Source: Tuwongella immobilis | Lineage (GTDB): Bacteria; Planctomycetota; Planctomycetia; Gemmatales; Gemmataceae | NCBI RefSeq assembly: GCF_901538355.1 | Contig: NZ_LR593887.1 | Location: 4,750,920 to 4,814,919, forward strand | DNA: 64,000 nucleotides | Direction: 5' to 3' | Notes under the pieces: model-generated | What the model saw: only the letters and a program-made list of their open reading frames with translations | What the model was told of the DNA's origin: nothing | The model's database searches: none | Position numbers and translations under genes: made by a program | In this document: positions 1 through 64,000 of the stretch, piece by piece | Position numbering within the stretch: the stretch's first letter is position 1 | Layout of the letters: each line of letters opens with the position of its first letter

Positions 1-725
1 GGCAACGGCTGATCGTTCTGGTCCAGCGTGGCGATTTCATTCTCCATCTGGCTGGCATCGCCGTAGCCCAGATTCGAGAAGATTTCATCCGTTGCGCCGT
101 CGGAAAGAATAATCACGTTGCCAGGCACACCGCTTTTCTCGGTGAGTTCGTTCATGCCGTTGACGAACGCGAGCATCACCACCAGCAGCCCAACGACGAC
201 CGTGAATGCCACCCCGGTCAGCGCCGTCGTCCGCCAGCGCACGATCAAATTGCGATAATTGTAGCGCAGCGGAACTTTTCCGATGGCGAACAAAAACAGC
301 AAATCGGTCAGGTACACCACCATGATGACATACGGCCAATAGCGCAGGAGCGTCTCTGGCAATTTCGGAATCAACGTCGGCGACAGAAACGACCGTGCTG
401 CGGAATCGAAATAGAGCGTATCCGGCAGCGGCAGCCAGCTCACCACTTCCACCGCAAACGCAGTCACGCCCACCAGCATGATGAACGCGGCAATCACGCT
501 GGCGATTCGAGAGAATGTCGTCATCAGCCACGACCGACGGCGAGTGGTATCGCTCAGCACGCTTTCCTGCGGCAAAATCGCTGGCAGCAGCAGCAACAGC
601 GACGCCAGCGGCAGCAGCGAGATCGCCAAAATCACCGTAAACACCAGCACACTTAGCAGCAATCCGGCGGCGTTGCGAAACAATCGGCCGATTCCCGAGA
701 GGATCCCCATGACACTGAATTCCAT
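1..725 (-). CDS. FtsX-type ABC transporter permease, 3' end outside window
   Basis: This gene encodes the N-terminal 241 residues of an integral membrane permease and runs off the left edge of the window. The first 40 residues are strongly hydrophobic, with a leucine-rich segment (LLLLLPAIL). Further hydrophobic stretches follow at about residues 60-75 and 110-125, and one (VAFTVVVGLLVVMLAFVNGM) leads into an extracytoplasmic region with VIILSDGATDE, as in MacB/FtsX-family periplasmic core domains. ATG at 725 is preferred over the in-frame ATG at 710, because GGGAG lies 10 bases upstream of the former and nothing comparable precedes the latter. It is the last visible gene of the TetR-MFP-ATPase-permease operon, 23 bases after the other permease. 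Membership of the FtsX family is inferred from operon context and topology; the C-terminal FtsX domain is not visible. Confidence 0.75.
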   Translation of the reverse strand, partial: MEFSVMGILSGIGRLFRNAAGLLLSVLVFTVILAISLLPLASLLLLLPAILPQESVLSDTTRRRSWLMTTFSRIASVIAAFIMLVGVTAFAVEVVSWLPLPDTLYFDSAARSFLSPTLIPKLPETLLRYWPYVIMVVYLTDLLFLFAIGKVPLRYNYRNLIVRWRTTALTGVAFTVVVGLLVVMLAFVNGMNELTEKSGVPGNVIILSDGATDEIFSNLGYGDASQMENEIATLDQNDQPL

Positions 726-748
726 CGCGTGCAAGCTCCCGTCCGAAA

Positions 749-2164
749 TTAGGCGACTCGGGAAAAGACTTCCGACACCTTGACGGTGCGGGCGGACAAT
801 GCCGGGAACAATGCCCCCAGAAACGCCGTGCCTCCGCCGATGGCCGGGCCCCACCACAGGGCGTCAATCGGCACAAAAAACGCGGGGAAAAATGCGATGG
901 GGAACTTCAGCCCACCCGCGAAATACACCCCCCAATAGGCAATCGAGGTGGCCATAATGCCCGACATCAGGCCGATGAGCATCGCCTCGCCCAGCACCAT
1001 CAGCAGGATTTGCCAGGGACGGAATCCCAGCACCTTCAGCACGGCCATTTCCGTGCGGCGCTCGCGGACGGTAATGCTGATAGCGTTGGCAATCACCAGC
1101 GACATCGTCGCCAAAATCGCCGGGCCAAGCAGGTAGCGCATCCCCCAAATCAGGTCGCGGTAGGCATCGAAGAACGACGCGATCCCGCTGGAGGCGGTTT
1201 CCATCTTCACGGCAGGCACCGCGAATGCACCCGGCGAATTGACCTTTTCCGCGAGCGTTTCAAACGCCTGACGATTGGGCAGCCGAATCCAGATGAGATT
1301 CAGCGTGCGTTCTTCGTTGGGGTGCGGCACGCCTTTTTGCTTCTTGTAATCGTCCATCGCCCGCAGCAAATAATCCCGGTTCATCAACGCGGATTCATCG
1401 TACCGACCCGGCGGGAAGACGCCGACGATCTCAAAGTCAAACTCCAAATCCTTGTAGTTGATGCTGGTGGCCTTGATTCGGTCGCCGACGCGCTTGTTGA
1501 GTTTCGTCAGCCGCGCTTGCCCCAGCACCACCCCGCGAATGTTGTCTTCCATCAGCTTGCACGTATCGTCGAGCTGCTTGCGCTGTTCCGGGGTGAGATC
1601 GTCCAGACCGTCCATCATCGAGAGGACTTTTTTCGGCTCCATCCCGAAGAAGAACAGCGTATTCTCGAATGTCCGCTTGGCGGGGTCGAGGGTGGCCCCC
1701 ACAAATTGCCAGGTCATCAAATCCATATCGCCGTTCTTGGGGCGGAATTCCTCCGGCATCTCCTCGGCCAGATTCATCAGCGAATTCGCATATTTCAGCG
1801 GCATCTGACTGGGGATCTGGAACTTCTCGGTGATAATCGCCTTCAGATCGGTCTCTTTTTCCGCCGTCACGCGATCCAAGAATGTCAGCACCGACCAGAT
1901 CAACGTCACCACCAGCACCAGCACAAAGGTGGCTAAAAACGATAGCGACGTGCGCAGAATGTTCCGTTGCAGGCTTCGCAGCACCAACTGCGCCACCCGC
2001 ACCAATGTGGAGCCGGTCGCCGCACCAATCAGAGCCAAAATGCGCCCGAAAAAGAACAACACCAGAAAAAACAGTGGAATGCAAAAGACGCCGAGAATAT
2101 CCCCGATGAGACTCAACCAGAGAAATTGGACGGCAAAAAATCCGCCCAGATCGAACAGGAACAT
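749..2164 (-). CDS. FtsX-type ABC transporter permease (MacB/LolC-like)
   Basis: This 471-residue integral membrane protein is probably the transmembrane subunit of an exporter working with the adjacent ATPase and membrane fusion protein. Two hydrophobic segments lie in the first 50 residues. Another (LSFLATFVLVLVVTLIWSVL) precedes a soluble domain of roughly 230 residues. Three C-terminal helices follow, with the typical FtsX signature ITVRERRTEMAVLKVLGF. ATG at 2164 is chosen because AAGGAG lies 9 bases upstream; an extension to 2239 would run into the ATPase gene and lacks a ribosome site. The start lies 31 bases after the ATPase stop. Substrate is unknown; MacB-like systems export macrolides, peptides or lipoproteins. 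Confidence 0.88.
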   Translation of the reverse strand: MFLFDLGGFFAVQFLWLSLIGDILGVFCIPLFFLVLFFFGRILALIGAATGSTLVRVAQLVLRSLQRNILRTSLSFLATFVLVLVVTLIWSVLTFLDRVTAEKETDLKAIITEKFQIPSQMPLKYANSLMNLAEEMPEEFRPKNGDMDLMTWQFVGATLDPAKRTFENTLFFFGMEPKKVLSMMDGLDDLTPEQRKQLDDTCKLMEDNIRGVVLGQARLTKLNKRVGDRIKATSINYKDLEFDFEIVGVFPPGRYDESALMNRDYLLRAMDDYKKQKGVPHPNEERTLNLIWIRLPNRQAFETLAEKVNSPGAFAVPAVKMETASSGIASFFDAYRDLIWGMRYLLGPAILATMSLVIANAISITVRERRTEMAVLKVLGFRPWQILLMVLGEAMLIGLMSGIMATSIAYWGVYFAGGLKFPIAFFPAFFVPIDALWWGPAIGGGTAFLGALFPALSARTVKVSEVFSRVA

Positions 2165-2195
2165 AGCTGCCGACTCCTTGGAAGCGGATTGAAAT

Positions 2196-2921
2196 TCACA
2201 CGCGAGCGGGTTGCATGATCGGCCGCGGCATCGATTCATCGCGCACCAACTTGCCCTTTTCCAGGTGCAACGTGCGCTGGGCCTGATTCGCCGCCTTCGG
2301 ATCGTGTGTCACCATGATGATCGTCTTGTTGAGCTGCTCCCGGACCACGTTAAGCATCATCAAAATCTCGTCGGCGCTCTTGGAATCCAAGTCGCCGGTC
2401 GGCTCATCTGCCACAATCAGCGTCGGGTCGGTCACGAGCGCACGGGCAATCCCCACGCGCTGCTGTTGACCACCGGAAAGCTGACCGGGGCGGTGCGATT
2501 TCCGATTCGATAATCCGACCAAATCCAACGCTCGATCGACCTGTTCCCGGCGCTCCGCAGCGGTCATCGGCAGCAGCAGCAGCGGCAACTCGACATTTTC
2601 ATACGCCGATAACACCGGCAGCAGATAATAGAATTGGAAGACGAATCCGACGTTTCGCGTTCGCCAGCGAGCCAATTCGCTCTCGGATAACGCGGAAATC
2701 AACTCGTTGCCTACCCAGATTTCGCCCTGCGTGGGCTGATCCAGGCCAGCAATCAGATTCAACAGCGTCGTCTTGCCGGAACCGGATGGCCCCATCAACG
2801 CGAGAAACTCGCCCTGTGGGACATCCAGCGTCAAATCGGTCAATACGTTGATGGCTTCGCTGCCCCGGCTGAACGACTTGAACAGACGATTCACCCGGAC
2901 AATCGGTGGTTTGGCGATCAT
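2196..2921 (-). CDS. ABC transporter ATP-binding protein (LolD/MacB type)
   Basis: This 241-residue cytoplasmic ATPase would power the adjacent FtsX-type permeases. All ABC motifs are intact: Walker A GPSGSGKTT near residue 45, Q-loop region FQFYYLLPVLSAYENVELP, signature LSGGQQQRVGIARAL, Walker B LIVADEPTGDLD with catalytic Glu, and the switch histidine in MVTHD. The LPVLSAYENVELPL segment is typical of the LolD/MacB/FtsE branch. It starts 14 bases after the membrane fusion gene stops and is followed by two permease genes, so it is the third gene of a five-gene operon. Branch assignment is secure; the substrate is not. Confidence 0.93.
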   Translation of the reverse strand: MIAKPPIVRVNRLFKSFSRGSEAINVLTDLTLDVPQGEFLALMGPSGSGKTTLLNLIAGLDQPTQGEIWVGNELISALSESELARWRTRNVGFVFQFYYLLPVLSAYENVELPLLLLPMTAAERREQVDRALDLVGLSNRKSHRPGQLSGGQQQRVGIARALVTDPTLIVADEPTGDLDSKSADEILMMLNVVREQLNKTIIMVTHDPKAANQAQRTLHLEKGKLVRDESMPRPIMQPARV

Positions 2922-2935
2922 TGGCGAGAACTTCC

Positions 2936-4429
2936 TTACGAGGCTTTTTCCGGGGTCGTGGGTTTGTCCGCCTTCAGCGGTTGCGGCATCGGAATCGGTG
3001 GATTCGCCGGGTCGGGCTTGCCTGCGGGATTCGCCGCCGGATTGGCGACGGGAGGAGTGCCACGCGATTTCACCGGATCACTCGCTTCCGGGGCAATCGA
3101 TCGTTCCTCGGGAATGCTCGAATTGGCATCCACCTTCGGCTTCGGTCCCGTGAACGGGGCATCAAAGAACGTGACGGAAACGCCCATTTCCGGCTTGAGA
3201 TATTTCCCTTGTTCTTCCGTGGGCGGGATAATCACCTTCACGCGAATCGGCACAATCCCGCGAGCGCGATTGGCGATGGGCATCTGCCGATCGACATAGC
3301 CCGCATACACCCGAGTGGGATAGGCTTCGGCTCGAATTTCGCAGCGGTATCCGTTTTTGATCTTTTCCAGGTCGCGTTCTTGAATTTCCAGATCGACTTC
3401 GAGATCGGACAAGTCCGCCATATCGCACAAACTCGTCGAAACACCGCCAACCACCGGGTTGATCAGGTTGCCGATTTCGGCCTTTTTGCTCAGGATGGTG
3501 CCGCTGACCGGGGCGCGAATCCAGCAGTTATCTAATCGCCACTTGGCCCGCTTCATGCGAGCTTCTGCCGCCGCCATTTCCGCCATGGCCGCATCTTTCC
3601 GCTCCTGACGCGGGGTCAACAGCATGACCACTTGCTCCAACCGACGCACCCGTTGTTCCCCCGCCTTGAACGCGGCTTCGGATTGCTCCAATTCGCGGTT
3701 CGAGATCGCCCCGCCCTTCAAATCCTTGTTGCGTTCGTAATCCAATCGGAACTGCACCAGATTCGCCCGGGCTTCAGACAATTCGGCGTTGGCCTGCGTC
3801 AATTCTTCGCTGCGTGGCCCCTTTTGCAACTCCTCGAATCGGGAGCGCGTGGCCTGATACATCGACGCCATTTCCTGATAATCGGCCTGATAGCTCGTCG
3901 GATCGATACGCGCCAGCACTTCCCCGATGCTAAAGCGTTTGCCTTCTTCAATCGCCAGTTCCACAATGCGACCGCTCACTTCAATGGGGCTGATCGAAAT
4001 TTGATGCGCCGGGATGATATACCCCTTGGAAACCAAGATCGATTTGCCAGTCGGCTCACTTGGCGGCGCATCTGCGGCATTGGTCGGGGCCGTCGTCGGA
4101 GTCGCCGTCGGGGCCGTCGTCGGGGCACCGTTCGCCTTCGCTGTCGCATCGTTGCTGGAATTGCTCGGCGTGGCCAGCGATCCGGCCCCAGTCGAATTCG
4201 CCGCCGCACTGGAGACACCGGCTTTTTCCGTGGCTGTGGGATACCACCGCGAGCCAAGCCCCACCCAGGCCACCGCCATAATCAGGCAGAGCATCCAGGG
4301 CAGCCAAGCGGTGCCGCTCGAACCGGATTTCGACGATCCGACTTTGTCCAAGCGAAGGGCACGGACCCGCTCCAATAATTCGGGATCCACTCCCGAGGAT
4401 TGGGTGGTCATTTCGTTGCTGCTCATCAC
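2936..4429 (-). CDS. HlyD/MacA-family membrane fusion (periplasmic adaptor) protein
   Basis: This 497-residue protein would link the inner-membrane ABC exporter to the outer envelope. It has a short cytoplasmic N-terminus, one transmembrane helix (about residues 43-62, WLPWMLCLIMAVAWVGLG) and an Ala/Thr/Pro-rich linker. A first biotinyl-lipoyl half (GRIVELAIEEGKRFSIGEVL) is followed by a long alpha-helical hairpin rich in Glu/Ala/Arg, the second lipoyl half (APVSGTILSKKAEIGNLI), a beta-barrel region and a Pro-rich tail. The order lipoyl-hairpin-lipoyl-barrel is that of MacA/HlyD adaptors. Its ATG overlaps the TetR stop as ATGA, so translation is probably coupled to the regulator. The low-complexity linker and tail are unusually long. 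Confidence 0.9.
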   Translation of the reverse strand: MMSSNEMTTQSSGVDPELLERVRALRLDKVGSSKSGSSGTAWLPWMLCLIMAVAWVGLGSRWYPTATEKAGVSSAAANSTGAGSLATPSNSSNDATAKANGAPTTAPTATPTTAPTNAADAPPSEPTGKSILVSKGYIIPAHQISISPIEVSGRIVELAIEEGKRFSIGEVLARIDPTSYQADYQEMASMYQATRSRFEELQKGPRSEELTQANAELSEARANLVQFRLDYERNKDLKGGAISNRELEQSEAAFKAGEQRVRRLEQVVMLLTPRQERKDAAMAEMAAAEARMKRAKWRLDNCWIRAPVSGTILSKKAEIGNLINPVVGGVSTSLCDMADLSDLEVDLEIQERDLEKIKNGYRCEIRAEAYPTRVYAGYVDRQMPIANRARGIVPIRVKVIIPPTEEQGKYLKPEMGVSVTFFDAPFTGPKPKVDANSSIPEERSIAPEASDPVKSRGTPPVANPAANPAGKPDPANPPIPMPQPLKADKPTTPEKAS

Positions 4430-5151
4430 GAATCCCCTGCGGTGGTGGTGGGCGTTGACGAATCAGTCGTCAAATCCGAGGAAAGACGAAAATACGGTTC
4501 CAAAATCGCTCGCACAAAATCTAACATTTCCAAACGATCGAACGCCTGCGGATCGGCCGCCAACTGCATCACCAATCCATGAATGATGGCCTGAACAAAG
4601 GACGCAACCGTGCGTTCCGAGGGGGCCGATTTCGGCAGCGACTCCCCCTCCGGTTTCTGTGCCCGCAACTGGGCCAAATCTTGCCCCATGCCGTTGCGCC
4701 ACCCCTCGTACAGACGCGACAACCGCAGCCGAAAATCCTCGCGATGACCAATCTGCGATAGAAACGTGTATTGCAAAATGGGAAACGCCGGGAACATGGG
4801 CGGCTTGGTATGCACCGCTTCCAGCAGATGTTGCAGCCGATCCCACGGCTTCGCGGCGGGATCGCTCAACGGACTGGCCGATGCCTTCGCTTGCTCAAAC
4901 ATCATCACCAAGACCCGATCGAACACTCCCAGCAGAATGTCTTCCTTGGTCGGGAAATAGTAGGTCAGTTGCCCCCGGCTCATCTTCGCACGCTCTTCGA
5001 TTTTCGAGAGCGACAAATTTTGCAGCCCCTCTTCGGTGATAATGCCGATCGCCGCGTGCAGGATCTGCTCCCGACGCTTCAGCGCAATCTCGGAATGCAG
5101 CGCATCCGCCTCCCGAACCGAGCGGACATCATCCGGTTCCCATTCAGGCAC
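4426..5151 (-). CDS. TetR/AcrR-family transcriptional regulator of the export operon
   Basis: This 241-residue repressor-type regulator has its helix-turn-helix near the N-terminus: REQILHAAIGIITEEGLQNL, then LSKIEERAKMSRGQLTYYFP, then TKEDILLGVFDRV. This is the canonical TetR arrangement ending in the Y-Y-F-x-x-K-E-D-L motif. The rest is the variable ligand-binding domain. GTG at 5151 is preferred because GGGAGG lies 6 bases upstream; the longer TTG start at 5169 has no ribosome site. It is first in the operon and its stop overlaps the adaptor ATG. Two tandem 16-bp near-palindromes sit in its promoter, so autoregulation and ligand-controlled induction of the efflux genes are likely. Confidence 0.92.
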   Translation of the reverse strand: MPEWEPDDVRSVREADALHSEIALKRREQILHAAIGIITEEGLQNLSLSKIEERAKMSRGQLTYYFPTKEDILLGVFDRVLVMMFEQAKASASPLSDPAAKPWDRLQHLLEAVHTKPPMFPAFPILQYTFLSQIGHREDFRLRLSRLYEGWRNGMGQDLAQLRAQKPEGESLPKSAPSERTVASFVQAIIHGLVMQLAADPQAFDRLEMLDFVRAILEPYFRLSSDLTTDSSTPTTTAGDS

Positions 5152-5177
5152 AAGCCGCCTCCCGGTCAACTCACCAC

Positions 5178-5213
5178 TAGACTGGACAGACTAAGAATAG
5201 ACTGATCAGACTA
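5178..5213 (-). promoter_or_regulatory. Two tandem operator sites for the TetR regulator
   Basis: Two near-identical 16-bp copies, TAGACTGGACAGACTA (5178-5193) and TAGACTGATCAGACTA (5198-5213), are separated by 4 bp, giving 20-bp centre spacing. The second copy is palindromic at 14 of 16 positions. One copy fills the promoter spacer and the other lies just downstream of the -10 element. Binding by the TetR protein encoded immediately downstream is inferred from position. Confidence 0.75.
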
Positions 5214-5223
5214 TATTTGTCAA
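5194..5223 (-). promoter_or_regulatory. Sigma-70-like promoter of the tetR-efflux operon
   Basis: On the minus strand a perfect -35 TTGACA (5218-5223) is followed by an 18-base spacer and TATTCT (5194-5199) as the -10 element. The tandem operators occupy the spacer and the region just downstream of the -10 element. The translation start lies about 43 bases further downstream at 5151. Confidence 0.7.
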
Positions 5224-5511
5224 ATCCAACTCATCCCCCTGGATGAATCGCGAAGCTTGCGAAGCCGCATAAACCTTGCCGATTGCATGGATTGCAGAAT
5301 TGCTTGGTTCGGCACGCCAATTTCCTGGCTGTCGCATCCCCCAAGTGTCGGTTCGGCACGGGCGAATTTGTACCGCATTTGCGACCGCAACCGCCAGGGC
5401 AAACCAAAACGGCCAAGAAACGGGATTCCCCCATTCCTTGGCCGCGTGTCCAATCGTCTGCAATCATTGCGCGCCAGATCGCGAGTTGGCAAGCATCCGG
5501 CGGCGATATTC
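5224..5511. other. Intergenic stretch without a convincing gene
   Basis: Together with the promoter/operator block this makes about 360 bases between the ArsC-like gene and tetR. Short open frames exist on both strands but lack ribosome sites and recognisable motifs. The stretch is downstream of the 11-kb minus-strand housekeeping run and upstream of the efflux promoter. I see no clear terminator hairpin. Confidence 0.5.
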
Positions 5512-5868
5512 TCACGCCACGTCGAGCAATTCCTTGTACGCGGCTTCGTCAAAGCCGACCATCATCGTGGTGCCGACTTTCACCGTCGGAGCACGCAAAT
5601 TGCCCGACGGGCCAATCATCACCGATTTCAGCGTCTCCTCATCGGGCCGACCGGCGGTCAGATCAAAGGTCAGCACCTTTTTGCCTTTCGTGGCAATCAG
5701 TTTGGTGATGCCTTCCAGGAGTGCATACGCCTGTTCGGGCGGGAATCGCGTTTTCGACGATTCCACCGATTCGCTCACCTGGCACGCCACGGATTCCAGG
5801 AACGCCCGAGTTCGCTTGCAGGTGGTGCATTGTTTGCGATCGTACATCCACTCGATTCCATTCGCCAT
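5512..5868 (-). CDS. ArsC/Spx-like thioredoxin-fold protein
   Basis: This 118-residue protein is related to the ArsC-like branch of the thioredoxin fold. It begins MANGIEWMYDRKQCTTCKRT, with a CxxC pair at Cys14 and Cys17 directly before a helix (RTRAFLES), as in ArsC/Spx/MgsR proteins. A later GPSGNLRAPTVKVG segment fits the cis-proline-type loop and strand region. ATG at 5868 is chosen because GAGG lies 8 bases upstream; the start codons at 5883-5886 overlap the stop of the preceding gene and lack a ribosome site. It is co-directional with the MoeB-rhodanese gene, 14 bases apart. It may be an arsenate reductase-like or redox-regulatory protein; the exact role is open. Confidence 0.75.
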   Translation of the reverse strand: MANGIEWMYDRKQCTTCKRTRAFLESVACQVSESVESSKTRFPPEQAYALLEGITKLIATKGKKVLTFDLTAGRPDEETLKSVMIGPSGNLRAPTVKVGTTMMVGFDEAAYKELLDVA

Positions 5869-5882
5869 GTTCGATGCCCTCA

Positions 5883-7100
5883 TCAATATTTGGGCATATT
5901 CGGATCAATGCGATCCGCCCATGCCAAAATCCCACCCATGACATTTCGCACACTTCGGAACCCCTGCTCGCGCAGAAATCCCTTCGCCTTCGCGGATCGC
6001 ATGCCACTCTTGCAGTGGACAATGATTTCACGATCCTTGTCCAATTCGTAGAGTCGCTCGGGCAGTTGCGGCAAGGGAATCACGGTGGTGCCCGCAATTC
6101 GGCAAATGGCAAGCTCTTCCGGATTCCGCACATCCAGCACAAACAGATTCTCTCCCGCGTCCATGCGTGCCTTGAGCTGCTCCACGGTCAGATCCGCAAA
6201 CGGGTCGCCCGCATCACTTCCCGATCCGGAAGTGGTGCCGCTGGAGGGTGTCGTCTCGCCGCGCACGCCGCAGAATTGATCGTAGTCAATCAGTTCGGTA
6301 ATCGATGGATTCGGGCCGCAGATCGGACACTTGGGATTGCGCCGCACTTTGAACTCGCGGAATTTCATCCCCAGCGCATCATAATGGAGCAACCGTCCGA
6401 TCAATGGTTCCCCCTTGCCAAGAATCAGTTTCACCGCCTCGGTCGCCTGAATCACGCCAATCACGCCAGGCAGAATCCCCAACACCCCGCCCTCTGCGCA
6501 CGACGGAACCTCTCCCGGCTCCGGAGGTTGCGGATACAAGCAACGGTAGCACGGCCCTTGGAATGGATAGAACACCGACGCCTGCCCATCGAATCGAAAG
6601 ATACTCCCATAGACGTTCGGCTTCTTGAGCAACACACAGGCATCATTCACCAAATAGCGCGTGGCGAAATTATCGGTGCCGTCGATGACGAGATCATATG
6701 GCTTAAAAATTTCGAGCGCATTGGTGCGATCCAACCGCACGGGATAGGTATCGACCTGCACTTCGGGATTGATCGCCTGCATCGATTCCTTCGCGGAATC
6801 GAGTTTCCGTTTGCCAACATCCGCAGTTCCGTGGATGACCTGCCGCTGCAAATTGGAATAATCGACGACATCAAAATCGACGATGCCGATGCGTCCGATC
6901 CCCGCCGCCGCCAAATACATGGCCAACGGTGCGCCCAATCCGCCCGCGCCAATCAGGAGAATCGACGAAGCTTTGAGCCGCTTCTGGCCATCCATCCCGA
7001 CTTCCGGCATAATCAAATGTCGGCTGTAGCGAGCGACTTCGTGATTGCTCAACGTCATCGATTCGGGGCGATTCCCGAGAAAATCCGGCCAGTTCGCCAT
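5883..7100 (-). CDS. moeB: MoeB/ThiF-type adenylyltransferase with C-terminal rhodanese domain
   Basis: This 405-residue E1-like enzyme would activate the C-terminus of a ubiquitin-like sulfur carrier (MoaD/ThiS type) by adenylation. Its rhodanese domain supplies sulfur, as in MOCS3/MoeBR proteins. The nucleotide-binding loop GAGGLGAPLA is at residues 51-60, followed by DFDVVDYSNLQRQ. Zinc cysteines are in CYRC (184, 187) and CPIC (258, 261), and a conserved Cys201 lies in PSCAEGGVLG. A Ser/Gly linker near residue 285-297 leads to the rhodanese domain with active-site loop CKSGMRS (Cys363). ATG at 7100 has GTGAGG upstream; longer starts reach into the fabF terminator. Whether it serves molybdopterin, thiamine or cysteine synthesis cannot be decided from this window. 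Confidence 0.9.
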   Translation of the reverse strand: MANWPDFLGNRPESMTLSNHEVARYSRHLIMPEVGMDGQKRLKASSILLIGAGGLGAPLAMYLAAAGIGRIGIVDFDVVDYSNLQRQVIHGTADVGKRKLDSAKESMQAINPEVQVDTYPVRLDRTNALEIFKPYDLVIDGTDNFATRYLVNDACVLLKKPNVYGSIFRFDGQASVFYPFQGPCYRCLYPQPPEPGEVPSCAEGGVLGILPGVIGVIQATEAVKLILGKGEPLIGRLLHYDALGMKFREFKVRRNPKCPICGPNPSITELIDYDQFCGVRGETTPSSGTTSGSGSDAGDPFADLTVEQLKARMDAGENLFVLDVRNPEELAICRIAGTTVIPLPQLPERLYELDKDREIIVHCKSGMRSAKAKGFLREQGFRSVRNVMGGILAWADRIDPNMPKY

Positions 7101-7170
7101 GGGTTGTCCCTCACGTCGATCCGCAGTCGAGCGATGCAACACTCGATGGGAGAAATGATCGTGCGATGGA

Positions 7171-7209
7171 TAAAAACGCAAACACGCCTCGGATTTCCCC
7201 AAGGCGTGT
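7171..7209 (-). terminator. Rho-independent terminator after fabF
   Basis: On the minus strand, ACACGCCT and AGGCGTGT (7202-7209 and 7182-7189) form a perfect 8-bp stem with a 12-base loop. The stem is followed by TTTGCGTTTTTA. It lies 32 bases after the fabF stop and separates the lipid genes from moeB. Confidence 0.75.
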
Positions 7210-7241
7210 GAGATCGGTTCGACGGTTGCTCGGCGTTTCGC

Positions 7242-8483
7242 TTAACGAACCGCACCGATAATCAGCGAGCAGTTGTGCCCACCAAAGCCAAAGCTGTTGG
7301 AGAGCACCCGTTCCACACGCGCTTCACGGGGTTGATTCGGAACATAGTCCAAATCACACGCCGGGTCGGGGGTGTGGTAGTTAATCGTCGGATGCACCAC
7401 GCCATCACGAATCGACAGCACACAAGCAATGAGTTCCACCCCGCCGCTGGCCCCCAACAGGTGGCCAATCATGCTCTTGGTGCTACTCACCATGAGCTTG
7501 CGGGCATGGTCGCCAAAGACAATCTTGATCGCCTTCGTTTCGGCCTCATCGCCCAGTTCGGTGCTCGTGCCGTGAGCGTTGATGTACTGCACCTGATCCG
7601 GATTGAGTTCGGCATCTTGTAGGGCAATACTCATCGCCCGCGAAGCGCCAATCCCTTCAGGATGCGGTGCCGTGATATGATGGGCATCGGCCGTGCTGCC
7701 ACAGCCAAGGACTTCCGCATAAATGGTCGCCCCGCGGCGCTTGGCGTGTTCGAGTTCTTCGAGCACGACCATCCCGGCCCCTTCGCTCAGCACAAAGCCA
7801 TCACGGTCTTTGTCCCAAGGACGGCTAGCCCCCGCAGGATCATCATTGCGAGACGAGACAGCTCGAGCGGAGATGAACCCACCCAGCCCCATCGCCGTGA
7901 TCGCGGCTTCGGAGCCGCCACACAGCATCACATCCGCATAATTGTATTGAATCGATCGGGTGGCATCCGTGATCGCATGCGCCGCAGAGGCACAAGCGGT
8001 CGAGATGGCCGTATTCGGTCCCGCCAGCCCAAAATGAATCGACACTAGGCCAGCAGCCGAGTTGGCGATCATCTTGGGGATGGTGAAGGGATTAATCCGG
8101 CTGGGGCCACCTTCACGGTACCGGGAATGTTGTTCCTCAAACTCGTTGAGGCCACCAATCCCGGAGCCGAGAATCACCCCGCAGCGGAACGGATCTTCTT
8201 TGGAGAAGTCGATTCCGCAATCTTTGACCGCTTCGATCGACGCCACCAGAGCGAACTGGGCAAATCGATCCATGCGCCGAACGCCCCGGGGATCAAGCCA
8301 GGTCTCGGGCTGGAACGATTTGACTTCACCGCCGAATTGCACGCGAAACGCTGAAGTATCAAACAGCGTCAGCTTGGCGATCCCGCTTTGACCCGCGAGC
8401 AGTCCCTTCCAGTAGTCGGGGACGTTGTGTGCTAGCGGGTTGATGGTACCCAATCCGGTGATGACGACGCGTCGGCGTGTCAT
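7242..8483 (-). CDS. fabF: 3-oxoacyl-ACP synthase II (KAS II)
   Basis: This 413-residue condensing enzyme elongates acyl-ACP with malonyl-ACP in the cytoplasm. The catalytic triad is intact: nucleophile Cys164 in [11 protein letters not shown], His304 in [11 protein letters not shown] and His341 in GHLLGASGG. The C-terminal NSFGFGGHN motif is also present. Length and start ([12 protein letters not shown]) match the family. Its ATG overlaps the acpP stop (ATGA), so the two are translationally coupled, as is common for this gene pair. A strong hairpin terminator follows. Confidence 0.97.
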
Positions 8484-8719
8484 TTCTTGTTCAACTCCCG
8501 CTCGATGTAATCGACGGCTTCGCCGACGGTCTTGATCTTCTGGGCTTCTTCATCCGGAATCTGGATATCGAATTCTTCTTCCAGTTCCATGATGAGTTCG
8601 ACGATGTCGAGCGAGTCGGCCCCGATATCTTCGATGAAGTTAGTCGTCCGGGTGAGCTTTTCTTTCGCCACCGCCAAATGTTCGCTCACAATATTGATTA
8701 CGCGTTCTTCGACGGACAC
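8480..8719 (-). CDS. acpP: Acyl carrier protein
   Basis: This 79-residue acidic carrier of growing acyl chains has the phosphopantetheine attachment site DSLD at Ser36, preceded by FIEDIGA, and the usual run of acidic helix II residues ([18 protein letters not shown]). The start is GTG at 8719 with GGGAGG 8 bases upstream. The stop overlaps the fabF ATG. It sits between fabD and fabF; a fabG gene, which often stands between fabD and acpP, is absent here. Confidence 0.97.
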
Positions 8720-8857
8720 GCTTCGATCCTCCCAGGCGGTTGACGATTCCCCGCGAACCCGAGGCGTTCGACCGCTGGTCGCCGCCGAGCCGGTTCTGTC
8801 GTTTCCAATTCACGCGACAACCAGTCCAGAATGCCTGAACCTGGTTTTCCACACCTC

Positions 8858-8890
8858 CTCAGAATGCCTTCGCGTGAACTGCATTCTGAG
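8858..8890 (-). promoter_or_regulatory. Perfect 10-bp hairpin between fabD and acpP
   Basis: CTCAGAATGC (8858-8867) and GCATTCTGAG (8881-8890) form a perfect 10-bp stem with a 13-base loop. The hairpin lies 92 bases after the fabD stop and about 140 bases before the acpP start. No T-run follows; on the minus strand GAGGAGGTGTGG comes next. A weak TATACA (8911-8916, minus strand) lies just upstream. It could be an attenuator, an mRNA processing or stability element, or part of an acpP leader. Confidence 0.5.
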
Positions 8891-8982
8891 TCATTCCCAC
8901 GCGGTGAGAATGTATAGAAGCCACATCGAAAAGAAAAGATGGAACCCGACTTCCGGTTCGCTTTCTCTTCACTTTGGGCGAC

Positions 8983-9888
8983 TTATGCCCCGATATTCGT
9001 GAAATCCGCCTTCCGGTGGATCCGTTTCATCAAGCCGGCCAGCACGCGGCCCGGTCCCAACTCGTAGAATTTCTCGACTCCCAGCTCCAACAAGCCGCGC
9101 ATCGATGCTTCCCAAAGCACCGGATGCAAGACTTGCGAGACGAGCAATTGGCGAATCTCGGCGGGGTCGGTGTGCGGTTTGGCATCGACGTTCGACCACA
9201 CCGGAACCACCGGGGTCTGAATCGTCATGCTGGCGAGTGCGGCGGCGAGTTGCTCGTCCGCGGGCTTCATCAGCGGAGTATGGAATGCCCCGGCGACCGC
9301 GAGCCGCACGGTACGGGCACCCTTCTCCGTGGCGAGTCGTTCGATTTCGTCGATTGCGGCCGTCTGACCGGAGACGACGATATTTCCCGGACAGAGCCGA
9401 TTGGCGATGGCGATAAACCCTTTGGGCTTCGCGGCTTCCACCAATTCGGCGATCACCGGTTCTTCCAACATCAGAATGCTGAGCATGCCGCTGGGCGTGG
9501 CATCGGCCGCCGCTTGCATCGCTTTGCCGCGAAGGGCCACCAGCCGCAGCGCATCGGCGAACGGAATCGCCTCGGCGGCGGCCAGTGCGGTATATTCCCC
9601 GAGGCTGAGTCCCGCGACGGCGATTCGATCGGTGAAGGCAGACGGCTCCGTCTCACGGAGGACCGCAAGTGCCGCCATACTCACGACGAAAATGGCCGGT
9701 TGACTGATTTCCGTCGAATTGAGCCGTTCGATCGGCCCTTCCAGGCAGAGTTGGCGAAGATCATAGCCGAGAATGTCGTTGGCTTGCTCGAAGCAAGCGG
9801 CAGCAGCCGGGCTGGACTCGATCAGAGCCTTGCCCATTCCGATGCTTTGTGCCCCTTGACCGGGGAATACGAACGCTACCTTGGCCAT
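8983..9888 (-). CDS. fabD: Malonyl-CoA:ACP transacylase
   Basis: This 301-residue enzyme loads malonate onto acyl carrier protein. The N-terminal FVFPGQGAQSIGMG motif, nucleophile Ser95 in GLSLGEYTAL and catalytic His203 in GAFHTPLM are all present. The serine elbow reads GLSLG rather than the E. coli GHSLG. ATG at 9888 gives the family-typical MAKVAFVFPGQG start; an ATG three codons upstream is possible. It follows plsX by 44 bases in the rpmF-plsX-fabD run. Confidence 0.96.
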   Translation of the reverse strand: MAKVAFVFPGQGAQSIGMGKALIESSPAAAACFEQANDILGYDLRQLCLEGPIERLNSTEISQPAIFVVSMAALAVLRETEPSAFTDRIAVAGLSLGEYTALAAAEAIPFADALRLVALRGKAMQAAADATPSGMLSILMLEEPVIAELVEAAKPKGFIAIANRLCPGNIVVSGQTAAIDEIERLATEKGARTVRLAVAGAFHTPLMKPADEQLAAALASMTIQTPVVPVWSNVDAKPHTDPAEIRQLLVSQVLHPVLWEASMRGLLELGVEKFYELGPGRVLAGLMKRIHRKADFTNIGA

Positions 9889-9932
9889 GATCCCCAACCG
9901 TTCTCGCCCGGTCTCGTGCGGTGGATGCGACG

Positions 9933-10949
9933 TTATTCGTCTTCCCCGAGACTGGGCATCGCTTCCAGTTCTTGAACGATGCGCTGATTCAGATTGCTTC
10001 GCAAATGCTGACTGGCAACCCCGATGGCGTTTTGAATCGCCCGCTCTTTGGAGCTACCATGGCAAATGATGCAGACGCCGTCGATCCCCAACAGGGGCGC
10101 GCCGCCGAACGCACTGTAGTCGTACTTGGCCACCAATTCCTGAACCGCGCTCATCGCCAACGCTTTTTCGTGATGCAAGACGCCGAAGACGCTCTGGCCC
10201 ACCATCTTCATGATGAACTCGAACATGCCTTCGCAAACTTTCAGCACGACGTTGCCGGTAAAGCCATCAGTCACGACCACATCGACGGCACCGCGATGGA
10301 TATCTCGGCCTTCGATATTGCCGATGAACCGTTCTTTCAGCGGGCTGGAATTGAACAAGCCATGCGTGGTCTTGGCGAGTTCGTGCCCTTTGCCGGCTTC
10401 TTCGCCGACATTCATCAACCCGATCGTCGGCTGTTCGCGACCGAGGATATGTTTGGCGTAGATGCTGCCCATCACCCCGTACTGCACCAGATGTTGCGGT
10501 TTGGGAGCAATGTTGGCACCGACATCCAGAATAATGCACGGACCTTTGAGGGTCGGCATCACCGTCGCAATGGCGGGCCGTCGAACTTTGGGCAGAAACC
10601 GCTTAAGGCGCAAGCCACCGGCGACCATGGCCCCCGTGTGACCGGCACCGACGATCCCGGCTGCTCGGCCTTCAGCCAAAAGCTGCCAGCAGCGGGTGAT
10701 CGAGTTATCGACCTTGGTGCGCATCGCTTCCACGGGGGATTCTTGCATCCCGATCACGTGGGCGGAGTGTACCAATTCGACGCGGTCGAGCGGTGCATCG
10801 GGATGTCCCGCGAGGCATGCTTCGACCTGTTCCTGATCGCCAACGAGGATCAGCTTCAGATCGGGGTCGGCCTGAAGGGCTTGAACCGCGCCGGTGACAA
10901 TTGGGCCGGGGGCGTGATCGCCGCCCATCGCGTCCAGAGCGATGCGCAT
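9933..10949 (-). CDS. plsX: Phosphate acyltransferase PlsX
   Basis: This 338-residue enzyme makes acyl-phosphate from acyl-ACP for phospholipid synthesis. It starts MRIALDAMGGDHAPGP, the hallmark PlsX N-terminus. Later motifs GAGHTGAMVAGG, LDVGAN and VVTDGFTGNVVLK are also family-typical. The ribosome site AGGAG lies inside the end of rpmF, whose stop is 3 bases upstream, so coupling to rpmF is likely. The ancient rpmF-plsX-fab order is preserved. Confidence 0.97.
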   Translation of the reverse strand: MRIALDAMGGDHAPGPIVTGAVQALQADPDLKLILVGDQEQVEACLAGHPDAPLDRVELVHSAHVIGMQESPVEAMRTKVDNSITRCWQLLAEGRAAGIVGAGHTGAMVAGGLRLKRFLPKVRRPAIATVMPTLKGPCIILDVGANIAPKPQHLVQYGVMGSIYAKHILGREQPTIGLMNVGEEAGKGHELAKTTHGLFNSSPLKERFIGNIEGRDIHRGAVDVVVTDGFTGNVVLKVCEGMFEFIMKMVGQSVFGVLHHEKALAMSAVQELVAKYDYSAFGGAPLLGIDGVCIICHGSSKERAIQNAIGVASQHLRSNLNQRIVQELEAMPSLGEDE

Positions 10950-10952
10950 GGA

Positions 10953-11150
10953 TCACTTCTCCTGTTCGTAGCCCATCGCAATCAATTCCCGCTTTTGCGA
11001 ATTCGACCAACCGCAGTTGTAGCAAACGGTATGGGCTTTCACGGGGCTACCGCAACGACCGCAATACTGCACCGAAGCCGCAACAACAAAATGATGGCTG
11101 CGACGATGCCCTTGTTTGGCATGCGACGTTCGCCGTTTGGGTACTGCCAT
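10953..11150 (-). CDS. rpmF: 50S ribosomal protein L32
   Basis: This is a 65-residue basic ribosomal protein. MAVPKRRTSHAKQGHRRSHH is the standard L32 N-terminus, and a zinc ribbon is formed by CGRC and CYNC, so this is the zinc-binding (C+) form. It is the first gene of the lipid-synthesis operon and is preceded by a near-consensus promoter. Confidence 0.97.
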   Translation of the reverse strand: MAVPKRRTSHAKQGHRRSHHFVVAASVQYCGRCGSPVKAHTVCYNCGWSNSQKRELIAMGYEQEK

Positions 11151-11191
11151 TGTTCTACCGGGGTCAGAGCCATAAAGTCCAGAAGACGGTC

Positions 11192-11220
11192 ATCCTAGGG
11201 CGTTTGCCAACGACTGTCAA
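11192..11220 (-). promoter_or_regulatory. Sigma-70-like promoter for rpmF-plsX-fabD
   Basis: On the minus strand a perfect -35 TTGACA (11215-11220), a 17-base spacer and the -10 TAGGAT (11192-11197) lie about 40 bases before the rpmF ATG. No other promoter of this quality is visible in the operon. A TACAAT (11306-11311, plus strand) is a possible -10 for the divergent HIT gene but has no good -35. Confidence 0.75.
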
Positions 11221-11389
11221 GGAGACTCCGGTTCCCGATCGAGCGAACCCGTGGGAAACCGGTATCACTTGCGGGAAGATCATCGGCACTCCCCTGCGAT
11301 TTCGCTACAATACAGCCCAAGGCACCGCGCGAACAGCCCTTCCCTGGGATTTACCGCGGATGATTTTTCCGGTTGGTGGGAATTTGACG

Positions 11390-11899
11390 ATGGACCACTT
11401 GTGGGCACCCTGGCGATTATCGTATGTTTCGACGAACCCGCCACCGAATCCGGGCAATCCCTGTTTCATCTGCCGAGCACTGGAATGCATCGATGGACCG
11501 GAGGCGGATCGGGCCAATCTGCTGCTGTGGCGTCGGCCCCACTCGGCGGTAGTGCTCAATCGCTTTCCGTATAATAACGGTCACTTGTTGGTGGTGCCCA
11601 ATCGCCATATCGGCCAATTCGAGGAACTTTCCGACGCCGAACATCTCGAAATGATCGACAGCCTTCGTGTGCTGCAAGGCATCATTCGCACGAGCATGCA
11701 AGCCGAAGGCTTTAACATCGGTCTGAATTTGGGCCGAACGGCGGGGGCAGGTGTTCCCGGTCATCTTCATTGGCACTTGGTGCCGCGTTGGTTTGGCGAT
11801 ACAAACTTTATGCCGATTCTTACCGACACGAAAGTTGTGGTCCAAGCGTTGGATGCGCTCTACGACCTGCTTTCGCGGCAACTCCCGACCGCCGCATGA
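11390..11899 (+). CDS. HIT-family nucleotide hydrolase/phosphorylase
   Basis: This 169-residue protein of the histidine-triad superfamily is closest to bacterial Ap4A phosphorylase-like/FHIT-type members (start MDHLWAPWR, then CFICRA). The triad HxHxH is His125, His127 and His129 in GHLHWHLVPR. NRFPYNNGHLLVVPNRH is the conserved strand-loop. The start at 11390 gives the family-typical N-terminus; an in-frame ATG at 11360 would add 10 residues. Its stop overlaps the next gene's ATG (ATGA), so it is coupled to the dGTPase-like gene. Likely role: hydrolysis of dinucleoside polyphosphates or similar adenylylated nucleotides. Confidence 0.9.
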   Translation: MDHLWAPWRLSYVSTNPPPNPGNPCFICRALECIDGPEADRANLLLWRRPHSAVVLNRFPYNNGHLLVVPNRHIGQFEELSDAEHLEMIDSLRVLQGIIRTSMQAEGFNIGLNLGRTAGAGVPGHLHWHLVPRWFGDTNFMPILTDTKVVVQALDALYDLLSRQLPTAA

Positions 11900-13113
11900 T
11901 GTCCGCATCCCCTTTGGATTGGTTCGAGCTGGAAGCTCAGACATTGGCCCCGTATGCGATGCACTCTCGGGATAGCCGTGGGAGACAGTATCCCGAAGCG
12001 GCGCATCCGTTTCGGTCGATTTATCAGCGCGATCGAGAACGGATTGTCCACTCCACGGGATTTCGTCGGTTGATGGGCAAGACGCAGGTGCTGGTCGCTC
12101 ATATTAACGACCACCACCGCACCCGCCTGACGCACACCTTGGAAGTGGCCCAGATTGCCCGCACGATTGCCCGCCGACTTCGTTTGAACGAGGATCTCAC
12201 CGAAGCCATTGCGTTGGCCCACGATTTGGGGCATCCGCCGTTTGGTCATGCCGGCGAAGAAGCCTTGCACGAATGTCTGCGCGATCATGGCGGATTCGAT
12301 CACAACCTGCAAGGCTTGCGGCAAGTCGATGAGCGCGAGGATCGTTATCCGGAGTATCCCGGCTTGAATTTGTCGTGGGAGCTTCGTGAATCGTTTGTGC
12401 AGCACAGCAAACGCCGCGATCGTCCCGAGTTGGCCGAGTTTTGGCAGGTGGGTTCCCCGCTGTTGGAAGCCCAACTCGTCGATACGGTGGATAGCTTGGC
12501 ATATGATGTGCATGATGTGGATGATGCGCTGGGAATTGGACTGATTTCGCTGGATGATCTGGAGAGCGTCACATTCTGGCACGAGGCGGCCAAGCCCGTG
12601 CGACTGGACCATCCGGAATTGCGCGGGGATCGGTTTCGCACGGCCGTGCTGCGCGAACTCATCAACTGGCAGGTGAGCGATTTGCTGCGGGAAACCGAAT
12701 CGCGGCTGGTCCAGCATGGCATTCGCCACACGGCGGATGTCCGGGCCTGTCCCGAGCCGCTGGTGGAATTTAGTCAGCCGGTCCGCGAATTGAAGGTGGA
12801 GTTGGAGACGTTTTTATTTCGGCGTGTGTATAAACATCACCGAGTGTTGCGAATGGCAAGCAAAGGGCAAATGTTTGTCAAATCGCTCTTTGCGGCGTAT
12901 GTGGAGAATCCGGAGTTGTTGCCCCCTCGGCATTTGCGTCGCTGGAGTGGTGCCCCGCTGCGCGTGCAGCAAGGTGTGGCTGCCACCGCTCCTCCCGCGG
13001 GTCGCCCGATGATGCGAATTGAGCCGATCATCGGCGATTACCTGGCTGGCATGACCGATCGCTATGCCCAACAGGAATATCACCGTCTGTTACTTCCGGG
13101 GGCAGACTTATAG
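11896..13113 (+). CDS. dgt: dGTP triphosphohydrolase-like HD protein
   Basis: This 405-residue HD-superfamily enzyme is predicted to cleave dNTPs to nucleoside and triphosphate. The N-terminal FRSIYQRDRERIVHSTGFRR and LMGKTQV motifs are typical of the bacterial dGTPase-like group. Metal ligands are His80 (RLTHTLEVAQ) and His109-Asp110 (LAHDLGHPPFGHAGE). The C-terminal part (YKHHRV, SLF..Y) also fits. The start is the first of two ATGs, overlapping the HIT stop. The pair would control nucleotide pools. Substrate preference within dNTPs is not determinable here. Confidence 0.92.
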   Translation: MMSASPLDWFELEAQTLAPYAMHSRDSRGRQYPEAAHPFRSIYQRDRERIVHSTGFRRLMGKTQVLVAHINDHHRTRLTHTLEVAQIARTIARRLRLNEDLTEAIALAHDLGHPPFGHAGEEALHECLRDHGGFDHNLQGLRQVDEREDRYPEYPGLNLSWELRESFVQHSKRRDRPELAEFWQVGSPLLEAQLVDTVDSLAYDVHDVDDALGIGLISLDDLESVTFWHEAAKPVRLDHPELRGDRFRTAVLRELINWQVSDLLRETESRLVQHGIRHTADVRACPEPLVEFSQPVRELKVELETFLFRRVYKHHRVLRMASKGQMFVKSLFAAYVENPELLPPRHLRRWSGAPLRVQQGVAATAPPAGRPMMRIEPIIGDYLAGMTDRYAQQEYHRLLLPGADL

Positions 13114-13272
13114 AATACAGTCTGAATTTATCTCGTGACCGGGAATGGATTGACGATTGGGATCTCGAACAATCGCCAGGTCATGCGACTGCTCGCCATT
13201 GTTTCATTCAGGCGGACCACGTGCGGGTTCGCTGGGGACGATGATTCCGATCCCGTTCGGAGGTTTGGTACC

Positions 13273-14385
13273 GTGCTGTTGTGGCTGTTACGGGTCTGCT
13301 TCGTCGCCCTCGCTCTGGGGATTTCTGCCGGGGCGTACAATATTTTCCGCGAGTCGAATAATTCCATCTTATTCGGCATCATGGGAATTATCGGCGTCAT
13401 CACCATCTGCGGGTTGGTTTTGCTGACCGACCTGTGGGAACAGAACAAGCAAATCACCACCATCTCGGCGATGTACTTTGGCCTGCTGTTGGGGCTGGTG
13501 CTGGGGTGGTTATTCTTCAAGGCAACCGAGCCGTTTTTGAAATTGTGGCTGGGCTACGGGGAGAACGCGATTCCTCCGATTGTCGGATTGACGCAATTTC
13601 TGATTACCGTCCTCTGTTGCTATATTACGATCTCCACACTGCTGCAAACCAAGGACGAATTTCGGTTTATTATCCCTTATGTCGAATTTTCCAAGCAGGT
13701 CAAGGGTGGAAAACCGCTGGTTTTGGATACCAGTGTGATTATCGATGGCCGAATTGCCGATCTGTGTGATACGCGGATCATCGACACGAAGTTGATTGTC
13801 CCGCGATTCGTGCTGCAAGAGTTGCAGGCGATTGCAGATAGTTCAGACAAGCTGAAACGCAACCGCGGTCGGCGTGGGCTGGACATTCTCAAGCGAATGC
13901 AAACGAACACACGCATCGAATTGGAGGTTCACACGGCCAACCTTCCCGAACTGCGCGAGCCCGGCAAAGGCGAAGAGCGGATTCGGGTCGATGAGCGTTT
14001 GGTGATTTTCACCAAAGCCATTGGGGGGCGAGTGGTTACCAATGACTTTAATCTGAATAAGATCGCCCAATTGCAGGGCGTCGATGTGATTAACCTCAAC
14101 GAGATTGCCAATTCTCTCAAAACCGTGGCGCTGCCCGGGGAGAATATGGTCGTCAAAATCGTCAAGGCTGGCGATCAGATCGGTCAAGGCGTGGGATACT
14201 TAGACGATGGCACAATGGTTGTCATTGAGCAAGGCCGCGCCTTCATTGGGCAAGAAATGCCCATCATGGTCACCAGCGTGCTGCAAACTCCCGCGGGTCG
14301 CATGATCTTTGGTCGCGTCGAAGGCCGTCCCAACGGAAATCCTTCCACCACCGGATCCGGCACTCACGAAAAAAGCTCCGGGTGA
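13273..14385 (+). CDS. PIN-TRAM domain membrane protein (YacL-like)
   Basis: This 370-residue predicted membrane-anchored nuclease has four N-terminal hydrophobic segments covering about residues 1-130. A PIN domain follows, with acidic residues in LDTSVIIDGRIADL, DERLVIF and VVTNDFNLNKIA. The C-terminal TRAM-like RNA-binding domain contains GQGVGYLDDGTMVV. This order is that of Bacillus YacL-type proteins. GTG at 13273 is preferred because GGAGG lies 9 bases upstream; the earlier GTG at 13135 would prepend a non-hydrophobic 46-residue tail. It likely acts on RNA at the membrane, by analogy with the family. Confidence 0.88.
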   Translation: MLLWLLRVCFVALALGISAGAYNIFRESNNSILFGIMGIIGVITICGLVLLTDLWEQNKQITTISAMYFGLLLGLVLGWLFFKATEPFLKLWLGYGENAIPPIVGLTQFLITVLCCYITISTLLQTKDEFRFIIPYVEFSKQVKGGKPLVLDTSVIIDGRIADLCDTRIIDTKLIVPRFVLQELQAIADSSDKLKRNRGRRGLDILKRMQTNTRIELEVHTANLPELREPGKGEERIRVDERLVIFTKAIGGRVVTNDFNLNKIAQLQGVDVINLNEIANSLKTVALPGENMVVKIVKAGDQIGQGVGYLDDGTMVVIEQGRAFIGQEMPIMVTSVLQTPAGRMIFGRVEGRPNGNPSTTGSGTHEKSSG

Positions 14386-14421
14386 CCTCGATGGGTGCAT
14401 TCCACCCGCGGAGGCTTCACC

Positions 14422-15195
14422 ATGACCTCATTGAGACGTTTCTGGGGACCGTTTTGCTGCTCACTGCTCGCCATTTCCGGCGGGCAAGCAGCCGATCCCC
14501 CGGCTTCCTCTTCTCCCGATCCATCCGGCGGTTCGTTGACCACTCCCCCGAAACCGAATGGGAATGTCAATCGCTCGGAAATCGAACTCGTTGAAAATAT
14601 CATCGCGGCCCGTCGAACGTACCAGACCACGCTCGAAAAACTGCGCACGTTCTACATCGAAAACGGCGATAACGAACGGGCGCGCTGGGCTGAAGAAGAA
14701 CTCCTTGCCTTTCACCGCATTCTCAAACAATCGTACCGTTTGGATGTCGGCGATGTGCCGCCGCCGAATATGGTCCCCGCGTTTAACGTCCGCGAGGCCA
14801 ATGAGTTATATCGCCGCGCGATGCTCTACAAGGATCGTGGCTTTGGCAGCGATTTCTTGGATAATCAGCGCCGCGCCGAATTGTTGTTGCAACAACTGCT
14901 CACGCAGTATCCCCGTTGCGACAAAATTAGCGATGCCGCCTATCAACTCGGCGACATCTACGAAAGCCGCGCTTTCCGACAATATCGTCGGGCGGCTGCG
15001 TATTTCGAACGCTCGTTCCAATGGAGCAAAGGCACCAGCACCGATGCCCGATTGCGAGCGGCCCGCATCTACGACAAATCGTTGGCCGAACGGGCCCGCG
15101 CCATCGAACTGTACCGCGAAGTGAAGGAAAACGATACCGACTCCGCCCGCATCCAAGAAGCCGATCGTCGATTGGCGGAACTCTCGGCCCGGTAA
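14422..15195 (+). CDS. Exported TPR-like protein
   Basis: This 257-residue protein has an N-terminal signal peptide (MTSLRRFWGPFCCSLLAISG, probable cleavage after GGQAA) followed by a Pro/Ser-rich linker. The rest is alpha-helical with TPR-like pairs, for example ANELYRRAMLYKDRGFG, AAYQLGDIYESRAF and RAIELYREVKEND, and resembles YbgF/BamD-like helical repeat proteins. ATG at 14422 follows GGAGG by 8 bases. It lies 36 bases after the PIN-TRAM gene and is followed by a hairpin. A role as an envelope protein-binding adaptor is an inference; no enzymatic motif is visible. Confidence 0.8.
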   Translation: MTSLRRFWGPFCCSLLAISGGQAADPPASSSPDPSGGSLTTPPKPNGNVNRSEIELVENIIAARRTYQTTLEKLRTFYIENGDNERARWAEEELLAFHRILKQSYRLDVGDVPPPNMVPAFNVREANELYRRAMLYKDRGFGSDFLDNQRRAELLLQQLLTQYPRCDKISDAAYQLGDIYESRAFRQYRRAAAYFERSFQWSKGTSTDARLRAARIYDKSLAERARAIELYREVKENDTDSARIQEADRRLAELSAR

Positions 15196-15260
15196 CGGGT
15201 TCGGGAGCGAAAATCCGCGACGGGGTTGCTCGGAATTCCGGGATGCACCATCGCTCACCG

Positions 15261-15299
15261 ACAGACCGCTTGAGGGGGATTTCTCCTCGGGCGGTCTGT
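15261..15299 (+). terminator. Hairpin terminator candidate after the TPR gene
   Basis: ACAGACCGC (15261-15269) and GCGGTCTGT (15291-15299) form a perfect 9-bp stem enclosing 21 bases. TTGGTCATTT follows, which is only a weak T-tract. It lies 65 bases after the preceding stop and before the next gene's upstream region. Confidence 0.55.
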
Positions 15300-15456
15300 T
15301 GGTCATTTCGGCATGTTACCAGCTTGTGACCCCCAAAATCGCATTCCCCGGTTAGACTGCTTTCAGTCGCAACGGCCCGGCGAACGCGATGGGAATTCCG
15401 ACCGCAGGACGCGGAATTCCACTTTCCGGGAACGGTCTGTGCGTGAGGGTGAGTCC

Positions 15457-16014
15457 ATGAAATATCTGTGGATGCTCTTTCTGACCATGATTGCATTGTC
15501 GCTGGGACAAGCCAAGGAACCCGTGGTGATTTCGGTGCCGAATAATCCGGCAATCGACACGCCGGGATTCTTGAAGAACACCCAAGACGCGGTGAAACAC
15601 CGAGAAAATCGCCGCGTGACCGAAGAGGAATTCATTCGCATGAGCCGCGAACCGGGCACGATCATTCTGGATGCCCGCAGCAAAGAAAAATTCGATCTGC
15701 TGCACATTCGCGGGGCGACGCATCTGAATTTCTCGGACATCACCGTGGAAAGTTTGAAGCGCGTAATTCCCGACCCCAACACCCGCATCTTGATTTACTG
15801 CAACAACAATTTCAAAAACGCGCTCATCCCCTTCCCCACGAAGGCGATCGTCGCCCCGTTGAATCTCCCCACGTTCGTCACGCTGTATTCCTACGGTTAT
15901 CGAAATGTCTACGAACTGGGACCACTTCTCGATCCGAAATCTTGCAAAATCGAATTTGAATCGACGAAATCTGCGGAACCAAACGTCCAATCTACAGTGC
16001 AATCCGCTCGCTAA
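15457..16014 (+). CDS. Exported rhodanese-like domain protein
   Basis: This 185-residue protein has a signal peptide (MKYLWMLFLTMIALSLGQAK). One rhodanese-like domain follows: an N-terminal helix (RVTEEEFIRM), then TIILDARSKEKFDLLHIRGA and the active-site loop in LIYCNNNFKN. The loop Cys is present, but the loop reads CNNNFKN rather than the usual CxxGxR, so sulfurtransferase activity is uncertain. GTGAGGGTGAG precedes the ATG. It stands alone between a terminator-like hairpin and the LRAT-fold gene. It may be a periplasmic persulfide or redox-related protein. Confidence 0.85.
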   Translation: MKYLWMLFLTMIALSLGQAKEPVVISVPNNPAIDTPGFLKNTQDAVKHRENRRVTEEEFIRMSREPGTIILDARSKEKFDLLHIRGATHLNFSDITVESLKRVIPDPNTRILIYCNNNFKNALIPFPTKAIVAPLNLPTFVTLYSYGYRNVYELGPLLDPKSCKIEFESTKSAEPNVQSTVQSAR

Positions 16015-16111
16015 TTCGGCGAATGATCCTTGCAGCGGGCCGGTGTAATCCGCTCCGGCTCGACGATGGGACGCAATCGGACTCAATGGGACGCATCTGG
16101 GGACGACGATT

Positions 16112-16861
16112 ATGGCAAAGGGCGATCATCTGATTGTGGCCATGGGAGTGATCGACCATCATGGCATCGACTTAGGCGATGGCACCGTTGTCCATTGGTC
16201 CAGCGGCATGCCCGGCGACAAGGATTTTACCAATCCGCGAGACATCGCCGCCCGGCAAGCCGCCTCGGAAATTCGTCGTGCCCCGCTGTCCGAATTCGGT
16301 TCACCAGAAACGATTCGGATTCGGGAATATGCCGACGGTTGGGATGCCGACACCGTGGTGGAACGTGCTGTAAGCCGCCTTGGTGAACGGGGTTACAACG
16401 TCGCCACCAACAATTGCGAGCACTTTGCGACCTGGTGCAAAATCGGCGAACATGCCAGTCACCAGGTGGAAATGGTGACGCGCCGAGTGACGGCGACGGG
16501 AACCAAAGTGATTACCCGAACCGTAGCAAAAACAATCACCAGAACAACTGCACGAATGGGTGGCAAATCGCTGCTGCGGGCTGCCTCCCCATGGCTGCTT
16601 CTGGCGGATGCCGCGCAACTGCTCACCGAGTGGCAGGCGACCCGTTCCGGGGCCGCGCCCAAACAAGCCGAAGACGCCGGAAAGGCTGTTGGGTGTGCGA
16701 GTTCCGTCGGAATCGGGACGCTCGTTGGTGGACCAGTCGGCGCAATCGTCGGGCTGGGCATCTGGGCCGCCGGAGAATGGGTCGGATCGAAAATTACGGA
16801 AATGCAAGCAATTCCGGAATCGAAAATTCATCTGGATTCCCCCGCGCCGGTCGGGGTATGA
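16112..16861 (+). CDS. LRAT-fold (NlpC/P60 superfamily) protein with glycine-rich membrane tail
   Basis: This 249-residue protein carries an LRAT-type permuted papain-like domain at the N-terminus. HHGIDLGDGTVVHWS supplies the conserved histidines, and Cys102 lies in the signature NNCEHFATW. In eukaryotic LRAT and HRASLS proteins this Cys-His-His set catalyses acyl transfer or phospholipase reactions. Residues 125-150 are Thr/Arg-rich. The C-terminal third has a hydrophobic segment (SLLRAASPWLLLADAAQLL) and a glycine-zipper-like segment (GTLVGGPVGAIVGLGIWAAG) that could insert in membranes. No export signal is visible. Phospholipid-directed acyltransferase or lipase activity is inferred from the family; the tail may mediate membrane attachment or damage. 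Confidence 0.82.
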   Translation: MAKGDHLIVAMGVIDHHGIDLGDGTVVHWSSGMPGDKDFTNPRDIAARQAASEIRRAPLSEFGSPETIRIREYADGWDADTVVERAVSRLGERGYNVATNNCEHFATWCKIGEHASHQVEMVTRRVTATGTKVITRTVAKTITRTTARMGGKSLLRAASPWLLLADAAQLLTEWQATRSGAAPKQAEDAGKAVGCASSVGIGTLVGGPVGAIVGLGIWAAGEWVGSKITEMQAIPESKIHLDSPAPVGV

Positions 16862-17062
16862 TTCTGTTGACTTGGCGTTTCCGAATTGTCGATTGACCGC
16901 CGTTCGCCCACCCGATAGAGTCGCTCCACGCTCGATCGGGTTGCGGTGGTCGTTGCTCAATTCTCCCAAGTCCGTGAATTGTCTGACGATCCACCCAAAG
17001 TCGCTCTCCGTATTCGCTTTGGGGTGCGATGCAGACTGCCCTTACCGGAAATTGCGCAAATC

Positions 17063-19318
17063 ATGGCTGAACCCAAATCTCCCTCCACGAACTCGCCGCT
17101 GGCCGATCCAGTGGCGGGGTTGGTGGTCTTTCTCGTGGCCCTCCCGTTGTGCCTGGGCGTGGCACTGGCATCGAATGCGCCGCCGTTCGCGGGTGTGTTG
17201 GCGGGCGTCGTCGGCGGAATCCTCGTCGGAATGTTATCAGGCTCGCACACCAGCGTCAGCGGTCCCGCAGCCGGCCTGACCGCGATTGTCGCTGCCGAAA
17301 TCGCAAGCCTTGGATCGTTCCAAGCCTTTCTCCTGGCCGTGTTTCTGGCCGGCATTCTCCAGATCGGCCTCGGGCTGATTCGCGCCGGCTCGCTCTCCGC
17401 ATTTGTGCCCACGGGGGTGATAAAGGGGCTGCTCGCCGCCATCGGGATCATTCTTATCCTGAAACAAATTCCCCACCTCTTCGGACACGACCCCGACCCC
17501 GAAGGCGATATGTCGTTCCTTCAAATTGACAAAGAAACCACCTTCTCAGAGTTGGGTCTGATTGTCAACGACTCGCATTTGGGCGCATCGGTCATCGGCT
17601 TATTCTCACTGGCGCTCTTGTTTACCTGGGACCGCATCAAGGCGTTGAAATACTCGCTGGTACCCGCGCCGCTGGTGGTGGTGCTGCTGGGCATGGGCTT
17701 GGCGATGTTGTTCCAAAATCTGGGCGGGTATTGGCTCATCGGGCCATCGCACCTGGTCGCGGTGCCGGTGTCGCAAAATGTCGGCGAATTTCTGAACTTC
17801 TTGCAACTGCCCGATTTCTCGCAATTGGGCAACCGAGCGGTCTATCTGGCCGCCATCACCATTGCGATTGTCGCATCATTAGAAACTCTCTTGAATCTCG
17901 AAGCCGTCGATAAGATCGACCCGCGCCAACGCGTCTCCCCCGCCAGCCGCGAACTCGTCGCCCAAGGCGTGGGCAACATGACGTGCGGATTGATCGGCGG
18001 CCTGCCGGTCACGTCGGTGATTGTCCGCAGTTCGGTCAACATCAACGCGGGCGCCCGAACGAAACTCGCGGCCATCTTCCACGGCGTGCTGCTTTTGGCC
18101 TGTGTGATGTTTTTCGAGGAAATTCTGAATCTCATTCCGCTGTCGTGTCTGGCGGCGATTCTGCTGCACACCGGCTTCAAACTCGCCAGCTTCACCCTTG
18201 CCAAACAGATGTGGCGCGAGGGGTGGAATCAGTTCATTCCGTTTCTGGTGACGGTCGTGGCGATTGTCCTCACCGACTTGCTGATTGGCGTGATTATCGG
18301 CCTGTTGATTAGCATTGCGTTCATTTTGCACAGCAACATTCGCCGCCCTTTGCGAATTTTCATCGAGAAGCACATCGGCGGAGAAGTCACCCGATTGGAA
18401 CTCGCCAGCCAGGTGAGCTTCCTGAATCGGGCGGCCATCGTCGAAGTCCTCGACTCAATTCCGCGCGGTGGGCATGTGCTGATCGACGCCACCACCACCG
18501 ATTACATCGACCCGGATATTCTCAGCCTGTTTCGAGAGTTTCACGCCACTACCGGCCCCGCTCGCGGAGTGGAAGTCAGCCTGCGCGGATTCCGTGAACG
18601 GTACCACCTCGAAGATCAAACGCAGTTCATCGACTATTCCAGCCGCGAGATGCAGCACAGTCTCACGCCGAAACAGGTGCTCGACATTCTGATGGACGGC
18701 CATCAGCGCTTTCGCACGGGACGCCGATTGACCCGCGATCTCGCTCGGCAACTCAATGCCACCGCCGCTGCCCAGCATCCGCTCGCGGTCGTGCTGAGCT
18801 GCATGGATTCGCGTGCCCCCGCCGAACTGATCTTCGACGTTGGCCTGGGCGATATCTTTGTGGTGCGGGTTGCGGGCAACATCGTCCGCCGCAAAGTCTT
18901 GGGCAGTATTGAGTACGGGACGGCTGTTGCCGGGGCCAAACTGGTGCTGGTCATGGGGCACACCCGCTGCGGCGCAGTGGGCACCGCTGTCCGTCTGTGG
19001 AATTCCACCGACAAACTATTCGAGATGACCGGCTGCCAGCACCTCGACCCGATTATCCAAGACATTCACCCCTCGGTAGACCTGCACACCTGTGAGAATT
19101 TCCACAACGAGTCAGCCGAAGTCCAAGAGCGGATCATCAACGAAGCCGCCGAGCGGAATATCCGCCGCATGGTCGCGCTGATGCCGCAGGAGAGTCAAAC
19201 CCTGGCGCAACTGCTGCGCGATGGGAAAATCATGATCGTCGGTGCCATGTACGATGTGGTCAGCGGCGAAGTGCGGATTCTCGATCCACTGCCAACACCG
19301 CAACCCGTTTCGGAATAA
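17063..19318 (+). CDS. SulP-STAS-beta-carbonic anhydrase fusion, putative bicarbonate transporter
   Basis: This 751-residue protein joins an inner-membrane SulP transporter to a carbonic anhydrase. Residues 1 to about 430 hold the multi-helix SulP core (LADPVAGLVVFLVALPLCLG, then SGSHTSVSGPAAG). A short STAS domain follows (HVLIDATTTDYIDPDIL). The C-terminal 180 residues are a beta-carbonic anhydrase with zinc ligands in CMDSRAP and GHTRCGAVG. SulP-CA fusions are known in several bacteria and are thought to move bicarbonate, with the enzyme interconverting CO2. ATG at 17063 is chosen because the SulP domain begins within 15 residues, although its ribosome site is weak; an in-frame start at 16946 is possible. 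Confidence 0.92.
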   Translation: MAEPKSPSTNSPLADPVAGLVVFLVALPLCLGVALASNAPPFAGVLAGVVGGILVGMLSGSHTSVSGPAAGLTAIVAAEIASLGSFQAFLLAVFLAGILQIGLGLIRAGSLSAFVPTGVIKGLLAAIGIILILKQIPHLFGHDPDPEGDMSFLQIDKETTFSELGLIVNDSHLGASVIGLFSLALLFTWDRIKALKYSLVPAPLVVVLLGMGLAMLFQNLGGYWLIGPSHLVAVPVSQNVGEFLNFLQLPDFSQLGNRAVYLAAITIAIVASLETLLNLEAVDKIDPRQRVSPASRELVAQGVGNMTCGLIGGLPVTSVIVRSSVNINAGARTKLAAIFHGVLLLACVMFFEEILNLIPLSCLAAILLHTGFKLASFTLAKQMWREGWNQFIPFLVTVVAIVLTDLLIGVIIGLLISIAFILHSNIRRPLRIFIEKHIGGEVTRLELASQVSFLNRAAIVEVLDSIPRGGHVLIDATTTDYIDPDILSLFREFHATTGPARGVEVSLRGFRERYHLEDQTQFIDYSSREMQHSLTPKQVLDILMDGHQRFRTGRRLTRDLARQLNATAAAQHPLAVVLSCMDSRAPAELIFDVGLGDIFVVRVAGNIVRRKVLGSIEYGTAVAGAKLVLVMGHTRCGAVGTAVRLWNSTDKLFEMTGCQHLDPIIQDIHPSVDLHTCENFHNESAEVQERIINEAAERNIRRMVALMPQESQTLAQLLRDGKIMIVGAMYDVVSGEVRILDPLPTPQPVSE

Positions 19319-19479
19319 CGGGTTGCCATCGCTTCGCTGATCTGAATAGCGGCGTCAGCCTCCTCGTGCGGTGCCTGTCTGGTGCCGCTCGAGAAGCGCC
19401 AAAATTCCAATGACCGGAATTGGCTCGATTTCATCACGAATGAATTGCCAATCCCGGAAACGGAACTTCCGTTCGATGC

Positions 19480-19508
19480 TTGAGTTGACGAGAGTTGTGA
19501 GATACACT
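19480..19508 (+). promoter_or_regulatory. Promoter candidate for the DUF1549 gene
   Basis: TTGAGT (19480-19485), a 17-base spacer and TACACT (19503-19508) precede the ATG at 19554 by 45 bases. An inverted repeat AATTCC/GGAATT (19403-19408, 19416-19421) lies about 60 bases upstream. Confidence 0.45.
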
Positions 19509-19553
19509 ATCCCGAATGCCACACTTCCACCGCCATGGATCGGAGCACGAACC

Positions 19554-21767
19554 ATGCGACGATTGTTCCGGGTTGCTGCCGTCGGATTATTGGGACTGAT
19601 GTTTGCCCATCATGGGCCACTTCGCGCGATTGATCCGCCATCGTCGGAATTGAGCGATGATTGGGTCTATGAAGGGCTGCGTGACCCGAAACCGCCGGTT
19701 GTGCCCGCGAATTTGGCCAATCGCGTTCGCAATCCGATCGATGCGTTCCTGCTGGCGGAACTTGGCAAGAAGGGGCTGAGTTTCCGGCCGGATGCAGCCC
19801 CGGCCACACTGATTCGCCGCATCACCTTCGACCTCACCGGCCTGCCGCCCACTCCAGAAGAAGTCGCCGCCTTCGTCACCGATCCATCCGATGCCGCGTA
19901 TGAGAAACTGGTCGATCGCCTGATGGCCTCGCCGCATTATGGCGAACGCATGGCGCAATCGTGGCTGGATCTGGTCCGCTTTGCCGAAACCGATGGCTTC
20001 AAGCAGGACGATCCGCGGCCAGGTGCATGGCTGTACCGCGATTATGTTATCCAATCGTTCCAGAATGATAAGCCGTATGATCGCTTCATTCAAGAACAGT
20101 TGGCCGGAGATGAGATGTTCCCCGGTGATTCGCAAGCGGCCATCGCCACCGGAATGAATCGACACTATCCCGATGAATATAATGCCGTCAATCTCGAACA
20201 GCGTCGTATTGAAATTCTTACCGACATTACGGACACCGTGGGTTCGGCGGTGATGGGGCTGACGATTGGCTGTGCACGCTGCCACGATCATAAGTTCGAC
20301 CCCATTTTGCAATCGGATTATTTCCGCATCCAAGCGTTCTTTGCTGGCTGGGGGCCGGTCGATCAGCCCGTGTTCCGAAATGCCGATGAGAAAACGGCTT
20401 ACGAAAAACGGCTCCAGGAATGGAACAGCCGCACCGCGTCGCTGCAAGCCAAGCAAGCCGAGTTGGAGAAGCCGTATCTGAAATCGGCCGGTGCCAAATC
20501 CCGCCAACGGTTTGATGCCGAGTATGCCAAACTGCTCGATCTCGAACCGAATCAGATGACGCCGCTGCAAATTCAGATTCGTTCCATGATTCGGAATCAA
20601 GTCGTCAATCAGCCCAAGGCGAATGTCCCGGGGACGATGAAGGCACCGGACAAAGAAGCCTGGACGAAGTTGCAACAGGAGATGGAAGCGGTTGCCGGGC
20701 CGAAGCCAGCCGCGCCGCCCAAGGGAATGATGCTGACCGACGTGGGACCAGTCGCGCCGGTGACGCACATTCTGCGTCGCGGAAACTGGCAGACGCCGGG
20801 CAAGGTGATCGAACCGGGCTTCCTCTCTGCCATCGATGATCGCACCGCCGACATCACACCAACCGCCACCACCACCGGCCGCCGCAAAGCCCTCGCCCTC
20901 TGGCTAACACAGCCCGATCAACCGCTGACCACCCGCACCATCGTCAACCGCCTGTGGCAACATCACTTCGGAGTCGGGATTGTCGGCACTCCGAACGACC
21001 TCGGCGTGCAAGGCGATCGCCCCACCCATGTGGAACTGCTCGATTGGCTGGCCCGCGAACTGGTGCGGCAGAAGTGGAGCCTCAAGGCGATGCACCGCAT
21101 GATGGTGCTTTCGAGCGCGTATCGTCAAGCCAGCACACACGATGCGAAATCTGCGGAAGTCGATTCCGGCAACGCGCTGTTGTGGCGGCAGAATCGTCAG
21201 CGGCTGGATGGCGAATCGATCCGCGATGCCATTCTGGCGGTCACCGGAAAGTTGAATCGTGCCCAAGGTGGGCCGGGCGTCTTCCCGGAAGTGCCTGCCG
21301 ACTTGAAGGCGATTGCCAAAGATTGGCCGGTGAGCAAGAACGAGGCCGATCGCAACCGCCGCAGTGTCTATGTTTTCGTCAAACGCAACCTCCGCTATCC
21401 GCTGTTCAGCCTGTTCGATGCCCCGGATCGCACCGAGACTTGCGGCCGCCGATTTGTCACCACCAGCGCGCCGCAAGCCCTGATGCTGCTGAATGATCGG
21501 TTGATTTTGCAGCATGCCAAGGATCTCGCTTCCCGCGTGCTGACCGAATCGGGAAATGAGCCATCGGGCATCGTCGATCGCGCGGTCCGACTCTGCTATA
21601 GCCGCGCTCCAATGGCCGAAGAATCGCACGAACTCCAGACATTCCTGAAGGAACAATCGGTGCGATTGGCCGCAACCTTCCCCGATGCGAAAGTCGCCTT
21701 CCGCGAGGCGGTCGTCGATTTGTGCCATGCGTTGTTGAACACCAACGAATTTCTGACCATCGATTAA
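19554..21767 (+). CDS. DUF1549/DUF1553 (PSCyt2-PSD1) secreted protein
   Basis: This 737-residue exported protein is of a type greatly expanded in planctomycetes. A signal peptide (MRRLFRVAAVGLLGLMFAHH) is followed by the DUF1549/PSCyt2 domain (RRITFDLTGLPPTPEEV, then GERMAQSWLDLVRFAETDGF). This contains a c-type heme motif CARCHDHKFDP. The C-terminal DUF1553/PSD1 domain has NRLWQHHFGVGIV and RRSVYVFVKRN. An N-terminal PSCyt1 cytochrome domain found in longer relatives is missing. GGAG lies 8 bases before the ATG. The neighbouring DUF1501 gene is the usual partner. Biochemical function is undetermined; a redox or polysaccharide-related periplasmic role has been proposed for the families. Confidence 0.92.
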   Translation: MRRLFRVAAVGLLGLMFAHHGPLRAIDPPSSELSDDWVYEGLRDPKPPVVPANLANRVRNPIDAFLLAELGKKGLSFRPDAAPATLIRRITFDLTGLPPTPEEVAAFVTDPSDAAYEKLVDRLMASPHYGERMAQSWLDLVRFAETDGFKQDDPRPGAWLYRDYVIQSFQNDKPYDRFIQEQLAGDEMFPGDSQAAIATGMNRHYPDEYNAVNLEQRRIEILTDITDTVGSAVMGLTIGCARCHDHKFDPILQSDYFRIQAFFAGWGPVDQPVFRNADEKTAYEKRLQEWNSRTASLQAKQAELEKPYLKSAGAKSRQRFDAEYAKLLDLEPNQMTPLQIQIRSMIRNQVVNQPKANVPGTMKAPDKEAWTKLQQEMEAVAGPKPAAPPKGMMLTDVGPVAPVTHILRRGNWQTPGKVIEPGFLSAIDDRTADITPTATTTGRRKALALWLTQPDQPLTTRTIVNRLWQHHFGVGIVGTPNDLGVQGDRPTHVELLDWLARELVRQKWSLKAMHRMMVLSSAYRQASTHDAKSAEVDSGNALLWRQNRQRLDGESIRDAILAVTGKLNRAQGGPGVFPEVPADLKAIAKDWPVSKNEADRNRRSVYVFVKRNLRYPLFSLFDAPDRTETCGRRFVTTSAPQALMLLNDRLILQHAKDLASRVLTESGNEPSGIVDRAVRLCYSRAPMAEESHELQTFLKEQSVRLAATFPDAKVAFREAVVDLCHALLNTNEFLTID

Positions 21768-21801
21768 TCTCCGCCCCGATCATCCCGATGGGAGAACGAC
21801 C

Positions 21802-23235
21802 ATGCAAACTCATGCGGAACTCGCGGCTTATTCGCGGCGACACTTTCTGCGGTCGTGCGGTTTGGGCTTCGGTGCCCTGGCCGCCTCCGCGCTCCCGGCA
21901 CTGACCGGACGGGCTGGTGCGGGCGAATCGAGCGATTCGGCCAACCCGATGACTCCGAAACCGCCGCATCACCCCGCGAAAGCCAAATCGGTAATCTTCC
22001 TCTTCATGGAAGGTGGCCCGTCGCATGTGGATCTCTTCGATCCCAAGCCGGAATTGACCCGTCAACACGGGAAACCGCTTCCGCCCAGCTTCGGGAAAGT
22101 GACCACCGCCATGGGCGTGGGTGGCAATCTGCTGTTGGCCAGCAAGCGGAAGTTCACGCAGTACGGTCAAAGCGGCATTCCCGTGAGCGATTGGCTGCCG
22201 CATACCGCCAAGCATGTGGACGATCTGGCGATTCTGCGTGCCTGTCACGCCGATGGTCTCAATCACGTCGGATCGGTCTGTCAGATGAATACCGGCTCGA
22301 TTCTAGCCGGCCGACCGAGTTTGGGCGCGTGGTCGCTGTACGGATTGGGCAGCATCAATCAGAATTTGCCGGGATTTGTGGTGCTCACCGATGGAGGCGA
22401 TCCGCTGGGCGCGGCCCGAAATTGGGGCACCGGGTTCATGCCGGCCACCTATCAGGGCACGCGATTTCTGCCGGGCAAAAATCCGATTGTGAATCTGGCC
22501 TCGCCGCAAGAGGTGACCAATCGCCGACAGCGGGATAAGCTCGATCTGATTCGCACACTCAACACGATGCACCGCGTCCATCGGGAAGATGACACGATTC
22601 TTTCCGCCCGCCAGAATGCGTATGAACTGGCGTATCGCATGCAGGCCGCCGCACCGGAAGCCGTCGATTTGAGTCAGGAACCCGAGCGAATTCAACGGGC
22701 ATACGGATTGGATCGCAAAGAAACCGCCGCCTACGGTCGGCAATGTCTGCTGGCACGGCGGCTGGTCGAACGCGGCGTGCGATTCGTGCAAATCTACTGC
22801 GGGGCCGGATCGCGCTGGGATGCTCACGGCGACCTGGAAGGCAACCACACGCGGCTCTGCGGGGCATCCGACCAACCCACCGCCGCACTCTTGGCCGACC
22901 TGAAGGCCCGCGGGATGTTGGACGATACGCTGGTCATTTGGGGCGGGGAATTTGGTCGCACGCCCATGACCGAAGGCAAAGACGGCCGCGACCACAACCC
23001 CTGGGGCTTCACCATGTGGATGGCCGGCGGCGGTGTCAAAGGGGGCCAGATCATCGGCGAAACCGACGAATTCGGCCTGCGTGGCGTCAGCGATCGCGTC
23101 CACGTCCACGACCTGCATGCCACCATTTTGCACCTAATGGGGCTGAATCACGAAAATCTGACCTTCCGCCACAACGGACGCGATGAACGCCCCACCGAAA
23201 ATGGCGGCATCCTCATCGAAAAATTACTGGCGTGA
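21802..23235 (+). CDS. DUF1501 Tat-exported protein
   Basis: This 477-residue protein pairs with the preceding DUF1549/DUF1553 gene, 34 bases upstream. The N-terminus has a twin-arginine signal (SRRHFLRSCGLGFGALAASA). The mature part has the sulfatase/alkaline-phosphatase-like DUF1501 features FLFMEGGPSHVDLFDPKP, DTLVIWGGEFGRTP and HDLHATILHLMG. Such pairs recur many times per planctomycete genome and are likely co-expressed. The export route (Tat) suggests folding with a cofactor or metal in the cytoplasm. Substrate is unknown. Confidence 0.92.
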   Translation: MQTHAELAAYSRRHFLRSCGLGFGALAASALPALTGRAGAGESSDSANPMTPKPPHHPAKAKSVIFLFMEGGPSHVDLFDPKPELTRQHGKPLPPSFGKVTTAMGVGGNLLLASKRKFTQYGQSGIPVSDWLPHTAKHVDDLAILRACHADGLNHVGSVCQMNTGSILAGRPSLGAWSLYGLGSINQNLPGFVVLTDGGDPLGAARNWGTGFMPATYQGTRFLPGKNPIVNLASPQEVTNRRQRDKLDLIRTLNTMHRVHREDDTILSARQNAYELAYRMQAAAPEAVDLSQEPERIQRAYGLDRKETAAYGRQCLLARRLVERGVRFVQIYCGAGSRWDAHGDLEGNHTRLCGASDQPTAALLADLKARGMLDDTLVIWGGEFGRTPMTEGKDGRDHNPWGFTMWMAGGGVKGGQIIGETDEFGLRGVSDRVHVHDLHATILHLMGLNHENLTFRHNGRDERPTENGGILIEKLLA

Positions 23236-23319
23236 TTCCCCAGTCGCAGCATCGCACCAAGACGAAATCGAATCTCGGCACGATGTTGCGACTTTCGGCT
23301 GCCCCGCGAGAACGACACC

Positions 23320-24057
23320 ATGATGCCCTTGTACGATGACAATTCAGACCGCCAGCGCACCCCATATGTCACCTGGACGCTGATTGCCATCAACCTGTTC
23401 GTCTTCTTCGTTCTCCAAAAATCCGGGGAAAACGACGCGTTCACCAATGCCTGGTCGACGGTGCCGAAGGAAATTCTCACCGGGCAAGATCTCGCCACCA
23501 CCGTGAATCTCGGCACCAACCAACTCACCGGCGAAAAGCTCCAGTTTTCGTTGGAACCCACGCCGGGATCGGTCTATCTCACACTGCTCACATCGATGTT
23601 CATGCATGGCAGCTTGATGCACCTGCTGGGCAACATGCTGTTTTTGTACATTTTCGGCGACAACGTCGAAGATAAACTCGGGCACGTCAAATACATTGTC
23701 TTTTACCTGCTCACCGGCATCATCGCCTCGCTTTGCCACGTCTTTCTAGCGGGCATCCGACAAACCGATCTGCTCATCCCCTGCCTGGGGGCTTCCGGGG
23801 CGATTTCAGCGGTCATGGCCGGGTATGTCATCACCGATCCCAACCGGCGCGTCGTCGTTCTCGTGCTGCGATTCCTGACCGAAGTGCCCGCCTGGGTGAT
23901 GATCGGCGTCTGGTTTCTATTTCAACTGATTAACGGCATCGGCCTGTTCGGCAATGACACCGAATCCGGTGGCGTGGCGTATGCGGCCCATATTGGTGGA
24001 TTTCTCGCCGGTGCCGTGCTGGTTTATGTGATGATGCCCGTGATTGAGCGACGTTGA
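23320..24057 (+). CDS. Rhomboid-family intramembrane serine protease
   Basis: This 245-residue polytopic membrane protease has catalytic Ser159 in GASGAIS and His224 in AAHIGGFLAG. The upstream HGSLMHLLGNM provides the conserved His101/Asn105 of the oxyanion region. The first loop is extended (about residues 33-85), as in many bacterial rhomboids of this group. The two tandem ATGs at 23320 follow GAGAACGACACC. The stop lies 10 bases before the next gene, so the two may be co-transcribed. Substrates are unknown. Confidence 0.93.
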   Translation: MMPLYDDNSDRQRTPYVTWTLIAINLFVFFVLQKSGENDAFTNAWSTVPKEILTGQDLATTVNLGTNQLTGEKLQFSLEPTPGSVYLTLLTSMFMHGSLMHLLGNMLFLYIFGDNVEDKLGHVKYIVFYLLTGIIASLCHVFLAGIRQTDLLIPCLGASGAISAVMAGYVITDPNRRVVVLVLRFLTEVPAWVMIGVWFLFQLINGIGLFGNDTESGGVAYAAHIGGFLAGAVLVYVMMPVIERR

Positions 24058-24067
24058 AAGAGCGACG

Positions 24068-24571
24068 ATGAACCCGACCGAATCTGCCGCCGTGACTGCA
24101 CTCTTGGATCAACTCCCGCTGATGCCACTCGGCCCCGGCAAACCGCTGCGTGCATTCCACGCGGCGATATCGGCATTGCGTCCCGAGACCGATTTCCCCA
24201 CCGCCCGCGACGCCGACCACGCCCAAGCCGCACTCGCCGGATTATGGCTGGCGTTCAATTTCGAGAGCGAATCGCACGCGATCAGCCAGGATCTGCCGAA
24301 CGCAACCGGCAGCTTCTGGCACGGCATCCTGCACCGACGCGAACCGGATGCCTGGAACGCCAAATACTGGTTCCGCCAAGTGGGAAACCACCCCGTCATC
24401 GCCCAACTCCGCGCCCAATCCCCCGCTCTCGGCTACCGCTACACCACCCCGGAAGCCTTCGTCGATTTCGTCGAACAAGTCCGCGACACCAATTCCGCCA
24501 ACGAAGCACTCGCCCAACGCATCCAAAAACTGGAGTGGCAACTACTCTTCGCCTGGAGCTTCCAGGGGTGA
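24068..24571 (+). CDS. Unrecognised 167-residue soluble protein
   Basis: I do not recognise this protein. It is predicted to be soluble and mainly helical, with Trp/Phe-rich stretches in the middle (GLWLAFNFESESHAIS, GSFWHGILHRREPDAWNAKY, WFRQVGNHPVIAQL). A C-terminal helix ends in QKLEWQLLFAWSFQG. The conserved-looking SFWHGILHRREPD and NAKYWFRQVGNHP segments could form a small active or binding site. ATG at 24068 lies 10 bases after the rhomboid stop with GAAAGAG upstream; an earlier TTG at 24044 would overlap the rhomboid gene. Co-directional placement suggests co-expression with the rhomboid. Confidence 0.7.
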   Translation: MNPTESAAVTALLDQLPLMPLGPGKPLRAFHAAISALRPETDFPTARDADHAQAALAGLWLAFNFESESHAISQDLPNATGSFWHGILHRREPDAWNAKYWFRQVGNHPVIAQLRAQSPALGYRYTTPEAFVDFVEQVRDTNSANEALAQRIQKLEWQLLFAWSFQG

Positions 24572-24610
24572 GCGCTGAGTGGGATGATCCCCGAAAACTC
24601 GAGGTCGAAG

Positions 24611-24808
24611 ATGTCTGCGAAACGCTCCAAACCCGTCAGAAGCTTCGTCAGCAAAATCGTTCGCAAGACGCGCAAGGCAATTCGGACAATGTCGGACGAG
24701 AAGAAGATTGACATCATGGTCGAAGCCGGCATCTTTACGCCCGAAGAAGCCGAGCGAGCCAAGCAGGCATCGGCACGCGCCAGTTCGTCCGCCAATCCAT
24801 CGACATGA
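24611..24808 (+). CDS. Small basic protein of unknown function
   Basis: This 65-residue protein has a Lys/Arg-rich N-terminal half (MSAKRSKPVRSFVSKIVRKT) and a more acidic helical second half (KKIDIMVEAGIFTPEEAERA). The second half resembles the short helix-turn-helix segment seen in SHOCT-like tails, but this is only a resemblance. GAGG lies 6 bases before the ATG at 24611. It is 39 bases after the previous stop and co-directional. I cannot assign a function. Confidence 0.5.
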   Translation: MSAKRSKPVRSFVSKIVRKTRKAIRTMSDEKKIDIMVEAGIFTPEEAERAKQASARASSSANPST

Positions 24809-24958
24809 GTCCGATTCGCCTCAGCAAGTCCCCATTCGATGGCATGTTCTGAATCTTCCATGCGATGGGTGTGACGCACCCCGCAATTCAAGCCGATCCC
24901 GCTTGCGAGAACGGTTTCGGCGAGACATTTGCTGCCCCTCAAATCCGAATTCGAAGCG

Positions 24959-25021
24959 ATTCCGGTTCCGTCCGGAATTTCGTATCGTGAGATCCGCTTG
25001 AGGCATAGACTAACGGTCTAT
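24959..25021 (+). promoter_or_regulatory. Two inverted repeats upstream of the SGNH gene
   Basis: ATTCCGG/CCGGAAT (24959-24965 and 24972-24978, 6-base gap) and ATAGAC/GTCTAT (25005-25010 and 25016-25021, 5-base gap) lie within 90 bases of the ATG at 25046. They could be operators or leader hairpins. No good -35/-10 pair is visible. Confidence 0.35.
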
Positions 25022-25045
25022 CTTTGTGGCGTGGAGGGTCGAGCG

Positions 25046-28000
25046 ATGCGGCGCTTCGGTTGGATTGCGGCGGTTGGGATTGGGTTGGCGTGCAGTTCGC
25101 TTGCATGGGGGCAAGTCGCGGATTCGGGGGCGGAGTCAGCGGAGACGATTCGAGCCGTGCGGCAGTGGTTTGCCGGGAATACCGGCCGGCCAGGCGTGGT
25201 GCTGCATCTGGGCGATTCCATCACGTATGCGAATCCGTATGGGCAGTGGGCGCGGAGCGGTTCGGGGCAGACGGATGCGGATCGGGCGGTCCTCAAATGG
25301 ATGCACACCAACGCGCGGGATGATCAAGATGGCTGGTTTCTCGCGGCCAACGATCATCCCGATGGTGGCCGATCGGAAACGGCTTGTTCCGGGGTGCGAT
25401 TGGATGAATTCCTGGCGGGCGGCAAGCGAAATCTCCCCAGTTTGGAGCAGATGCTCACTCGATATCGGCCGCAGATGGCCGTGATGCTACTGGGCACCAA
25501 CGATGTCACCGCACAGCGTACCGTGCCGGCGTTTCGCCGCGATCTGCTGACCGCCGTTGGCATCTTTCGCAAGGCCAAGGTGATTCCGATTCTGAACACG
25601 CTGCCGCCGCACCATCATCGGCCCGATTTGGCGAAGCAGTTCAGCCAAGTGATCCGCGAAATTGCCCGAACCGAACAGTTGCCGTTGATCGATCTGGAAG
25701 CCGAGATTCTCGCTCGGCGACCGACCGATTGGAACGGCACGCTGATGAATCGCAACGATGTCCACCCCAGCGCGAGCATCAACGGCGTGACGCCGACTTC
25801 GGCACCGACTGCGGAAAATCTTCGCAATTCCGGCTATTTGCTGCGCGGTTGGCTCACGGTGCGAAAAATCGCCGAATTGAAGCGGGCGATCATCGATGCC
25901 CCGGCGACATCCCCAGCGCCGACGCCAGTCCCCATGACCGGGGTGAATCCCGACGCGGAAGGCGTGAAACTCCCGGTGAATCGGGATTTGTGGCTCTCAA
26001 CGGTCGATTCCGAAGCCCAGGGCAATAACGGCGGTGCGAACAAGCTCAAATTGAAGTCGTATCAGGAATTTTCGCTCGTCGATTTGGATGCAACCGCGCT
26101 GCGTGGGCGGGTGATCCGCTCGGCGACGTTGCACGTCAAACTCGCGGGGCCGGAGCGACTGCACCGCATCACCATCAGCAGCGTTTCCGCACCGTGGATT
26201 GAGGGGAAATCGAGCAATTATCAGCCAGAAACGGGAGCCTCCAGCTTTGCCCGGCGGGTGCATCCGGATGGTTGGTGGTCGGTTCCCGGCAGCGATTTCA
26301 CCAGTGTGTCGCTCGGTTTGGGCCATTCGCTGTGGCGGATGGCGGATGCGACGCCGCCGGACGCCAACGGCTGGCAACAAATCCCCGTCGATCCGCGTGT
26401 CGTTCAACTGCGGCTCGCAGGCATCAGCGAAGGCTTTCTGATGTTTGATGACACGGGCAGCGAATGGAGCCGCAACGGCGAAGCGTTCCAGATGCGGCCG
26501 TTCCCCAATCGCTACGTTTTTTCGCGGGAATCTGGCACGAAATCCGCTCCATATTGGACGATTTCTGTGGGTGAAACCGATACCGCGCCGCCGAATTCGC
26601 CGCAAAATGCCGCCTGGAATGCCACTACCGGCACCTTGGAATGGGACACGCCAACCGATGTTGGCCCAGCGGGTGTGGTCGGGTTTCGGGTGCGGATTCG
26701 CGGGCAATCGCTCCCCGCGTGGCAAGTGCCGCTGGCGACGCAACCGGGGAACTGGATTCGGATGCCGATCGATATGGATGGATTTCCGCAAGGGACACCA
26801 TTGCCAGTGGAAATTGTCTCGGTCGATGGAGTAGGCAACGTCAGCAAGCCAATTGCGCTCACCATGACGCTGCCGATTCGTCAGCGTGCCACCCTGCCCG
26901 GCACCGATCCGCAGCGGAAACTCGGCTCGCGCGGTGCGATTCCCTTTGGCGATCATTCTGTGGCCGTGGTCGATGAATTGGCAACGGTCACGAATTTTCC
27001 CCCCGCGGCCAGTTCGCTGTGGCATCCCGATCGCAAGACGATTCGCCTGACGGCAGCCAAGGACGAAATCATCGGCTTTCGACTGCTAAGCGACGGCGAA
27101 ATTCCCGACGTGACCGCTTCGCTGACGATGCCGACGCTGCCGGGAGTTCGCATCGATTTTGGCCATTGCGTGAATGTGCCAGCGAATCGGGACAATCAGC
27201 CCGATCCGGTGCTTCCCGTGAGCGGAGCCACGCCGATCGGCCCGAAATCGGGTCAATTGCTGGTGGAACTGCATATTCCGCGAGAGGCCAAAGCCGGGAG
27301 TCATCGCGGCGAGTTGACATTGCGACGCCGAGGTAGCGAATTGACGCTGGCGGTGGAGCTGACGGTGTGGAATCTGGCACTGTCTCGGGAGCTGAATTTC
27401 CTGCCGGAAATGAATGCCTACGGGCTGCCGGGCGCGGAGCGCGAGTGGTATCGCCTGGCTCATCAGCATCGCACGGTGTTGAATGTCGTGCCATATTCGC
27501 AGCGTGGAATTGTCTCGGAAGGCGCGGCCCCACGCATCCAGAATGGCCAATACGACTGGCGGGATTGGGATCGTCGCTACGGCCCGCTGTTGGATGGCTC
27601 GGCGTTTGCGGATCTGCCGCGAGCGGGGGTGCCAATCGACTGTTTGTACCTGCCGATTCACGAAAATTGGCCCGGATCGATGGCGGAATTCTACAACGGG
27701 AGCTATTGGGCGGATCAGGCATTTCCGCCGGAATATCGGCAGCGATTGGTCGATACGAGCCGCGCATTCGCCAAGCATTTCGACGAGCGAGGCTATCATC
27801 GCACCCGCTTTCACTTCTTCCTCAACGGCAAGAACAATTTCAAACAGAACGGATGGTCACGCGGATCCTCGCCGTGGCTGCTCGACGAGCCCGCCCATCT
27901 GCAAGATTTCTGGGCATTGCGATGGTACGGAGCGGCCTTTCATCAGGGGGTGCGAGAAGCCGGCGGAACGGCGAAAATGCTGTTTCGCGCCGACATTTCC

Positions 28001-28660
28001 CGCCCGCAATGGCAGCGCGATACGCTGGATGGCTTGCTGGATTACAATGTGCTGAGTTCGGCGATGCGGGATTATCATCGACTGATCACCGCTCGACAAT
28101 CCGCCGATCAGCAATTGATCTTGGAATATGGCACCGCCAACACTATCGGCAGTCCCAACTTGCACGGGGCGGCGTGGTGTGTAGATGCCTGGTGCCTGGG
28201 TGCCCACGGCGTGATTCCCTGGCAAACCATCGGCACGCCGCAAGCCTGGAAACAGCCCGAAGAAACGGCGTTATTCTATCCCACGGACTCGGGAAAGCCG
28301 GTGCCATCGTTGCGGCTCAAGGCCTATCGTCGCGGTCAGCAGGATGTCGAATATCTGGTGCAACTAGCGGCCGTGGCTGGCTTGTCGCAGTTGGAATTAG
28401 GCCAACTCGTGCGGGCACATTTGCAGTTGCAACCGAAACGAGGCGGCACCGGATTTGTCGGCGGTGAGGATGCGGGGCGGGTGAATTACGGCAATCTCTC
28501 GGGCGAAGCCTTCGCGGCCTTCCGAGAGCGAGCCGCGCGATACTTGGAGAGCCGGATTCCGCCGCAACTGCCGAACGGCTCCGGCCTTCCGACTCCGCCT
28601 CGCCGCACCGGCCCAACCGGCATCGGCGGCATGGTCGCCCCGCAGGGCGCGAATCGGTAA
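25046..28660 (+). CDS. Secreted SGNH-hydrolase with C-terminal DUF4091-like glycosidase region
   Basis: This 1204-residue exported protein has a signal peptide (RRFGWIAAVGIGLACSSLAWG). The first 280 residues are an SGNH/GDSL hydrolase: Ser58 in HLGDSIT, Asn in MLLGTNDVT, and Asp/His in NDVHPS. A beta-rich middle follows, including a DNRLREP-type sandwich-like stretch and a fibronectin-III-like segment (about residues 510-610). The last 350 residues resemble DUF4091/beta-galactosidase-like barrels, with NFLPEMNAYGLPG, FHFFLNGKNNFK and the C-terminal YRRGQQDVEYLVQLA. GGAGG lies 8 bases before the ATG. It probably deacylates and trims complex carbohydrate. The middle and C-terminal assignments are tentative; the SGNH domain is solid. 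Confidence 0.8.
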   Translation: MRRFGWIAAVGIGLACSSLAWGQVADSGAESAETIRAVRQWFAGNTGRPGVVLHLGDSITYANPYGQWARSGSGQTDADRAVLKWMHTNARDDQDGWFLAANDHPDGGRSETACSGVRLDEFLAGGKRNLPSLEQMLTRYRPQMAVMLLGTNDVTAQRTVPAFRRDLLTAVGIFRKAKVIPILNTLPPHHHRPDLAKQFSQVIREIARTEQLPLIDLEAEILARRPTDWNGTLMNRNDVHPSASINGVTPTSAPTAENLRNSGYLLRGWLTVRKIAELKRAIIDAPATSPAPTPVPMTGVNPDAEGVKLPVNRDLWLSTVDSEAQGNNGGANKLKLKSYQEFSLVDLDATALRGRVIRSATLHVKLAGPERLHRITISSVSAPWIEGKSSNYQPETGASSFARRVHPDGWWSVPGSDFTSVSLGLGHSLWRMADATPPDANGWQQIPVDPRVVQLRLAGISEGFLMFDDTGSEWSRNGEAFQMRPFPNRYVFSRESGTKSAPYWTISVGETDTAPPNSPQNAAWNATTGTLEWDTPTDVGPAGVVGFRVRIRGQSLPAWQVPLATQPGNWIRMPIDMDGFPQGTPLPVEIVSVDGVGNVSKPIALTMTLPIRQRATLPGTDPQRKLGSRGAIPFGDHSVAVVDELATVTNFPPAASSLWHPDRKTIRLTAAKDEIIGFRLLSDGEIPDVTASLTMPTLPGVRIDFGHCVNVPANRDNQPDPVLPVSGATPIGPKSGQLLVELHIPREAKAGSHRGELTLRRRGSELTLAVELTVWNLALSRELNFLPEMNAYGLPGAEREWYRLAHQHRTVLNVVPYSQRGIVSEGAAPRIQNGQYDWRDWDRRYGPLLDGSAFADLPRAGVPIDCLYLPIHENWPGSMAEFYNGSYWADQAFPPEYRQRLVDTSRAFAKHFDERGYHRTRFHFFLNGKNNFKQNGWSRGSSPWLLDEPAHLQDFWALRWYGAAFHQGVREAGGTAKMLFRADISRPQWQRDTLDGLLDYNVLSSAMRDYHRLITARQSADQQLILEYGTANTIGSPNLHGAAWCVDAWCLGAHGVIPWQTIGTPQAWKQPEETALFYPTDSGKPVPSLRLKAYRRGQQDVEYLVQLAAVAGLSQLELGQLVRAHLQLQPKRGGTGFVGGEDAGRVNYGNLSGEAFAAFRERAARYLESRIPPQLPNGSGLPTPPRRTGPTGIGGMVAPQGANR

Positions 28661-28688
28661 CTTGGGGCGGATACCGGCTCGTCTTGGG

Positions 28689-28709
28689 TGGTCGATCATC
28701 GATCGGCCA
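28689..28709. terminator. Hairpin between convergent genes
   Basis: TGGTCGATC (28689-28697) and GATCGGCCA (28701-28709) pair over 9 bp with one G-T wobble and a 3-base loop. The hairpin lies between the convergent stops at 28660 and 28722. No T-run is present, so a bidirectional terminator role is only suggested by position. Confidence 0.4.
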
Positions 28710-28721
28710 CTTGGGACGGGG

Positions 28722-30083
28722 TCAGGAATTGTATCGGTGCGGGAAGAAGAGGTCGACTTGGGTGCCGTGGCCGGGCTTGGAGCGGATCTGAATTCCGCCG
28801 CCGTGGGAGCGCATCACGCCCCAGACAATTGCTAATCCCAGACCGCGACCGGCGAATTTTGTGGAGAAATACGGATCGAACACGAAATCGAGATGCTCGG
28901 GAGGGATGCCGATTCCGCTATCCAGAATGCTGACCAACGCGCCGGGCTGGTGCGGAGAGGCGGGCGGAAGTGACCAATCGATTTCTTCGCCGAGTTCCTC
29001 GAACCACACGGTGGAGCATTGAATTTCGCCAGGCCGCGTTCCCAATCCTTCAACGGCGTTCATGAAGAGATGCTCGAAAACGGTGATGAGCGCCTCGGGA
29101 TCGCCGGCGATGGTATGGTTGGCCTCGAAGTAATTGCGGCGAAATTGAATGGTGGGTGAAATGCGGTCCCGCAGCAAATCGATGGCGCGGTCGATTTGCT
29201 CGTGGATGTCCAAGGCCATCATGGCAAAGCAGCCTCGCCCGGAGAGCAGCATCAGTTGCCGGGTGAGGTTGGCCGCGCGATACGACGTGTGCAGAATTTC
29301 TTGCAGGTTGCGCACGAACGGCGAATCGATGGGGAGTTCCATCAACGTCAGTTCGGCATATCCCATAATGCTGGTGAGCAGGTTATTGAAATCGTGCGAA
29401 AATCCACCGGCCATGCGTGCCAAACTACTTTGCCGGTTGGGCAGCTCTGCGCGGACGCTGAATCGCGAAAATGGGGTGCCGGGGCGGGCCGGATTTGTGG
29501 GCCGCGCCGAGGACCAATTGATGAGCGTGCCACAAGCGGTCAGCAGCGGGTCCAACACCGTGGGCCAGCCCGGTTCGGGAAGTTCGGGGACGTTCACCAG
29601 CAGCAGCACGCCAAACCGGACACCGTGATACTCCAGCGGCAACACGAGCAATCGCTCGACCGGGAGCATTTGCGATTGGGCAGGTTGCTCGGCATCGCTG
29701 TGGCGGAGCGTGAGAAAGAGCGGCGGTCCGCCCATGAGCACGGGGGTAATCAATTGTTCGAGTCGGGCCAGATCGGCGGGACTCATGCGGGGAAAGCCCA
29801 GCATGCCCCAGGTTTCGCTCTCTTGGGGTTTGCGGATGCCCAGCAGCAACCGTGGCACCATTTGGTCGGGTGGTTCGGCGGTCATCTCCCAGACCGCGCC
29901 CCCGCTGCATTGCAGCAGGTTGACCAAACTGGCGAGCAGATCCATGAGCAGAACCGAACCACTGGAGGGATTCGGATGCCGATCTAAAAATTCTCGTGTG
30001 GCCTGAAGTATGGTGGCCGGTGCGGGCCCTATCACGCGCGGCGAATGCGGGCACATTTCCAAGCAGGGATAGGGAGTGGTCAT
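28722..30083 (-). CDS. Soluble sensor histidine kinase with GAF-like domain
   Basis: This 453-residue kinase has no transmembrane segment. The N-terminal 200 residues look GAF-like (ASLVNLLQCSGGAVWEMT, LLVLPLEYHGVRFGVLLLVN). The phospho-acceptor is in GGFSHDFNNLLTSIMGYAEL, a variant H-box seen in the NtrB/ZraS-like class. N-box FEHLFMNAVEG, G1 DSGIGIP and G2 GRGLGLAIV are intact. GGAG precedes the ATG at 30083. It lies 107 bases after the DevC-like permease gene on the same strand, so may be co-transcribed with that exporter. No receiver is adjacent on this strand. Confidence 0.9.
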   Translation of the reverse strand: MTTPYPCLEMCPHSPRVIGPAPATILQATREFLDRHPNPSSGSVLLMDLLASLVNLLQCSGGAVWEMTAEPPDQMVPRLLLGIRKPQESETWGMLGFPRMSPADLARLEQLITPVLMGGPPLFLTLRHSDAEQPAQSQMLPVERLLVLPLEYHGVRFGVLLLVNVPELPEPGWPTVLDPLLTACGTLINWSSARPTNPARPGTPFSRFSVRAELPNRQSSLARMAGGFSHDFNNLLTSIMGYAELTLMELPIDSPFVRNLQEILHTSYRAANLTRQLMLLSGRGCFAMMALDIHEQIDRAIDLLRDRISPTIQFRRNYFEANHTIAGDPEALITVFEHLFMNAVEGLGTRPGEIQCSTVWFEELGEEIDWSLPPASPHQPGALVSILDSGIGIPPEHLDFVFDPYFSTKFAGRGLGLAIVWGVMRSHGGGIQIRSKPGHGTQVDLFFPHRYNS

Positions 30084-30190
30084 GGATCGCTCCGTGACAA
30101 CATGGCGTCTCCGTCAACCATGCCAGAGACCCAACCAGAGAAGGCATTGTGAAGAATACGGGTAAATCTGTGAAAGGGCTAGAGTACGCC

Positions 30191-31369
30191 CTAAAATAAA
30201 TCGGCGGGATCGGCACGCCGCACTTTTTGCAGAGCAATCAGGCCGGACAGCGAACACATCCCGAGCCCTAACAATAGCACCATCACCAAAATTTGCCAGG
30301 TCATTTGCATGGGCAGGCCAGCGAGTTGTCGGGTGAGTTCGTACAGTCCCACGGCGAGCACCAGCGAGATCAAATAGCTCAGAATCGCCAGGAATGCGGC
30401 TTGTTGCAGCACCACTCGGCCAATGAACCCGTTGGTGTAGCCCATCGCCTTCAGGGTCGCAAATTCCCCCAGGCGGCTGGTGATGTCACTGGACATGACT
30501 TGATAGACGAACACCACGCCGACCACAAAGGCCACCAGCACCCCCAAAACAAAGATAATGCCAATGGATGTCCCTTGAATCCAGTGTCGTTGCTCTTTGG
30601 TGAATAATTCGTCGCGGCTGAGGATTTGGACATCTGGGGGCATCTCGGCTTGCAGACGTGGCAGGCAGGTGGCCAACTGCTCGGGCGATTCCAGTTGAAT
30701 CAGCCCGAGATTGACTTGCTCGCGTGGATCGATTCCGAGAATCTGCCGGTAGGTATCCATGCTGACGAGAATCAATCCATCCGCGCCGAATCCGGTCCCG
30801 ACTTGGAATTGGCCAGCGATGGTGACAATCTCGCGGCCCAGATTCGCTTGGATGCCGGCAGTTTGTGGGCCGAATTCCGGACGGGAGAGCCGGTCAATCA
30901 CCACATGCGAACGGGTGCGAATGCGTGGCAGAGCGGCGTCGATTTCTTCGGGACGATCGAAGGCCGCGCGGCGGAATGTCTCGGGGCGATCCGGGTCGAC
31001 TGCGAGCATCATCATCGTGCGCAGCGTGACGCGGGGCGTTTGCATCGGATCGAGCGAAACCGGCGGCGTCTTCCACAGTTGGTAGCCCAGGCCGACCGGC
31101 AGCACCTGCTTCACCCCGGCGACGGAGCGGGCCAAATCGAGCCGATCCCGCGGGAAGACGCGAGCGCGGTTCATATCCAGATATTGCCGGGAAAGAATGA
31201 CCGCATCGAATTCCAGGCGATTGTACAATTGGGTGGCGGAGGTAATTAGCGCGCCAAGAAACCCCAACTGCATGAACATCAACACCAGCGCAAAGCCAAT
31301 GCCCACCATGGCAATCAGGGTGCGCATTTTTTGGTGCAGCAGATTTTGGACCGCAATCGGTGTTCGCAT
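30191..31369 (-). CDS. DevC-like FtsX-type ABC permease
   Basis: This 392-residue inner-membrane permease has one N-terminal helix (MRTLIAMVGIGFALVLMFMQ) and a periplasmic domain of about 230 residues. Three C-terminal helices follow, the first in IGIIFVLGVLVAFVVGVVFV. The FtsX signature LGEFATLKAMGYTNGFI is clear. Both the RTPIAVQNLLHQKMRTL start and the overall pattern match cyanobacterial DevC-type permeases. It is preceded 24 bases upstream by the HlyD/DevB-like adaptor. The expected ATPase (DevA) is missing from this locus. Confidence 0.88.
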   Translation of the reverse strand: MRTPIAVQNLLHQKMRTLIAMVGIGFALVLMFMQLGFLGALITSATQLYNRLEFDAVILSRQYLDMNRARVFPRDRLDLARSVAGVKQVLPVGLGYQLWKTPPVSLDPMQTPRVTLRTMMMLAVDPDRPETFRRAAFDRPEEIDAALPRIRTRSHVVIDRLSRPEFGPQTAGIQANLGREIVTIAGQFQVGTGFGADGLILVSMDTYRQILGIDPREQVNLGLIQLESPEQLATCLPRLQAEMPPDVQILSRDELFTKEQRHWIQGTSIGIIFVLGVLVAFVVGVVFVYQVMSSDITSRLGEFATLKAMGYTNGFIGRVVLQQAAFLAILSYLISLVLAVGLYELTRQLAGLPMQMTWQILVMVLLLGLGMCSLSGLIALQKVRRADPADLF

Positions 31370-31393
31370 CGAACCGTGCCTTGGAAAGGTGCG

Positions 31394-32653
31394 TTAGCGA
31401 GCTGCGGGTTCGGCTTGCTTGGGCAGCAATCGAATGGTCGCCTGGTGATGAATCATTCGACTCGCCAAGTCCGGTTGATCCAGCAACACACGGACCTCGA
31501 AGATGCGCCGGTCGGCGTCCTGCACGGGGTCGAGCGGCATGAGCTGATTGCGGCCAATCATGGAGCCAACCCGTTGCACGGTGCCGGTGAGTTTCTTTTC
31601 GGGCACCATTTCGCGGATCAGCGCACTTTCCAGTTCAGCCCGCACGCCGCCTTGCTTGAGCCATTGTTCCAATTCGGCCTTGCTGGTTTCGTAGACTTCC
31701 GCAATGGCGATCATGCGCTTGGTATCCGCCAGTTGCATCAGCGGAAATTGCCCCACCAATTCGCCGCGACGTGCGGACAGCGACAGAATCTTGCCCGCGA
31801 TGGGGGCATTGATTTCTCCGTTGCGACGGCGCAAGGTTGCCAGCCGCACCGCTTCAGGGAGTGGGGCCGGGATTTCCATCAGCAGCCGATCCACATTCTT
31901 GCGGGCACTGGTGCGTTGCAACTCGGCCAATCGTTCGGAGCGCTCGGCGGCTTCCACGGCGTGCTGCCGACTGATGCGGGCTGATTCCAGTTCCGATTGC
32001 AGTTGTTTCAACAGCGAATCTTGCTTCTCGATTTCGAGCCGCGATTGCCCCGATTGTTGCAGGCGTGCCAACAGATCCTGGGCGGATGCGGTTTGCCCTT
32101 CGAGCAATTGAATCTTTTTATCCGCCAGTTGCAGATCGATTTTGCCGCTGGCACGGGCTTGGGCAATTTTCGCTTGAGCTTCGGCGTCTTGGGCTTGGGC
32201 GGAATCCTGGATGATGCGGCGAAGATCTTCCCCGCGTTGTTTCTGAGCATCCAAGAGCGCCAACTCGGCATCGGCGACTTCGTAGCTGGCCAAACGAATC
32301 AGCGGTTGATTTTCCCGCACTTCTTGGCCAGGCTGGACCATGATTTCGAGAATGCGATCGCCGGGCAGTCCGCCAATTTGCAGAATTCCGCCTTCGGGTT
32401 CCAGTTTGGCCAGTGCAAAGATTCCCTGGGATGGAACGCTGGCCGATTCGGCGGATGCCGATGTGCTGGTCGATGGAGCCGCGCCGGATGCCGCGGGCGA
32501 TCCGCTGGGTGCGGTCGCGGGTTTGAGCGACTGCAATTGCCAGGTCGCGTATCCGCCCAGAAACAGCCCCAACAGAGCGATCACCAGGCCGAGCGGGGTC
32601 GCCAATTGCCCGAACCGTCTCGGGTGGAAAGGGATGGGTCGCGGGCATCGCAT
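31394..32653 (-). CDS. HlyD/DevB-family membrane fusion protein
   Basis: This 419-residue periplasmic adaptor has one N-terminal transmembrane helix (TPLGLVIALLGLFLGGYATW) and an Ala/Ser-rich linker. The first lipoyl half contains GDRILEIMVQPGQEV. A long coiled-coil hairpin of about 170 residues rich in Gln/Ala/Glu is followed by the second lipoyl half (INAPIAGKILSLSARRGELV) and a beta-barrel. ATG at 32653 with AAGGCG upstream is chosen; in-frame starts at 32677 and 32794 are possible and would add 8 or 47 residues. It forms an operon with the DevC-like permease. Its coiled coil is longer than in MacA, as typical for DevB proteins. Confidence 0.87.
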   Translation of the reverse strand: MRCPRPIPFHPRRFGQLATPLGLVIALLGLFLGGYATWQLQSLKPATAPSGSPAASGAAPSTSTSASAESASVPSQGIFALAKLEPEGGILQIGGLPGDRILEIMVQPGQEVRENQPLIRLASYEVADAELALLDAQKQRGEDLRRIIQDSAQAQDAEAQAKIAQARASGKIDLQLADKKIQLLEGQTASAQDLLARLQQSGQSRLEIEKQDSLLKQLQSELESARISRQHAVEAAERSERLAELQRTSARKNVDRLLMEIPAPLPEAVRLATLRRRNGEINAPIAGKILSLSARRGELVGQFPLMQLADTKRMIAIAEVYETSKAELEQWLKQGGVRAELESALIREMVPEKKLTGTVQRVGSMIGRNQLMPLDPVQDADRRIFEVRVLLDQPDLASRMIHHQATIRLLPKQAEPAAR

Positions 32654-32808
32654 AGGAAATCGCCTTGGGGAACGCATCGGCCAATTTTTGGCATGATAAA
32701 CGATTCCGGGCTTGCTTGCAATCGAATCTGTAGACGAGAATGCTCTCCACGAAATCTCACGATTTCGGTACACTCGAAGATGGAAGTAATCCATCCAGGA
32801 GATTCCTG

Positions 32809-35800
32809 ATGCGCATCGGTCTGGGTCTGAAGTTCAGCCTTGCGGCGAGCTTGGGCGTAATCACGGCAACGCTGATTACCGCGTATGCGTTTTATCGCGT
32901 TGCGGCTCGAGTGATGACCGAACACGAACTCGTGGATTTGCAGGACGAAACGGCGCTGCGCGGGCAGGAGTTGCGTGCCGCCATCAGCCAAGTGCGGGCG
33001 GATGGCTACCAATTGAGTGGATCGCAGGCCGCGCGACGGGTATTGCGCTATGTGTTGCCGCCCATCGATCCGACCATTCCTCCCCAGGATGACGCGGTGG
33101 AATTGACTCGCGCATTGGGCGATTTCGTCAAGGTCGGTCGCGATCTCTTCGATCGACGGCCCCACTTCAAAGGCATGCAGTTTCTGATCAATTCCGGCCC
33201 CGTCCCGCAAGAATTGTTGGCGTTGGAGCGGACCTCGCAGAACGGAATCGAAGAAATTCGGGAATCGCTCCAAAAACGCGAATTGGATTCCCGACTGGCA
33301 AGCAACGAACAACTGCTCGCGGCGTTTGCCTCGACCAGCGGCAAGCTGATTCTTTCCCCGCTGCGACGGACTCCCTCGACCGATCCCAATCATCCCGTGG
33401 AACGCGACACGGATTTACCGCTGGAATTGGATGCCTATATTCCCGTGATTTCGTCGAATCCCACGCGACGGGAAAATTCGGTGATTCGATTGCGGGTCGA
33501 TGTCGATCGATTGGTGGTCCGCCTGAAGCGTTCGCCGCGGCACTTGGTGTTTTTGCACGATCAATGTCACCAATTTTTGATGCACCCCAAATTTTTGATT
33601 CCTGGCACGCAGGATGATCCGGTCACGATTTCCGCCGATGAGCAACTGGAGCGAATCATCGAGAATGCGCAAAAAAGCATTCTCGAAGGCATCGGCGCGG
33701 GCCGATTCGATCAGGCATCGCTGCCTCGCAGTCCAGTGGCCAAAGATGACTCGATTCAGGTGTTGGCGGCCCCGCATCCGTGGTTGGTGCGAAGCGAGCG
33801 ACTCCCACCTCCGAACATCGTCAATCGCATCGAAATGGACCAGCGTTTGGGCCGATTGGCCGAGGAATTCCCCGAAGTGCGCATCGGCAAGCTGGACCCG
33901 AACGCATCGTACATCTATCTGGCATCGCATAATCAAGATGCGATTCGTGAGGTACAGGAAAAAATTCGGCCGGGTAGCAGCAAAGAGCTGATTTCCAACC
34001 CCAATACCATCTGTTGGGAGCCGCCGCTGGCGTGCCGAACCTTCGCGTTTCAATATGTGATGATTCCGCTGGAAGAGGCCGATCCGAGTGTTGCTGCGGC
34101 GACGCCGATGAAGGCCGATGCCGCCTGCGAAACAAGCCTGCTTCCCGGCCAATACTTTGGCCTCATTTTGGCGGCGAGCATTGAAGAAATTGATAGCGAA
34201 ATCACCCGCGATATGCGTAGCGTCATGCTCTGGACGCTGATTCTGGGGGGTGGCGCTGCGCTCGTGGCGTGGCTATTTTCCACCTTCTTGATCGCACCGC
34301 TGAAAACCATGTTGGACGCCAGCCAGAAATTGGCCAAAGGCGAGCCGGTCGATCTGGACATCACCCGAAAGCGCGGCGACGAAATTGGCGTGCTGGCACG
34401 CAGTTTCGCAGACATGGCCAACCGCGTGCAGAGCCGCGAAGAAGCCCTGCGCGAAAGCGAAACACGCATGCGGGCAATTCTTCTCGCAGCCGGCGATGCG
34501 ATTATCACGCTGGATGACAGCGGCACGATCGAATCGGCGAATCGGGCGGCCGTGCTGCTCGTCGGATTCACGTCCGAAAGCGAACTCGTGGGCATGTCCT
34601 CTCGCCAGTTGATTCCGCGCCAGGAAGATATCGGGGCAACCTCGGCGAAGATCCGCACCACGGAAGAATCGCTCAGCGAACTCACCAGCGATCTGTCCAG
34701 CGATTCCAACCTCAATTTTCATCGCTCGGTGGGCATTACGCGGGAGTTTTTCATCCGCTCACGGCAGGGTCGCAGCTTCCCGGTTGAGGCCACCGCAAGC
34801 GAGGTGATGCTGCCCGCTCGCCGACTGATCATCGTCATCATTCGGGACATCACCGAACGAAAGCGAGTCGAAGAACAGACCAAGCAGATGAACGAAGAAC
34901 TCGATGCTCGGGTTCGCATTCGCACCGCCGAGTTGGAACAGGCGAATCATCAATTGGAGCAAGCGCGCGACCTGGCGCTGGAAGCGGTGCGGGCCAAAGA
35001 TTCCTTCGTGACCAACATCAGCCACGAACTGCGCACGCCGTTGACAACCATCATCGGCCTGAGCGAACTTCAGTTGGAAGATTTCGACCCCACCAATGAG
35101 GATTTGGAAGCCGACCTGCGAAAGATCAAACTGCAGGGCGACAATCTTCTGGGGCTGGTGAACGACATTCTCGATTTGGCGAAGATCCAGGCTGGCAAGC
35201 AAATTGCGCTCGATCCGACCGAGTTTCCGATGCAGACGTTGGTTTCCGAACTCGATTCCACACTGAGCGTGTTGGTTCAGAAAAAGAACAACCGATACAC
35301 CATCGAAGCGGATGCGACGAAACTGGGAGTGGCGTTCTCGGATCGCAAGCGGATTCGGCAGATTCTGACAAATCTGCTTTCCAACGCGGCGAAATTCACC
35401 GACAATGGGCGAATCACCCTGACCGCCGATCGAACGACGGAGCTGGGAACCGATTGGTTCGTATTTCGGGTGCGCGATACCGGTTTGGGCATGAAACCGG
35501 AGGAATTGGCTCATTTATTCACGCCCTTCTATCAAGCCGATTCATCCACGTCGCGCAAAAGTCAAGGGACCGGAATTGGGCTGACGATCACCCGACAATT
35601 ATGTCGGCTGCTGGGAGGAGATATCACGGTTGCCAGCGAATTTGGCCACGGTTCGGAATTCACGGTCAAACTCCCGACCCGGTACATCGGCAGCAGTAAC
35701 GCCACGCGCAACGAGACCGAAGAAATCCGTCCGCCGGTGATGACCGAAGCACCCCTCACGGTGCCCAAAGATGCCAAAGTGCTGGTGATTGACGATGATC

Positions 35801-36534
35801 CGGAAGTTCGAGAGTTGATGGGCCGCAATCTGAGTAAGGTCGGTTTCGAGGTCGTTTTTGCGGAGAATGGCGAGCAAGGCTTGCTGCTTGCGCGATCGAT
35901 TCGGCCCACGGCAATCACCCTGGATGCGATGATGCCCGGCGTGGACGGCTGGTCCGTGTTGGCCGCGTTGAAATCTGATCCCAAGACATCGGGGATTCCG
36001 ATTATCATGGCCACCATTTGCGAGGAACGCACGCGCGGATTCGCTCTGGGAGCTACCGATTATCTCACGAAACCGATTGATTGGGGGCGACTGGCGCACA
36101 TTCTCAACGGCGTGCTGGCCAAGAAGGGACGCAGCCCGATTCTGGTGGTGGAAGATGATTTCAACATCCGCGATCTGACCGTGCGAACGCTGTCTCGCGC
36201 TGGCTGGCAAGTGTTGCAGGCCTGCAACGGACGCGAAGCGCTGAGTCTGCCCGTTGAAGAGCCGCCCGCGCTGATTCTGCTGGATCTGATGATGCCGGAA
36301 ATCGATGGATTCCAATACGTTGAAGAATTGCGGGCGAGGAATCAATGGACAGATGTGCCCATTGTGGTCGTGACTGCGGCCGAACTGACGGAGGCCGATC
36401 GGAGCCGACTCCAAGGGCGGGTTCAGCAAGTGCTGCAAAAGAAAGCCTTTGGCACGCAAGAACTGATGCAGCAAATCGTGCAGCGCGTCGCACGATACGC
36501 CGACAATCCCAAGGGCAGCGGAGCAACCCCATGA
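32809..36534 (+). CDS. Hybrid sensor histidine kinase with HAMP, PAS and two receiver domains
   Basis: This is a 1241-residue membrane kinase. The first transmembrane helix is at about residues 8-28 and a large extracytoplasmic sensor region of about 440 residues follows. The second helix is at about 471-495 (MLWTLILGGGAALVAWLFST), then a HAMP domain and a PAS domain (ILLAAGDAIITLDDSGTIES). The dimerisation helix carries the phospho-histidine in SFVTNISHELRTPL. The ATPase domain has NLLSNAAKF, DTGLGM and GTGIGLTI. Two receivers follow, with phospho-aspartates in ITLDAMMPG and LILLDLMMPE. AGGAG lies 7 bases before the ATG. The stop overlaps the next gene's ATG. The duplicated receivers suggest a branched or multistep relay. 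Confidence 0.95.
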   Translation: MRIGLGLKFSLAASLGVITATLITAYAFYRVAARVMTEHELVDLQDETALRGQELRAAISQVRADGYQLSGSQAARRVLRYVLPPIDPTIPPQDDAVELTRALGDFVKVGRDLFDRRPHFKGMQFLINSGPVPQELLALERTSQNGIEEIRESLQKRELDSRLASNEQLLAAFASTSGKLILSPLRRTPSTDPNHPVERDTDLPLELDAYIPVISSNPTRRENSVIRLRVDVDRLVVRLKRSPRHLVFLHDQCHQFLMHPKFLIPGTQDDPVTISADEQLERIIENAQKSILEGIGAGRFDQASLPRSPVAKDDSIQVLAAPHPWLVRSERLPPPNIVNRIEMDQRLGRLAEEFPEVRIGKLDPNASYIYLASHNQDAIREVQEKIRPGSSKELISNPNTICWEPPLACRTFAFQYVMIPLEEADPSVAAATPMKADAACETSLLPGQYFGLILAASIEEIDSEITRDMRSVMLWTLILGGGAALVAWLFSTFLIAPLKTMLDASQKLAKGEPVDLDITRKRGDEIGVLARSFADMANRVQSREEALRESETRMRAILLAAGDAIITLDDSGTIESANRAAVLLVGFTSESELVGMSSRQLIPRQEDIGATSAKIRTTEESLSELTSDLSSDSNLNFHRSVGITREFFIRSRQGRSFPVEATASEVMLPARRLIIVIIRDITERKRVEEQTKQMNEELDARVRIRTAELEQANHQLEQARDLALEAVRAKDSFVTNISHELRTPLTTIIGLSELQLEDFDPTNEDLEADLRKIKLQGDNLLGLVNDILDLAKIQAGKQIALDPTEFPMQTLVSELDSTLSVLVQKKNNRYTIEADATKLGVAFSDRKRIRQILTNLLSNAAKFTDNGRITLTADRTTELGTDWFVFRVRDTGLGMKPEELAHLFTPFYQADSSTSRKSQGTGIGLTITRQLCRLLGGDITVASEFGHGSEFTVKLPTRYIGSSNATRNETEEIRPPVMTEAPLTVPKDAKVLVIDDDPEVRELMGRNLSKVGFEVVFAENGEQGLLLARSIRPTAITLDAMMPGVDGWSVLAALKSDPKTSGIPIIMATICEERTRGFALGATDYLTKPIDWGRLAHILNGVLAKKGRSPILVVEDDFNIRDLTVRTLSRAGWQVLQACNGREALSLPVEEPPALILLDLMMPEIDGFQYVEELRARNQWTDVPIVVVTAAELTEADRSRLQGRVQQVLQKKAFGTQELMQQIVQRVARYADNPKGSGATP

Positions 36535-36902
36535 AAATTCTGCTGGTGGAAGACACCGAACTGAATATCGACCTGATCACCCGCCGCCTGCAAAAGCGCA
36601 AATACGAAACCGTGGTGGCCACCGATGGGCAGTCCGGGTTCAATCTCGCGCATTCGGAGAAGCCCGACCTGATTCTCATGGATGTCGGGTTGCCGGATAT
36701 GGATGGCTGGGAAGTCACCCGACGATTGAAGGCCGATCCCGAAACCGCGGCGATTCCGATCATCATTCTGACCGCCAGCGCCATGAGCGAACATCGCCAA
36801 AAATCGATCGAGGCCGGATGCGACGATTTCGAGGGCAAACCCATCGATTTTCCCGCATTGTTTAGCAAAATCGAAACTCTGTTGCAAAAGCGCACCGGAT
36901 GA
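36531..36902 (+). CDS. Stand-alone response regulator receiver (CheY/DivK-like)
   Basis: This 123-residue single receiver domain has MKILLVEDTELNIDL with the acidic pair, phospho-Asp in LILMDVGLPDMDGW, Thr in IIILTASAM and Lys in FEGKPID. No output domain is present, so it probably acts as a relay or by protein contact, as DivK does. Its ATG overlaps the hybrid-kinase stop, and its stop overlaps the next ATG. It is the likely diffusible partner of the upstream hybrid kinase and may feed the receiver-cyclase downstream. Confidence 0.95.
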   Translation: MKILLVEDTELNIDLITRRLQKRKYETVVATDGQSGFNLAHSEKPDLILMDVGLPDMDGWEVTRRLKADPETAAIPIIILTASAMSEHRQKSIEAGCDDFEGKPIDFPALFSKIETLLQKRTG

Positions 36903-38467
36903 GTGACACGCACCGCCCTGCTTTTTTGCTGGATGCCCAACGGGAACTGCTGGCGAATGTGGAAACCGCCACGCAGTTGCTGGTGTGGATCCAAGCCGAA
37001 TCGACGAAAGCCGATGCCCCCGTTGAGGTGCAAGAGGATCTGAAGCGCATTCATCAGGCCATGGATGCGCTGCATGATCGCGTTCGCCAATTGCCCACCG
37101 ATTGGGACCCAACCGGCGATCCCGAAGCAATGCGGAAACTCGCCAGCCACATCCGCCACGATCTCATCACCCCCGTGGGCCAGTGGATCGGCTTTTGCGA
37201 ATGGATGCTCGAAGAAACCGAACCGGAATGGCTCAGCCGCTTGGAAAGCGACCTGCGCAATTTGCTAGACGCGGCTCGGCAGGTGAAAGCGCGAATCGAA
37301 CGGATCATGCAAGGCCGCATCGAGGCGACCCCGTCGCTCGCACTCCCTCCGAAATTGCCCGCCACCGCCGCCGAGACGCCCCGGTACGAACGTCCGCCGG
37401 TGGCCCCCGGACGCATCTTGGCCGTTGATGATAATCCGCTCAATTGCCAAGTATTGGAACGATTCTTGGGCCGATTGGGGCATTGCGTCGTCGCGGTGGA
37501 GAGCGGCGAACTCGCCCTCACCCGCGTGCGCTCCGAGCCGTTCGATCTGATCCTGCTCGATATTTTGATGCCCGGACTCAACGGGTTTGAAGTGCTGGAA
37601 CGGTTGAAATCCGACCCGCAGTTGCGGTATCTGCCAGTGATTATGATTACCGCAATTGACGATCTGGACAGCGTGGCCGCCTGCATCCGCGCCGGTGCCG
37701 AAGATTATCTCCCCAAGCCATTCAAACCCGATCTGTTGGAAGCACGAGTCGGCGCGTGTCTGGAAAAGAAACGGCTGCGCGACCGCGAAGTGGATTTCCT
37801 ACTGCAAATCCAACGGGAGAAAGATCGCTACAACCAGTTGCTGCTGTCCATGCTCCCCGAACCGATCGTCGCGGAACTCAAACAGACCGAGACGGTGCTG
37901 CCCCGCCGATACGAACATGTCGCCGTTCTGTTCGCCGACATTGTCGGGTTCACCCGGTATTGCGATCGCTTCCCGCCCGAAGAAGTCGTGCCGCTCCTAA
38001 AAAATATCGTCGCGGAATTTGAGCGGGCGGCACTCTCCGTCGGGGTGCAGAAAATCAAGACGGTCGGCGATGCGTTTGTCGCCGTCGCCGGACTCCTCGC
38101 CCCGGTCCGCAATCCCGTGCGGGCCTGTGTGGAATTCGGGGAAAAAATGCTCGCCATCGCCCAGCAACTTCCCCCGCATTGGCAGTTACGCATCGGCATT
38201 CACTGCGGTTCTCTGGTGGCAGGATTACTCGGCACCCGGTACGACTTATTCGATGTCTGGGGCGATACCGTGAACACCGCCGCCCGCATCGAATCAAACG
38301 GCCAACCCGGTGCGATTATTCTCAGCAAAGACGCCTGGGAATGGATCGCCAACGAAGCCGACGGACAACCGCTTGGTTCGGTCGTCCTCAAAGGCAAAGG
38401 CGAATTCCTGCTGATGAAATGCGATCGACTCCACCCGCTTCCCGATGCTCCCACGGTTCGCTCATGA
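36899..38467 (+). CDS. Response regulator with class III adenylate cyclase output and HisKA-like N-terminus
   Basis: This 522-residue cytoplasmic protein has three parts. Residues 85-140 resemble a histidine-kinase dimerisation helix (ASHIRHDLITPVGQWIGFCE), but no kinase domain follows. Residues 172-290 are a receiver with phospho-Asp in LILLDILMPG. Residues 335-500 are a class III cyclase: metal Asp residues in VLFADIVGFTRY and TVGDAFVAVAG, and Asn/Arg in WGDTVNTAARIES. A Lys in the KIKTVGDAF strand supports ATP specificity. The arrangement suggests phosphorylation-controlled cAMP synthesis. The N-terminal helix may be a phospho-acceptor or dimer element docking the upstream kinase; this is inference. 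Both ends overlap neighbours by 4 bases. Confidence 0.92.
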   Translation: MSDTHRPAFLLDAQRELLANVETATQLLVWIQAESTKADAPVEVQEDLKRIHQAMDALHDRVRQLPTDWDPTGDPEAMRKLASHIRHDLITPVGQWIGFCEWMLEETEPEWLSRLESDLRNLLDAARQVKARIERIMQGRIEATPSLALPPKLPATAAETPRYERPPVAPGRILAVDDNPLNCQVLERFLGRLGHCVVAVESGELALTRVRSEPFDLILLDILMPGLNGFEVLERLKSDPQLRYLPVIMITAIDDLDSVAACIRAGAEDYLPKPFKPDLLEARVGACLEKKRLRDREVDFLLQIQREKDRYNQLLLSMLPEPIVAELKQTETVLPRRYEHVAVLFADIVGFTRYCDRFPPEEVVPLLKNIVAEFERAALSVGVQKIKTVGDAFVAVAGLLAPVRNPVRACVEFGEKMLAIAQQLPPHWQLRIGIHCGSLVAGLLGTRYDLFDVWGDTVNTAARIESNGQPGAIILSKDAWEWIANEADGQPLGSVVLKGKGEFLLMKCDRLHPLPDAPTVRS

Positions 38468-39030
38468 TTGTCGGACCAAACGACTACCCAGCGGCACACG
38501 CGTATCGCTTCTGTCCTCATTGTGGCAATCCGCTGCAACCCATTCAGGACGGTGATCGTCCTCGGTTGCATTGTCCGCACGATGATTGGACCTGGTACCC
38601 TTCCCCCGCCGTGGCATCCACCGTCGTCGTCGAACTTCCTTCGGGGATTCTGCTGCTGCGCCGCGCGATTCCCCCCGATATTGGCATTTGGCATCTGCCG
38701 ATTGGTCACGTCGAATACGGCGAACGACCGGATGAAGCCGCCCATCGGGAAGTTTGGGAAGAAACCGGCTTGCGATTATCGCAACTCGAATTCCTGGACA
38801 TCGAATTCGGCCAATCGCGATCCGATCCCCGGCTGCATTATCACGTCTACTGCTACGCCGCCACCTGCGACACCGACGCGGTCCAGCTCAACGACGAAAA
38901 CGACGGGGTGCAGATTCTGCCATTCGAGTCGATTCCCCCACTCAAATGGCGTTCGCAACGACGGGCACTAGCCGCCTGGAGCGCTCGCCGCGCGGGTCAG
39001 CCTTGGCAGCCGACTCAAGCCTGGGAATAA
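38464..39030 (+). CDS. Nudix hydrolase with N-terminal zinc ribbon
   Basis: This 188-residue Nudix enzyme has an N-terminal CPHCG...HCPHD zinc-ribbon-like segment, as in NADH pyrophosphatase and related Nudix proteins. The complete Nudix box starts at GHVEYGE and ends in REVWEETGL, satisfying Gx5Ex7REUxEExGU. It overlaps the cyclase stop by 4 bases, so it is the fourth gene of the signalling operon. Nudix enzymes hydrolyse nucleoside diphosphates linked to another moiety. Its operon position beside a cyclase could point to turnover of a nucleotide signal, but that is inference. Confidence 0.9.
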   Translation: MIVGPNDYPAAHAYRFCPHCGNPLQPIQDGDRPRLHCPHDDWTWYPSPAVASTVVVELPSGILLLRRAIPPDIGIWHLPIGHVEYGERPDEAAHREVWEETGLRLSQLEFLDIEFGQSRSDPRLHYHVYCYAATCDTDAVQLNDENDGVQILPFESIPPLKWRSQRRALAAWSARRAGQPWQPTQAWE

Positions 39031-39095
39031 CTTCCTACGATTTCCGGCGAACCCCTCTTGGCGCAACGCCCCGCACGCGCTACATTAACGCTATT

Positions 39096-39168
39096 GGCGG
39101 CGTAGCTCAGTGGTTAGAGCACTCGCTTCATAAGCGAGCTGTCGTCGGTTCGATCCCGACCGCCGCTA
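39096..39168 (+). tRNA. tRNA-Met (CAT anticodon)
   Basis: The 73-base gene folds into a standard cloverleaf. The acceptor GGCGGCG (39096-39102) pairs with CGCCGCT (39161-39167) with one wobble. The D-arm is GCTC/GAGC, the anticodon stem CTCGC/GCGAG with anticodon CAT at 39129-39131, and the T-arm GTCGG/CCGAC around TTCGATC. The discriminator is A39168 and CCA is not encoded. The paired first base and a non-GGG/CCC anticodon stem argue for elongator rather than initiator Met. A lysidine-modified tRNA-Ile is formally possible. A T-run (TTTTTT) follows directly and can serve as terminator. Confidence 0.95.
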
Positions 39169-39490
39169 TTTTTTCTTCTCAGCCAATAACGCCAATCACA
39201 TCTCGGTTTTCACTGCCTCCATCTGCAAATCGTCCATCGGAATCGATCGCTCCTCGGATCGTTCCCACTATCTTCTGTTTACCATTGACCATCTGACAAC
39301 AACTCTGTCCCCACCACGTTCTTCGCCAACTGCCTGAATTTGGCAGCGATGCGAGTCAGTAGCACCTTCGGCCGCATCCGCACCCGCATCTACCCCCGTC
39401 GCATTCCACAGGCCGATCACTCCGAGGCCGATTGGCCGAGATGGGGTGCGCCGCGCGACCATCACCGACGATCGGCGGCGGTGGGATCCG
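39169..39490. other. Intergenic stretch after tRNA-Met
   Basis: This stretch of about 320 bases begins with the T-run after the tRNA. It holds short frames on both strands without ribosome sites or motifs. A small inverted repeat TGCC/GGCA around TGAATTT lies near 39343-39357. I see no gene. It separates the plus-strand signalling operon from the end of the minus-strand 39.5-53.9 kb cluster. Confidence 0.5.
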
Positions 39491-39808
39491 TCACTGGGGA
39501 GATTCGGTCTGGCCGACATCGTGGGCCGATTCGGTCACGGTCCCGGTTGCATCGCGTTCGCAGCAGACGATTTGCGTTGTGGGTGGGACGCCCAGTTCGC
39601 GGAGCGTCCGACGCATGACGGCGACCGCCTTGGCGAAGTTGGCGATGGGGTAATATAGTTCGCCGGGCTTGGCAACCCCCATTGCGAGTTCGTCTTCGTC
39701 GAAGCCGGCATCTTCGAGCGCATCGGCCACGGCGACATCCCAGGCGAAGAGTTCATCTTCGTCGGTGGCTGGGGAACGGATGATGATCCAGCGATCTGCT
39801 TGTTCCAT
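39491..39808 (-). CDS. Small acidic protein of unknown function
   Basis: This 105-residue protein begins MEQADRWIIIRSPATDEDEL, followed by an acidic helix (VAVADALEDAGFDEDELAMG). The later part contains AKAVAVMRRTLRELGVPPTT and a short strand with CCERDATG. It is not recognised. The start at 39808 is the first ATG after the SGNH stop, 25 bases downstream of it; the ribosome site is weak. It is the last gene of the long minus-strand run. The composition suggests a soluble protein-interaction partner; no catalytic motif is visible. Confidence 0.65.
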   Translation of the reverse strand: MEQADRWIIIRSPATDEDELFAWDVAVADALEDAGFDEDELAMGVAKPGELYYPIANFAKAVAVMRRTLRELGVPPTTQIVCCERDATGTVTESAHDVGQTESPQ

Positions 39809-39833
39809 GAGTCGGAATCCGATCTTCTCAAGT

Positions 39834-40469
39834 TCAGTTAGTCGAGGCAATTCGGTCGAGGATGGCGCGAACCCGCGGCGCGAGCGCTGTGGCCAGCGCG
39901 GTATGGGCGGGGGCATCGAAATGGATGCCGTCGATGGCGCTGGATTGAATCACGGTACCGACATCCAGCCAATCGATTCGGTAACGATTGGCCAGGGAGT
40001 GGTAGCACTCGGCGAGTTCGCGGGCTTTGTTGACAAATGGCGCAAACTGGAGCGAACATTCGACCGATGCAGGCGGCGGAGCCAGCAGTAGAATCGCGGG
40101 TGACTGGTCATCGTGGCCGACGTTGGTGTTCTGAATCGCCTGGATCATCTGCTCCATGTCCTGGGCAATGTCGTGGGCCGTCAGTTGGGGGCGGCCCATG
40201 TCGTTGGTGCCCAGCATGAGCACCACCAGATCAATCGGCGCGTGCGTCATCAAACAGGGGAGCAAATACGCCATGCCGTTGCTGGGCACCTGATTGGCGT
40301 TGCCCTGGTTGATGGTGCGGCCATTGAGTCCTTGTTCGATGATGCGAACGGAATCGCCCAGAAGTTGTTGCAACCGTCCGGGCCAGCGGATCGACGGGGG
40401 GAATCGGTTTCCGGTACCGGGTTCGTAGCCCCACGTGTTGGAATCGCCGTAGGCGAGGATGGTCGACAT
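39834..40469 (-). CDS. SGNH/GDSL hydrolase, copy 1
   Basis: This 211-residue cytoplasmic (no signal peptide) esterase-type hydrolase has block I AYGDSNTWGYEPGTG, block II glycine in GLNGRTIN, block III MLGTNDMG and block V DGIHFD. It is therefore a complete Ser-Gly-Asn-His set. It is paralogous to the next gene upstream over its full length, with many shared segments such as RWPGRLQQ and AIDG(I/V)H. The two were probably produced by tandem duplication. Substrate is unknown; relatives include arylesterases and acyl-hydrolases. Confidence 0.9.
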   Translation of the reverse strand: MSTILAYGDSNTWGYEPGTGNRFPPSIRWPGRLQQLLGDSVRIIEQGLNGRTINQGNANQVPSNGMAYLLPCLMTHAPIDLVVLMLGTNDMGRPQLTAHDIAQDMEQMIQAIQNTNVGHDDQSPAILLLAPPPASVECSLQFAPFVNKARELAECYHSLANRYRIDWLDVGTVIQSSAIDGIHFDAPAHTALATALAPRVRAILDRIASTN

Positions 40470-40519
40470 GGGGGCACCTGGATGGAGGACGGATTCTGGT
40501 CGTGGTGCAGATTCGGGGT

Positions 40520-41185
40520 TCACTCGGGTTTCTCGGCAGAGCCAATCGCGGCATCGGCGGCATCGAGCCGGGCAAGAATCCGCTGCACCACTGGAATCAC
40601 CGCCTCCGCCAGCGCTCGGTGCCCCTCAGCATCCAGATGCACGCCATCGATCGCACTCGGCTGGGCGAACTCACCGGCATCCAGGAATTCCGCACCAAAT
40701 TGACCGGCAATGTAGCGATACAGCGGCGCCAATTCGCGGGATCGTGCCACCGCGGGGCCGTACAATTCGGCCAGATGCTCCAATAACGGCGGCGGCGACA
40801 TCACCAGCATCGCCGGTGGCTGCCAGTTTTGGCCCACGGCGGTGCTGGCGAGTAATTCGACGATTTCCTGCATGCCATCGGCAATGTCTTGCGCGGTCAG
40901 CCGCGGTTGGGCCAAGTCGTTGGTGCCCAGCATGACAATCACCAGATCGACCGGCGCATGCGACAGCAAACACGGCTTCAGATAGGCGTAGCCATTCGTG
41001 GGCACGCGATTGGCATCGCCCCGATTGGTGGTGCGGCCGTTGAGCCCTTCTTCGTAGACAATCGCGGAGTCGCCCAACGCTTGCTGCAATCGGCCCGGCC
41101 AACGAACCGAACGCGAAAACCGACGGCCGGTACCGGGTTCATAGCCCCAGGTGTTGGAAGCCCCGAAACAGAGGACCGACCGCAT
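40520..41185 (-). CDS. SGNH/GDSL hydrolase, copy 2
   Basis: This 221-residue paralogue of the downstream hydrolase has block I CFGASNTWGYEPGTG, where Asp of GDS is replaced by Ala but the nucleophile Ser remains. GLNGRTTNRGDANRVP, MLGTNDLA and DGVHLD complete the active site. ATG at 41185 follows GGAG by 5 bases. It starts 41 bases after the triple-propeller gene, on the same strand. Activity is probably kept; the GDS to GAS change may tune substrate range. Confidence 0.9.
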   Translation of the reverse strand: MRSVLCFGASNTWGYEPGTGRRFSRSVRWPGRLQQALGDSAIVYEEGLNGRTTNRGDANRVPTNGYAYLKPCLLSHAPVDLVIVMLGTNDLAQPRLTAQDIADGMQEIVELLASTAVGQNWQPPAMLVMSPPPLLEHLAELYGPAVARSRELAPLYRYIAGQFGAEFLDAGEFAQPSAIDGVHLDAEGHRALAEAVIPVVQRILARLDAADAAIGSAEKPE

Positions 41186-41226
41186 GATGACTCCTGCAAC
41201 GATGGACCCGATTCCGACTTGTGGAA

Positions 41227-44200
41227 TCAACCCAGTGGTGATTCGTCACTCGGCGGCGCGAATGCCGAGAGCGGCAACGGCGCAAATGCGACCGAGTGGA
41301 TTTTACTCACCGGCGGCCGGAGTTGGGCCTGTTCCTGTTCGGACTCCAGCACCCAGAGTCGAATCGTACCATCCCAGCCCGCCGTGGCCAGGGTCTGCCC
41401 ATCGCTGGCCAGCGAAATCGCGCGAATCGATTCGCTATGCCCCCGATAGACGCGCATTTCGGTGCCGGTGATCAGATCCCACAGCTTCACGGTCATATCC
41501 CAGCTTGCGGAAATCAGGTGCTGCCCATCGTTCAAAAACGTGACCGCACTGACCGCAAACGAATGCCCCGTCGCATTGAAAATGCACTGATTCGTGGTCA
41601 GATCCCATAGCCGGATCATCTTATCCCACCCGCCGGTAATCAGCGTCAATCCATTGGGCGAAAATGCCGTCGCGGTCACCATCTTTTCATGGGCGCGGTA
41701 GCTGGCTTTCTCGCGGGAATCCTCCACATTCCACAGCTTCACCGTGCGATCCCAACTGCCCGACGCCAGCGATTGCCCATCGGGAGAAAAATCGACGCAG
41801 GCCACCGCCCCACGATGGCCAGTCAGCACCGATCGCGGCTTGCCAGTGGTCAAATCCCACAGCCGCACCGATTGATCCCAACTGGAGGATGCCAAGATCT
41901 TTCCATCGGGCGAAACCGCCAGCGCGGTCACATCCGCTTCGTGGCCCAGGAATTGCGTCAACACGCGGCCTGATTCGACATCCCACACTCGCACCGTGCG
42001 ATCGACCCCGGCGGTAATCAGCCGTTCGCCATCGGGGGTGAAAATCGCCGCGTTCACGTCCCCTTCATGGCCGGAGAGATTGCGGAACTCCGTGCCACCG
42101 GCCAAATCCCACAGCACAATCATGCCATCGGCCCCGACTCCGGCCAGCAGAATCCGCGTTTCTTTGGGCGGAACCGGTGGCGAGATCGGGCGTTGCGGAC
42201 TGACACTGCGCGTGGGGGTGGTCGCCTTCGGGCGAAGCGGCGGATTCGCCGGGCGTGGCGAGGCCGGCGGCAGCTTCCCACCCGGCAGCAGGGCGATTTC
42301 ATCATCCAAATTCAAATCAAACGCCGAGGGCCGCCGCAGATATTCCGGCGATGGCGGGGCCAACGGGCCATCCTCGTCATCTCCACCCGGCGTGGAAGTC
42401 GGCGCAGTCGCTGGCGGAGTCGGGCGTGCCGAATCCGAGCGCGACGGGGACGATTTCTCCAGCGGATTCTTGTCCGACGGCAATCGACGCCCCTGCGGCA
42501 GATTCCGCATATCGCTCGGCAATTGCATGTCGGCCAAACTTGGCATCCCCACATCCGACGCATTCGCTGCACCACCCGGCAGATCATCCGGCAACGCCAA
42601 ATCATCCGGCGAACTGCGGAACGCCGCCGAGAGTGGCATCTCCCCTTCGGGCAGGATGAATTCGCTGAACGACGGCATCGGAGTCGCCACTGGCGGCACA
42701 ACTGGCGGTGAAACGGGTGGCGGCGCAACTGGCGGTGGCGACATCACTTGCGGCGGCGCGATTGGCTCGACCGGCGGAGTCGCGGGAGCGAGGTTCATGA
42801 CGGGTTTGGAAGGCGATTTCACCAGGCGAGACGCGGCCGCGATCCCTTCGCCGAATGCCAGATTGGACAATTCCCCCCAGCGGATCGGCTCGTCGGTCGC
42901 GGCTTGGGCGGCTTCCAACTCGGCGGCCACCACTTTGGGATCGCCCAGCACATCGATCAGTTTGCCAAGATACGGCTCCCACAGCCGCAGCACCCCATCC
43001 ATGCCCGCCGAAACGAGCGTATGACCATCCGGCGAGAACGTCACCGAAGTGACCGCGCCACGATGCCCCTTGAGGCGGAATCGCTCTTGGCCGGTGATGC
43101 CGTGCCAGATGCCCACCGTCTGATCGCGGCCACCACTGGCCAAATTCGTCGCTTGCGGCGAGACCCGCACACAAGTCACGCCGGTCGGATGCCCCTCGAA
43201 TTGGCACCATTCTTCGAAAGTCGCCATATCCCACAGTTTAATCCGGCCATCATCGCTGGACGATGCCAAGGTCAAGCCATCGGGCGAGAACGACAGCGAT
43301 CGCACGGGGCTGGAATGGGCTTCGAGTCGTCGCAATTCGCGCACTCGGACCACATCCCAGATGCAGATTCGCCCATCTTGTCCGCCGGAAACGAGCATCT
43401 TTCCGTCTGGCGAAAAGCTAACGGTGTGTACCGGCCCTTCGTGCCCCGCGAGTGATGGCCCCGGCTTGCCTTCTTCGAGATACCACAGTTTGACAATGCC
43501 TTCGAGACTGGCGGAAACCAGCGTCCCAGAATCGGGCGAAAACATCAGCCCGGTAATGCGTTGCGGGTGGCCAGTAAGCTCCAACAGCGATTGCCGCGTG
43601 GGAATCTGCCAGAAGCGAATCGTGCCATCGTCACCGGCAGTGGCCAGAATTTCTTCATCGGTCGAGAATGCGAGCGCGAAGACGCCGCCGGTGTGCCCCT
43701 TGAAGGCGTGCGGCGGGTTGTTCTCGCCGGTGGTATACAGCCATACGGAGCCGTTCTGTCGGCCGGCCGCCAGGAATTTCCCCTGCGGACTGTATTGCAC
43801 CACCGTAAACGCCACGGGTGGTTCCGGTGCCAACGCGGCGGGCAGTTGTTGCGCGAGATCCGCCGACGATGGCCGGGAACGCGGCGTGACCAGCGCCGGC
43901 AACGATCCACTGGCACGGGGACTGGGCATGCCGGCATTCATCGGCAATTCCGATGCCGTCGCTGCACTCGGAGCAGTTGGCTCGCTCGGGGGCGCATTCT
44001 GGGGCGCATTCAGGGGCGCATTTTGCGGCGTGAGCGGCGATGCGGGCGCTTCCGTGGGCGCGGGCGGCACTTCTCGCATCGGCGGAGCCACGCCGGTTTG
44101 CTTGGCGGTGGGGACAATCGGCGACATTGGCACCGGCTGATTTGTTCCACCCGGCGGAATCAATCGCGGACGCTCCCGCACCAACTCCTCCCGCGCCAGA

Positions 44201-46308
44201 GGCCGAGTCGGCGCGGCGGCTTGCGGATCGCGCGATGCCTGCGGATTGCTGGCAGGTGCCCCCATGGGCCGATCGCCGGGCTTGCCCGAATTCGCACTCC
44301 CTGCAGACGACTGCGACGGCGCGGGCGAATCGGCCGTCGTGCCATCCGGCAGAAGCCAATCCGATTCCGGCGTGGCACCGGAGAACATATTCGCCAGCGA
44401 GGCATCCCCCGCGAACATCCCTGCCAACGGTTGATCCCCATCCAGCGACGGAATCTCCGAATCCGATCGCGGCGGAATCATCGCCTCGGGTCGCTCGAAT
44501 TCGCGGTCCATGGCGGGCGAGATGGGCATCGAGGCCGACGCGGGCCCCTGCGATTGCGGCACTTGGAAGGTGAGTCGCTGCAGCAAATTGCCATCCAACG
44601 ACCAGACCATTCCAAAGTGATCGCTCCCCAGCGAAATCACCCGCTGCCCATCGGGGGTAAACAGCACGCCAATCACCGCCGCCGAATGGCCGGTGAGTGT
44701 CGCCGTGCAAACCGCCGTTCGCGTGTTCCAGATGCGGATCGTGTGATCCCAACTCGCGGTCGCCACGGCAGTTCCGTCGGGGCTGACAGCAAGGCTGACG
44801 ATTTCCCCAGTGTGACCATGCAGCGTCTGCCATTCGGTGAAATCGTTGATATTCCACAGCTTCACCGAGTGATCCAAACTCCCCGACGCCAGAAGCGGTC
44901 GATTGCGGCAAAAACTCACCGACATGACATCGCCAGTGTGCCCTTCCAGCGTCGCCAGCGACTGGCCGGTCATCACCCGCCACACCCGCACCGATTTATC
45001 CCAACTTCCGCTGGCCAGCAACTGACTATCCGGCGAGAAATGCACACTCGTCACGCGGCGCGTGTGGCCGATCAATTGGCGGACTTCCGCCCCGGAATGC
45101 ACATGCCAGATGCGAACACTTTTGTCCCACCCCGCGCTGGCGAGGTAGTCGCCATTGGGCGAGAACGCCACCCCAGTGACCACGCCCGTGTGCCCCGACA
45201 GCACCCGCACACACTGGCCGCTATTGGGGTCCCAAAGTCGCAGCGTATTGTCCCAACTGGCACTGGCGAGCAGTTGCCCATCGGGTGAGAAGGCGACCGA
45301 ACTGACCACACCATTGTGACCGGTGAACGCCCGCAACGGACGCCCGCTGGGGAAATCCCACAGCAGAATCGATTTATCCCAACTCGCGGTTGCCAATCGG
45401 GTTCCATCCGGCGAGAGCGCCAGATGGGTCAAGTCGCCCTGGTGAGTCAAGGGAAACGGCGATTCGGTTGGCTCGAACGGTGCCACAGGTTTCTCCAGGA
45501 TCGCAACGGGAGCGAGTTCGGGGGAATGGTTCGGGGGTGATTCGGGAGACGATTCGGATGGTCGGGGGGGACGCCTCGCCGGGATCAATCCCAATCGGTC
45601 GGCGATTTGGCGATAGCCGCGGGCGACCACCGAGGTGGGGCTGCTCTGCACCACCGATTGCCCACGCAACACGGCTCGCCCAACTTCGGCATCGTGCGGG
45701 ATCACCGGTTCCAGCAGCGCCGCGCCAAGCGATTCGCGCATGGTGCGGGCCCATTCGCCCGCATCATTGCCACCGGGCGGCAAGGTGAGCACAATTCCGC
45801 GAAGCGAAATCGGGACGACGTTTCGCTCCCGAGCATCCCGCAAGCGCGTCAGGAAGCCCGGCAACGTGCGGATCGCGAACGCTTCGGCTCGCAGCACAAT
45901 CAGCAATTCCTCGCAGACTTGCAGCAGTCGTCGCAGTCCGGATTCTGCAATCGCCGGCGGAGAATCAATCACCAAACAATCGTAAGTTGCCGCGTAAGTT
46001 GGATTCGCAAGCGCGGCCCAAAAATCGGTCGTTGTCGGGGGATTCGTCGCATCCAGCTCAATTGCCGCAACATCCAAGTTGGATTCAACTTGCGACCAGA
46101 ATTGACCATGGTGCGCGATGCCGAAGGGGGGAATGCCAATTTGGGCACGATCCGGCGAGAGTCGCCACGCCGCCACCACACTTTGCAGCGGATCGGTGTC
46201 CACCAGCAAGATGCGCAGCCCCGCCTGGGCCGCTGCCGAGGCGAGATTGATCGCGGTGGTGGTCTTGCCCACTCCGCCTTTCTGGCTGGCGATCAACAGC
46301 TTGCGCAC
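41227..46308 (-). CDS. ParA/MinD-type ATPase fused to 21 WD40 repeats (three seven-bladed propellers)
   Basis: This 1693-residue cytoplasmic protein has an N-terminal ParA/MinD-like ATPase (about residues 1-245). It has the deviant Walker [14 protein letters not shown], switch [16 protein letters not shown] and Walker [12 protein letters not shown] Pro/Ser-rich linker leads to three WD40 blocks of seven repeats each: about residues 287-578, 826-1116 and 1381-1666. Repeats are close to 42 residues with recurring SPDG...LASxSWDxxVRLWD and GH signatures. Blocks are separated by long Pro/Ala/Ser-rich linkers. GTG at 46308 has GGAGG 9 bases upstream and gives [12 protein letters not shown]; the alternative GTG at 46332 adds 8 residues. 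A second ParA-like gene ends immediately upstream. ATP-switched scaffolding of partners is the most natural inference. Confidence 0.9.
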
Positions 46309-46332
46309 CCAACCATCCCTCCGCAACGGCAC

Positions 46333-47013
46333 TCAGCCCACGGAATGCGTGCGGCCAATGGCGGTGGCGATCCAGCGATCCACCCGCAGTGCCAAATTCC
46401 GATACGCGACCGAGGCGGGCCCCGTGGGGAGAGGGATACCCGGTTGCTGAGGCCACCCCTGCATGGCGGAATCGATGGGAATGATCGGTTCCAAAAACCA
46501 CGCGCCGTGTCGTTGCCGCAAGCCGTCCAACATGGCCGCCTGCACGGAATCTTGATTATCGTGCATCGCCAGCAGAATGCCAAGGGATTCTAGTTTCGGA
46601 TTCGCGTCTCGGGCACCCGCCAGTCGATCCGCCGCAACTCCCAACGTCCGGAAACTGAGCGGATCGGCCCCACAGACCAGCATCACCCCATCCACTCGAG
46701 CCAACACGGCCGCGCAACTCCGCTCCGTCAAATTCGGACAATCGACCAGCATTCGCTCGGCAAACACCGCGAATGGCTCACCTGCAATTCCATCCGGCGG
46801 AATTTCCGCCATCGTCAATCGCACGCCGGGCCACCCGTCCGTTCCACCGGCATCCGCGGCGAGTCGGGGGATGATTCCGGCGGACGAGCAATCCAGCAGC
46901 TGCGTCTGGCGACCGAATTGGCCCCACCACCACGCCAAGGCCAACGCCGCCGTCGTGCGTCCGGTGCCGCCTTTGTGCCCCGCAATCGCCAATCGATAGC
47001 CGCGTGCGCTCAA
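46333..47013 (-). CDS. Stand-alone ParA/MinD-like ATPase
   Basis: This 226-residue P-loop ATPase is smaller than typical ParA. Deviant Walker A is GHKGGTGRTTAALALAWWW, with Arg in place of the second Lys position. LLDCSSAG stands at the switch I position and MLVDCPNL at Walker B, so the usual aspartates are partly replaced (DCSS instead of DxDP/Q). VDGVMLVCGADPLS and GILLAMHDNQDSVQAAML match the typical later strands. The start is TTG at 47013 with GGGAG 9 bases upstream. It ends just before the ParA-WD40 gene and follows the acidic gene by 6 bases, so it could heterodimerise with the propeller ATPase. Reduced hydrolysis is plausible but unproven. Confidence 0.82.
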   Translation of the reverse strand: MSARGYRLAIAGHKGGTGRTTAALALAWWWGQFGRQTQLLDCSSAGIIPRLAADAGGTDGWPGVRLTMAEIPPDGIAGEPFAVFAERMLVDCPNLTERSCAAVLARVDGVMLVCGADPLSFRTLGVAADRLAGARDANPKLESLGILLAMHDNQDSVQAAMLDGLRQRHGAWFLEPIIPIDSAMQGWPQQPGIPLPTGPASVAYRNLALRVDRWIATAIGRTHSVG

Positions 47014-47019
47014 CCGATC

Positions 47020-47526
47020 TCACTCCCAATCCGGCCAGAAAAATGCGCGATGTTCCGGAGCCACCGGGGGAGATTCGCCGCCAGTCCAATTCGCCGAATT
47101 CGCCGCATCTGCCGCATCTGCCGATTCCGCCGCATCTGCCGATTCTGGCGGGGGTTGCGCATCCGACTCGGCCCGCAACTCCGACTCATCGCCGGATTCC
47201 GCCGATCGTCCCCAATCTGGCGGCAACACCAATTCGGGAGCATCGGCAAACCCGCTCCAATCCGCGTGCAACCATTCCGCCAACGGGATGCCTGATTCCG
47301 GCGTGCCCGCAGGTGGCTCATCCCACGATTCGGAATTGTCCGACGCCTCGTCATCGCTCGCATCATCATCGCTTGCATCTTCGGCCAATCCAGGAATGAT
47401 CCCCCCCATCCCCGGTAACGGCGGAATCGGTCGCGGAACCGGCCCCAGTCGCCCCAGCACCGCCGCGAGTTGCTGCAATTCCTGCTCCACCCAATCCGCC
47501 CAATCTGCGGGATGATCGGCGGTCAT
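47020..47526 (-). CDS. Acidic Asp/Ser/Ala-rich protein of unknown function
   Basis: This 168-residue protein starts with a short helix (DWADWVEQELQQLAAVLGRL) and a Pro/Gly-rich hinge (PVPRPIPPLPGMGG). A strongly acidic low-complexity region follows (EDASDDDASDDEASD), and another Ala/Asp/Ser repeat (ESADAAESADAADAANSANW) lies further on. It ends in HRAFFWPDWE. Tryptophans are frequent. It is not recognised. Its ATG overlaps the upstream kinase stop (ATGA), so it is translationally coupled. The many Ser residues in acidic context could be phosphorylated by the neighbouring kinases; this is inference. Confidence 0.75.
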   Translation of the reverse strand: MTADHPADWADWVEQELQQLAAVLGRLGPVPRPIPPLPGMGGIIPGLAEDASDDDASDDEASDNSESWDEPPAGTPESGIPLAEWLHADWSGFADAPELVLPPDWGRSAESGDESELRAESDAQPPPESADAAESADAADAANSANWTGGESPPVAPEHRAFFWPDWE

Positions 47527-49487
47527 ACGCGACCCCACGTCGGAATTTCGAAGGAATGAATCCGTTGCACCCCATCGGTTTCGCCGATCGCAAGTGCTTG
47601 CACGCCATCGGTCTCGAAAGCAGTGTAGCACGTTTCTGCGGGAAGTTTGCCGAGATTCTCACGCGGTTGCTCCCACCGCCCCCGCCACAGCTCCCCACTG
47701 GGACTCAGTCCCAACCAGCGCCCGACTTCGGCAGATGTCCCCGACTCGACCCACGGATGGATTCCCACCCATGCGAGCGGACCACCGATCGGCGTGATTT
47801 TCCCCATCCGCCAATCCAGAAGTCCCCACCGTGTCGAGGGATGCGCCATTTGCACCAACAGCCGCTCACTCCCCGGCCAACCGCCACCAATCGATTGAAT
47901 CGCATATTCCAACGTGCGTGCCTGTTGCGGAATCGGCGAGCCGAGCACCAATTGATCCCAATTCGCGCCGCAAATGAACAACAGCCGATCGCCGTCCAAC
48001 CAGCGCGCGGCAATCGGCCCGACTCGGTCGGCGTCCAACGGCCCCGTCGCCAGCGTCCGCCCATCGCTCACCGCCAGGAATTGCCAGAACGTCTCGCCCA
48101 GAAATGCCAGCCGATCGTCTGACGCCGCCAGACAGCGCGGCCGATCCCCCAGGCGGATCACCACCGAGCGTGCCCCCGTTCGCGGGCAGATCCGCTCCAG
48201 CGTTCGATCCGATGCCAGCCAGAGTTTCCCCGCACCGTCGCGGGTGACATCCAGCAGTTCCATCCCCACCAGTAACCGCGAGCGCGGCGTTTCGCTCCAA
48301 TCCAAGCGAAAACATCCCACCGATGTACAGGCCACGCCCGTGCGGGTGCCATCTCCGGAGTTGGTCACAAACAGCCGAAAACTCTCCACGCCCAAGAATC
48401 GCTGCTTCGTTTCGATACGTGGAATCTCTCGCGGCGAGCGCACGATGGGGACCGCCGCCGACACGGGTTCCGGCTCGGCGATCACCGCCGGAATCGCAGT
48501 CGCAGGAGTCACCGTCCAGTTCGTTGTCGTCGGCTGCCACTGCTGCAATCGCTGACAGACCGATTCCAGCGTTGGACGATCGGTCGCGGATTTGGCAAGC
48601 AGTTGCTCCAACAGCGCGACCCAATCGGCGGGTAACGATGCGGCAATTGGGGGCGATTGGCGAAGATGGGCCAGCGCGAGTTGTGCGGGTGCCCCTTCAA
48701 AGGGAAGATTCCCGTGTAACAATTCGAACAGCATCACCCCCAACGCATAGACATCGGAGGCGGGCGAAGTTTCGCCGTGGAATTGTTCGGGGGCCATGTA
48801 CGCGGGGGAACCGGAAATGGTCGGCAATTCGCCTTCGGGTGGCGTTCCACGGGAGATGGATCGAGCCAGGCCGAAATCGGCAAGTTTGAGACGAATCTGC
48901 GGATCATCCAACCGCGAAGACGGCTTGACCAGGAGCACGTTTTCCGGCTTGAGATCGCGATGCACCACCCCTTGCCGATGGGCCGCTTGCAATCCCAGGG
49001 CGATCTGAAGCCCCAACCGCGCGACCGATTCGAGGGGTAGGCGCCCCCCGGCCCGCCGCATTCGGCTGATGAGCGGTCGCAAACTACCACCGGGACAGTA
49101 TTCCAGAATCAGATAGCGGCGTGTTGGGCCAGCCTCCATCAGATTGATGATTCGCACCACATGCGGATCATTCAAGCGAAACAGAGCGGAGAGTTCGCGG
49201 TAGAAACTGCCGGACTGAGCGGAATGCTGTTCAAAGCATTTGAGGGCCACCGATTCGCCCGTTTGCCGATCGCGGGCATGCCACACCGTGGCATACGCTC
49301 CGGTTCCCAGATGCGTTTCGAGCGAATAGCGATCCCCGAGGTCCGCGAGAATCGCCGCACGAGCGGCAGAATGATCAGTTCCCGGAAAGATTTGCCCCGT
49401 GTACCAAGCATCGGAATCCGAAGAGGTGGTCACCGTCGGGAGTTCCCCGGCTTGCGAAGCCGATTCGGGGCCTGAATGCTGGCCCAA
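47523..49487 (-). CDS. Ser/Thr protein kinase with C-terminal propeller-like region
   Basis: This 654-residue Hanks-type kinase has no transmembrane segment. The kinase domain covers roughly residues 54-320: glycine loop LGTGAYATVWHA, Lys in VALKCFE, catalytic VVHRDLKPENVLL, DFGLARS, and APE in YMAPEQFHGE. All catalytic residues are intact. The last 300 residues have repeated beta-strand segments (LLDVTRDGAGKLWLASDRTL, RPRCLAASDDRLAFLG, WLDGDRLLFICG) suggesting a beta-propeller sensor. The ORF opens with TTG at 49487 without a clear ribosome site; GTG at 49433 is an alternative. It precedes the acidic protein with overlapping start/stop. Confidence 0.9.
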   Translation of the reverse strand: MGQHSGPESASQAGELPTVTTSSDSDAWYTGQIFPGTDHSAARAAILADLGDRYSLETHLGTGAYATVWHARDRQTGESVALKCFEQHSAQSGSFYRELSALFRLNDPHVVRIINLMEAGPTRRYLILEYCPGGSLRPLISRMRRAGGRLPLESVARLGLQIALGLQAAHRQGVVHRDLKPENVLLVKPSSRLDDPQIRLKLADFGLARSISRGTPPEGELPTISGSPAYMAPEQFHGETSPASDVYALGVMLFELLHGNLPFEGAPAQLALAHLRQSPPIAASLPADWVALLEQLLAKSATDRPTLESVCQRLQQWQPTTTNWTVTPATAIPAVIAEPEPVSAAVPIVRSPREIPRIETKQRFLGVESFRLFVTNSGDGTRTGVACTSVGCFRLDWSETPRSRLLVGMELLDVTRDGAGKLWLASDRTLERICPRTGARSVVIRLGDRPRCLAASDDRLAFLGETFWQFLAVSDGRTLATGPLDADRVGPIAARWLDGDRLLFICGANWDQLVLGSPIPQQARTLEYAIQSIGGGWPGSERLLVQMAHPSTRWGLLDWRMGKITPIGGPLAWVGIHPWVESGTSAEVGRWLGLSPSGELWRGRWEQPRENLGKLPAETCYTAFETDGVQALAIGETDGVQRIHSFEIPTWGRV

Positions 49488-49540
49488 GCCGCGATTTCAG
49501 CAACCGCATCTCAAGCCAGCGACGCAGGATCGGAAACAAT

Positions 49541-50029
49541 TCACTCCCAAACGAACATCGACATAATCGATTGCACTTGCACGGTCGGATCGGTTTCGCG
49601 CGGTGCATTCGGATCACCGGCCTTCGGGGCATTCCGCCAATTGACCGCTTGCAGGAATGTCCCGGTCGGCTTGGACAAATCGACCGGTTCCGGTGGCAGA
49701 TTCTTGACCAGCGGCTCATCGATCGCCGGATCATCATCGAGCGACGCCGGTGCCGTCGGGACAACCACCGCCGGGGCGGGCGGCGCGACTGGTTCGGGGC
49801 GATTGGCCCAATTCACCGATTGCCAAAATTGCGTACCCGCCGAATTGGCAACGGGTTGCGGCAATCGAACTGGGGTGTAAACCACCTCAGTTTGAATCGG
49901 CGGAAGCTGATTGTTGACGACGGGGGTTCCCGAGGCCGGAATTTCGCGGCTGCCTCCGGGGAGAATTTCGGCCAGCAACTTCGAAATCTGGCTGACTTCG
50001 GGAACGGTTTCAGAGCGTGTCGGCAACAT
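49541..50029 (-). CDS. Pro-rich protein with duplicated VNW motif
   Basis: This 162-residue protein starts with a helix (PEVSQISKLLAEIL) and is otherwise Pro/Val/Ala-rich and probably disordered. Two copies of a short motif, GTQFWQSVNWANRP (residues 65-78) and GTFLQAVNWRNAP (123-135), stand out. They share the pattern GT-F-(W/L)-Q-(S/A)-VNW-(A/R)-N. It ends in a hydrophobic tail (SIMSMFVWE). AAGGA lies 7 bases before the ATG at 50029. The repeated motif looks like a docking or scaffold peptide. It lies between ferredoxin and kinase genes. I do not recognise a family. Confidence 0.75.
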   Translation of the reverse strand: MLPTRSETVPEVSQISKLLAEILPGGSREIPASGTPVVNNQLPPIQTEVVYTPVRLPQPVANSAGTQFWQSVNWANRPEPVAPPAPAVVVPTAPASLDDDPAIDEPLVKNLPPEPVDLSKPTGTFLQAVNWRNAPKAGDPNAPRETDPTVQVQSIMSMFVWE

Positions 50030-50071
50030 GGCACAATCCTTGGAGCATCGCGACCGGCGCAATCAACGGTT

Positions 50072-50539
50072 TCAGCTTCCTTTGAGCGATTCCACTTCGA
50101 CGTTCAATTCTTTGAGTTGTTCCAATCGGGTGCGGGTAATAATCTTCCCTTTTTCGATCAGAATTGAGCCGTTGATCGGATGCAAAATATTTTGGGCGGC
50201 CCGTTGCCCCAGCATCGACATCAGATCTTCGGCCCGTTCAATATACATCCCCTCGGGCAGTTGGACCACCAGACCATCGCCGAGAACGCGGCACTGGCAG
50301 GCCAGGCGCGAGGATTGATCGACGCCGGTGATGAACGATAAGGTCCGCGATTCCCGCGGGGTCATTTCGGTCAGTTGTTCCATGCCCGACTTGATATGGA
50401 CATGGCACGTCGCGCATAACCCCTTGCCACCACAGGCCATCAGCACATTCAGATTCTTGGCCAACAATGCCTGGAGCAAGTCCGTGCCGGTGGGAATGGC
50501 TTGGACTTCGTTAATTGGTTGGAATGTCAACGATTTCAT
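50072..50539 (-). CDS. 2Fe-2S ferredoxin with C-terminal extension
   Basis: This 155-residue electron carrier has cysteine ligands Cys36, Cys42, Cys45 and Cys81 in ACGGKGLCATC and ACQCRV, the plant/vertebrate-type Cx5Cx2C...C spacing. Residues 110-155 form an extension (NILHPINGSILIEKGKIITR, then a helix LEQLKELNVEVE) that is not part of the ferredoxin fold. Its ATG overlaps the stop of the heme-oxygenase-like gene, so the two are coupled. Heme oxygenases need an electron donor, often ferredoxin, so the pair is functionally coherent. Confidence 0.9.
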   Translation of the reverse strand: MKSLTFQPINEVQAIPTGTDLLQALLAKNLNVLMACGGKGLCATCHVHIKSGMEQLTEMTPRESRTLSFITGVDQSSRLACQCRVLGDGLVVQLPEGMYIERAEDLMSMLGQRAAQNILHPINGSILIEKGKIITRTRLEQLKELNVEVESLKGS

Positions 50540-51198
50540 GCGACCGGATTCTCCAGGGGAGCCTGCGTGGCGGTCGCACCGACGGTCTGGCCGGTTCGAG
50601 GCAGGGCTGCGTAAATGTGAAACAGTCCCGTCATCGTCTCAATGGCGGCTTCGGCCACTTGCTGCTGCAATTCCGCACTCAGTGGCAACGAATCGAGTGC
50701 GGATTTGAACGACATCCACCGAGCCACCTGATTCTGGCTTGCATCTAAATGATAATCAATGCCCTGCCCCGGTTCGACGGGCACTTGCAGGGCTTTGGCC
50801 ACCTGTTTGGCCAGGAGCCGCGAGCCCATCCGCGACCCTTCAAAAATATACAGGCAACCCAAGAGGGCAATCGGTTCGGACTGCGACCACTGCCGAATCT
50901 TGGCGATCAACGCTTCGGTTTCGGGGAGAATCGGCAACGCGGGACTGACCGTTGGAATTTTCGCCAAATCGGTCTGCAACGCCACGATGCGAGCCATTTC
51001 CGGTTGGAAGAGGTCGATCCGATTGCGGACCAACTCCGATTCCAGAACTTCATGCAACGCAAGCAGTTGCGTCAATAGATCCCGATAATCGTCGGCCAAC
51101 ACGGTCCCGGACGCAATCTGTTGGGGCATGGGCAGCCGTTCGAGCCGATCGTGCAGATCCGCCATCCCGGTCCGAATTTGGTGAACGAGTTCACTCAT
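50536..51198 (-). CDS. Heme-oxygenase-like protein
   Basis: This 220-residue all-helical protein fits the heme oxygenase family. LHDRLERLPM places a His at about residue 16, in the position of the proximal heme ligand. LLALHEVLESEL and the distal-helix-type motif LYIFEGSRMGSRLL match bacterial (BphO/HO-type) members. Such enzymes cleave heme to biliverdin, CO and iron. ATG at 51198 is preceded by GGGAG. The stop overlaps the ferredoxin ATG. No phytochrome is in the window, so the product's use is unknown. A heme-sensing non-enzymatic role is possible. Confidence 0.82.
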   Translation of the reverse strand: MSELVHQIRTGMADLHDRLERLPMPQQIASGTVLADDYRDLLTQLLALHEVLESELVRNRIDLFQPEMARIVALQTDLAKIPTVSPALPILPETEALIAKIRQWSQSEPIALLGCLYIFEGSRMGSRLLAKQVAKALQVPVEPGQGIDYHLDASQNQVARWMSFKSALDSLPLSAELQQQVAEAAIETMTGLFHIYAALPRTGQTVGATATQAPLENPVA

Positions 51199-51229
51199 GG
51201 CAACCTGCTCCCGCGATCCCATAATCGAA

Positions 51230-53854
51230 TTACGATTCTAATTCACCCGCATCGGATGGGGCATCACTCCGAGTCGATCGGCCAGCCCCGCGCAACAACG
51301 GATCAGCGACCGTTCGTGGGGATGCCGGCGGTGCGGGCGATTGAACCTCTTCTGCGGCAATCGCTTGCGTACCGGCTTGGCTGATGGATTCGGTTAACCC
51401 CGTGGGAACGGCACGCTCTTCGATCCACCCCGGTAGCATTTGCAATGCCTGCAACGCCAACCGAAGTTCGGTATACGATTGATAGCGGTCTTTCGGGTCT
51501 TTTGCCATCATGCGCGATAAAACTGCGGAAACTTCCGGGCGAAGTTCCGAAACCAACTCGTGAGCGGGCCGCGCAGTTTCCCGACTATGCTTGTACAAGA
51601 CTTCGATTCGCGACCGGCCCTCGAACGGCAGCACCCCGGTCAGCACATGATAAAACGTGCAACCGAGTGCATAAATATCGGCACGATGGTCAATCTGCGA
51701 TCCGGAAACGGCTTGCTCGGGTGCCATGTACGCAATGGTTCCAGCCATTCGATCGCCGGAATTCGACACAACCCCTTGATCCGAATCCCCTTCGGACACC
51801 AGCACCGCCAACCCGAGATCCGCGAGTTTGGCAACCCCATCGCGGGTGAGCAGAATGTTCGCGGGCTTAATATCGCGGTGAACAATGCCCATCCGCAGGG
51901 CCGCCGACAAGCCATCGACAATCTGGAGAATCGTCTCCACCGCGCGATCAAGCCGCAACCGTCCCGATTGTTGAATCAACTCGGCGAGACTGAGCCCCTC
52001 CACATATTCCAGCACCAGGAAGGTGCAGGCGGGCGTCTCTTCAAAGTCCCACACCCGCACGATATGCGGATGATTCAACTGAGCCAACAGACGGGCTTCG
52101 GAGCGGAATTGCCGAATCTGCGTCTGTTCGGTGTGATCCATCGCGCTGCTGAGCACTTTGACCGCCACCGAAATATTCAACGATTGATGCACCGCTCGAA
52201 AGACGATCCCGGTCCCACCCTGGCCAATCTTTTCGGTGAGCAGGCATTTACCCAGCAGTTGGCCGGTCTCGATCAGCCCCGGAATGCGTGGTGGTTCGGG
52301 CGCCCGTGCGACCGTTCCGTAGGGATTCCCCCGCTCCCGAGGCGGCGAACTGCCGGTCGACATCGGCATCATCGGCTGGCTGGACGCGGTCGAGCCGCTT
52401 CGCAGAATGCCGGAACGCGACGCATTCATGGTCGGCAGAGCCACACTGCCCAGAGTTTTGGCGGCGTTGGGGTCGCTTTCCAGCATTTCTTCCAACAGAA
52501 TCTGCAATTCCTGCACCAGATGCGCCATGCTGACCACGCTGCGATCACGCCGCAACACCCGGTGAATCAACCGTCGTGCATCGGCGGGCAGTTTGGGCCG
52601 TTTGGCGTTCGGATCATCGGCAGGAATTCCGAGCGCAACCCCGCAACTGGTCGTAAGATCCGTCAACGGTGCCTGTCCACCCAACAGATAGTGATAGGTG
52701 GCGATGAGCAACTCCATGTCATCCCGCAAATGCTCGGCCGTGAGCGCCACCGCTGCCACCGGATCTTGATCCGGGAGCGGAAAGCGAAAATCGACCAGCA
52801 CCACTTTCCCCTGGGCATCCAGCAGCAGATTGCTGGGCTTCAGATTGGCGTGAACGATTTGCCGATCGTGTGCCAGGGCAAGGAGTTGCGCCACTTCGAG
52901 GACGATTCGTGTCGCCTCGGCTGCGGGCAACGGGCCATGATTGCGAATGCGATCTTCCAGCGATCCCGGACGAACCAGCGGCATCGCACAAAAGACCGCA
53001 GAAGGATCTTGGGCAATGGCGTAAACCGAGATGGCAGCAGCCGTTTCGAGGCGAGCGGAGATCCCGGCTTCGCGGCAGAATCGCTGCACCCACCCAGCAC
53101 CGAGCCGCGCAATCTCGGGATTCAGCACTTTCACGGCGACCATGCGATCGAGGAGGAGATCCTCGGCTTCAAACACGGCTCCGCGTGGTCCGATGCCAAC
53201 CAATCGCGTTAATCGATAGGTCTGATTCAGCACCTGCCCGACCAGCGATTCGATCGGCGGCGGCGAATCCGAACGTGTTTTGTCTTGGGAGGTTACGCCC
53301 GAATCACCACTCATCGCCGAGCGGCCATCGCGTCCCTGTTGCCGTTGGGCTGTGGCAGCACGTCCCACACCGGAATCACTCGATGAACGAGCGACAGGCG
53401 ACGCGGGCGGCTCCATGGCCAATGCCGGCTGGATTACGGTATCCATGCGGGTGACGACGGTCGGAATCATCGTCTGATAATTGGTCGGCGTCGCTTGGCT
53501 CGAGGACGGCGGTTTCGGCGGCGCATCCAACGGCAGCGCATCGAGTTTCGACTTGCCGGTGGAGGTCAGAATGAGCGGACTCAGGGGCGGATCGACCTCG
53601 CCGATACTGGCCGCATCGAGCAAATCGGGGGCATTGGGGGTGAGAATCCCCTGGCGAATCAGGAAATCGACGAGCGACTCGTGCGGCTCACCATCGGCAT
53701 GCCACCAATTTTCGACCGCTTTGAGCCGGGGAATTCCATAGCGAAGTTCTTCGCGCCAAACTTGCATGGCAAGTTGGTCGATGGGATTGAGAATCCGGTC
53801 GTCTCCGCTGGGGCGTCGGGCACCAGGAGTCGGATAGGTGGGGGGCACACTCAC
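51230..53854 (-). CDS. Tandem Ser/Thr kinase: N-terminal pseudokinase, C-terminal active kinase
   Basis: This 874-residue soluble protein carries two protein-kinase folds. The first keeps VAVKVL, but HRD is replaced by HAN (VHANLKPSNLLL, about 52841-52860) and DFG by DFR (VDFRFPLPD). The glycine loop is degenerate (GIGPRGAVFEA). The second has GQGGTGIVFRAVH, VAVKVL, VHRDIKPANILL, DLGLAV and YMAPEQ, so it is complete. The N-terminal 180 residues are Pro/Ser-rich with a small folded part (WREELRYGIPRLKAVENWW). GTG at 53854 with AGGCG upstream is my choice; a TTG at 53953 would add 33 residues. It heads the minus-strand cluster. Confidence 0.9.
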   Translation of the reverse strand: MSVPPTYPTPGARRPSGDDRILNPIDQLAMQVWREELRYGIPRLKAVENWWHADGEPHESLVDFLIRQGILTPNAPDLLDAASIGEVDPPLSPLILTSTGKSKLDALPLDAPPKPPSSSQATPTNYQTMIPTVVTRMDTVIQPALAMEPPASPVARSSSDSGVGRAATAQRQQGRDGRSAMSGDSGVTSQDKTRSDSPPPIESLVGQVLNQTYRLTRLVGIGPRGAVFEAEDLLLDRMVAVKVLNPEIARLGAGWVQRFCREAGISARLETAAAISVYAIAQDPSAVFCAMPLVRPGSLEDRIRNHGPLPAAEATRIVLEVAQLLALAHDRQIVHANLKPSNLLLDAQGKVVLVDFRFPLPDQDPVAAVALTAEHLRDDMELLIATYHYLLGGQAPLTDLTTSCGVALGIPADDPNAKRPKLPADARRLIHRVLRRDRSVVSMAHLVQELQILLEEMLESDPNAAKTLGSVALPTMNASRSGILRSGSTASSQPMMPMSTGSSPPRERGNPYGTVARAPEPPRIPGLIETGQLLGKCLLTEKIGQGGTGIVFRAVHQSLNISVAVKVLSSAMDHTEQTQIRQFRSEARLLAQLNHPHIVRVWDFEETPACTFLVLEYVEGLSLAELIQQSGRLRLDRAVETILQIVDGLSAALRMGIVHRDIKPANILLTRDGVAKLADLGLAVLVSEGDSDQGVVSNSGDRMAGTIAYMAPEQAVSGSQIDHRADIYALGCTFYHVLTGVLPFEGRSRIEVLYKHSRETARPAHELVSELRPEVSAVLSRMMAKDPKDRYQSYTELRLALQALQMLPGWIEERAVPTGLTESISQAGTQAIAAEEVQSPAPPASPRTVADPLLRGAGRSTRSDAPSDAGELES

Positions 53855-53953
53855 GGGTTTCGCCTGACTTTGAAGGTCTTGCGGACGGGTCGAGCCGCCG
53901 CATCTGCGCTGACCCAACGATACCAAGGTAGGTCGAAAAACGTCCACGGTCAA

Positions 53954-54265
53954 CTCAATTCCCGGTCCAAACGACCGATTTTCCCGTTCTTCCGGGCAGT
54001 TTCATCGATTGATCGCATTGGAATTTGCCTGATTTTGTTGCCAGATCCCAATTTCGTTGTGGCAGCAAATCCCGCCTTCCGAACTGGCCTAGTTCCGCCT
54101 GGGCAAATCTGGCAAAATCGTTGGGAACACGAGGCGAAGGATTGCCACCCCGCACGCATTCGCGGCATACGAACCGAAATCATCGGCCGACCATCCAAGC
54201 GTGTCGATGCATCCCCGAGTGTTCGCCCGAATGTGTCGCTCGATCGCCAGCAAGGAGCAGGCAAC
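53954..54265. other. Divergent intergenic region between kinase cluster and phosphatase gene
   Basis: About 310 to 410 bases, depending on the kinase start. It should hold the promoter of the 39.5-53.9 kb cluster and that of the phosphatase, but no strong -35/-10 pair stands out. A 9-bp inverted repeat TTGCCAGAT/ATCTGGCAA (54038-54046, 54107-54115) encloses 60 bases that contain a smaller hairpin GAACT/AGTTC. This could be a structured leader or operator pair. No gene is visible. Confidence 0.45.
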
Positions 54266-55291
54266 ATGCAGACGAAGATCCCATTCTCGATTCGGGCAAC
54301 GGTCGAGCGTGTCCCGATGTCCCTTCGTCGAGTCGGTCGCGTGCTGGTGGTTGTCGTATTTGCGTTCCTGGTGGCGGAATTGCTGCGGGTCGTGGCGTTT
54401 CGCAATTGGCACTCGGTCATTCCTGACCAAGTTTATCGTTCGGCTCAACTTTCGGAATCTGCCCTTCAGGAAGTCATCGCCACGCATCAGATTCGCACGG
54501 TGCTCAATCTCCGCGGATTCTGCGGCGACTTCGATTGGTATCGAGCCGAGATGCGGGCGACGAACGCGGCGGGTGTCTCGCACGAAGATATTACCCTGTC
54601 GGCATCGCGACTGCCGCCGCCGGGCGAACTCCGCCGATTGCTGGAAGTCTTGGATCGCAGCGAGTTTCCGATTCTGATGCACTGCCGACGCGGGGCCGAC
54701 CGAACGGGATTAGCCGCCGCCTTGACCGTGCTGCTGTTCACCGATTCCACCTTGGAACAAGGATTAGCACACTGTTCCATGCGATTTGGGCATACCGGCA
54801 TCGGCCCGGCAGCAGCCATGGACCGCTTCTTTGAACTCTATCAGGAATATCTGACCAAATTGCAAGTGCCCCACTCCCCTGAACGGTTGCGAACCTTCAT
54901 TCGCTCGGATTATTGTCCCGACGATGCCAAGGGGGATCTGGAAGTCGAAACCATCGCATCGCCCATTCGGGTCGGTCAGCCGTGGAACCTCCGCGTGAAG
55001 GCGACCAACCGATCGATCCGCGATTGGCGGTTTCAGCCCGGATTGGCCACGGGCGTGCATGCCTTGTTCCAACTCATTCGAGAAGATGGGAGCATTGCCC
55101 AGCGCGGGATTGCCGGGCAATTCCATCGCATCGTTCCGCCGGGCGAATCGATCTCGTTACTGCTACCGATCGTCCCGCCCGAACAGCCCGGGCAATACGC
55201 ATTGGTGGTGGAACTCATCGCCGCCGACCGGACCGCATTCGGCCAACTCGGAGGCGCCCCCCTCCAATTGATGGTCACTGTCCAACCCTGA
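54266..55291 (+). CDS. Membrane-anchored dual-specificity/tyrosine phosphatase-like protein
   Basis: This 341-residue protein has one N-terminal transmembrane helix (RVGRVLVVVVFAFLVAELLR). A phosphatase domain follows with a DSP-type catalytic loop HCRRGADRTG (CX5R) and upstream general-acid region. The N-terminal segment DQVYRSAQLSESAL and VLNLRGF is typical of bacterial tyrosine/DSP-like phosphatases. The last 110 residues form an immunoglobulin-like beta domain (GQPWNLRVKATNRSIRDW). AAGGAG lies 10 bases before the ATG. Transcribed away from the kinase cluster, it could oppose the kinases, but the membrane anchor suggests an envelope role. Confidence 0.87.
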   Translation: MQTKIPFSIRATVERVPMSLRRVGRVLVVVVFAFLVAELLRVVAFRNWHSVIPDQVYRSAQLSESALQEVIATHQIRTVLNLRGFCGDFDWYRAEMRATNAAGVSHEDITLSASRLPPPGELRRLLEVLDRSEFPILMHCRRGADRTGLAAALTVLLFTDSTLEQGLAHCSMRFGHTGIGPAAAMDRFFELYQEYLTKLQVPHSPERLRTFIRSDYCPDDAKGDLEVETIASPIRVGQPWNLRVKATNRSIRDWRFQPGLATGVHALFQLIREDGSIAQRGIAGQFHRIVPPGESISLLLPIVPPEQPGQYALVVELIAADRTAFGQLGGAPLQLMVTVQP

Positions 55292-55323
55292 TCCCCGTTC
55301 GGAAGCCAAGGCAAAGGACTGCC

Positions 55324-56295
55324 ATGAAAACGCTCTCAATCGTGATTCCGATCAAGGACGAACGTGAGAATCTCGCCCCGTTGTTTGGCGATATTCTGGC
55401 GGCATTGGAACATCGTCTGGGATGGGAAGTGGTGTTTGTGGATGATGGCTCGACCGATGGCTCCTTTGCCGTCCTGGATGAATTGGCGAATCGATACCCG
55501 CAAATCCGAGTGGTGCGCTTGCGTCGCAATGTCGGCCAATCTGCCGCGCTGCAAGCGGGCATCGATGCCTCGCGCGGCGACATTATCGTCACCATGGATG
55601 GCGACCGCCAAAACGACCCTGCCGATATTCCCCTGCTGGTCGCCAAGCTGGAAGAAGGGTTTGATGTCGTGCTGGGCCAACGTGCGAAACGCCAAGATGG
55701 GTTCATCCTGCGGCTGTTGCCCAGCCTGATTGCCAATTGGATGATTCGCAAAATCACCAAGGTTCCGTTCCGCGATTTCGGCTGCACCTTGCGTGCAATG
55801 ACGCGCGAAATTGCCACCTCCGTCCGGCTCTACGGCGAGATGCACCGCTATCTCACGGTGATGTCCCAACAACTCGGCGCGCGGATTACCCAGATTCCCG
55901 TTCGCCACCACCCGCGAATCGCCGGGAAATCCAAATACAACCTCACCCGCACGATTCGCGTGGTTCTCGATCTCATCACCATCAAATTCTTAGATGGATA
56001 CCTCACCCGCCCGATGCACTGCTTCGGCCTGGCGGGGCTAATCATGTTGATGCTCGGCACCCTCAGTCTGTCTGCGACGACAATCATGAAACTGGTCAAC
56101 GGCATCGACATGACTGGCAACCCGCTGCTGCTGCTGACGGTGCTGCTGATGACCATGGGCATCCAATTCATCTCGATGGGGCTTCTTGGCGAAGTGTTGA
56201 TCCGCACCTACTTTGAAAGCTCCGGCCGCCGCCCCTACACCATCCGCGAAACCCGCAATCTGCCGCCCGCCACCCCATCCCGCCACGCCAGCTAA
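55324..56295 (+). CDS. Polyprenyl-phosphate glycosyltransferase (GT2, DPM1/GtrB-like)
   Basis: This 323-residue membrane glycosyltransferase has GT-A motifs VIPIKDERENL, FVDDGSTDGSF and MDGDRQNDP (DxD region). RNVGQSAALQAGIDASRGD is also characteristic. Two C-terminal transmembrane helices follow (GLAGLIMLMLGTLSLSATTI and LLLLTVLLMTMGIQFISMGL). This is the GtrB/ArnC/DPM1 architecture, which moves a sugar from a nucleotide donor to undecaprenyl phosphate. ATG at 55324 is 32 bases after the phosphatase stop, with AAGG upstream. Which sugar is carried cannot be told. Confidence 0.92.
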   Translation: MKTLSIVIPIKDERENLAPLFGDILAALEHRLGWEVVFVDDGSTDGSFAVLDELANRYPQIRVVRLRRNVGQSAALQAGIDASRGDIIVTMDGDRQNDPADIPLLVAKLEEGFDVVLGQRAKRQDGFILRLLPSLIANWMIRKITKVPFRDFGCTLRAMTREIATSVRLYGEMHRYLTVMSQQLGARITQIPVRHHPRIAGKSKYNLTRTIRVVLDLITIKFLDGYLTRPMHCFGLAGLIMLMLGTLSLSATTIMKLVNGIDMTGNPLLLLTVLLMTMGIQFISMGLLGEVLIRTYFESSGRRPYTIRETRNLPPATPSRHAS

Positions 56296-56450
56296 CCGAT
56301 TGCGGTCGCCGGGGAATCTGACGGCCGCGAAGTTGAGACGTTCCGGAGGAGTGAATCAGTTGCCGGGGAGCGACGCTCCGATGAGCGCCGGTGGGGCGGC
56401 GCTGCGGGGATGGCTGGGACGGCGCTGCGGGGACGAGTGAGGCTCGCCAA

Positions 56451-57815
56451 TTAGCGGATTGGCAGGAGATTCAGCACCGCGAGGGTCATGGTTTGGCTTC
56501 CCAGGCGGATACTTGGGGCGGGCGTCGGGAAGTACGTATCGGCGTGCATGGATGGCAGTGGCGTTCCTCCGGGCTGATTCGCGGCGTTGAATCGGGGTTG
56601 GTCGATGGTGCCCAGGAAATACATGAAAATCGGCACGCCGCCGCGGGCGTAGCGGGCGAAATCTTCGCCACCCATCGATGGATTCCGCTTGATGAGAGCG
56701 TTGCTGCCGAGGAGTCCTTGAAACAGCGACACGGTTTTTTGGGTCAATTTGGTTTCGTTGTACAGTGCGGGCGTGAATTCGTTGGTATCGACCAGGAATG
56801 TCGGTTCGGGAGCGCGGGCGGTCTTGGCGTGGCCGACGACGATGCGTTCCATCGCTTCCAGAACTTGTTTGCGGATCGGATCGGAGGCGGTGCGGACGGT
56901 GACTTGCAGCTTGACATCGTTGGGGATGATATTCGATTTGGTACCGCCGTGGATGGAGCCGACGGTGATGACCACCGGTTCGAGCGGATCGACTTCGCGG
57001 CCGACGATATTTTGGAAATCGAGCACAATTTTGGCGGCGAGAATAATCGGGTCGACGGTGGTATGCGGAGCGGCCCCGTGTCCGCCTTTGCCACGCACCA
57101 CGATTTCGACGGTATCCACATTCGCCATCGCCAGCCCTTCGCTGTAACCAATTTGCCCGATGGGAAGTTTGGCATCGGCGTGGAGGGCGAGCGCGTAATC
57201 GGGCTTGGGGAATTTCTCGTAGAGGCCATCGGCGAGCATTAGTCGAGCGCCGGTGCCGATTTCCTCACCCGGTTGACCGATGAAGACGAGCGTGCCACTC
57301 CATTTCCCTTTCAGTTTAACGAGCGTGCGTGCGGCACCAATCCAGCAACTCATATGAATGTCATGGCCACAGGCGTGCATGACGCCGACTTCGTTGCCGC
57401 TGCGATCGCGGGTGCGGACAGTGCTGGCGTAGGGGAGTTTGGTTTTTTCGATGACCGGCAGTGCGTCCATGTCGGTACGGACGAGTACGGTGGGGCCGTC
57501 CCCATTTTTGAGGACGCAGACAATGCCGGTTTTGCCGACGCCGGTGGTGACTTCAAATCCCAGGCTTCGCATTTCGCGGGCGAGTTTGCCGGCGGTGCGT
57601 TCTTCCATCATCGACAGTTCGGGATTGCTGTGCAGGTCTTTGTAGAACGCCTCGAGGGAATCGCTCTCGGCTTCGACCAGAGTTTGCACATTCTTGAGCA
57701 GCGGTTGAAGTTTTTCCGGAACCACGGGGGAATCATCGGCAGCAACCAAGGACGAAATCAGTGGCGCAAGCCAGCAGCAAATCACTGCAAGAGAACGAAG
57801 ACCGTGCGATGCCAT
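56451..57815 (-). CDS. Exported M20-family amidohydrolase
   Basis: This 454-residue metallopeptidase/amidohydrolase has a signal peptide (HGLRSLAVICCWLAPLISSL). M20D metal-site motifs are VRTDMDALPV, HACGHDIHM and GQPGEEIGTGA, then the dimerisation domain and MGGEDFARYA. The family includes hippurate and N-acyl-amino-acid hydrolases. AGGA lies 8 bases before ATG 57815; a start at 57899 would hide the signal. Export to the periplasm is unusual for the best known M20D enzymes but occurs in planctomycetes. The gene is isolated, with a repeat-bearing gap on its 3' side (GGCGCTGCGGGGA occurs twice near 56397-56433). Confidence 0.93.
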   Translation of the reverse strand: MASHGLRSLAVICCWLAPLISSLVAADDSPVVPEKLQPLLKNVQTLVEAESDSLEAFYKDLHSNPELSMMEERTAGKLAREMRSLGFEVTTGVGKTGIVCVLKNGDGPTVLVRTDMDALPVIEKTKLPYASTVRTRDRSGNEVGVMHACGHDIHMSCWIGAARTLVKLKGKWSGTLVFIGQPGEEIGTGARLMLADGLYEKFPKPDYALALHADAKLPIGQIGYSEGLAMANVDTVEIVVRGKGGHGAAPHTTVDPIILAAKIVLDFQNIVGREVDPLEPVVITVGSIHGGTKSNIIPNDVKLQVTVRTASDPIRKQVLEAMERIVVGHAKTARAPEPTFLVDTNEFTPALYNETKLTQKTVSLFQGLLGSNALIKRNPSMGGEDFARYARGGVPIFMYFLGTIDQPRFNAANQPGGTPLPSMHADTYFPTPAPSIRLGSQTMTLAVLNLLPIR

Positions 57816-58224
57816 GGGACAAATCCTGAAACGTTGATGGTGAGCAACCGACGATGGGAGAAGTGGTTGTATCAGACGATATCGCATGCTGGAATGCAAG
57901 CGCGGAGTTTCAGAATTCGGCCCGGAAGCGACCGCGGAAGCGAGCGGGAAATCGGGTGGCAGATTCGGCAGGTCTTGGGAGAATTCAGTTGCTGGAAAAT
58001 TTGGAGAATTTCCAAGCGTGCTAGCGTTTTGGACGTATAATCACTTGTAGAAACGCCCTGTACGTTGATGTCTCGGGCGGCATAATCGCTTGGCACCGCA
58101 GTTCGCATTGCCAAATGGGTCAGCCGCAACTCGGATTCCATCGGTGCAATCCGGGCATCCCTTCGGGTCTATCCCGGGATGCGATCGCATCTTTCGAGGC
58201 TTCCCAAGTGAAGGAACATAGCCC
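57816..58224. other. 409-base divergent intergenic region with palindromes
   Basis: This region separates the M20 gene from the small 70-residue gene and has three notable elements. TTGGA/TCCAA around GAATT lies near 58001-58015. A perfect TATAAT lies at 58036-58041 (plus strand), with no good -35. A leader hairpin GCATCCC/GGGATGC (58155-58161, 58176-58182) is followed by a 14-bp perfect palindrome GATGCGATCGCATC (58178-58191), 34 bases before the ATG at 58225. No convincing open frame is present. A long leader for the small gene is likely if TATAAT is its -10. Confidence 0.5.
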
Positions 58225-58437
58225 ATGCGTACCAAACGGTTGACGCTGGCGCAGCGACGCGAAATTTTTCATGACCTCGTGGTTGCCCAAGACGCCAAAA
58301 CCATGTCGGTCGCTGAAACCAAGCGAGCCGTGCTGATGCAGCATCAAATTTCGGCCGCCCAGTTGGAAGAAATCGTCGATGAAGGGGTCGAAAAAGAATG
58401 GCCCCCACTCAATGAAACCGTTTCCGCTGTGGGGTGA
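58225..58437 (+). CDS. Small helical protein of unknown function
   Basis: This 70-residue protein, starting MRTKRLTLAQRREIFHDLVV, has two predicted helices and a short linker ending EEIVDEGVEKEWPPLNE. The N-terminal part resembles the first helices of small DNA-binding or regulatory proteins but is too short to classify. AAGGAAC precedes the ATG. It has its own long leader with palindromes, so it is probably regulated separately. It lies convergent with the zinc ABC genes, whose stop is 94 bases beyond. I cannot assign a function. Confidence 0.72.
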   Translation: MRTKRLTLAQRREIFHDLVVAQDAKTMSVAETKRAVLMQHQISAAQLEEIVDEGVEKEWPPLNETVSAVG

Positions 58438-58530
58438 TTCCCGGCTGGATGACTGGTGACTGTCCTCGAACGGCTCAGTGGCTTCCCGCTGAGCCGTGAT
58501 TCGTTTCGAAAATCCCGCGAAATTCACCCG

Positions 58531-59286
58531 TCAAATCGTGTTGCCCGAGTTATTCGGCTGCGGCAACAAAATTCGTCCATGCCCAAACAGCAATTCCAGA
58601 TTCGCTTGCGACAACACTTCGGCGGGTGATCCTTCTTGTTGGATGCGGCCGTTTCGCAGGCACAACACCTGATGCGCGTGCTTGCCGACGATCTCCAATT
58701 CATGCGAGACCAGCAGCACCGTGATGCCCAGCGATTGGTTCATTTCGGCAATCAATTCGTAGAAGCGTTGCTGATCGCGGAAATCGATGCCGGCCGCCGG
58801 TTCATCCAACAGCAATAAATCCGGGTGTGGCGTGAGTGCCAGTCCGAGCAGCACCCGTTGCAACTCCCCACCGGAAAGCCGCGCAACCTGAGTTTTCGCC
58901 AGATGCGGAATCCCCATTTGCGTGAGAATCTGATCGATCATGACCCGCGTTTGTGGGCGGACTCCGAACAGAATCGGCCAGGATTGCAGGCTGATGGCCA
59001 GAAAATCGGTGACGGTAATCGGCAACCGGGAATCGAGGGTGAGCCGCTGCGGAACGTAGCCAATGCGCGGCGTGGGCAGTGGCTCGCCAGCCGGTCCGCG
59101 CCAGGTCAGCGTGCCGTTGAAGCGCGTTTCGCCCAGAATCGCCCGCAGCAAGGTGGTTTTGCCCGACCCGTTCAGTCCAATGAGGGCGGTCATGGAACCT
59201 CGGCGAATGCCGGTCGAAACTCCCGAGAGAATCAACCGGCCGCCGAGTTGCACCTGAATATTCTGCAGTTGCAGCAGTGGATTCAC
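58531..59286 (-). CDS. Zinc/manganese-type ABC transporter ATP-binding protein
   Basis: This 251-residue ATPase has Walker A GLNGSGKTTLLRAI, signature LSGGELQRVLLGLAL, Walker B LLLLDEPAAGID and switch His in LVSHELEIV. It is of the ZnuC/MntB type and fits with the upstream zinc-binding lipoprotein gene. GTG at 59286 overlaps the upstream stop (GTGA) with AAGGCG 5 bases upstream, so translation is coupled. The longer frame to 59340 would overlap further. No permease gene follows; the downstream neighbour is on the other strand. Confidence 0.92.
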   Translation of the reverse strand: MNPLLQLQNIQVQLGGRLILSGVSTGIRRGSMTALIGLNGSGKTTLLRAILGETRFNGTLTWRGPAGEPLPTPRIGYVPQRLTLDSRLPITVTDFLAISLQSWPILFGVRPQTRVMIDQILTQMGIPHLAKTQVARLSGGELQRVLLGLALTPHPDLLLLDEPAAGIDFRDQQRFYELIAEMNQSLGITVLLVSHELEIVGKHAHQVLCLRNGRIQQEGSPAEVLSQANLELLFGHGRILLPQPNNSGNTI

Positions 59287-60311
59287 TTCAACGCCTTCGC
59301 CAATTGTTGCAGATTTTGCCGCATTTTCTCGAAATACCAATCCGGCTTCAGATCCTCGGGCGATGCCGTTTCCAGCGGATCGATTTCGATGAATCCCGCA
59401 TCGGCCACCCCCGCGGACTTCAAGGCTTCGAGAATCGTCTTGGCGGCATTATTCGCCGGGAATTGCGGTTCGACGGCGATCAATCGCACTTTTTCCTTCA
59501 CGCAAGTGGCGATCAATCGTTTCATCGCTGCCGAATTCGGCTCCACGCCGGCGTCCACTTGCACCACCCCCGCAATCTGAAGTCCGTAGCTGCTCGCCAG
59601 ATACCGCAGCGAATCGTGAAAACTCACAATCGCCTTTTCGGATTTGCCTTTGAGAAGTTCCTTGCCTTCCGCATGCAGCGCCTTCAATTTGGCAATCGTC
59701 TCCGCAGCACGCGCCTTGTACCCAGCCGCGTGGGCGGGATCCATTTCGCTCAGCGCTTTTTCGATGGCCGAAATCATCGCCACCGATTCATCGCTGCCCA
59801 ACCAGATATGCGGATCGTATGCACCATGATCATGATGGTGATGATCGTGGCCGGCATGATCGTGATCGTGCCCATGATCGTGATCGTGTTCTTCGTTGGC
59901 GTGCAGGGTGTTCTTATCGAGCGAATCCCCCAACGAATAGACTTTCAACTTGCCACCTCGAGCGCGGCTCAATTTGGCAATGATCGCATCATCCAGGCCC
60001 AACCCGTTCATGATGACCACTTCGGACGTAGCGACAATCTGGGCTTCTCGCTTGGTCGGCTCGAAGCCGTGCGGCCCGTGATTGGTCAACAGGCACATCA
60101 CGTTGGCATCGTCACCGGCCACACTGCTCACAAAGCTGTACAGCGGTGCAAATGTCACCAGCACTTTTGGCCCAGGCTTCTCCGGCCAGGGATTCACTGG
60201 TCCGGGGGCGCAACCGGTCAGGGTCATCCCCAACAGCGCCACGAAGCCGAGAAGCGTCAGTCGGATTCGCGTTCCGATTCGTCTGCTGCCGTGCCAAGAT
60301 GCTCCACGCAT
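59283..60311 (-). CDS. Zinc ABC transporter substrate-binding lipoprotein (ZnuA-like)
   Basis: This 342-residue protein has a lipoprotein signal (LLGFVALLGMTLTGCAPGP, lipobox Cys34). It is a cluster A-I binding protein: FAPLYSFVSSVAGD, NGLGLDDAI, and a His/Asp-rich loop of about 30 residues (about 136-166). The loop is typical of ZnuA and thought to concentrate zinc. PHIWLG and IVSFHDSLRYLA hold conserved metal ligands, and AVEPQF is typical. GGAGG lies 6 bases before the ATG at 60311. It is coupled to the ATPase gene. The exceptionally dense HDHD repeats support zinc over manganese. Confidence 0.94.
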   Translation of the reverse strand: MRGASWHGSRRIGTRIRLTLLGFVALLGMTLTGCAPGPVNPWPEKPGPKVLVTFAPLYSFVSSVAGDDANVMCLLTNHGPHGFEPTKREAQIVATSEVVIMNGLGLDDAIIAKLSRARGGKLKVYSLGDSLDKNTLHANEEHDHDHGHDHDHAGHDHHHHDHGAYDPHIWLGSDESVAMISAIEKALSEMDPAHAAGYKARAAETIAKLKALHAEGKELLKGKSEKAIVSFHDSLRYLASSYGLQIAGVVQVDAGVEPNSAAMKRLIATCVKEKVRLIAVEPQFPANNAAKTILEALKSAGVADAGFIEIDPLETASPEDLKPDWYFEKMRQNLQQLAKALK

Positions 60312-60398
60312 CGCGATCCTCCGCGAGATTCGATTTACTTCGTTTTACCACACTGACGCTACTCATGCTACGAAATACGCTGTTGGACCGCAAGCGGT

Positions 60399-61460
60399 TC
60401 ACGCATCGGCGGCGGGAAGTTCGATTCCGAGTTCGGCGGCGAGCTTCTCGAACAGCTCCCACGTCCCCGCCGGAATGCTCAATCCGGTGCCCGAGCGTTG
60501 CTGTCGAGCGTGCCGTTCCGGGTCGCCGGGCAGCGTGATCGCGGAGACGCCCGCCGCTTTGGGGCAGTTGCGGACGTACTCCGTCAGTCGGCCCGACTCG
60601 GCGAGAAAATGGTCCGTGCCGCCAAAATGTCGGGTATCCATCACCACAAACAGCAGGCAGTTGCCCAGACCGGCCATCGGGGCATCGCTGCGGCTGCATT
60701 CCCCACCGGATAATCCGCCCGCAAACAGGTCCAACATCAGCCCCAAACCAAACCCCTTATAGGCTTGTGCGGCTCCAATCGGTAGAATGGTCCCACGCGG
60801 GTCGGTGTACAACACACTGGGATCGGTCGTGGGCTGGCCCTGATGGTCATGCAACCACCCCTCGGGAACGGGTTCTTTCTTCTGGAAATGAACGCGGACT
60901 TTCCCCTCGGCCACCACGCTGGTGCCAATATCCAAGACCACGGGATCGCCGGGAGTGGGGGCACCCATCACCAGCGGATTGGTGCTGATTCGGCCTTCCG
61001 TGCCGCCGGGCGGGGCCACCCGACGTCCGGCTCCGTGCGAATTCACCGTACCAAAGAAGGCGAGATGCTCGCTGGCCAATCGCTCGGCATATTCGCCCAG
61101 TCGCCCGGTATGGCCGCAGCGTCGCAAGGTGCCGGCGGCGATTCCGAGCGTTTTGGCCTTCGGAATCAGATGGTCCAGCAATCGGTGCGCATGCACTTGC
61201 CCCAATCCCCACCCCGCATCGGCGGCGAGCATGGCGGGCGTTTCGTGCAGAATCGTAAACGGGGCATCGGCCGTCAGTTTGCCCTCGCGGATATTTTGTG
61301 CATATTGCGGCACCCGCATCACGCCGTGCGAATCGTGACCACACAAGTTCGCATCCACCAAACTGGTGGCGACGAGTCGGGCATCGGCGGGCGGAATGCC
61401 TACGCGTTCAAACAGTCGGCAGGATACGTCGATCAGTGTTTGCGGTCGAAATGTCGGCAT
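60399..61460 (-). CDS. Malate/L-lactate dehydrogenase-family oxidoreductase (Ldh2)
   Basis: This 353-residue NAD(P)-dependent oxidoreductase belongs to the type 2 malate/lactate dehydrogenase family, which does not use a Rossmann fold. Motifs include SLVDANLCGHDSHGVMRVPQ, TVNSHGAGRRVAPPGG, LDIGTSVVAEGKV and YKGFGLGLMLDLFAGGLSGG. The catalytic His lies in GHDSHG. ATG at 61460 is chosen; a GTG at 61481 would intrude on the divergent gene. It is transcribed divergently from the epimerase-like gene with only 31 bases between starts. Substrate (malate, lactate, sulfolactate or a sugar-derived 2-hydroxy acid) is unknown. Confidence 0.92.
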   Translation of the reverse strand: MPTFRPQTLIDVSCRLFERVGIPPADARLVATSLVDANLCGHDSHGVMRVPQYAQNIREGKLTADAPFTILHETPAMLAADAGWGLGQVHAHRLLDHLIPKAKTLGIAAGTLRRCGHTGRLGEYAERLASEHLAFFGTVNSHGAGRRVAPPGGTEGRISTNPLVMGAPTPGDPVVLDIGTSVVAEGKVRVHFQKKEPVPEGWLHDHQGQPTTDPSVLYTDPRGTILPIGAAQAYKGFGLGLMLDLFAGGLSGGECSRSDAPMAGLGNCLLFVVMDTRHFGGTDHFLAESGRLTEYVRNCPKAAGVSAITLPGDPERHARQQRSGTGLSIPAGTWELFEKLAAELGIELPAADA

Positions 61461-61491
61461 GATGGTTACTCGGATCTTCACAAGGAAACGT

Positions 61492-62550
61492 ATGCGTTAT
61501 ACCAGCGAAATTCTCGATCGAACCGCCGGCGGCAAGGCATCGCCCGTGGTGGTGCTCCGCGATTCGCGCGGGCCGCAACGGGTGGAAGTCTGGCTGGGCC
61601 ACGGATTCAATACGCTGCGATGGCAGGTGGCCGATCCCACCCGATCGGGACTGGTGGATCTGTTATATGTCGATCCCGCCTGGGAAGAAACCGCCGTCCC
61701 CACACGCAGCGGTTTTCCGATTCTCTTCCCGTTCCCCAATCGCATTCGGGATGGCCACTGGGTGCATGATGGCACCCCGCAACAACTGCCGTTGAATGAT
61801 TCCACCCACAAAAACGCGATCCATGGCTTTTCGCCTCGGCTCCCCTGGCGGCTGCTCAGTCTGGATCAGGACGTGGATGAAATTTCCGTCACCGGCGAAC
61901 TGGCCCGGGCCGATGTGCCCGATGGGGAATCGCTGTGGCCCGTCGATTTTCGCATTCTGGTGACAGTGACACTGTCCGCGAATCGGCTCACGATTGCCAG
62001 CGAAATCACCAACCCGGATACCCAACCGCTCCCCTGGGGGCTGGGCTATCATCCGTATTTCCGACACCCCGCGCAAGCCGATGGCGATCTCTCCCGCGTC
62101 ACCCTGCAAACGGCAGCGCGGTCCCGTTGGGAACTGGTCGATAGTCTGCCCACTGGCGTGACCGAGGCCGTGACGGGGAAACACGATTTTCAATCGCCCC
62201 GATTGCTGGCCGATCATCACTTGGATGATCTGTATGGTGATCTTCCCAACGGTCGGCGGAATCCCAAGTCGGGGCTGTTCTGGCGGGCGACACTCGGTCA
62301 TGCGGATGCGCCCGGACGGCTGGAGATGAATACCTCGCCGATTTTCCGGGAATTGGTGCTGTTCACGCCGCCGCATCGCAAAGCAGTCGCCATTGAACCG
62401 TACACCTGCACGACCGACGCCGCGAATCTGGCCGCAGCGGGCAAGGATGTCGGCTGGCAATTGTTGCCACCGGGCGGGAGTAATCTCAATGTCGTGGAAT
62501 TGATATGGGAGCCGAACGCCGCCCCGATGGTGCCAACAGCGGCGTCATGA
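61492..62550 (+). CDS. Aldose 1-epimerase-like protein
   Basis: This 352-residue galactose-mutarotase-fold protein has the early segment GFPILFPFPNRIRDGHW with the conserved Asn-Arg and a conserved His in AIHGF. GLGYHPYFR carries another active-site His, and VAIEPYTCTTDA holds the probable catalytic Glu. The fold and order match aldose-1-epimerase and glucose-6-phosphate-1-epimerase. AAGGAA lies 5 bases before the ATG. It is divergent from the Ldh2-type gene and may share its regulation. A hairpin lies downstream. Confidence 0.9.
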   Translation: MRYTSEILDRTAGGKASPVVVLRDSRGPQRVEVWLGHGFNTLRWQVADPTRSGLVDLLYVDPAWEETAVPTRSGFPILFPFPNRIRDGHWVHDGTPQQLPLNDSTHKNAIHGFSPRLPWRLLSLDQDVDEISVTGELARADVPDGESLWPVDFRILVTVTLSANRLTIASEITNPDTQPLPWGLGYHPYFRHPAQADGDLSRVTLQTAARSRWELVDSLPTGVTEAVTGKHDFQSPRLLADHHLDDLYGDLPNGRRNPKSGLFWRATLGHADAPGRLEMNTSPIFRELVLFTPPHRKAVAIEPYTCTTDAANLAAAGKDVGWQLLPPGGSNLNVVELIWEPNAAPMVPTAAS

Positions 62551-62575
62551 CTCCGACTTGCAGAATGACGAGGTC

Positions 62576-62604
62576 GCTCGGAAACCACGATTGCGTTTCC
62601 GAGC
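62576..62604. terminator. Strong hairpin between convergent genes
   Basis: GCTCGGAAAC (62576-62585) and GTTTCCGAGC (62595-62604) form a perfect 10-bp stem with a 9-base loop. The hairpin lies 26 bases after the epimerase stop and faces the gene ending at 62681. No T-run is seen on either side; a bidirectional terminator is likely. Confidence 0.65.
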
Positions 62605-62680
62605 AGAATCCTTCACACGGGCAGGAATTGCCACCATCGGCGAATCCACAACCGAGTGAAGGCAATTCACGGAATGGCAA

Positions 62681-64000
62681 TCAGCCAATGCGCTTGGCGG
62701 CGTCTTGCAATTCCAGCAGATAGTTTTCCGAATCGCGGTCGCCCTTCTTGCGAACGGCGGCCAGCCCCTTCTCGATGAATTCCAAGGCGCGAGCGCCTTG
62801 TTTCTTGCCGATCATCACCTCGGCGGCGGTCCCGTAGAATTTCCCTTCCGGTGGATTGGCGGCCACCATGCGGCTAAGCGTCGCATAGGCACCGTCCACA
62901 TCTCCCAAGCGGGATTGGGCTTGCGCTCGTCGAACGGCCAGGTCGAACTGCCGCTTCTCGCTGTTGTGTTCCCGATCCGAAGCCTCGGCCTGATCCAACA
63001 GCGGCAGAATCGCGGCCGTGTCGCCGGCATTCTGCGCCGATTGAATCAGGTGCTGATAGATCGGATAGCGATCGGGCCGATCCGCCGACACGGGCCGGGC
63101 AATCAACGCCTTGGCGAGCGAATCGGCCACCTCACGCGGTGCCTTCTGAATGGCGGCACGAGTCGCCGCTTCCAGGTCTGCATCCGCGAGCGCATCGGCT
63201 TGCAACGCGGCGAACTCCGCTTCGGAAAGCGTCGTGAAGTCTCGCCCGATCGCCGCTCCGTCCGCACTCCCGGCAGCGCCACCCGTTGCCGCACCACTGC
63301 CCGAATCTAAGTGCAGCAATGCCTTCAGTTTGGAGAAATCATAGGGCCGATTCTTCGGATCGGTCACATCGATTTTCGGCGACAACGCCATCAAGGTCGA
63401 ATCTTCCAGAAGTTGAATCATGGCCAGGAGTTTGGGCCGATTCGCCGGATTGCTCGACGCCGTCATCGGACTGAGATTTCCGAGCGATTTCAACGGCTGA
63501 TTCGCCCAGGTTTGCTCGAAATATTCCTGGTAACCTTCGAGCATCTTGGACCGCACCGTGAGACTATCCAACTGACTGGTTCCCGGTGGGGCAAACCGCA
63601 GCGCCTCGATGGTGAGATCGTGGAACGAAATCGGGCCGGTTCGCTTTTCGACCTGCGAGCCGATCATTCCCAGGCTGATTTGCAATTCTTTGACAATCTT
63701 CTCGACTTCTTCCTCATTCGGGCTGCTGAGTTGCAAAATCGGCCCGCTGAGGAACAGATGCGCCGCCATCCGACGCAGCCGCGTGGAGAACGACAATTGC
63801 GGCACGCCATCATCGCGCATCATCAGCCCGGCGATTTCGCCCGTTTCTTGGCTGACAGACGTGACCAGCAACCGGCCTTCGCTGGCCAACTTTTGCAGCA
63901 CCTGCACCAGCAAATTTGGATCACCGCTCATATTCATAAAGCGGTAATGCTGCTGATGATCGGCGTTGGCTTCCTGCCCGGCGGCAAAGCGCAAAATTTG
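62681..64000 (-). CDS. TPR-like protein, 5' end outside window
   Basis: At least 439 residues are visible and the reading frame is open at the window edge. The first visible part is alpha/beta (DPNLLVQVLQKLASEGRLLV, SFSTRLRRMAAHLFLSGPIL). The middle has a Gly/Ala-rich linker (DSGSGAATGGAAGSADGAAI). The C-terminal third is TPR-like helical pairs (AILPLLDQAEASDREHNSEK, GDVDGAYATLSRMVA, GARALEFIEKGLAAVRKKGD). I do not recognise the whole. The real start is beyond position 64000. A soluble adaptor role is possible. It converges on the epimerase gene across the hairpin. Confidence 0.75.
   Translation of the reverse strand, partial: QILRFAAGQEANADHQQHYRFMNMSGDPNLLVQVLQKLASEGRLLVTSVSQETGEIAGLMMRDDGVPQLSFSTRLRRMAAHLFLSGPILQLSSPNEEEVEKIVKELQISLGMIGSQVEKRTGPISFHDLTIEALRFAPPGTSQLDSLTVRSKMLEGYQEYFEQTWANQPLKSLGNLSPMTASSNPANRPKLLAMIQLLEDSTLMALSPKIDVTDPKNRPYDFSKLKALLHLDSGSGAATGGAAGSADGAAIGRDFTTLSEAEFAALQADALADADLEAATRAAIQKAPREVADSLAKALIARPVSADRPDRYPIYQHLIQSAQNAGDTAAILPLLDQAEASDREHNSEKRQFDLAVRRAQAQSRLGDVDGAYATLSRMVAANPPEGKFYGTAAEVMIGKKQGARALEFIEKGLAAVRKKGDRDSENYLLELQDAAKRIG

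Follow-up and report, generated by a model that had tools for sequence, protein, structure and literature searches.

What is a kinase domain that seems to have lost its catalytic residues doing in front of an apparently intact kinase within a single bacterial protein, and why is the gene placed where it is? The question is raised by a gene of Tuwongella immobilis lying in the window, the stretch of 64,000 nucleotides of contig NZ_LR593887.1 that was analysed here; the genome consists of a single contig of 6.69 Mb, for which a profile search returned 116 Pkinase matches. The features of the gene and its neighbours are collected in Table 1. The preliminary description of this locus had seen two kinase folds within one bacterial protein, and one ORF indeed carries two Pkinase stretches: the first domain (D1), taken alone, matches PF00069 at E 1.9e-21 over profile positions 1-142 only, and the second (D2) at E 4.7e-55 over positions 4-253. 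The start codon is uncertain, as GTG at 53854 is the one first chosen and the frame stays open up to a TTG at 53953. The short N-terminal domain is common to single-domain kinases of the same family, and a Pfam scan of the 874 residues at E up to 1 found kinase-fold families only, with no FERM or SH2 domain before the tandem. That a putative pseudokinase precedes an active-type kinase on the same chain is supported by residue motifs, by conservation across two genera and by a confident kinase-fold model of D1.

Table 1. Features of the pseudokinase-kinase gene and of the genes next to it (positions in the window).
Feature	Positions	Strand	Remarks
Pseudokinase-kinase gene	51230..53854	-	874 aa, single uninterrupted ORF
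N-terminal domain	53591..53734	-	residues 41-88, about 50 residues
D1 pseudokinase domain	52475..53245	-	residues 204-460
HAN in place of HRD, D1	52844..52852	-	residues 335-337
DFR in place of DFG, D1	52784..52792	-	residues 355-357
D1-D2 linker	52280..52429	-	residues 476-525 (approximate); low model confidence, no secondary structure predicted
D2 Ser/Thr kinase domain, complete	51464..52273	-	residues 528-797; bilin-cluster kinase family
Heme oxygenase (PF01126)	50536..51222	-	E 3.5e-22; 7 bp downstream of the kinase gene
2Fe-2S ferredoxin-like protein (PF00111)	50072..50539	-	E 1.4e-10; conserved C-terminal extension
Small protein X, no Pfam match	49541..50062	-	between the 2Fe-2S gene and the second kinase
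Second Ser/Thr kinase	47523..49487	-	HRDLKPEN; position of the cluster-closing kinase in relatives

An ortholog was found in a different genus, on contig G002:C130 (locus L105, JAOAAM010000158.1, Gemmataceae MAG isolate SKW148), and both D1 copies were aligned with 38 active-type kinase domains from the fetched loci. The earlier motif reading, HAN for HRD and DFR for DFG, stood; the accompanying claim of a degenerate glycine loop was wrong, since the GIGPRG of D1 lies in a full GxGxxGxV (G220-I-G222-P-R-G225-A-V227) that is intact in the ortholog too. At least 90% of the 38 active-type kinases agree at 30 positions, and both D1 copies keep 16 of these, among them the glycines and valine of that loop (G220, G222, G225, V227), V239, A240, the beta3 Lys K242, the Mg-binding Asn N342 and the DFG Asp D355. 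Both copies lose eight: the Arg and the catalytic Asp of HRD, the Gly of DFG and the Ala two positions beyond that Gly, the GT-motif Gly, the Pro of APE, one alpha-F Gly and one late Arg. The alpha-C Glu is present in the window copy and is Ala in the ortholog, where the motifs read HAN and DFA. Most of the activation segment is missing as well: 25 residues separate the DFG Asp from the alpha-F Asp in the window D1 and 24 in the ortholog, versus 38-68 in the 38 kinases, so that the activation loop and the P+1 region are mostly gone. The preliminary description had overlooked this deletion.

As a possible alternative catalytic Asp, the alignment offers D330, the closest Asp before N337, which the ortholog replaces by Ser, so that the sequence shows no conserved substitute base at this point. 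That HAN and a short segment recur in another genus at 37% identity is more than chance and marks D1 as a maintained pseudokinase. Judged by its residues, D1 is a pseudokinase that should be unable to transfer phosphate, and it probably still binds nucleotide. In the available text of PMC12599244, a bacterial Ser/Thr pseudokinase is defined by loss of the beta3 Lys, the HRD Asp and/or the DFG Asp, a definition that covers D1 through the Asp to Asn change in both copies, with Lys and DFG Asp kept; the accessible part of PMC11032199 classes Pkinase domains having the K, D and D sites as functional. The ActPs2 pseudokinases, according to the same available text of PMC12599244, have Asn at the HRD Asp, Arg at the beta3 Lys, a very long activation loop and, for the most part, a deleted DFG. 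D1 resembles them in its Asn and differs from them in keeping K242 in both copies and the DFG Asp, and in its segment of 24-25 residues.

AlphaFold2, run on the D1 alignment, predicts a kinase fold for D1 with a mean pLDDT of 89 and a pTM of 0.88. The best solved structural match is Mycobacterium tuberculosis PknB (Z 25.0, rmsd 2.6 over 227 residues, 27% identity), and the top VIA-align rows are of kinase type only, with several PknB structures at Z about 25; by sequence, StkP and PknB head the D1 matches among solved structures. PknB, its closest solved fold, is active, whereas D1 has neither the catalytic base nor the greater part of an activation segment. A domain that has kept its nucleotide-binding residues and lost the base for phosphotransfer might have turned to other ATP-dependent chemistry, AMPylation- or glutamylation-like, and the available text of PMC12599244 gives a precedent in SidJ, SdjA and SelO, pseudokinases with other activities. 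However, the short activation segment bears no sign of a substrate site, and in Pfam, NCBIfam and PDB alike D1 is matched best by kinases of the PknB type and not by the SidJ, SdjA or SelO families; we consider this the least probable of the readings discussed here.

D1 is also evolving faster than D2. Between window and ortholog, 89 of 244 aligned positions are identical in D1 versus 140 of 249 in D2, and the D1 branch is long in a quick tree. In that tree, consulted for whether D1 is a copy of D2, it falls outside the D2 clade; a tree in which D1 and that clade were constrained together outscored the free search (p-AU 0.984), the search being non-exhaustive. Such divergence could indicate that D1 is merely a decaying relic of a kinase fusion without a present role. 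Yet the loss is patterned in both genera, nucleotide-binding positions being kept and catalytic ones lost, the reading frame is intact in both, and the window D1 is predicted to fold, all of which speaks for a domain under maintenance and makes decay highly improbable.

The fusion seems to be rare. A profile built from the two D1 sequences was run against 397 genomes, an even draw across the class with the six best candidates scored per genome, and gave the window at E 5.5e-153, G002 at 4.5e-142, a score that follows by construction since G002 supplies one of the two profile sequences, and, as the next match, a hit at 8.3e-44, a value that ordinary kinases reach. With the N-terminal half as a single-sequence query, G002 was again first after the window (1.6e-35; next 5.9e-30). 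A D1 of this type was thus found in 2 of the 397 sampled genomes; a whole-protein search of the genomes of the taxonomic family for full-length orthologs at E of at most 1e-80 gave, outside the window, D2-side matches only. Among 308 kinase ORFs in the fetched loci (overlapping copies counted, and including 80 stretches of about 1 kb from the own genome that are too short to reveal a tandem), two overlapping kinase domains per ORF occurred only in copies of the window and ortholog genes. Within the own genome, this is the one frame with two matches of whole-domain type, as two other frames with two Pkinase rows contain halves of a single domain. Pseudokinases as such are not rare there, as a by-eye survey of 117 distinct hits, several of them fragments short of the motif and three weak Pkinase matches being left out, found six in which another residue stands in for the HRD Asp (the HAN of D1, HGL twice, HGM, HGG and HGE); it is the tandem that is rare. 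The earlier statement that such a fusion is uncommon in bacteria accordingly holds for the own genome and for the class, which is the scope covered. Literature searches pairing pseudokinases with Planctomycetes, and on tandem or two kinase domains in bacteria, gave no title on a pseudokinase-kinase tandem or fusion, and one on bacterial Hanks-type tandem pseudokinases gave none on such a fusion among the matches listed.

A comparable tandem is found in JAK kinases. In these, a pseudokinase (JH2) precedes the kinase (JH1), JAK2 having HGN with the catalytic Asp changed to Asn and the nucleotide site kept, and FERM and SH2 domains precede the tandem. The T. immobilis protein is like JAK in that its pseudokinase comes immediately before an active-type kinase, in the change of Asp to Asn and in the kept nucleotide-site residues; it is unlike JAK in its PknB-like domains, in the lack of FERM and SH2 matches and in its far shorter activation segment, and we see no sign of descent. 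Inhibitory or allosteric control of D2 by D1, the JAK-like role put forward in the preliminary description, would be a putative function here, as the model of the tandem leaves the two domains unplaced (pTM 0.51).

D2 had been called fully catalytic, and its motif set is complete, comprising GxGxxG, VAVK, HRDIKPAN at 659, DLG and GTIAYMAPEQ; the Leu in its DFG motif is shared with 9 of the 38 reference kinases. From these motifs we infer that D2 is an active Ser/Thr kinase. In a quick tree of 80 rows, D2 falls in a 20-row clade of kinases (SH-aLRT 99) for which we coined the name bilin-cluster kinase family, and the fetched relatives closest to it are mostly labelled Gemmataceae.

The name refers to the gene neighbourhood. 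In the window, the pseudokinase-kinase gene is followed on the same strand by genes for a heme oxygenase, a 2Fe-2S protein, the small protein X and a second kinase, with no gap above 53 bp between longest ORFs and with a 4 bp overlap of the heme oxygenase and 2Fe-2S ORFs. The heme oxygenase is the sole PF01126 match in the genome, and protein X has a weak match (4e-7) to an ORF that lies in the relative L103 between genes for a V4R protein and a phycobilisome-like globin (PF00502, hereafter BBAG). Elsewhere in the genome, a bilin reductase (PF05996) is found near 79 kb (0.08 Mb). A V4R-BBAG-V4R set lies at 3.78 Mb, 8 kb from another kinase of the same family, and Fer2 (PF00111), two V4R proteins, two BBAGs and three kinases make up a second set near 1.09-1.10 Mb. 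The five-gene, operon-like run is probably a remnant of the bilin/V4R/BBAG cluster of the family. The preliminary description, whose interpretation of the tandem as such is plausible, had missed this bilin-gene context. In our view, the context is more informative than the tandem interpretation.

That cluster is seen more fully in relatives. Seventy-eight loci were fetched, of which 14 (L103-L115 and L117) were counted as loci of the kinase family; L116, L118 and the other 62 are less similar and stand outside this count, and the neighbourhoods of L103 to L118 were scanned. Some loci come from the same assembly (L103, L104 and L108; L106 and L114; L107 and L117). V4R and BBAG genes lie beside the kinase in 9 of the 14, and in 8 of these 9 heme oxygenase and Fer2 genes as well, the remaining one being the ortholog L105; the loci outside the nine are L107, where the kinase is at a contig end, L108, L109, L111 and L114. 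Seven loci (L104, L106, L110, L112, L113, L115, L117) share one gene order: kinase, heme oxygenase, Fer2, V4R, BBAG (single or double), V4R, second kinase. In three genomes (G016, G027, G046) the arrangement differs, with two globins and the kinase last. A bilin reductase stands between kinase and heme oxygenase, or right after the latter, in five genomes (G004, G030, G032, G033, G050). No second kinase domain was found in the same ORF in 13 of the 14 loci, that is, in all but the ortholog, and D1 is hence not needed for the core role of the family.

The linkage extends across the taxonomic family. D2 relatives at E of at most 1e-80, with nine candidates scored per genome, occur in 11 of 95 genomes and BBAG in 19, and ten genomes have both, with a hypergeometric P of 9e-8 that overstates the evidence, because the genomes share ancestry and do not count as independent. 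Nine of the 11 genomes have a BBAG no more than 10 kb from the D2 relative on the same contig, the exceptions being G005, with its globin on a different contig, and G094, which is without a globin. Bilin reductase occurs in 7 of the 95, six of them within the 11 (P 4e-6); in the seventh, G004, a kinase of the family lies in a full cluster (L281) and falls short of the E threshold. G004 is also among the nine of the 19 BBAG genomes without a D2 relative at the threshold.

The other genome with the tandem, G002 (83% complete), has its pseudokinase-kinase gene beside V4R-BBAG-V4R, with no PF01126 or PF05996 match and with distant Fer2 hits only (best E 1.5e-9). Its congener G003 (75% complete) likewise lacks PF01126, PF05996 and a close Fer2, and has V4R-BBAG-V4R without this kinase alongside. 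Fer2 as an obligatory partner of the tandem was thereby weakened, both assemblies being incomplete; with no close Fer2 in either, the Fer2 protein can hardly be the sole partner of the tandem form.

Three relatives (L103, L106, L113) encode a fusion in which a Fer2 domain homologous to the 2Fe-2S protein of the window precedes the kinase, and a standalone Fer2 is present in each of their clusters too. Fused partners often act together, and among the sequence evidence these fusions are the best indication of an interaction between the kinase and the Fer2 protein. A literature search combining kinase, Fer2, V4R and heme oxygenase gave no match. A separate idea, that the window Fer2 was split off from a fused one, found no support: it is nearest to the standalone forms, with 74% identity to the standalone cluster Fer2 of L117, and constraining it with the three fused ones gave a p-AU of 0.458, which speaks neither for nor against such a grouping. 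In the fusions, Fer2 occupies the place N-terminal to D2, as a partner-type module would, so that D1, in the same place, might be a docking scaffold only, recruiting V4R, BBAG or Fer2 or dimerising the kinase, with no role for nucleotide. The model of the D1-D2 tandem is compatible with this, as it leaves the relative placement of the domains undefined (pTM 0.51, disordered linker). A pure scaffold, however, would have no need of nucleotide-binding residues that are kept across such divergence, and we regard this reading as possible, if doubtful.

The family clusters are reminiscent of the surroundings of SpkG (slr0152) in Synechocystis, in that a Ser/Thr kinase is placed together with Fe-S, V4R and BBAG genes. 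There, slr0148 is ferredoxin 5 (Fd5). The kinases of the clusters fit the kinase role in a set of the slr0144-slr0152 type, a likeness of gene content. According to the available sections of PMC11863333, spkG is the last gene of slr0144-slr0152, phosphorylation of Fd5 is absent in an spkG mutant, and the enzymatic activity of SpkG itself is unverified; PMC2176072, as far as its accessible text goes, lists SpkG without extra domains. In contrast to the SpkG operon, the window has a heme oxygenase, its V4R and BBAG genes lie elsewhere in the genome, and a pseudokinase is unmentioned for SpkG in the available text of these sources.

A literature search on V4R, phycobilisome and heme oxygenase with planctomycetes led to PMC10151467 alone, the available part of which describes pre-PcyA clusters of heterotrophs with an Fe-S protein, BBAG, two V4R proteins, a bilin reductase and sometimes a heme oxygenase, and names Planctomycetes among the hosts of pre-1. 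The side-by-side arrangement of the pre-1 type is not found in the window, where only heme oxygenase and Fe-S genes adjoin the kinase; L106 (G032) and L110 (G050) are examples with bilin reductase, Fe-S, V4R and BBAG genes next to each other. In the same available text, cyanobacterial genes of the slr0144-slr0149 type are derived from bacterial Fe-S/V4R/BBAG clusters, the adjacent slr0150-slr0152 are set aside for want of evidence of conservation, and a kinase is unmentioned in the main text, apart from the reference list. Unlike the pre-PcyA/BBAG clusters so described, the set here is flanked by two kinases, one of them with a pseudokinase.

Our preferred reading, to which we give an even chance, is that D1 is a nucleotide-responsive regulator or docking module, that D2 phosphorylates proteins of the cluster and that the gene heads a bilin-cluster remnant. 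Under this reading, D1 would bind nucleotide and thereby gate D2 or hold its target, and D2, if catalytic, would phosphorylate the cluster's own proteins, with the neighbouring 2Fe-2S protein as the likeliest first target by analogy with SpkG and ferredoxin 5. The protein might in this way respond to bilin, light or redox state. We further speculate, as an unlikely extension, that phosphorylation of the bilin-cluster Fe-S protein by a kinase might predate phycobilisomes, in which case planctomycetes would preserve the SpkG-ferredoxin 5 pair in its ancestral state, within bilin-based sensing, and two lineages would have gained a gating, nucleotide-binding pseudokinase as a JAK-like switch.

Bacterial pseudokinases are, according to the available text of PMC12599244, largely unexplored by experiment, and a dead kinase joined to the kinase that it likely controls, and encoded in an operon-like run alongside probable substrates, would be a handy model of pseudokinase control. 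Together, the cluster-flanking kinases and the Fer2-kinase fusions provide evidence for a conserved partner, the kind of evidence whose lack led PMC10151467, in its available part, to set aside the genes adjoining the cyanobacterial cluster, and point to a candidate substrate. The pseudokinase-kinase may hence represent a candidate switch for pigment- or redox-linked signalling in non-photosynthetic bacteria.

Besides the pseudokinase domain (D1) of the tandem kinase, the loci L236, L245, L258, L259 and L260 encode further candidate pseudokinases, none of them in tandem. In the two at L236 and L245, both in the genome of T. immobilis, the kinase domains carry HGLLKPSN instead of HRDxKPxN. The same genome holds two gene sets encoding phycobilisome-like globins (BBAG) and V4R proteins, the second of which is adjoined by a gene identified by eye as an apparent hybrid sensor histidine kinase.

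The N-terminal domain of the window's kinase, of about 50 residues, is common to kinases of the bilin-cluster family (12 ORFs matched, including the window's own), and it found no match in the Gemmataceae ortholog (G002). Small protein X of the operon-like run bears a repeated motif of the type F(W/L)Q(S/A)VNW, which by eye recurs in an ORF close to a BBAG gene at locus L062, and immediately past the run lies a 1701-aa protein in which the Pfam scan marks 19 WD40 stretches.

The kinase gene has a divergently transcribed neighbour, an ORF whose PF13350 match (Pfam scan, E 5.6e-9) points to a dual-specificity/tyrosine phosphatase-like protein, and whose translation contains HCRRGADRTG. This protein is possibly a phosphatase that opposes the kinase.

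Coordinates of the features discussed
Feature	Sequence	Position	Strand
Pseudokinase-kinase gene	window	51230-53854	-
N-terminal domain	window	53591-53734	-
Phosphatase-like gene	window	54254-55291	+
Small protein X	window	49541-50062	-
WD40 protein	window	41227-46332	-
BBAG/V4R set, one phycobilisome-like globin	L080, own genome	3503-5488	
BBAG/V4R set, two phycobilisome-like globins, own 2Fe-2S ferredoxin-like protein (Fer2)	L081, own genome	5644-9152	
Apparent hybrid sensor histidine kinase	L081, own genome	3371-5767	
Candidate pseudokinase L236	own genome	~4.816 Mb	
Candidate pseudokinase L245	own genome	~0.344 Mb
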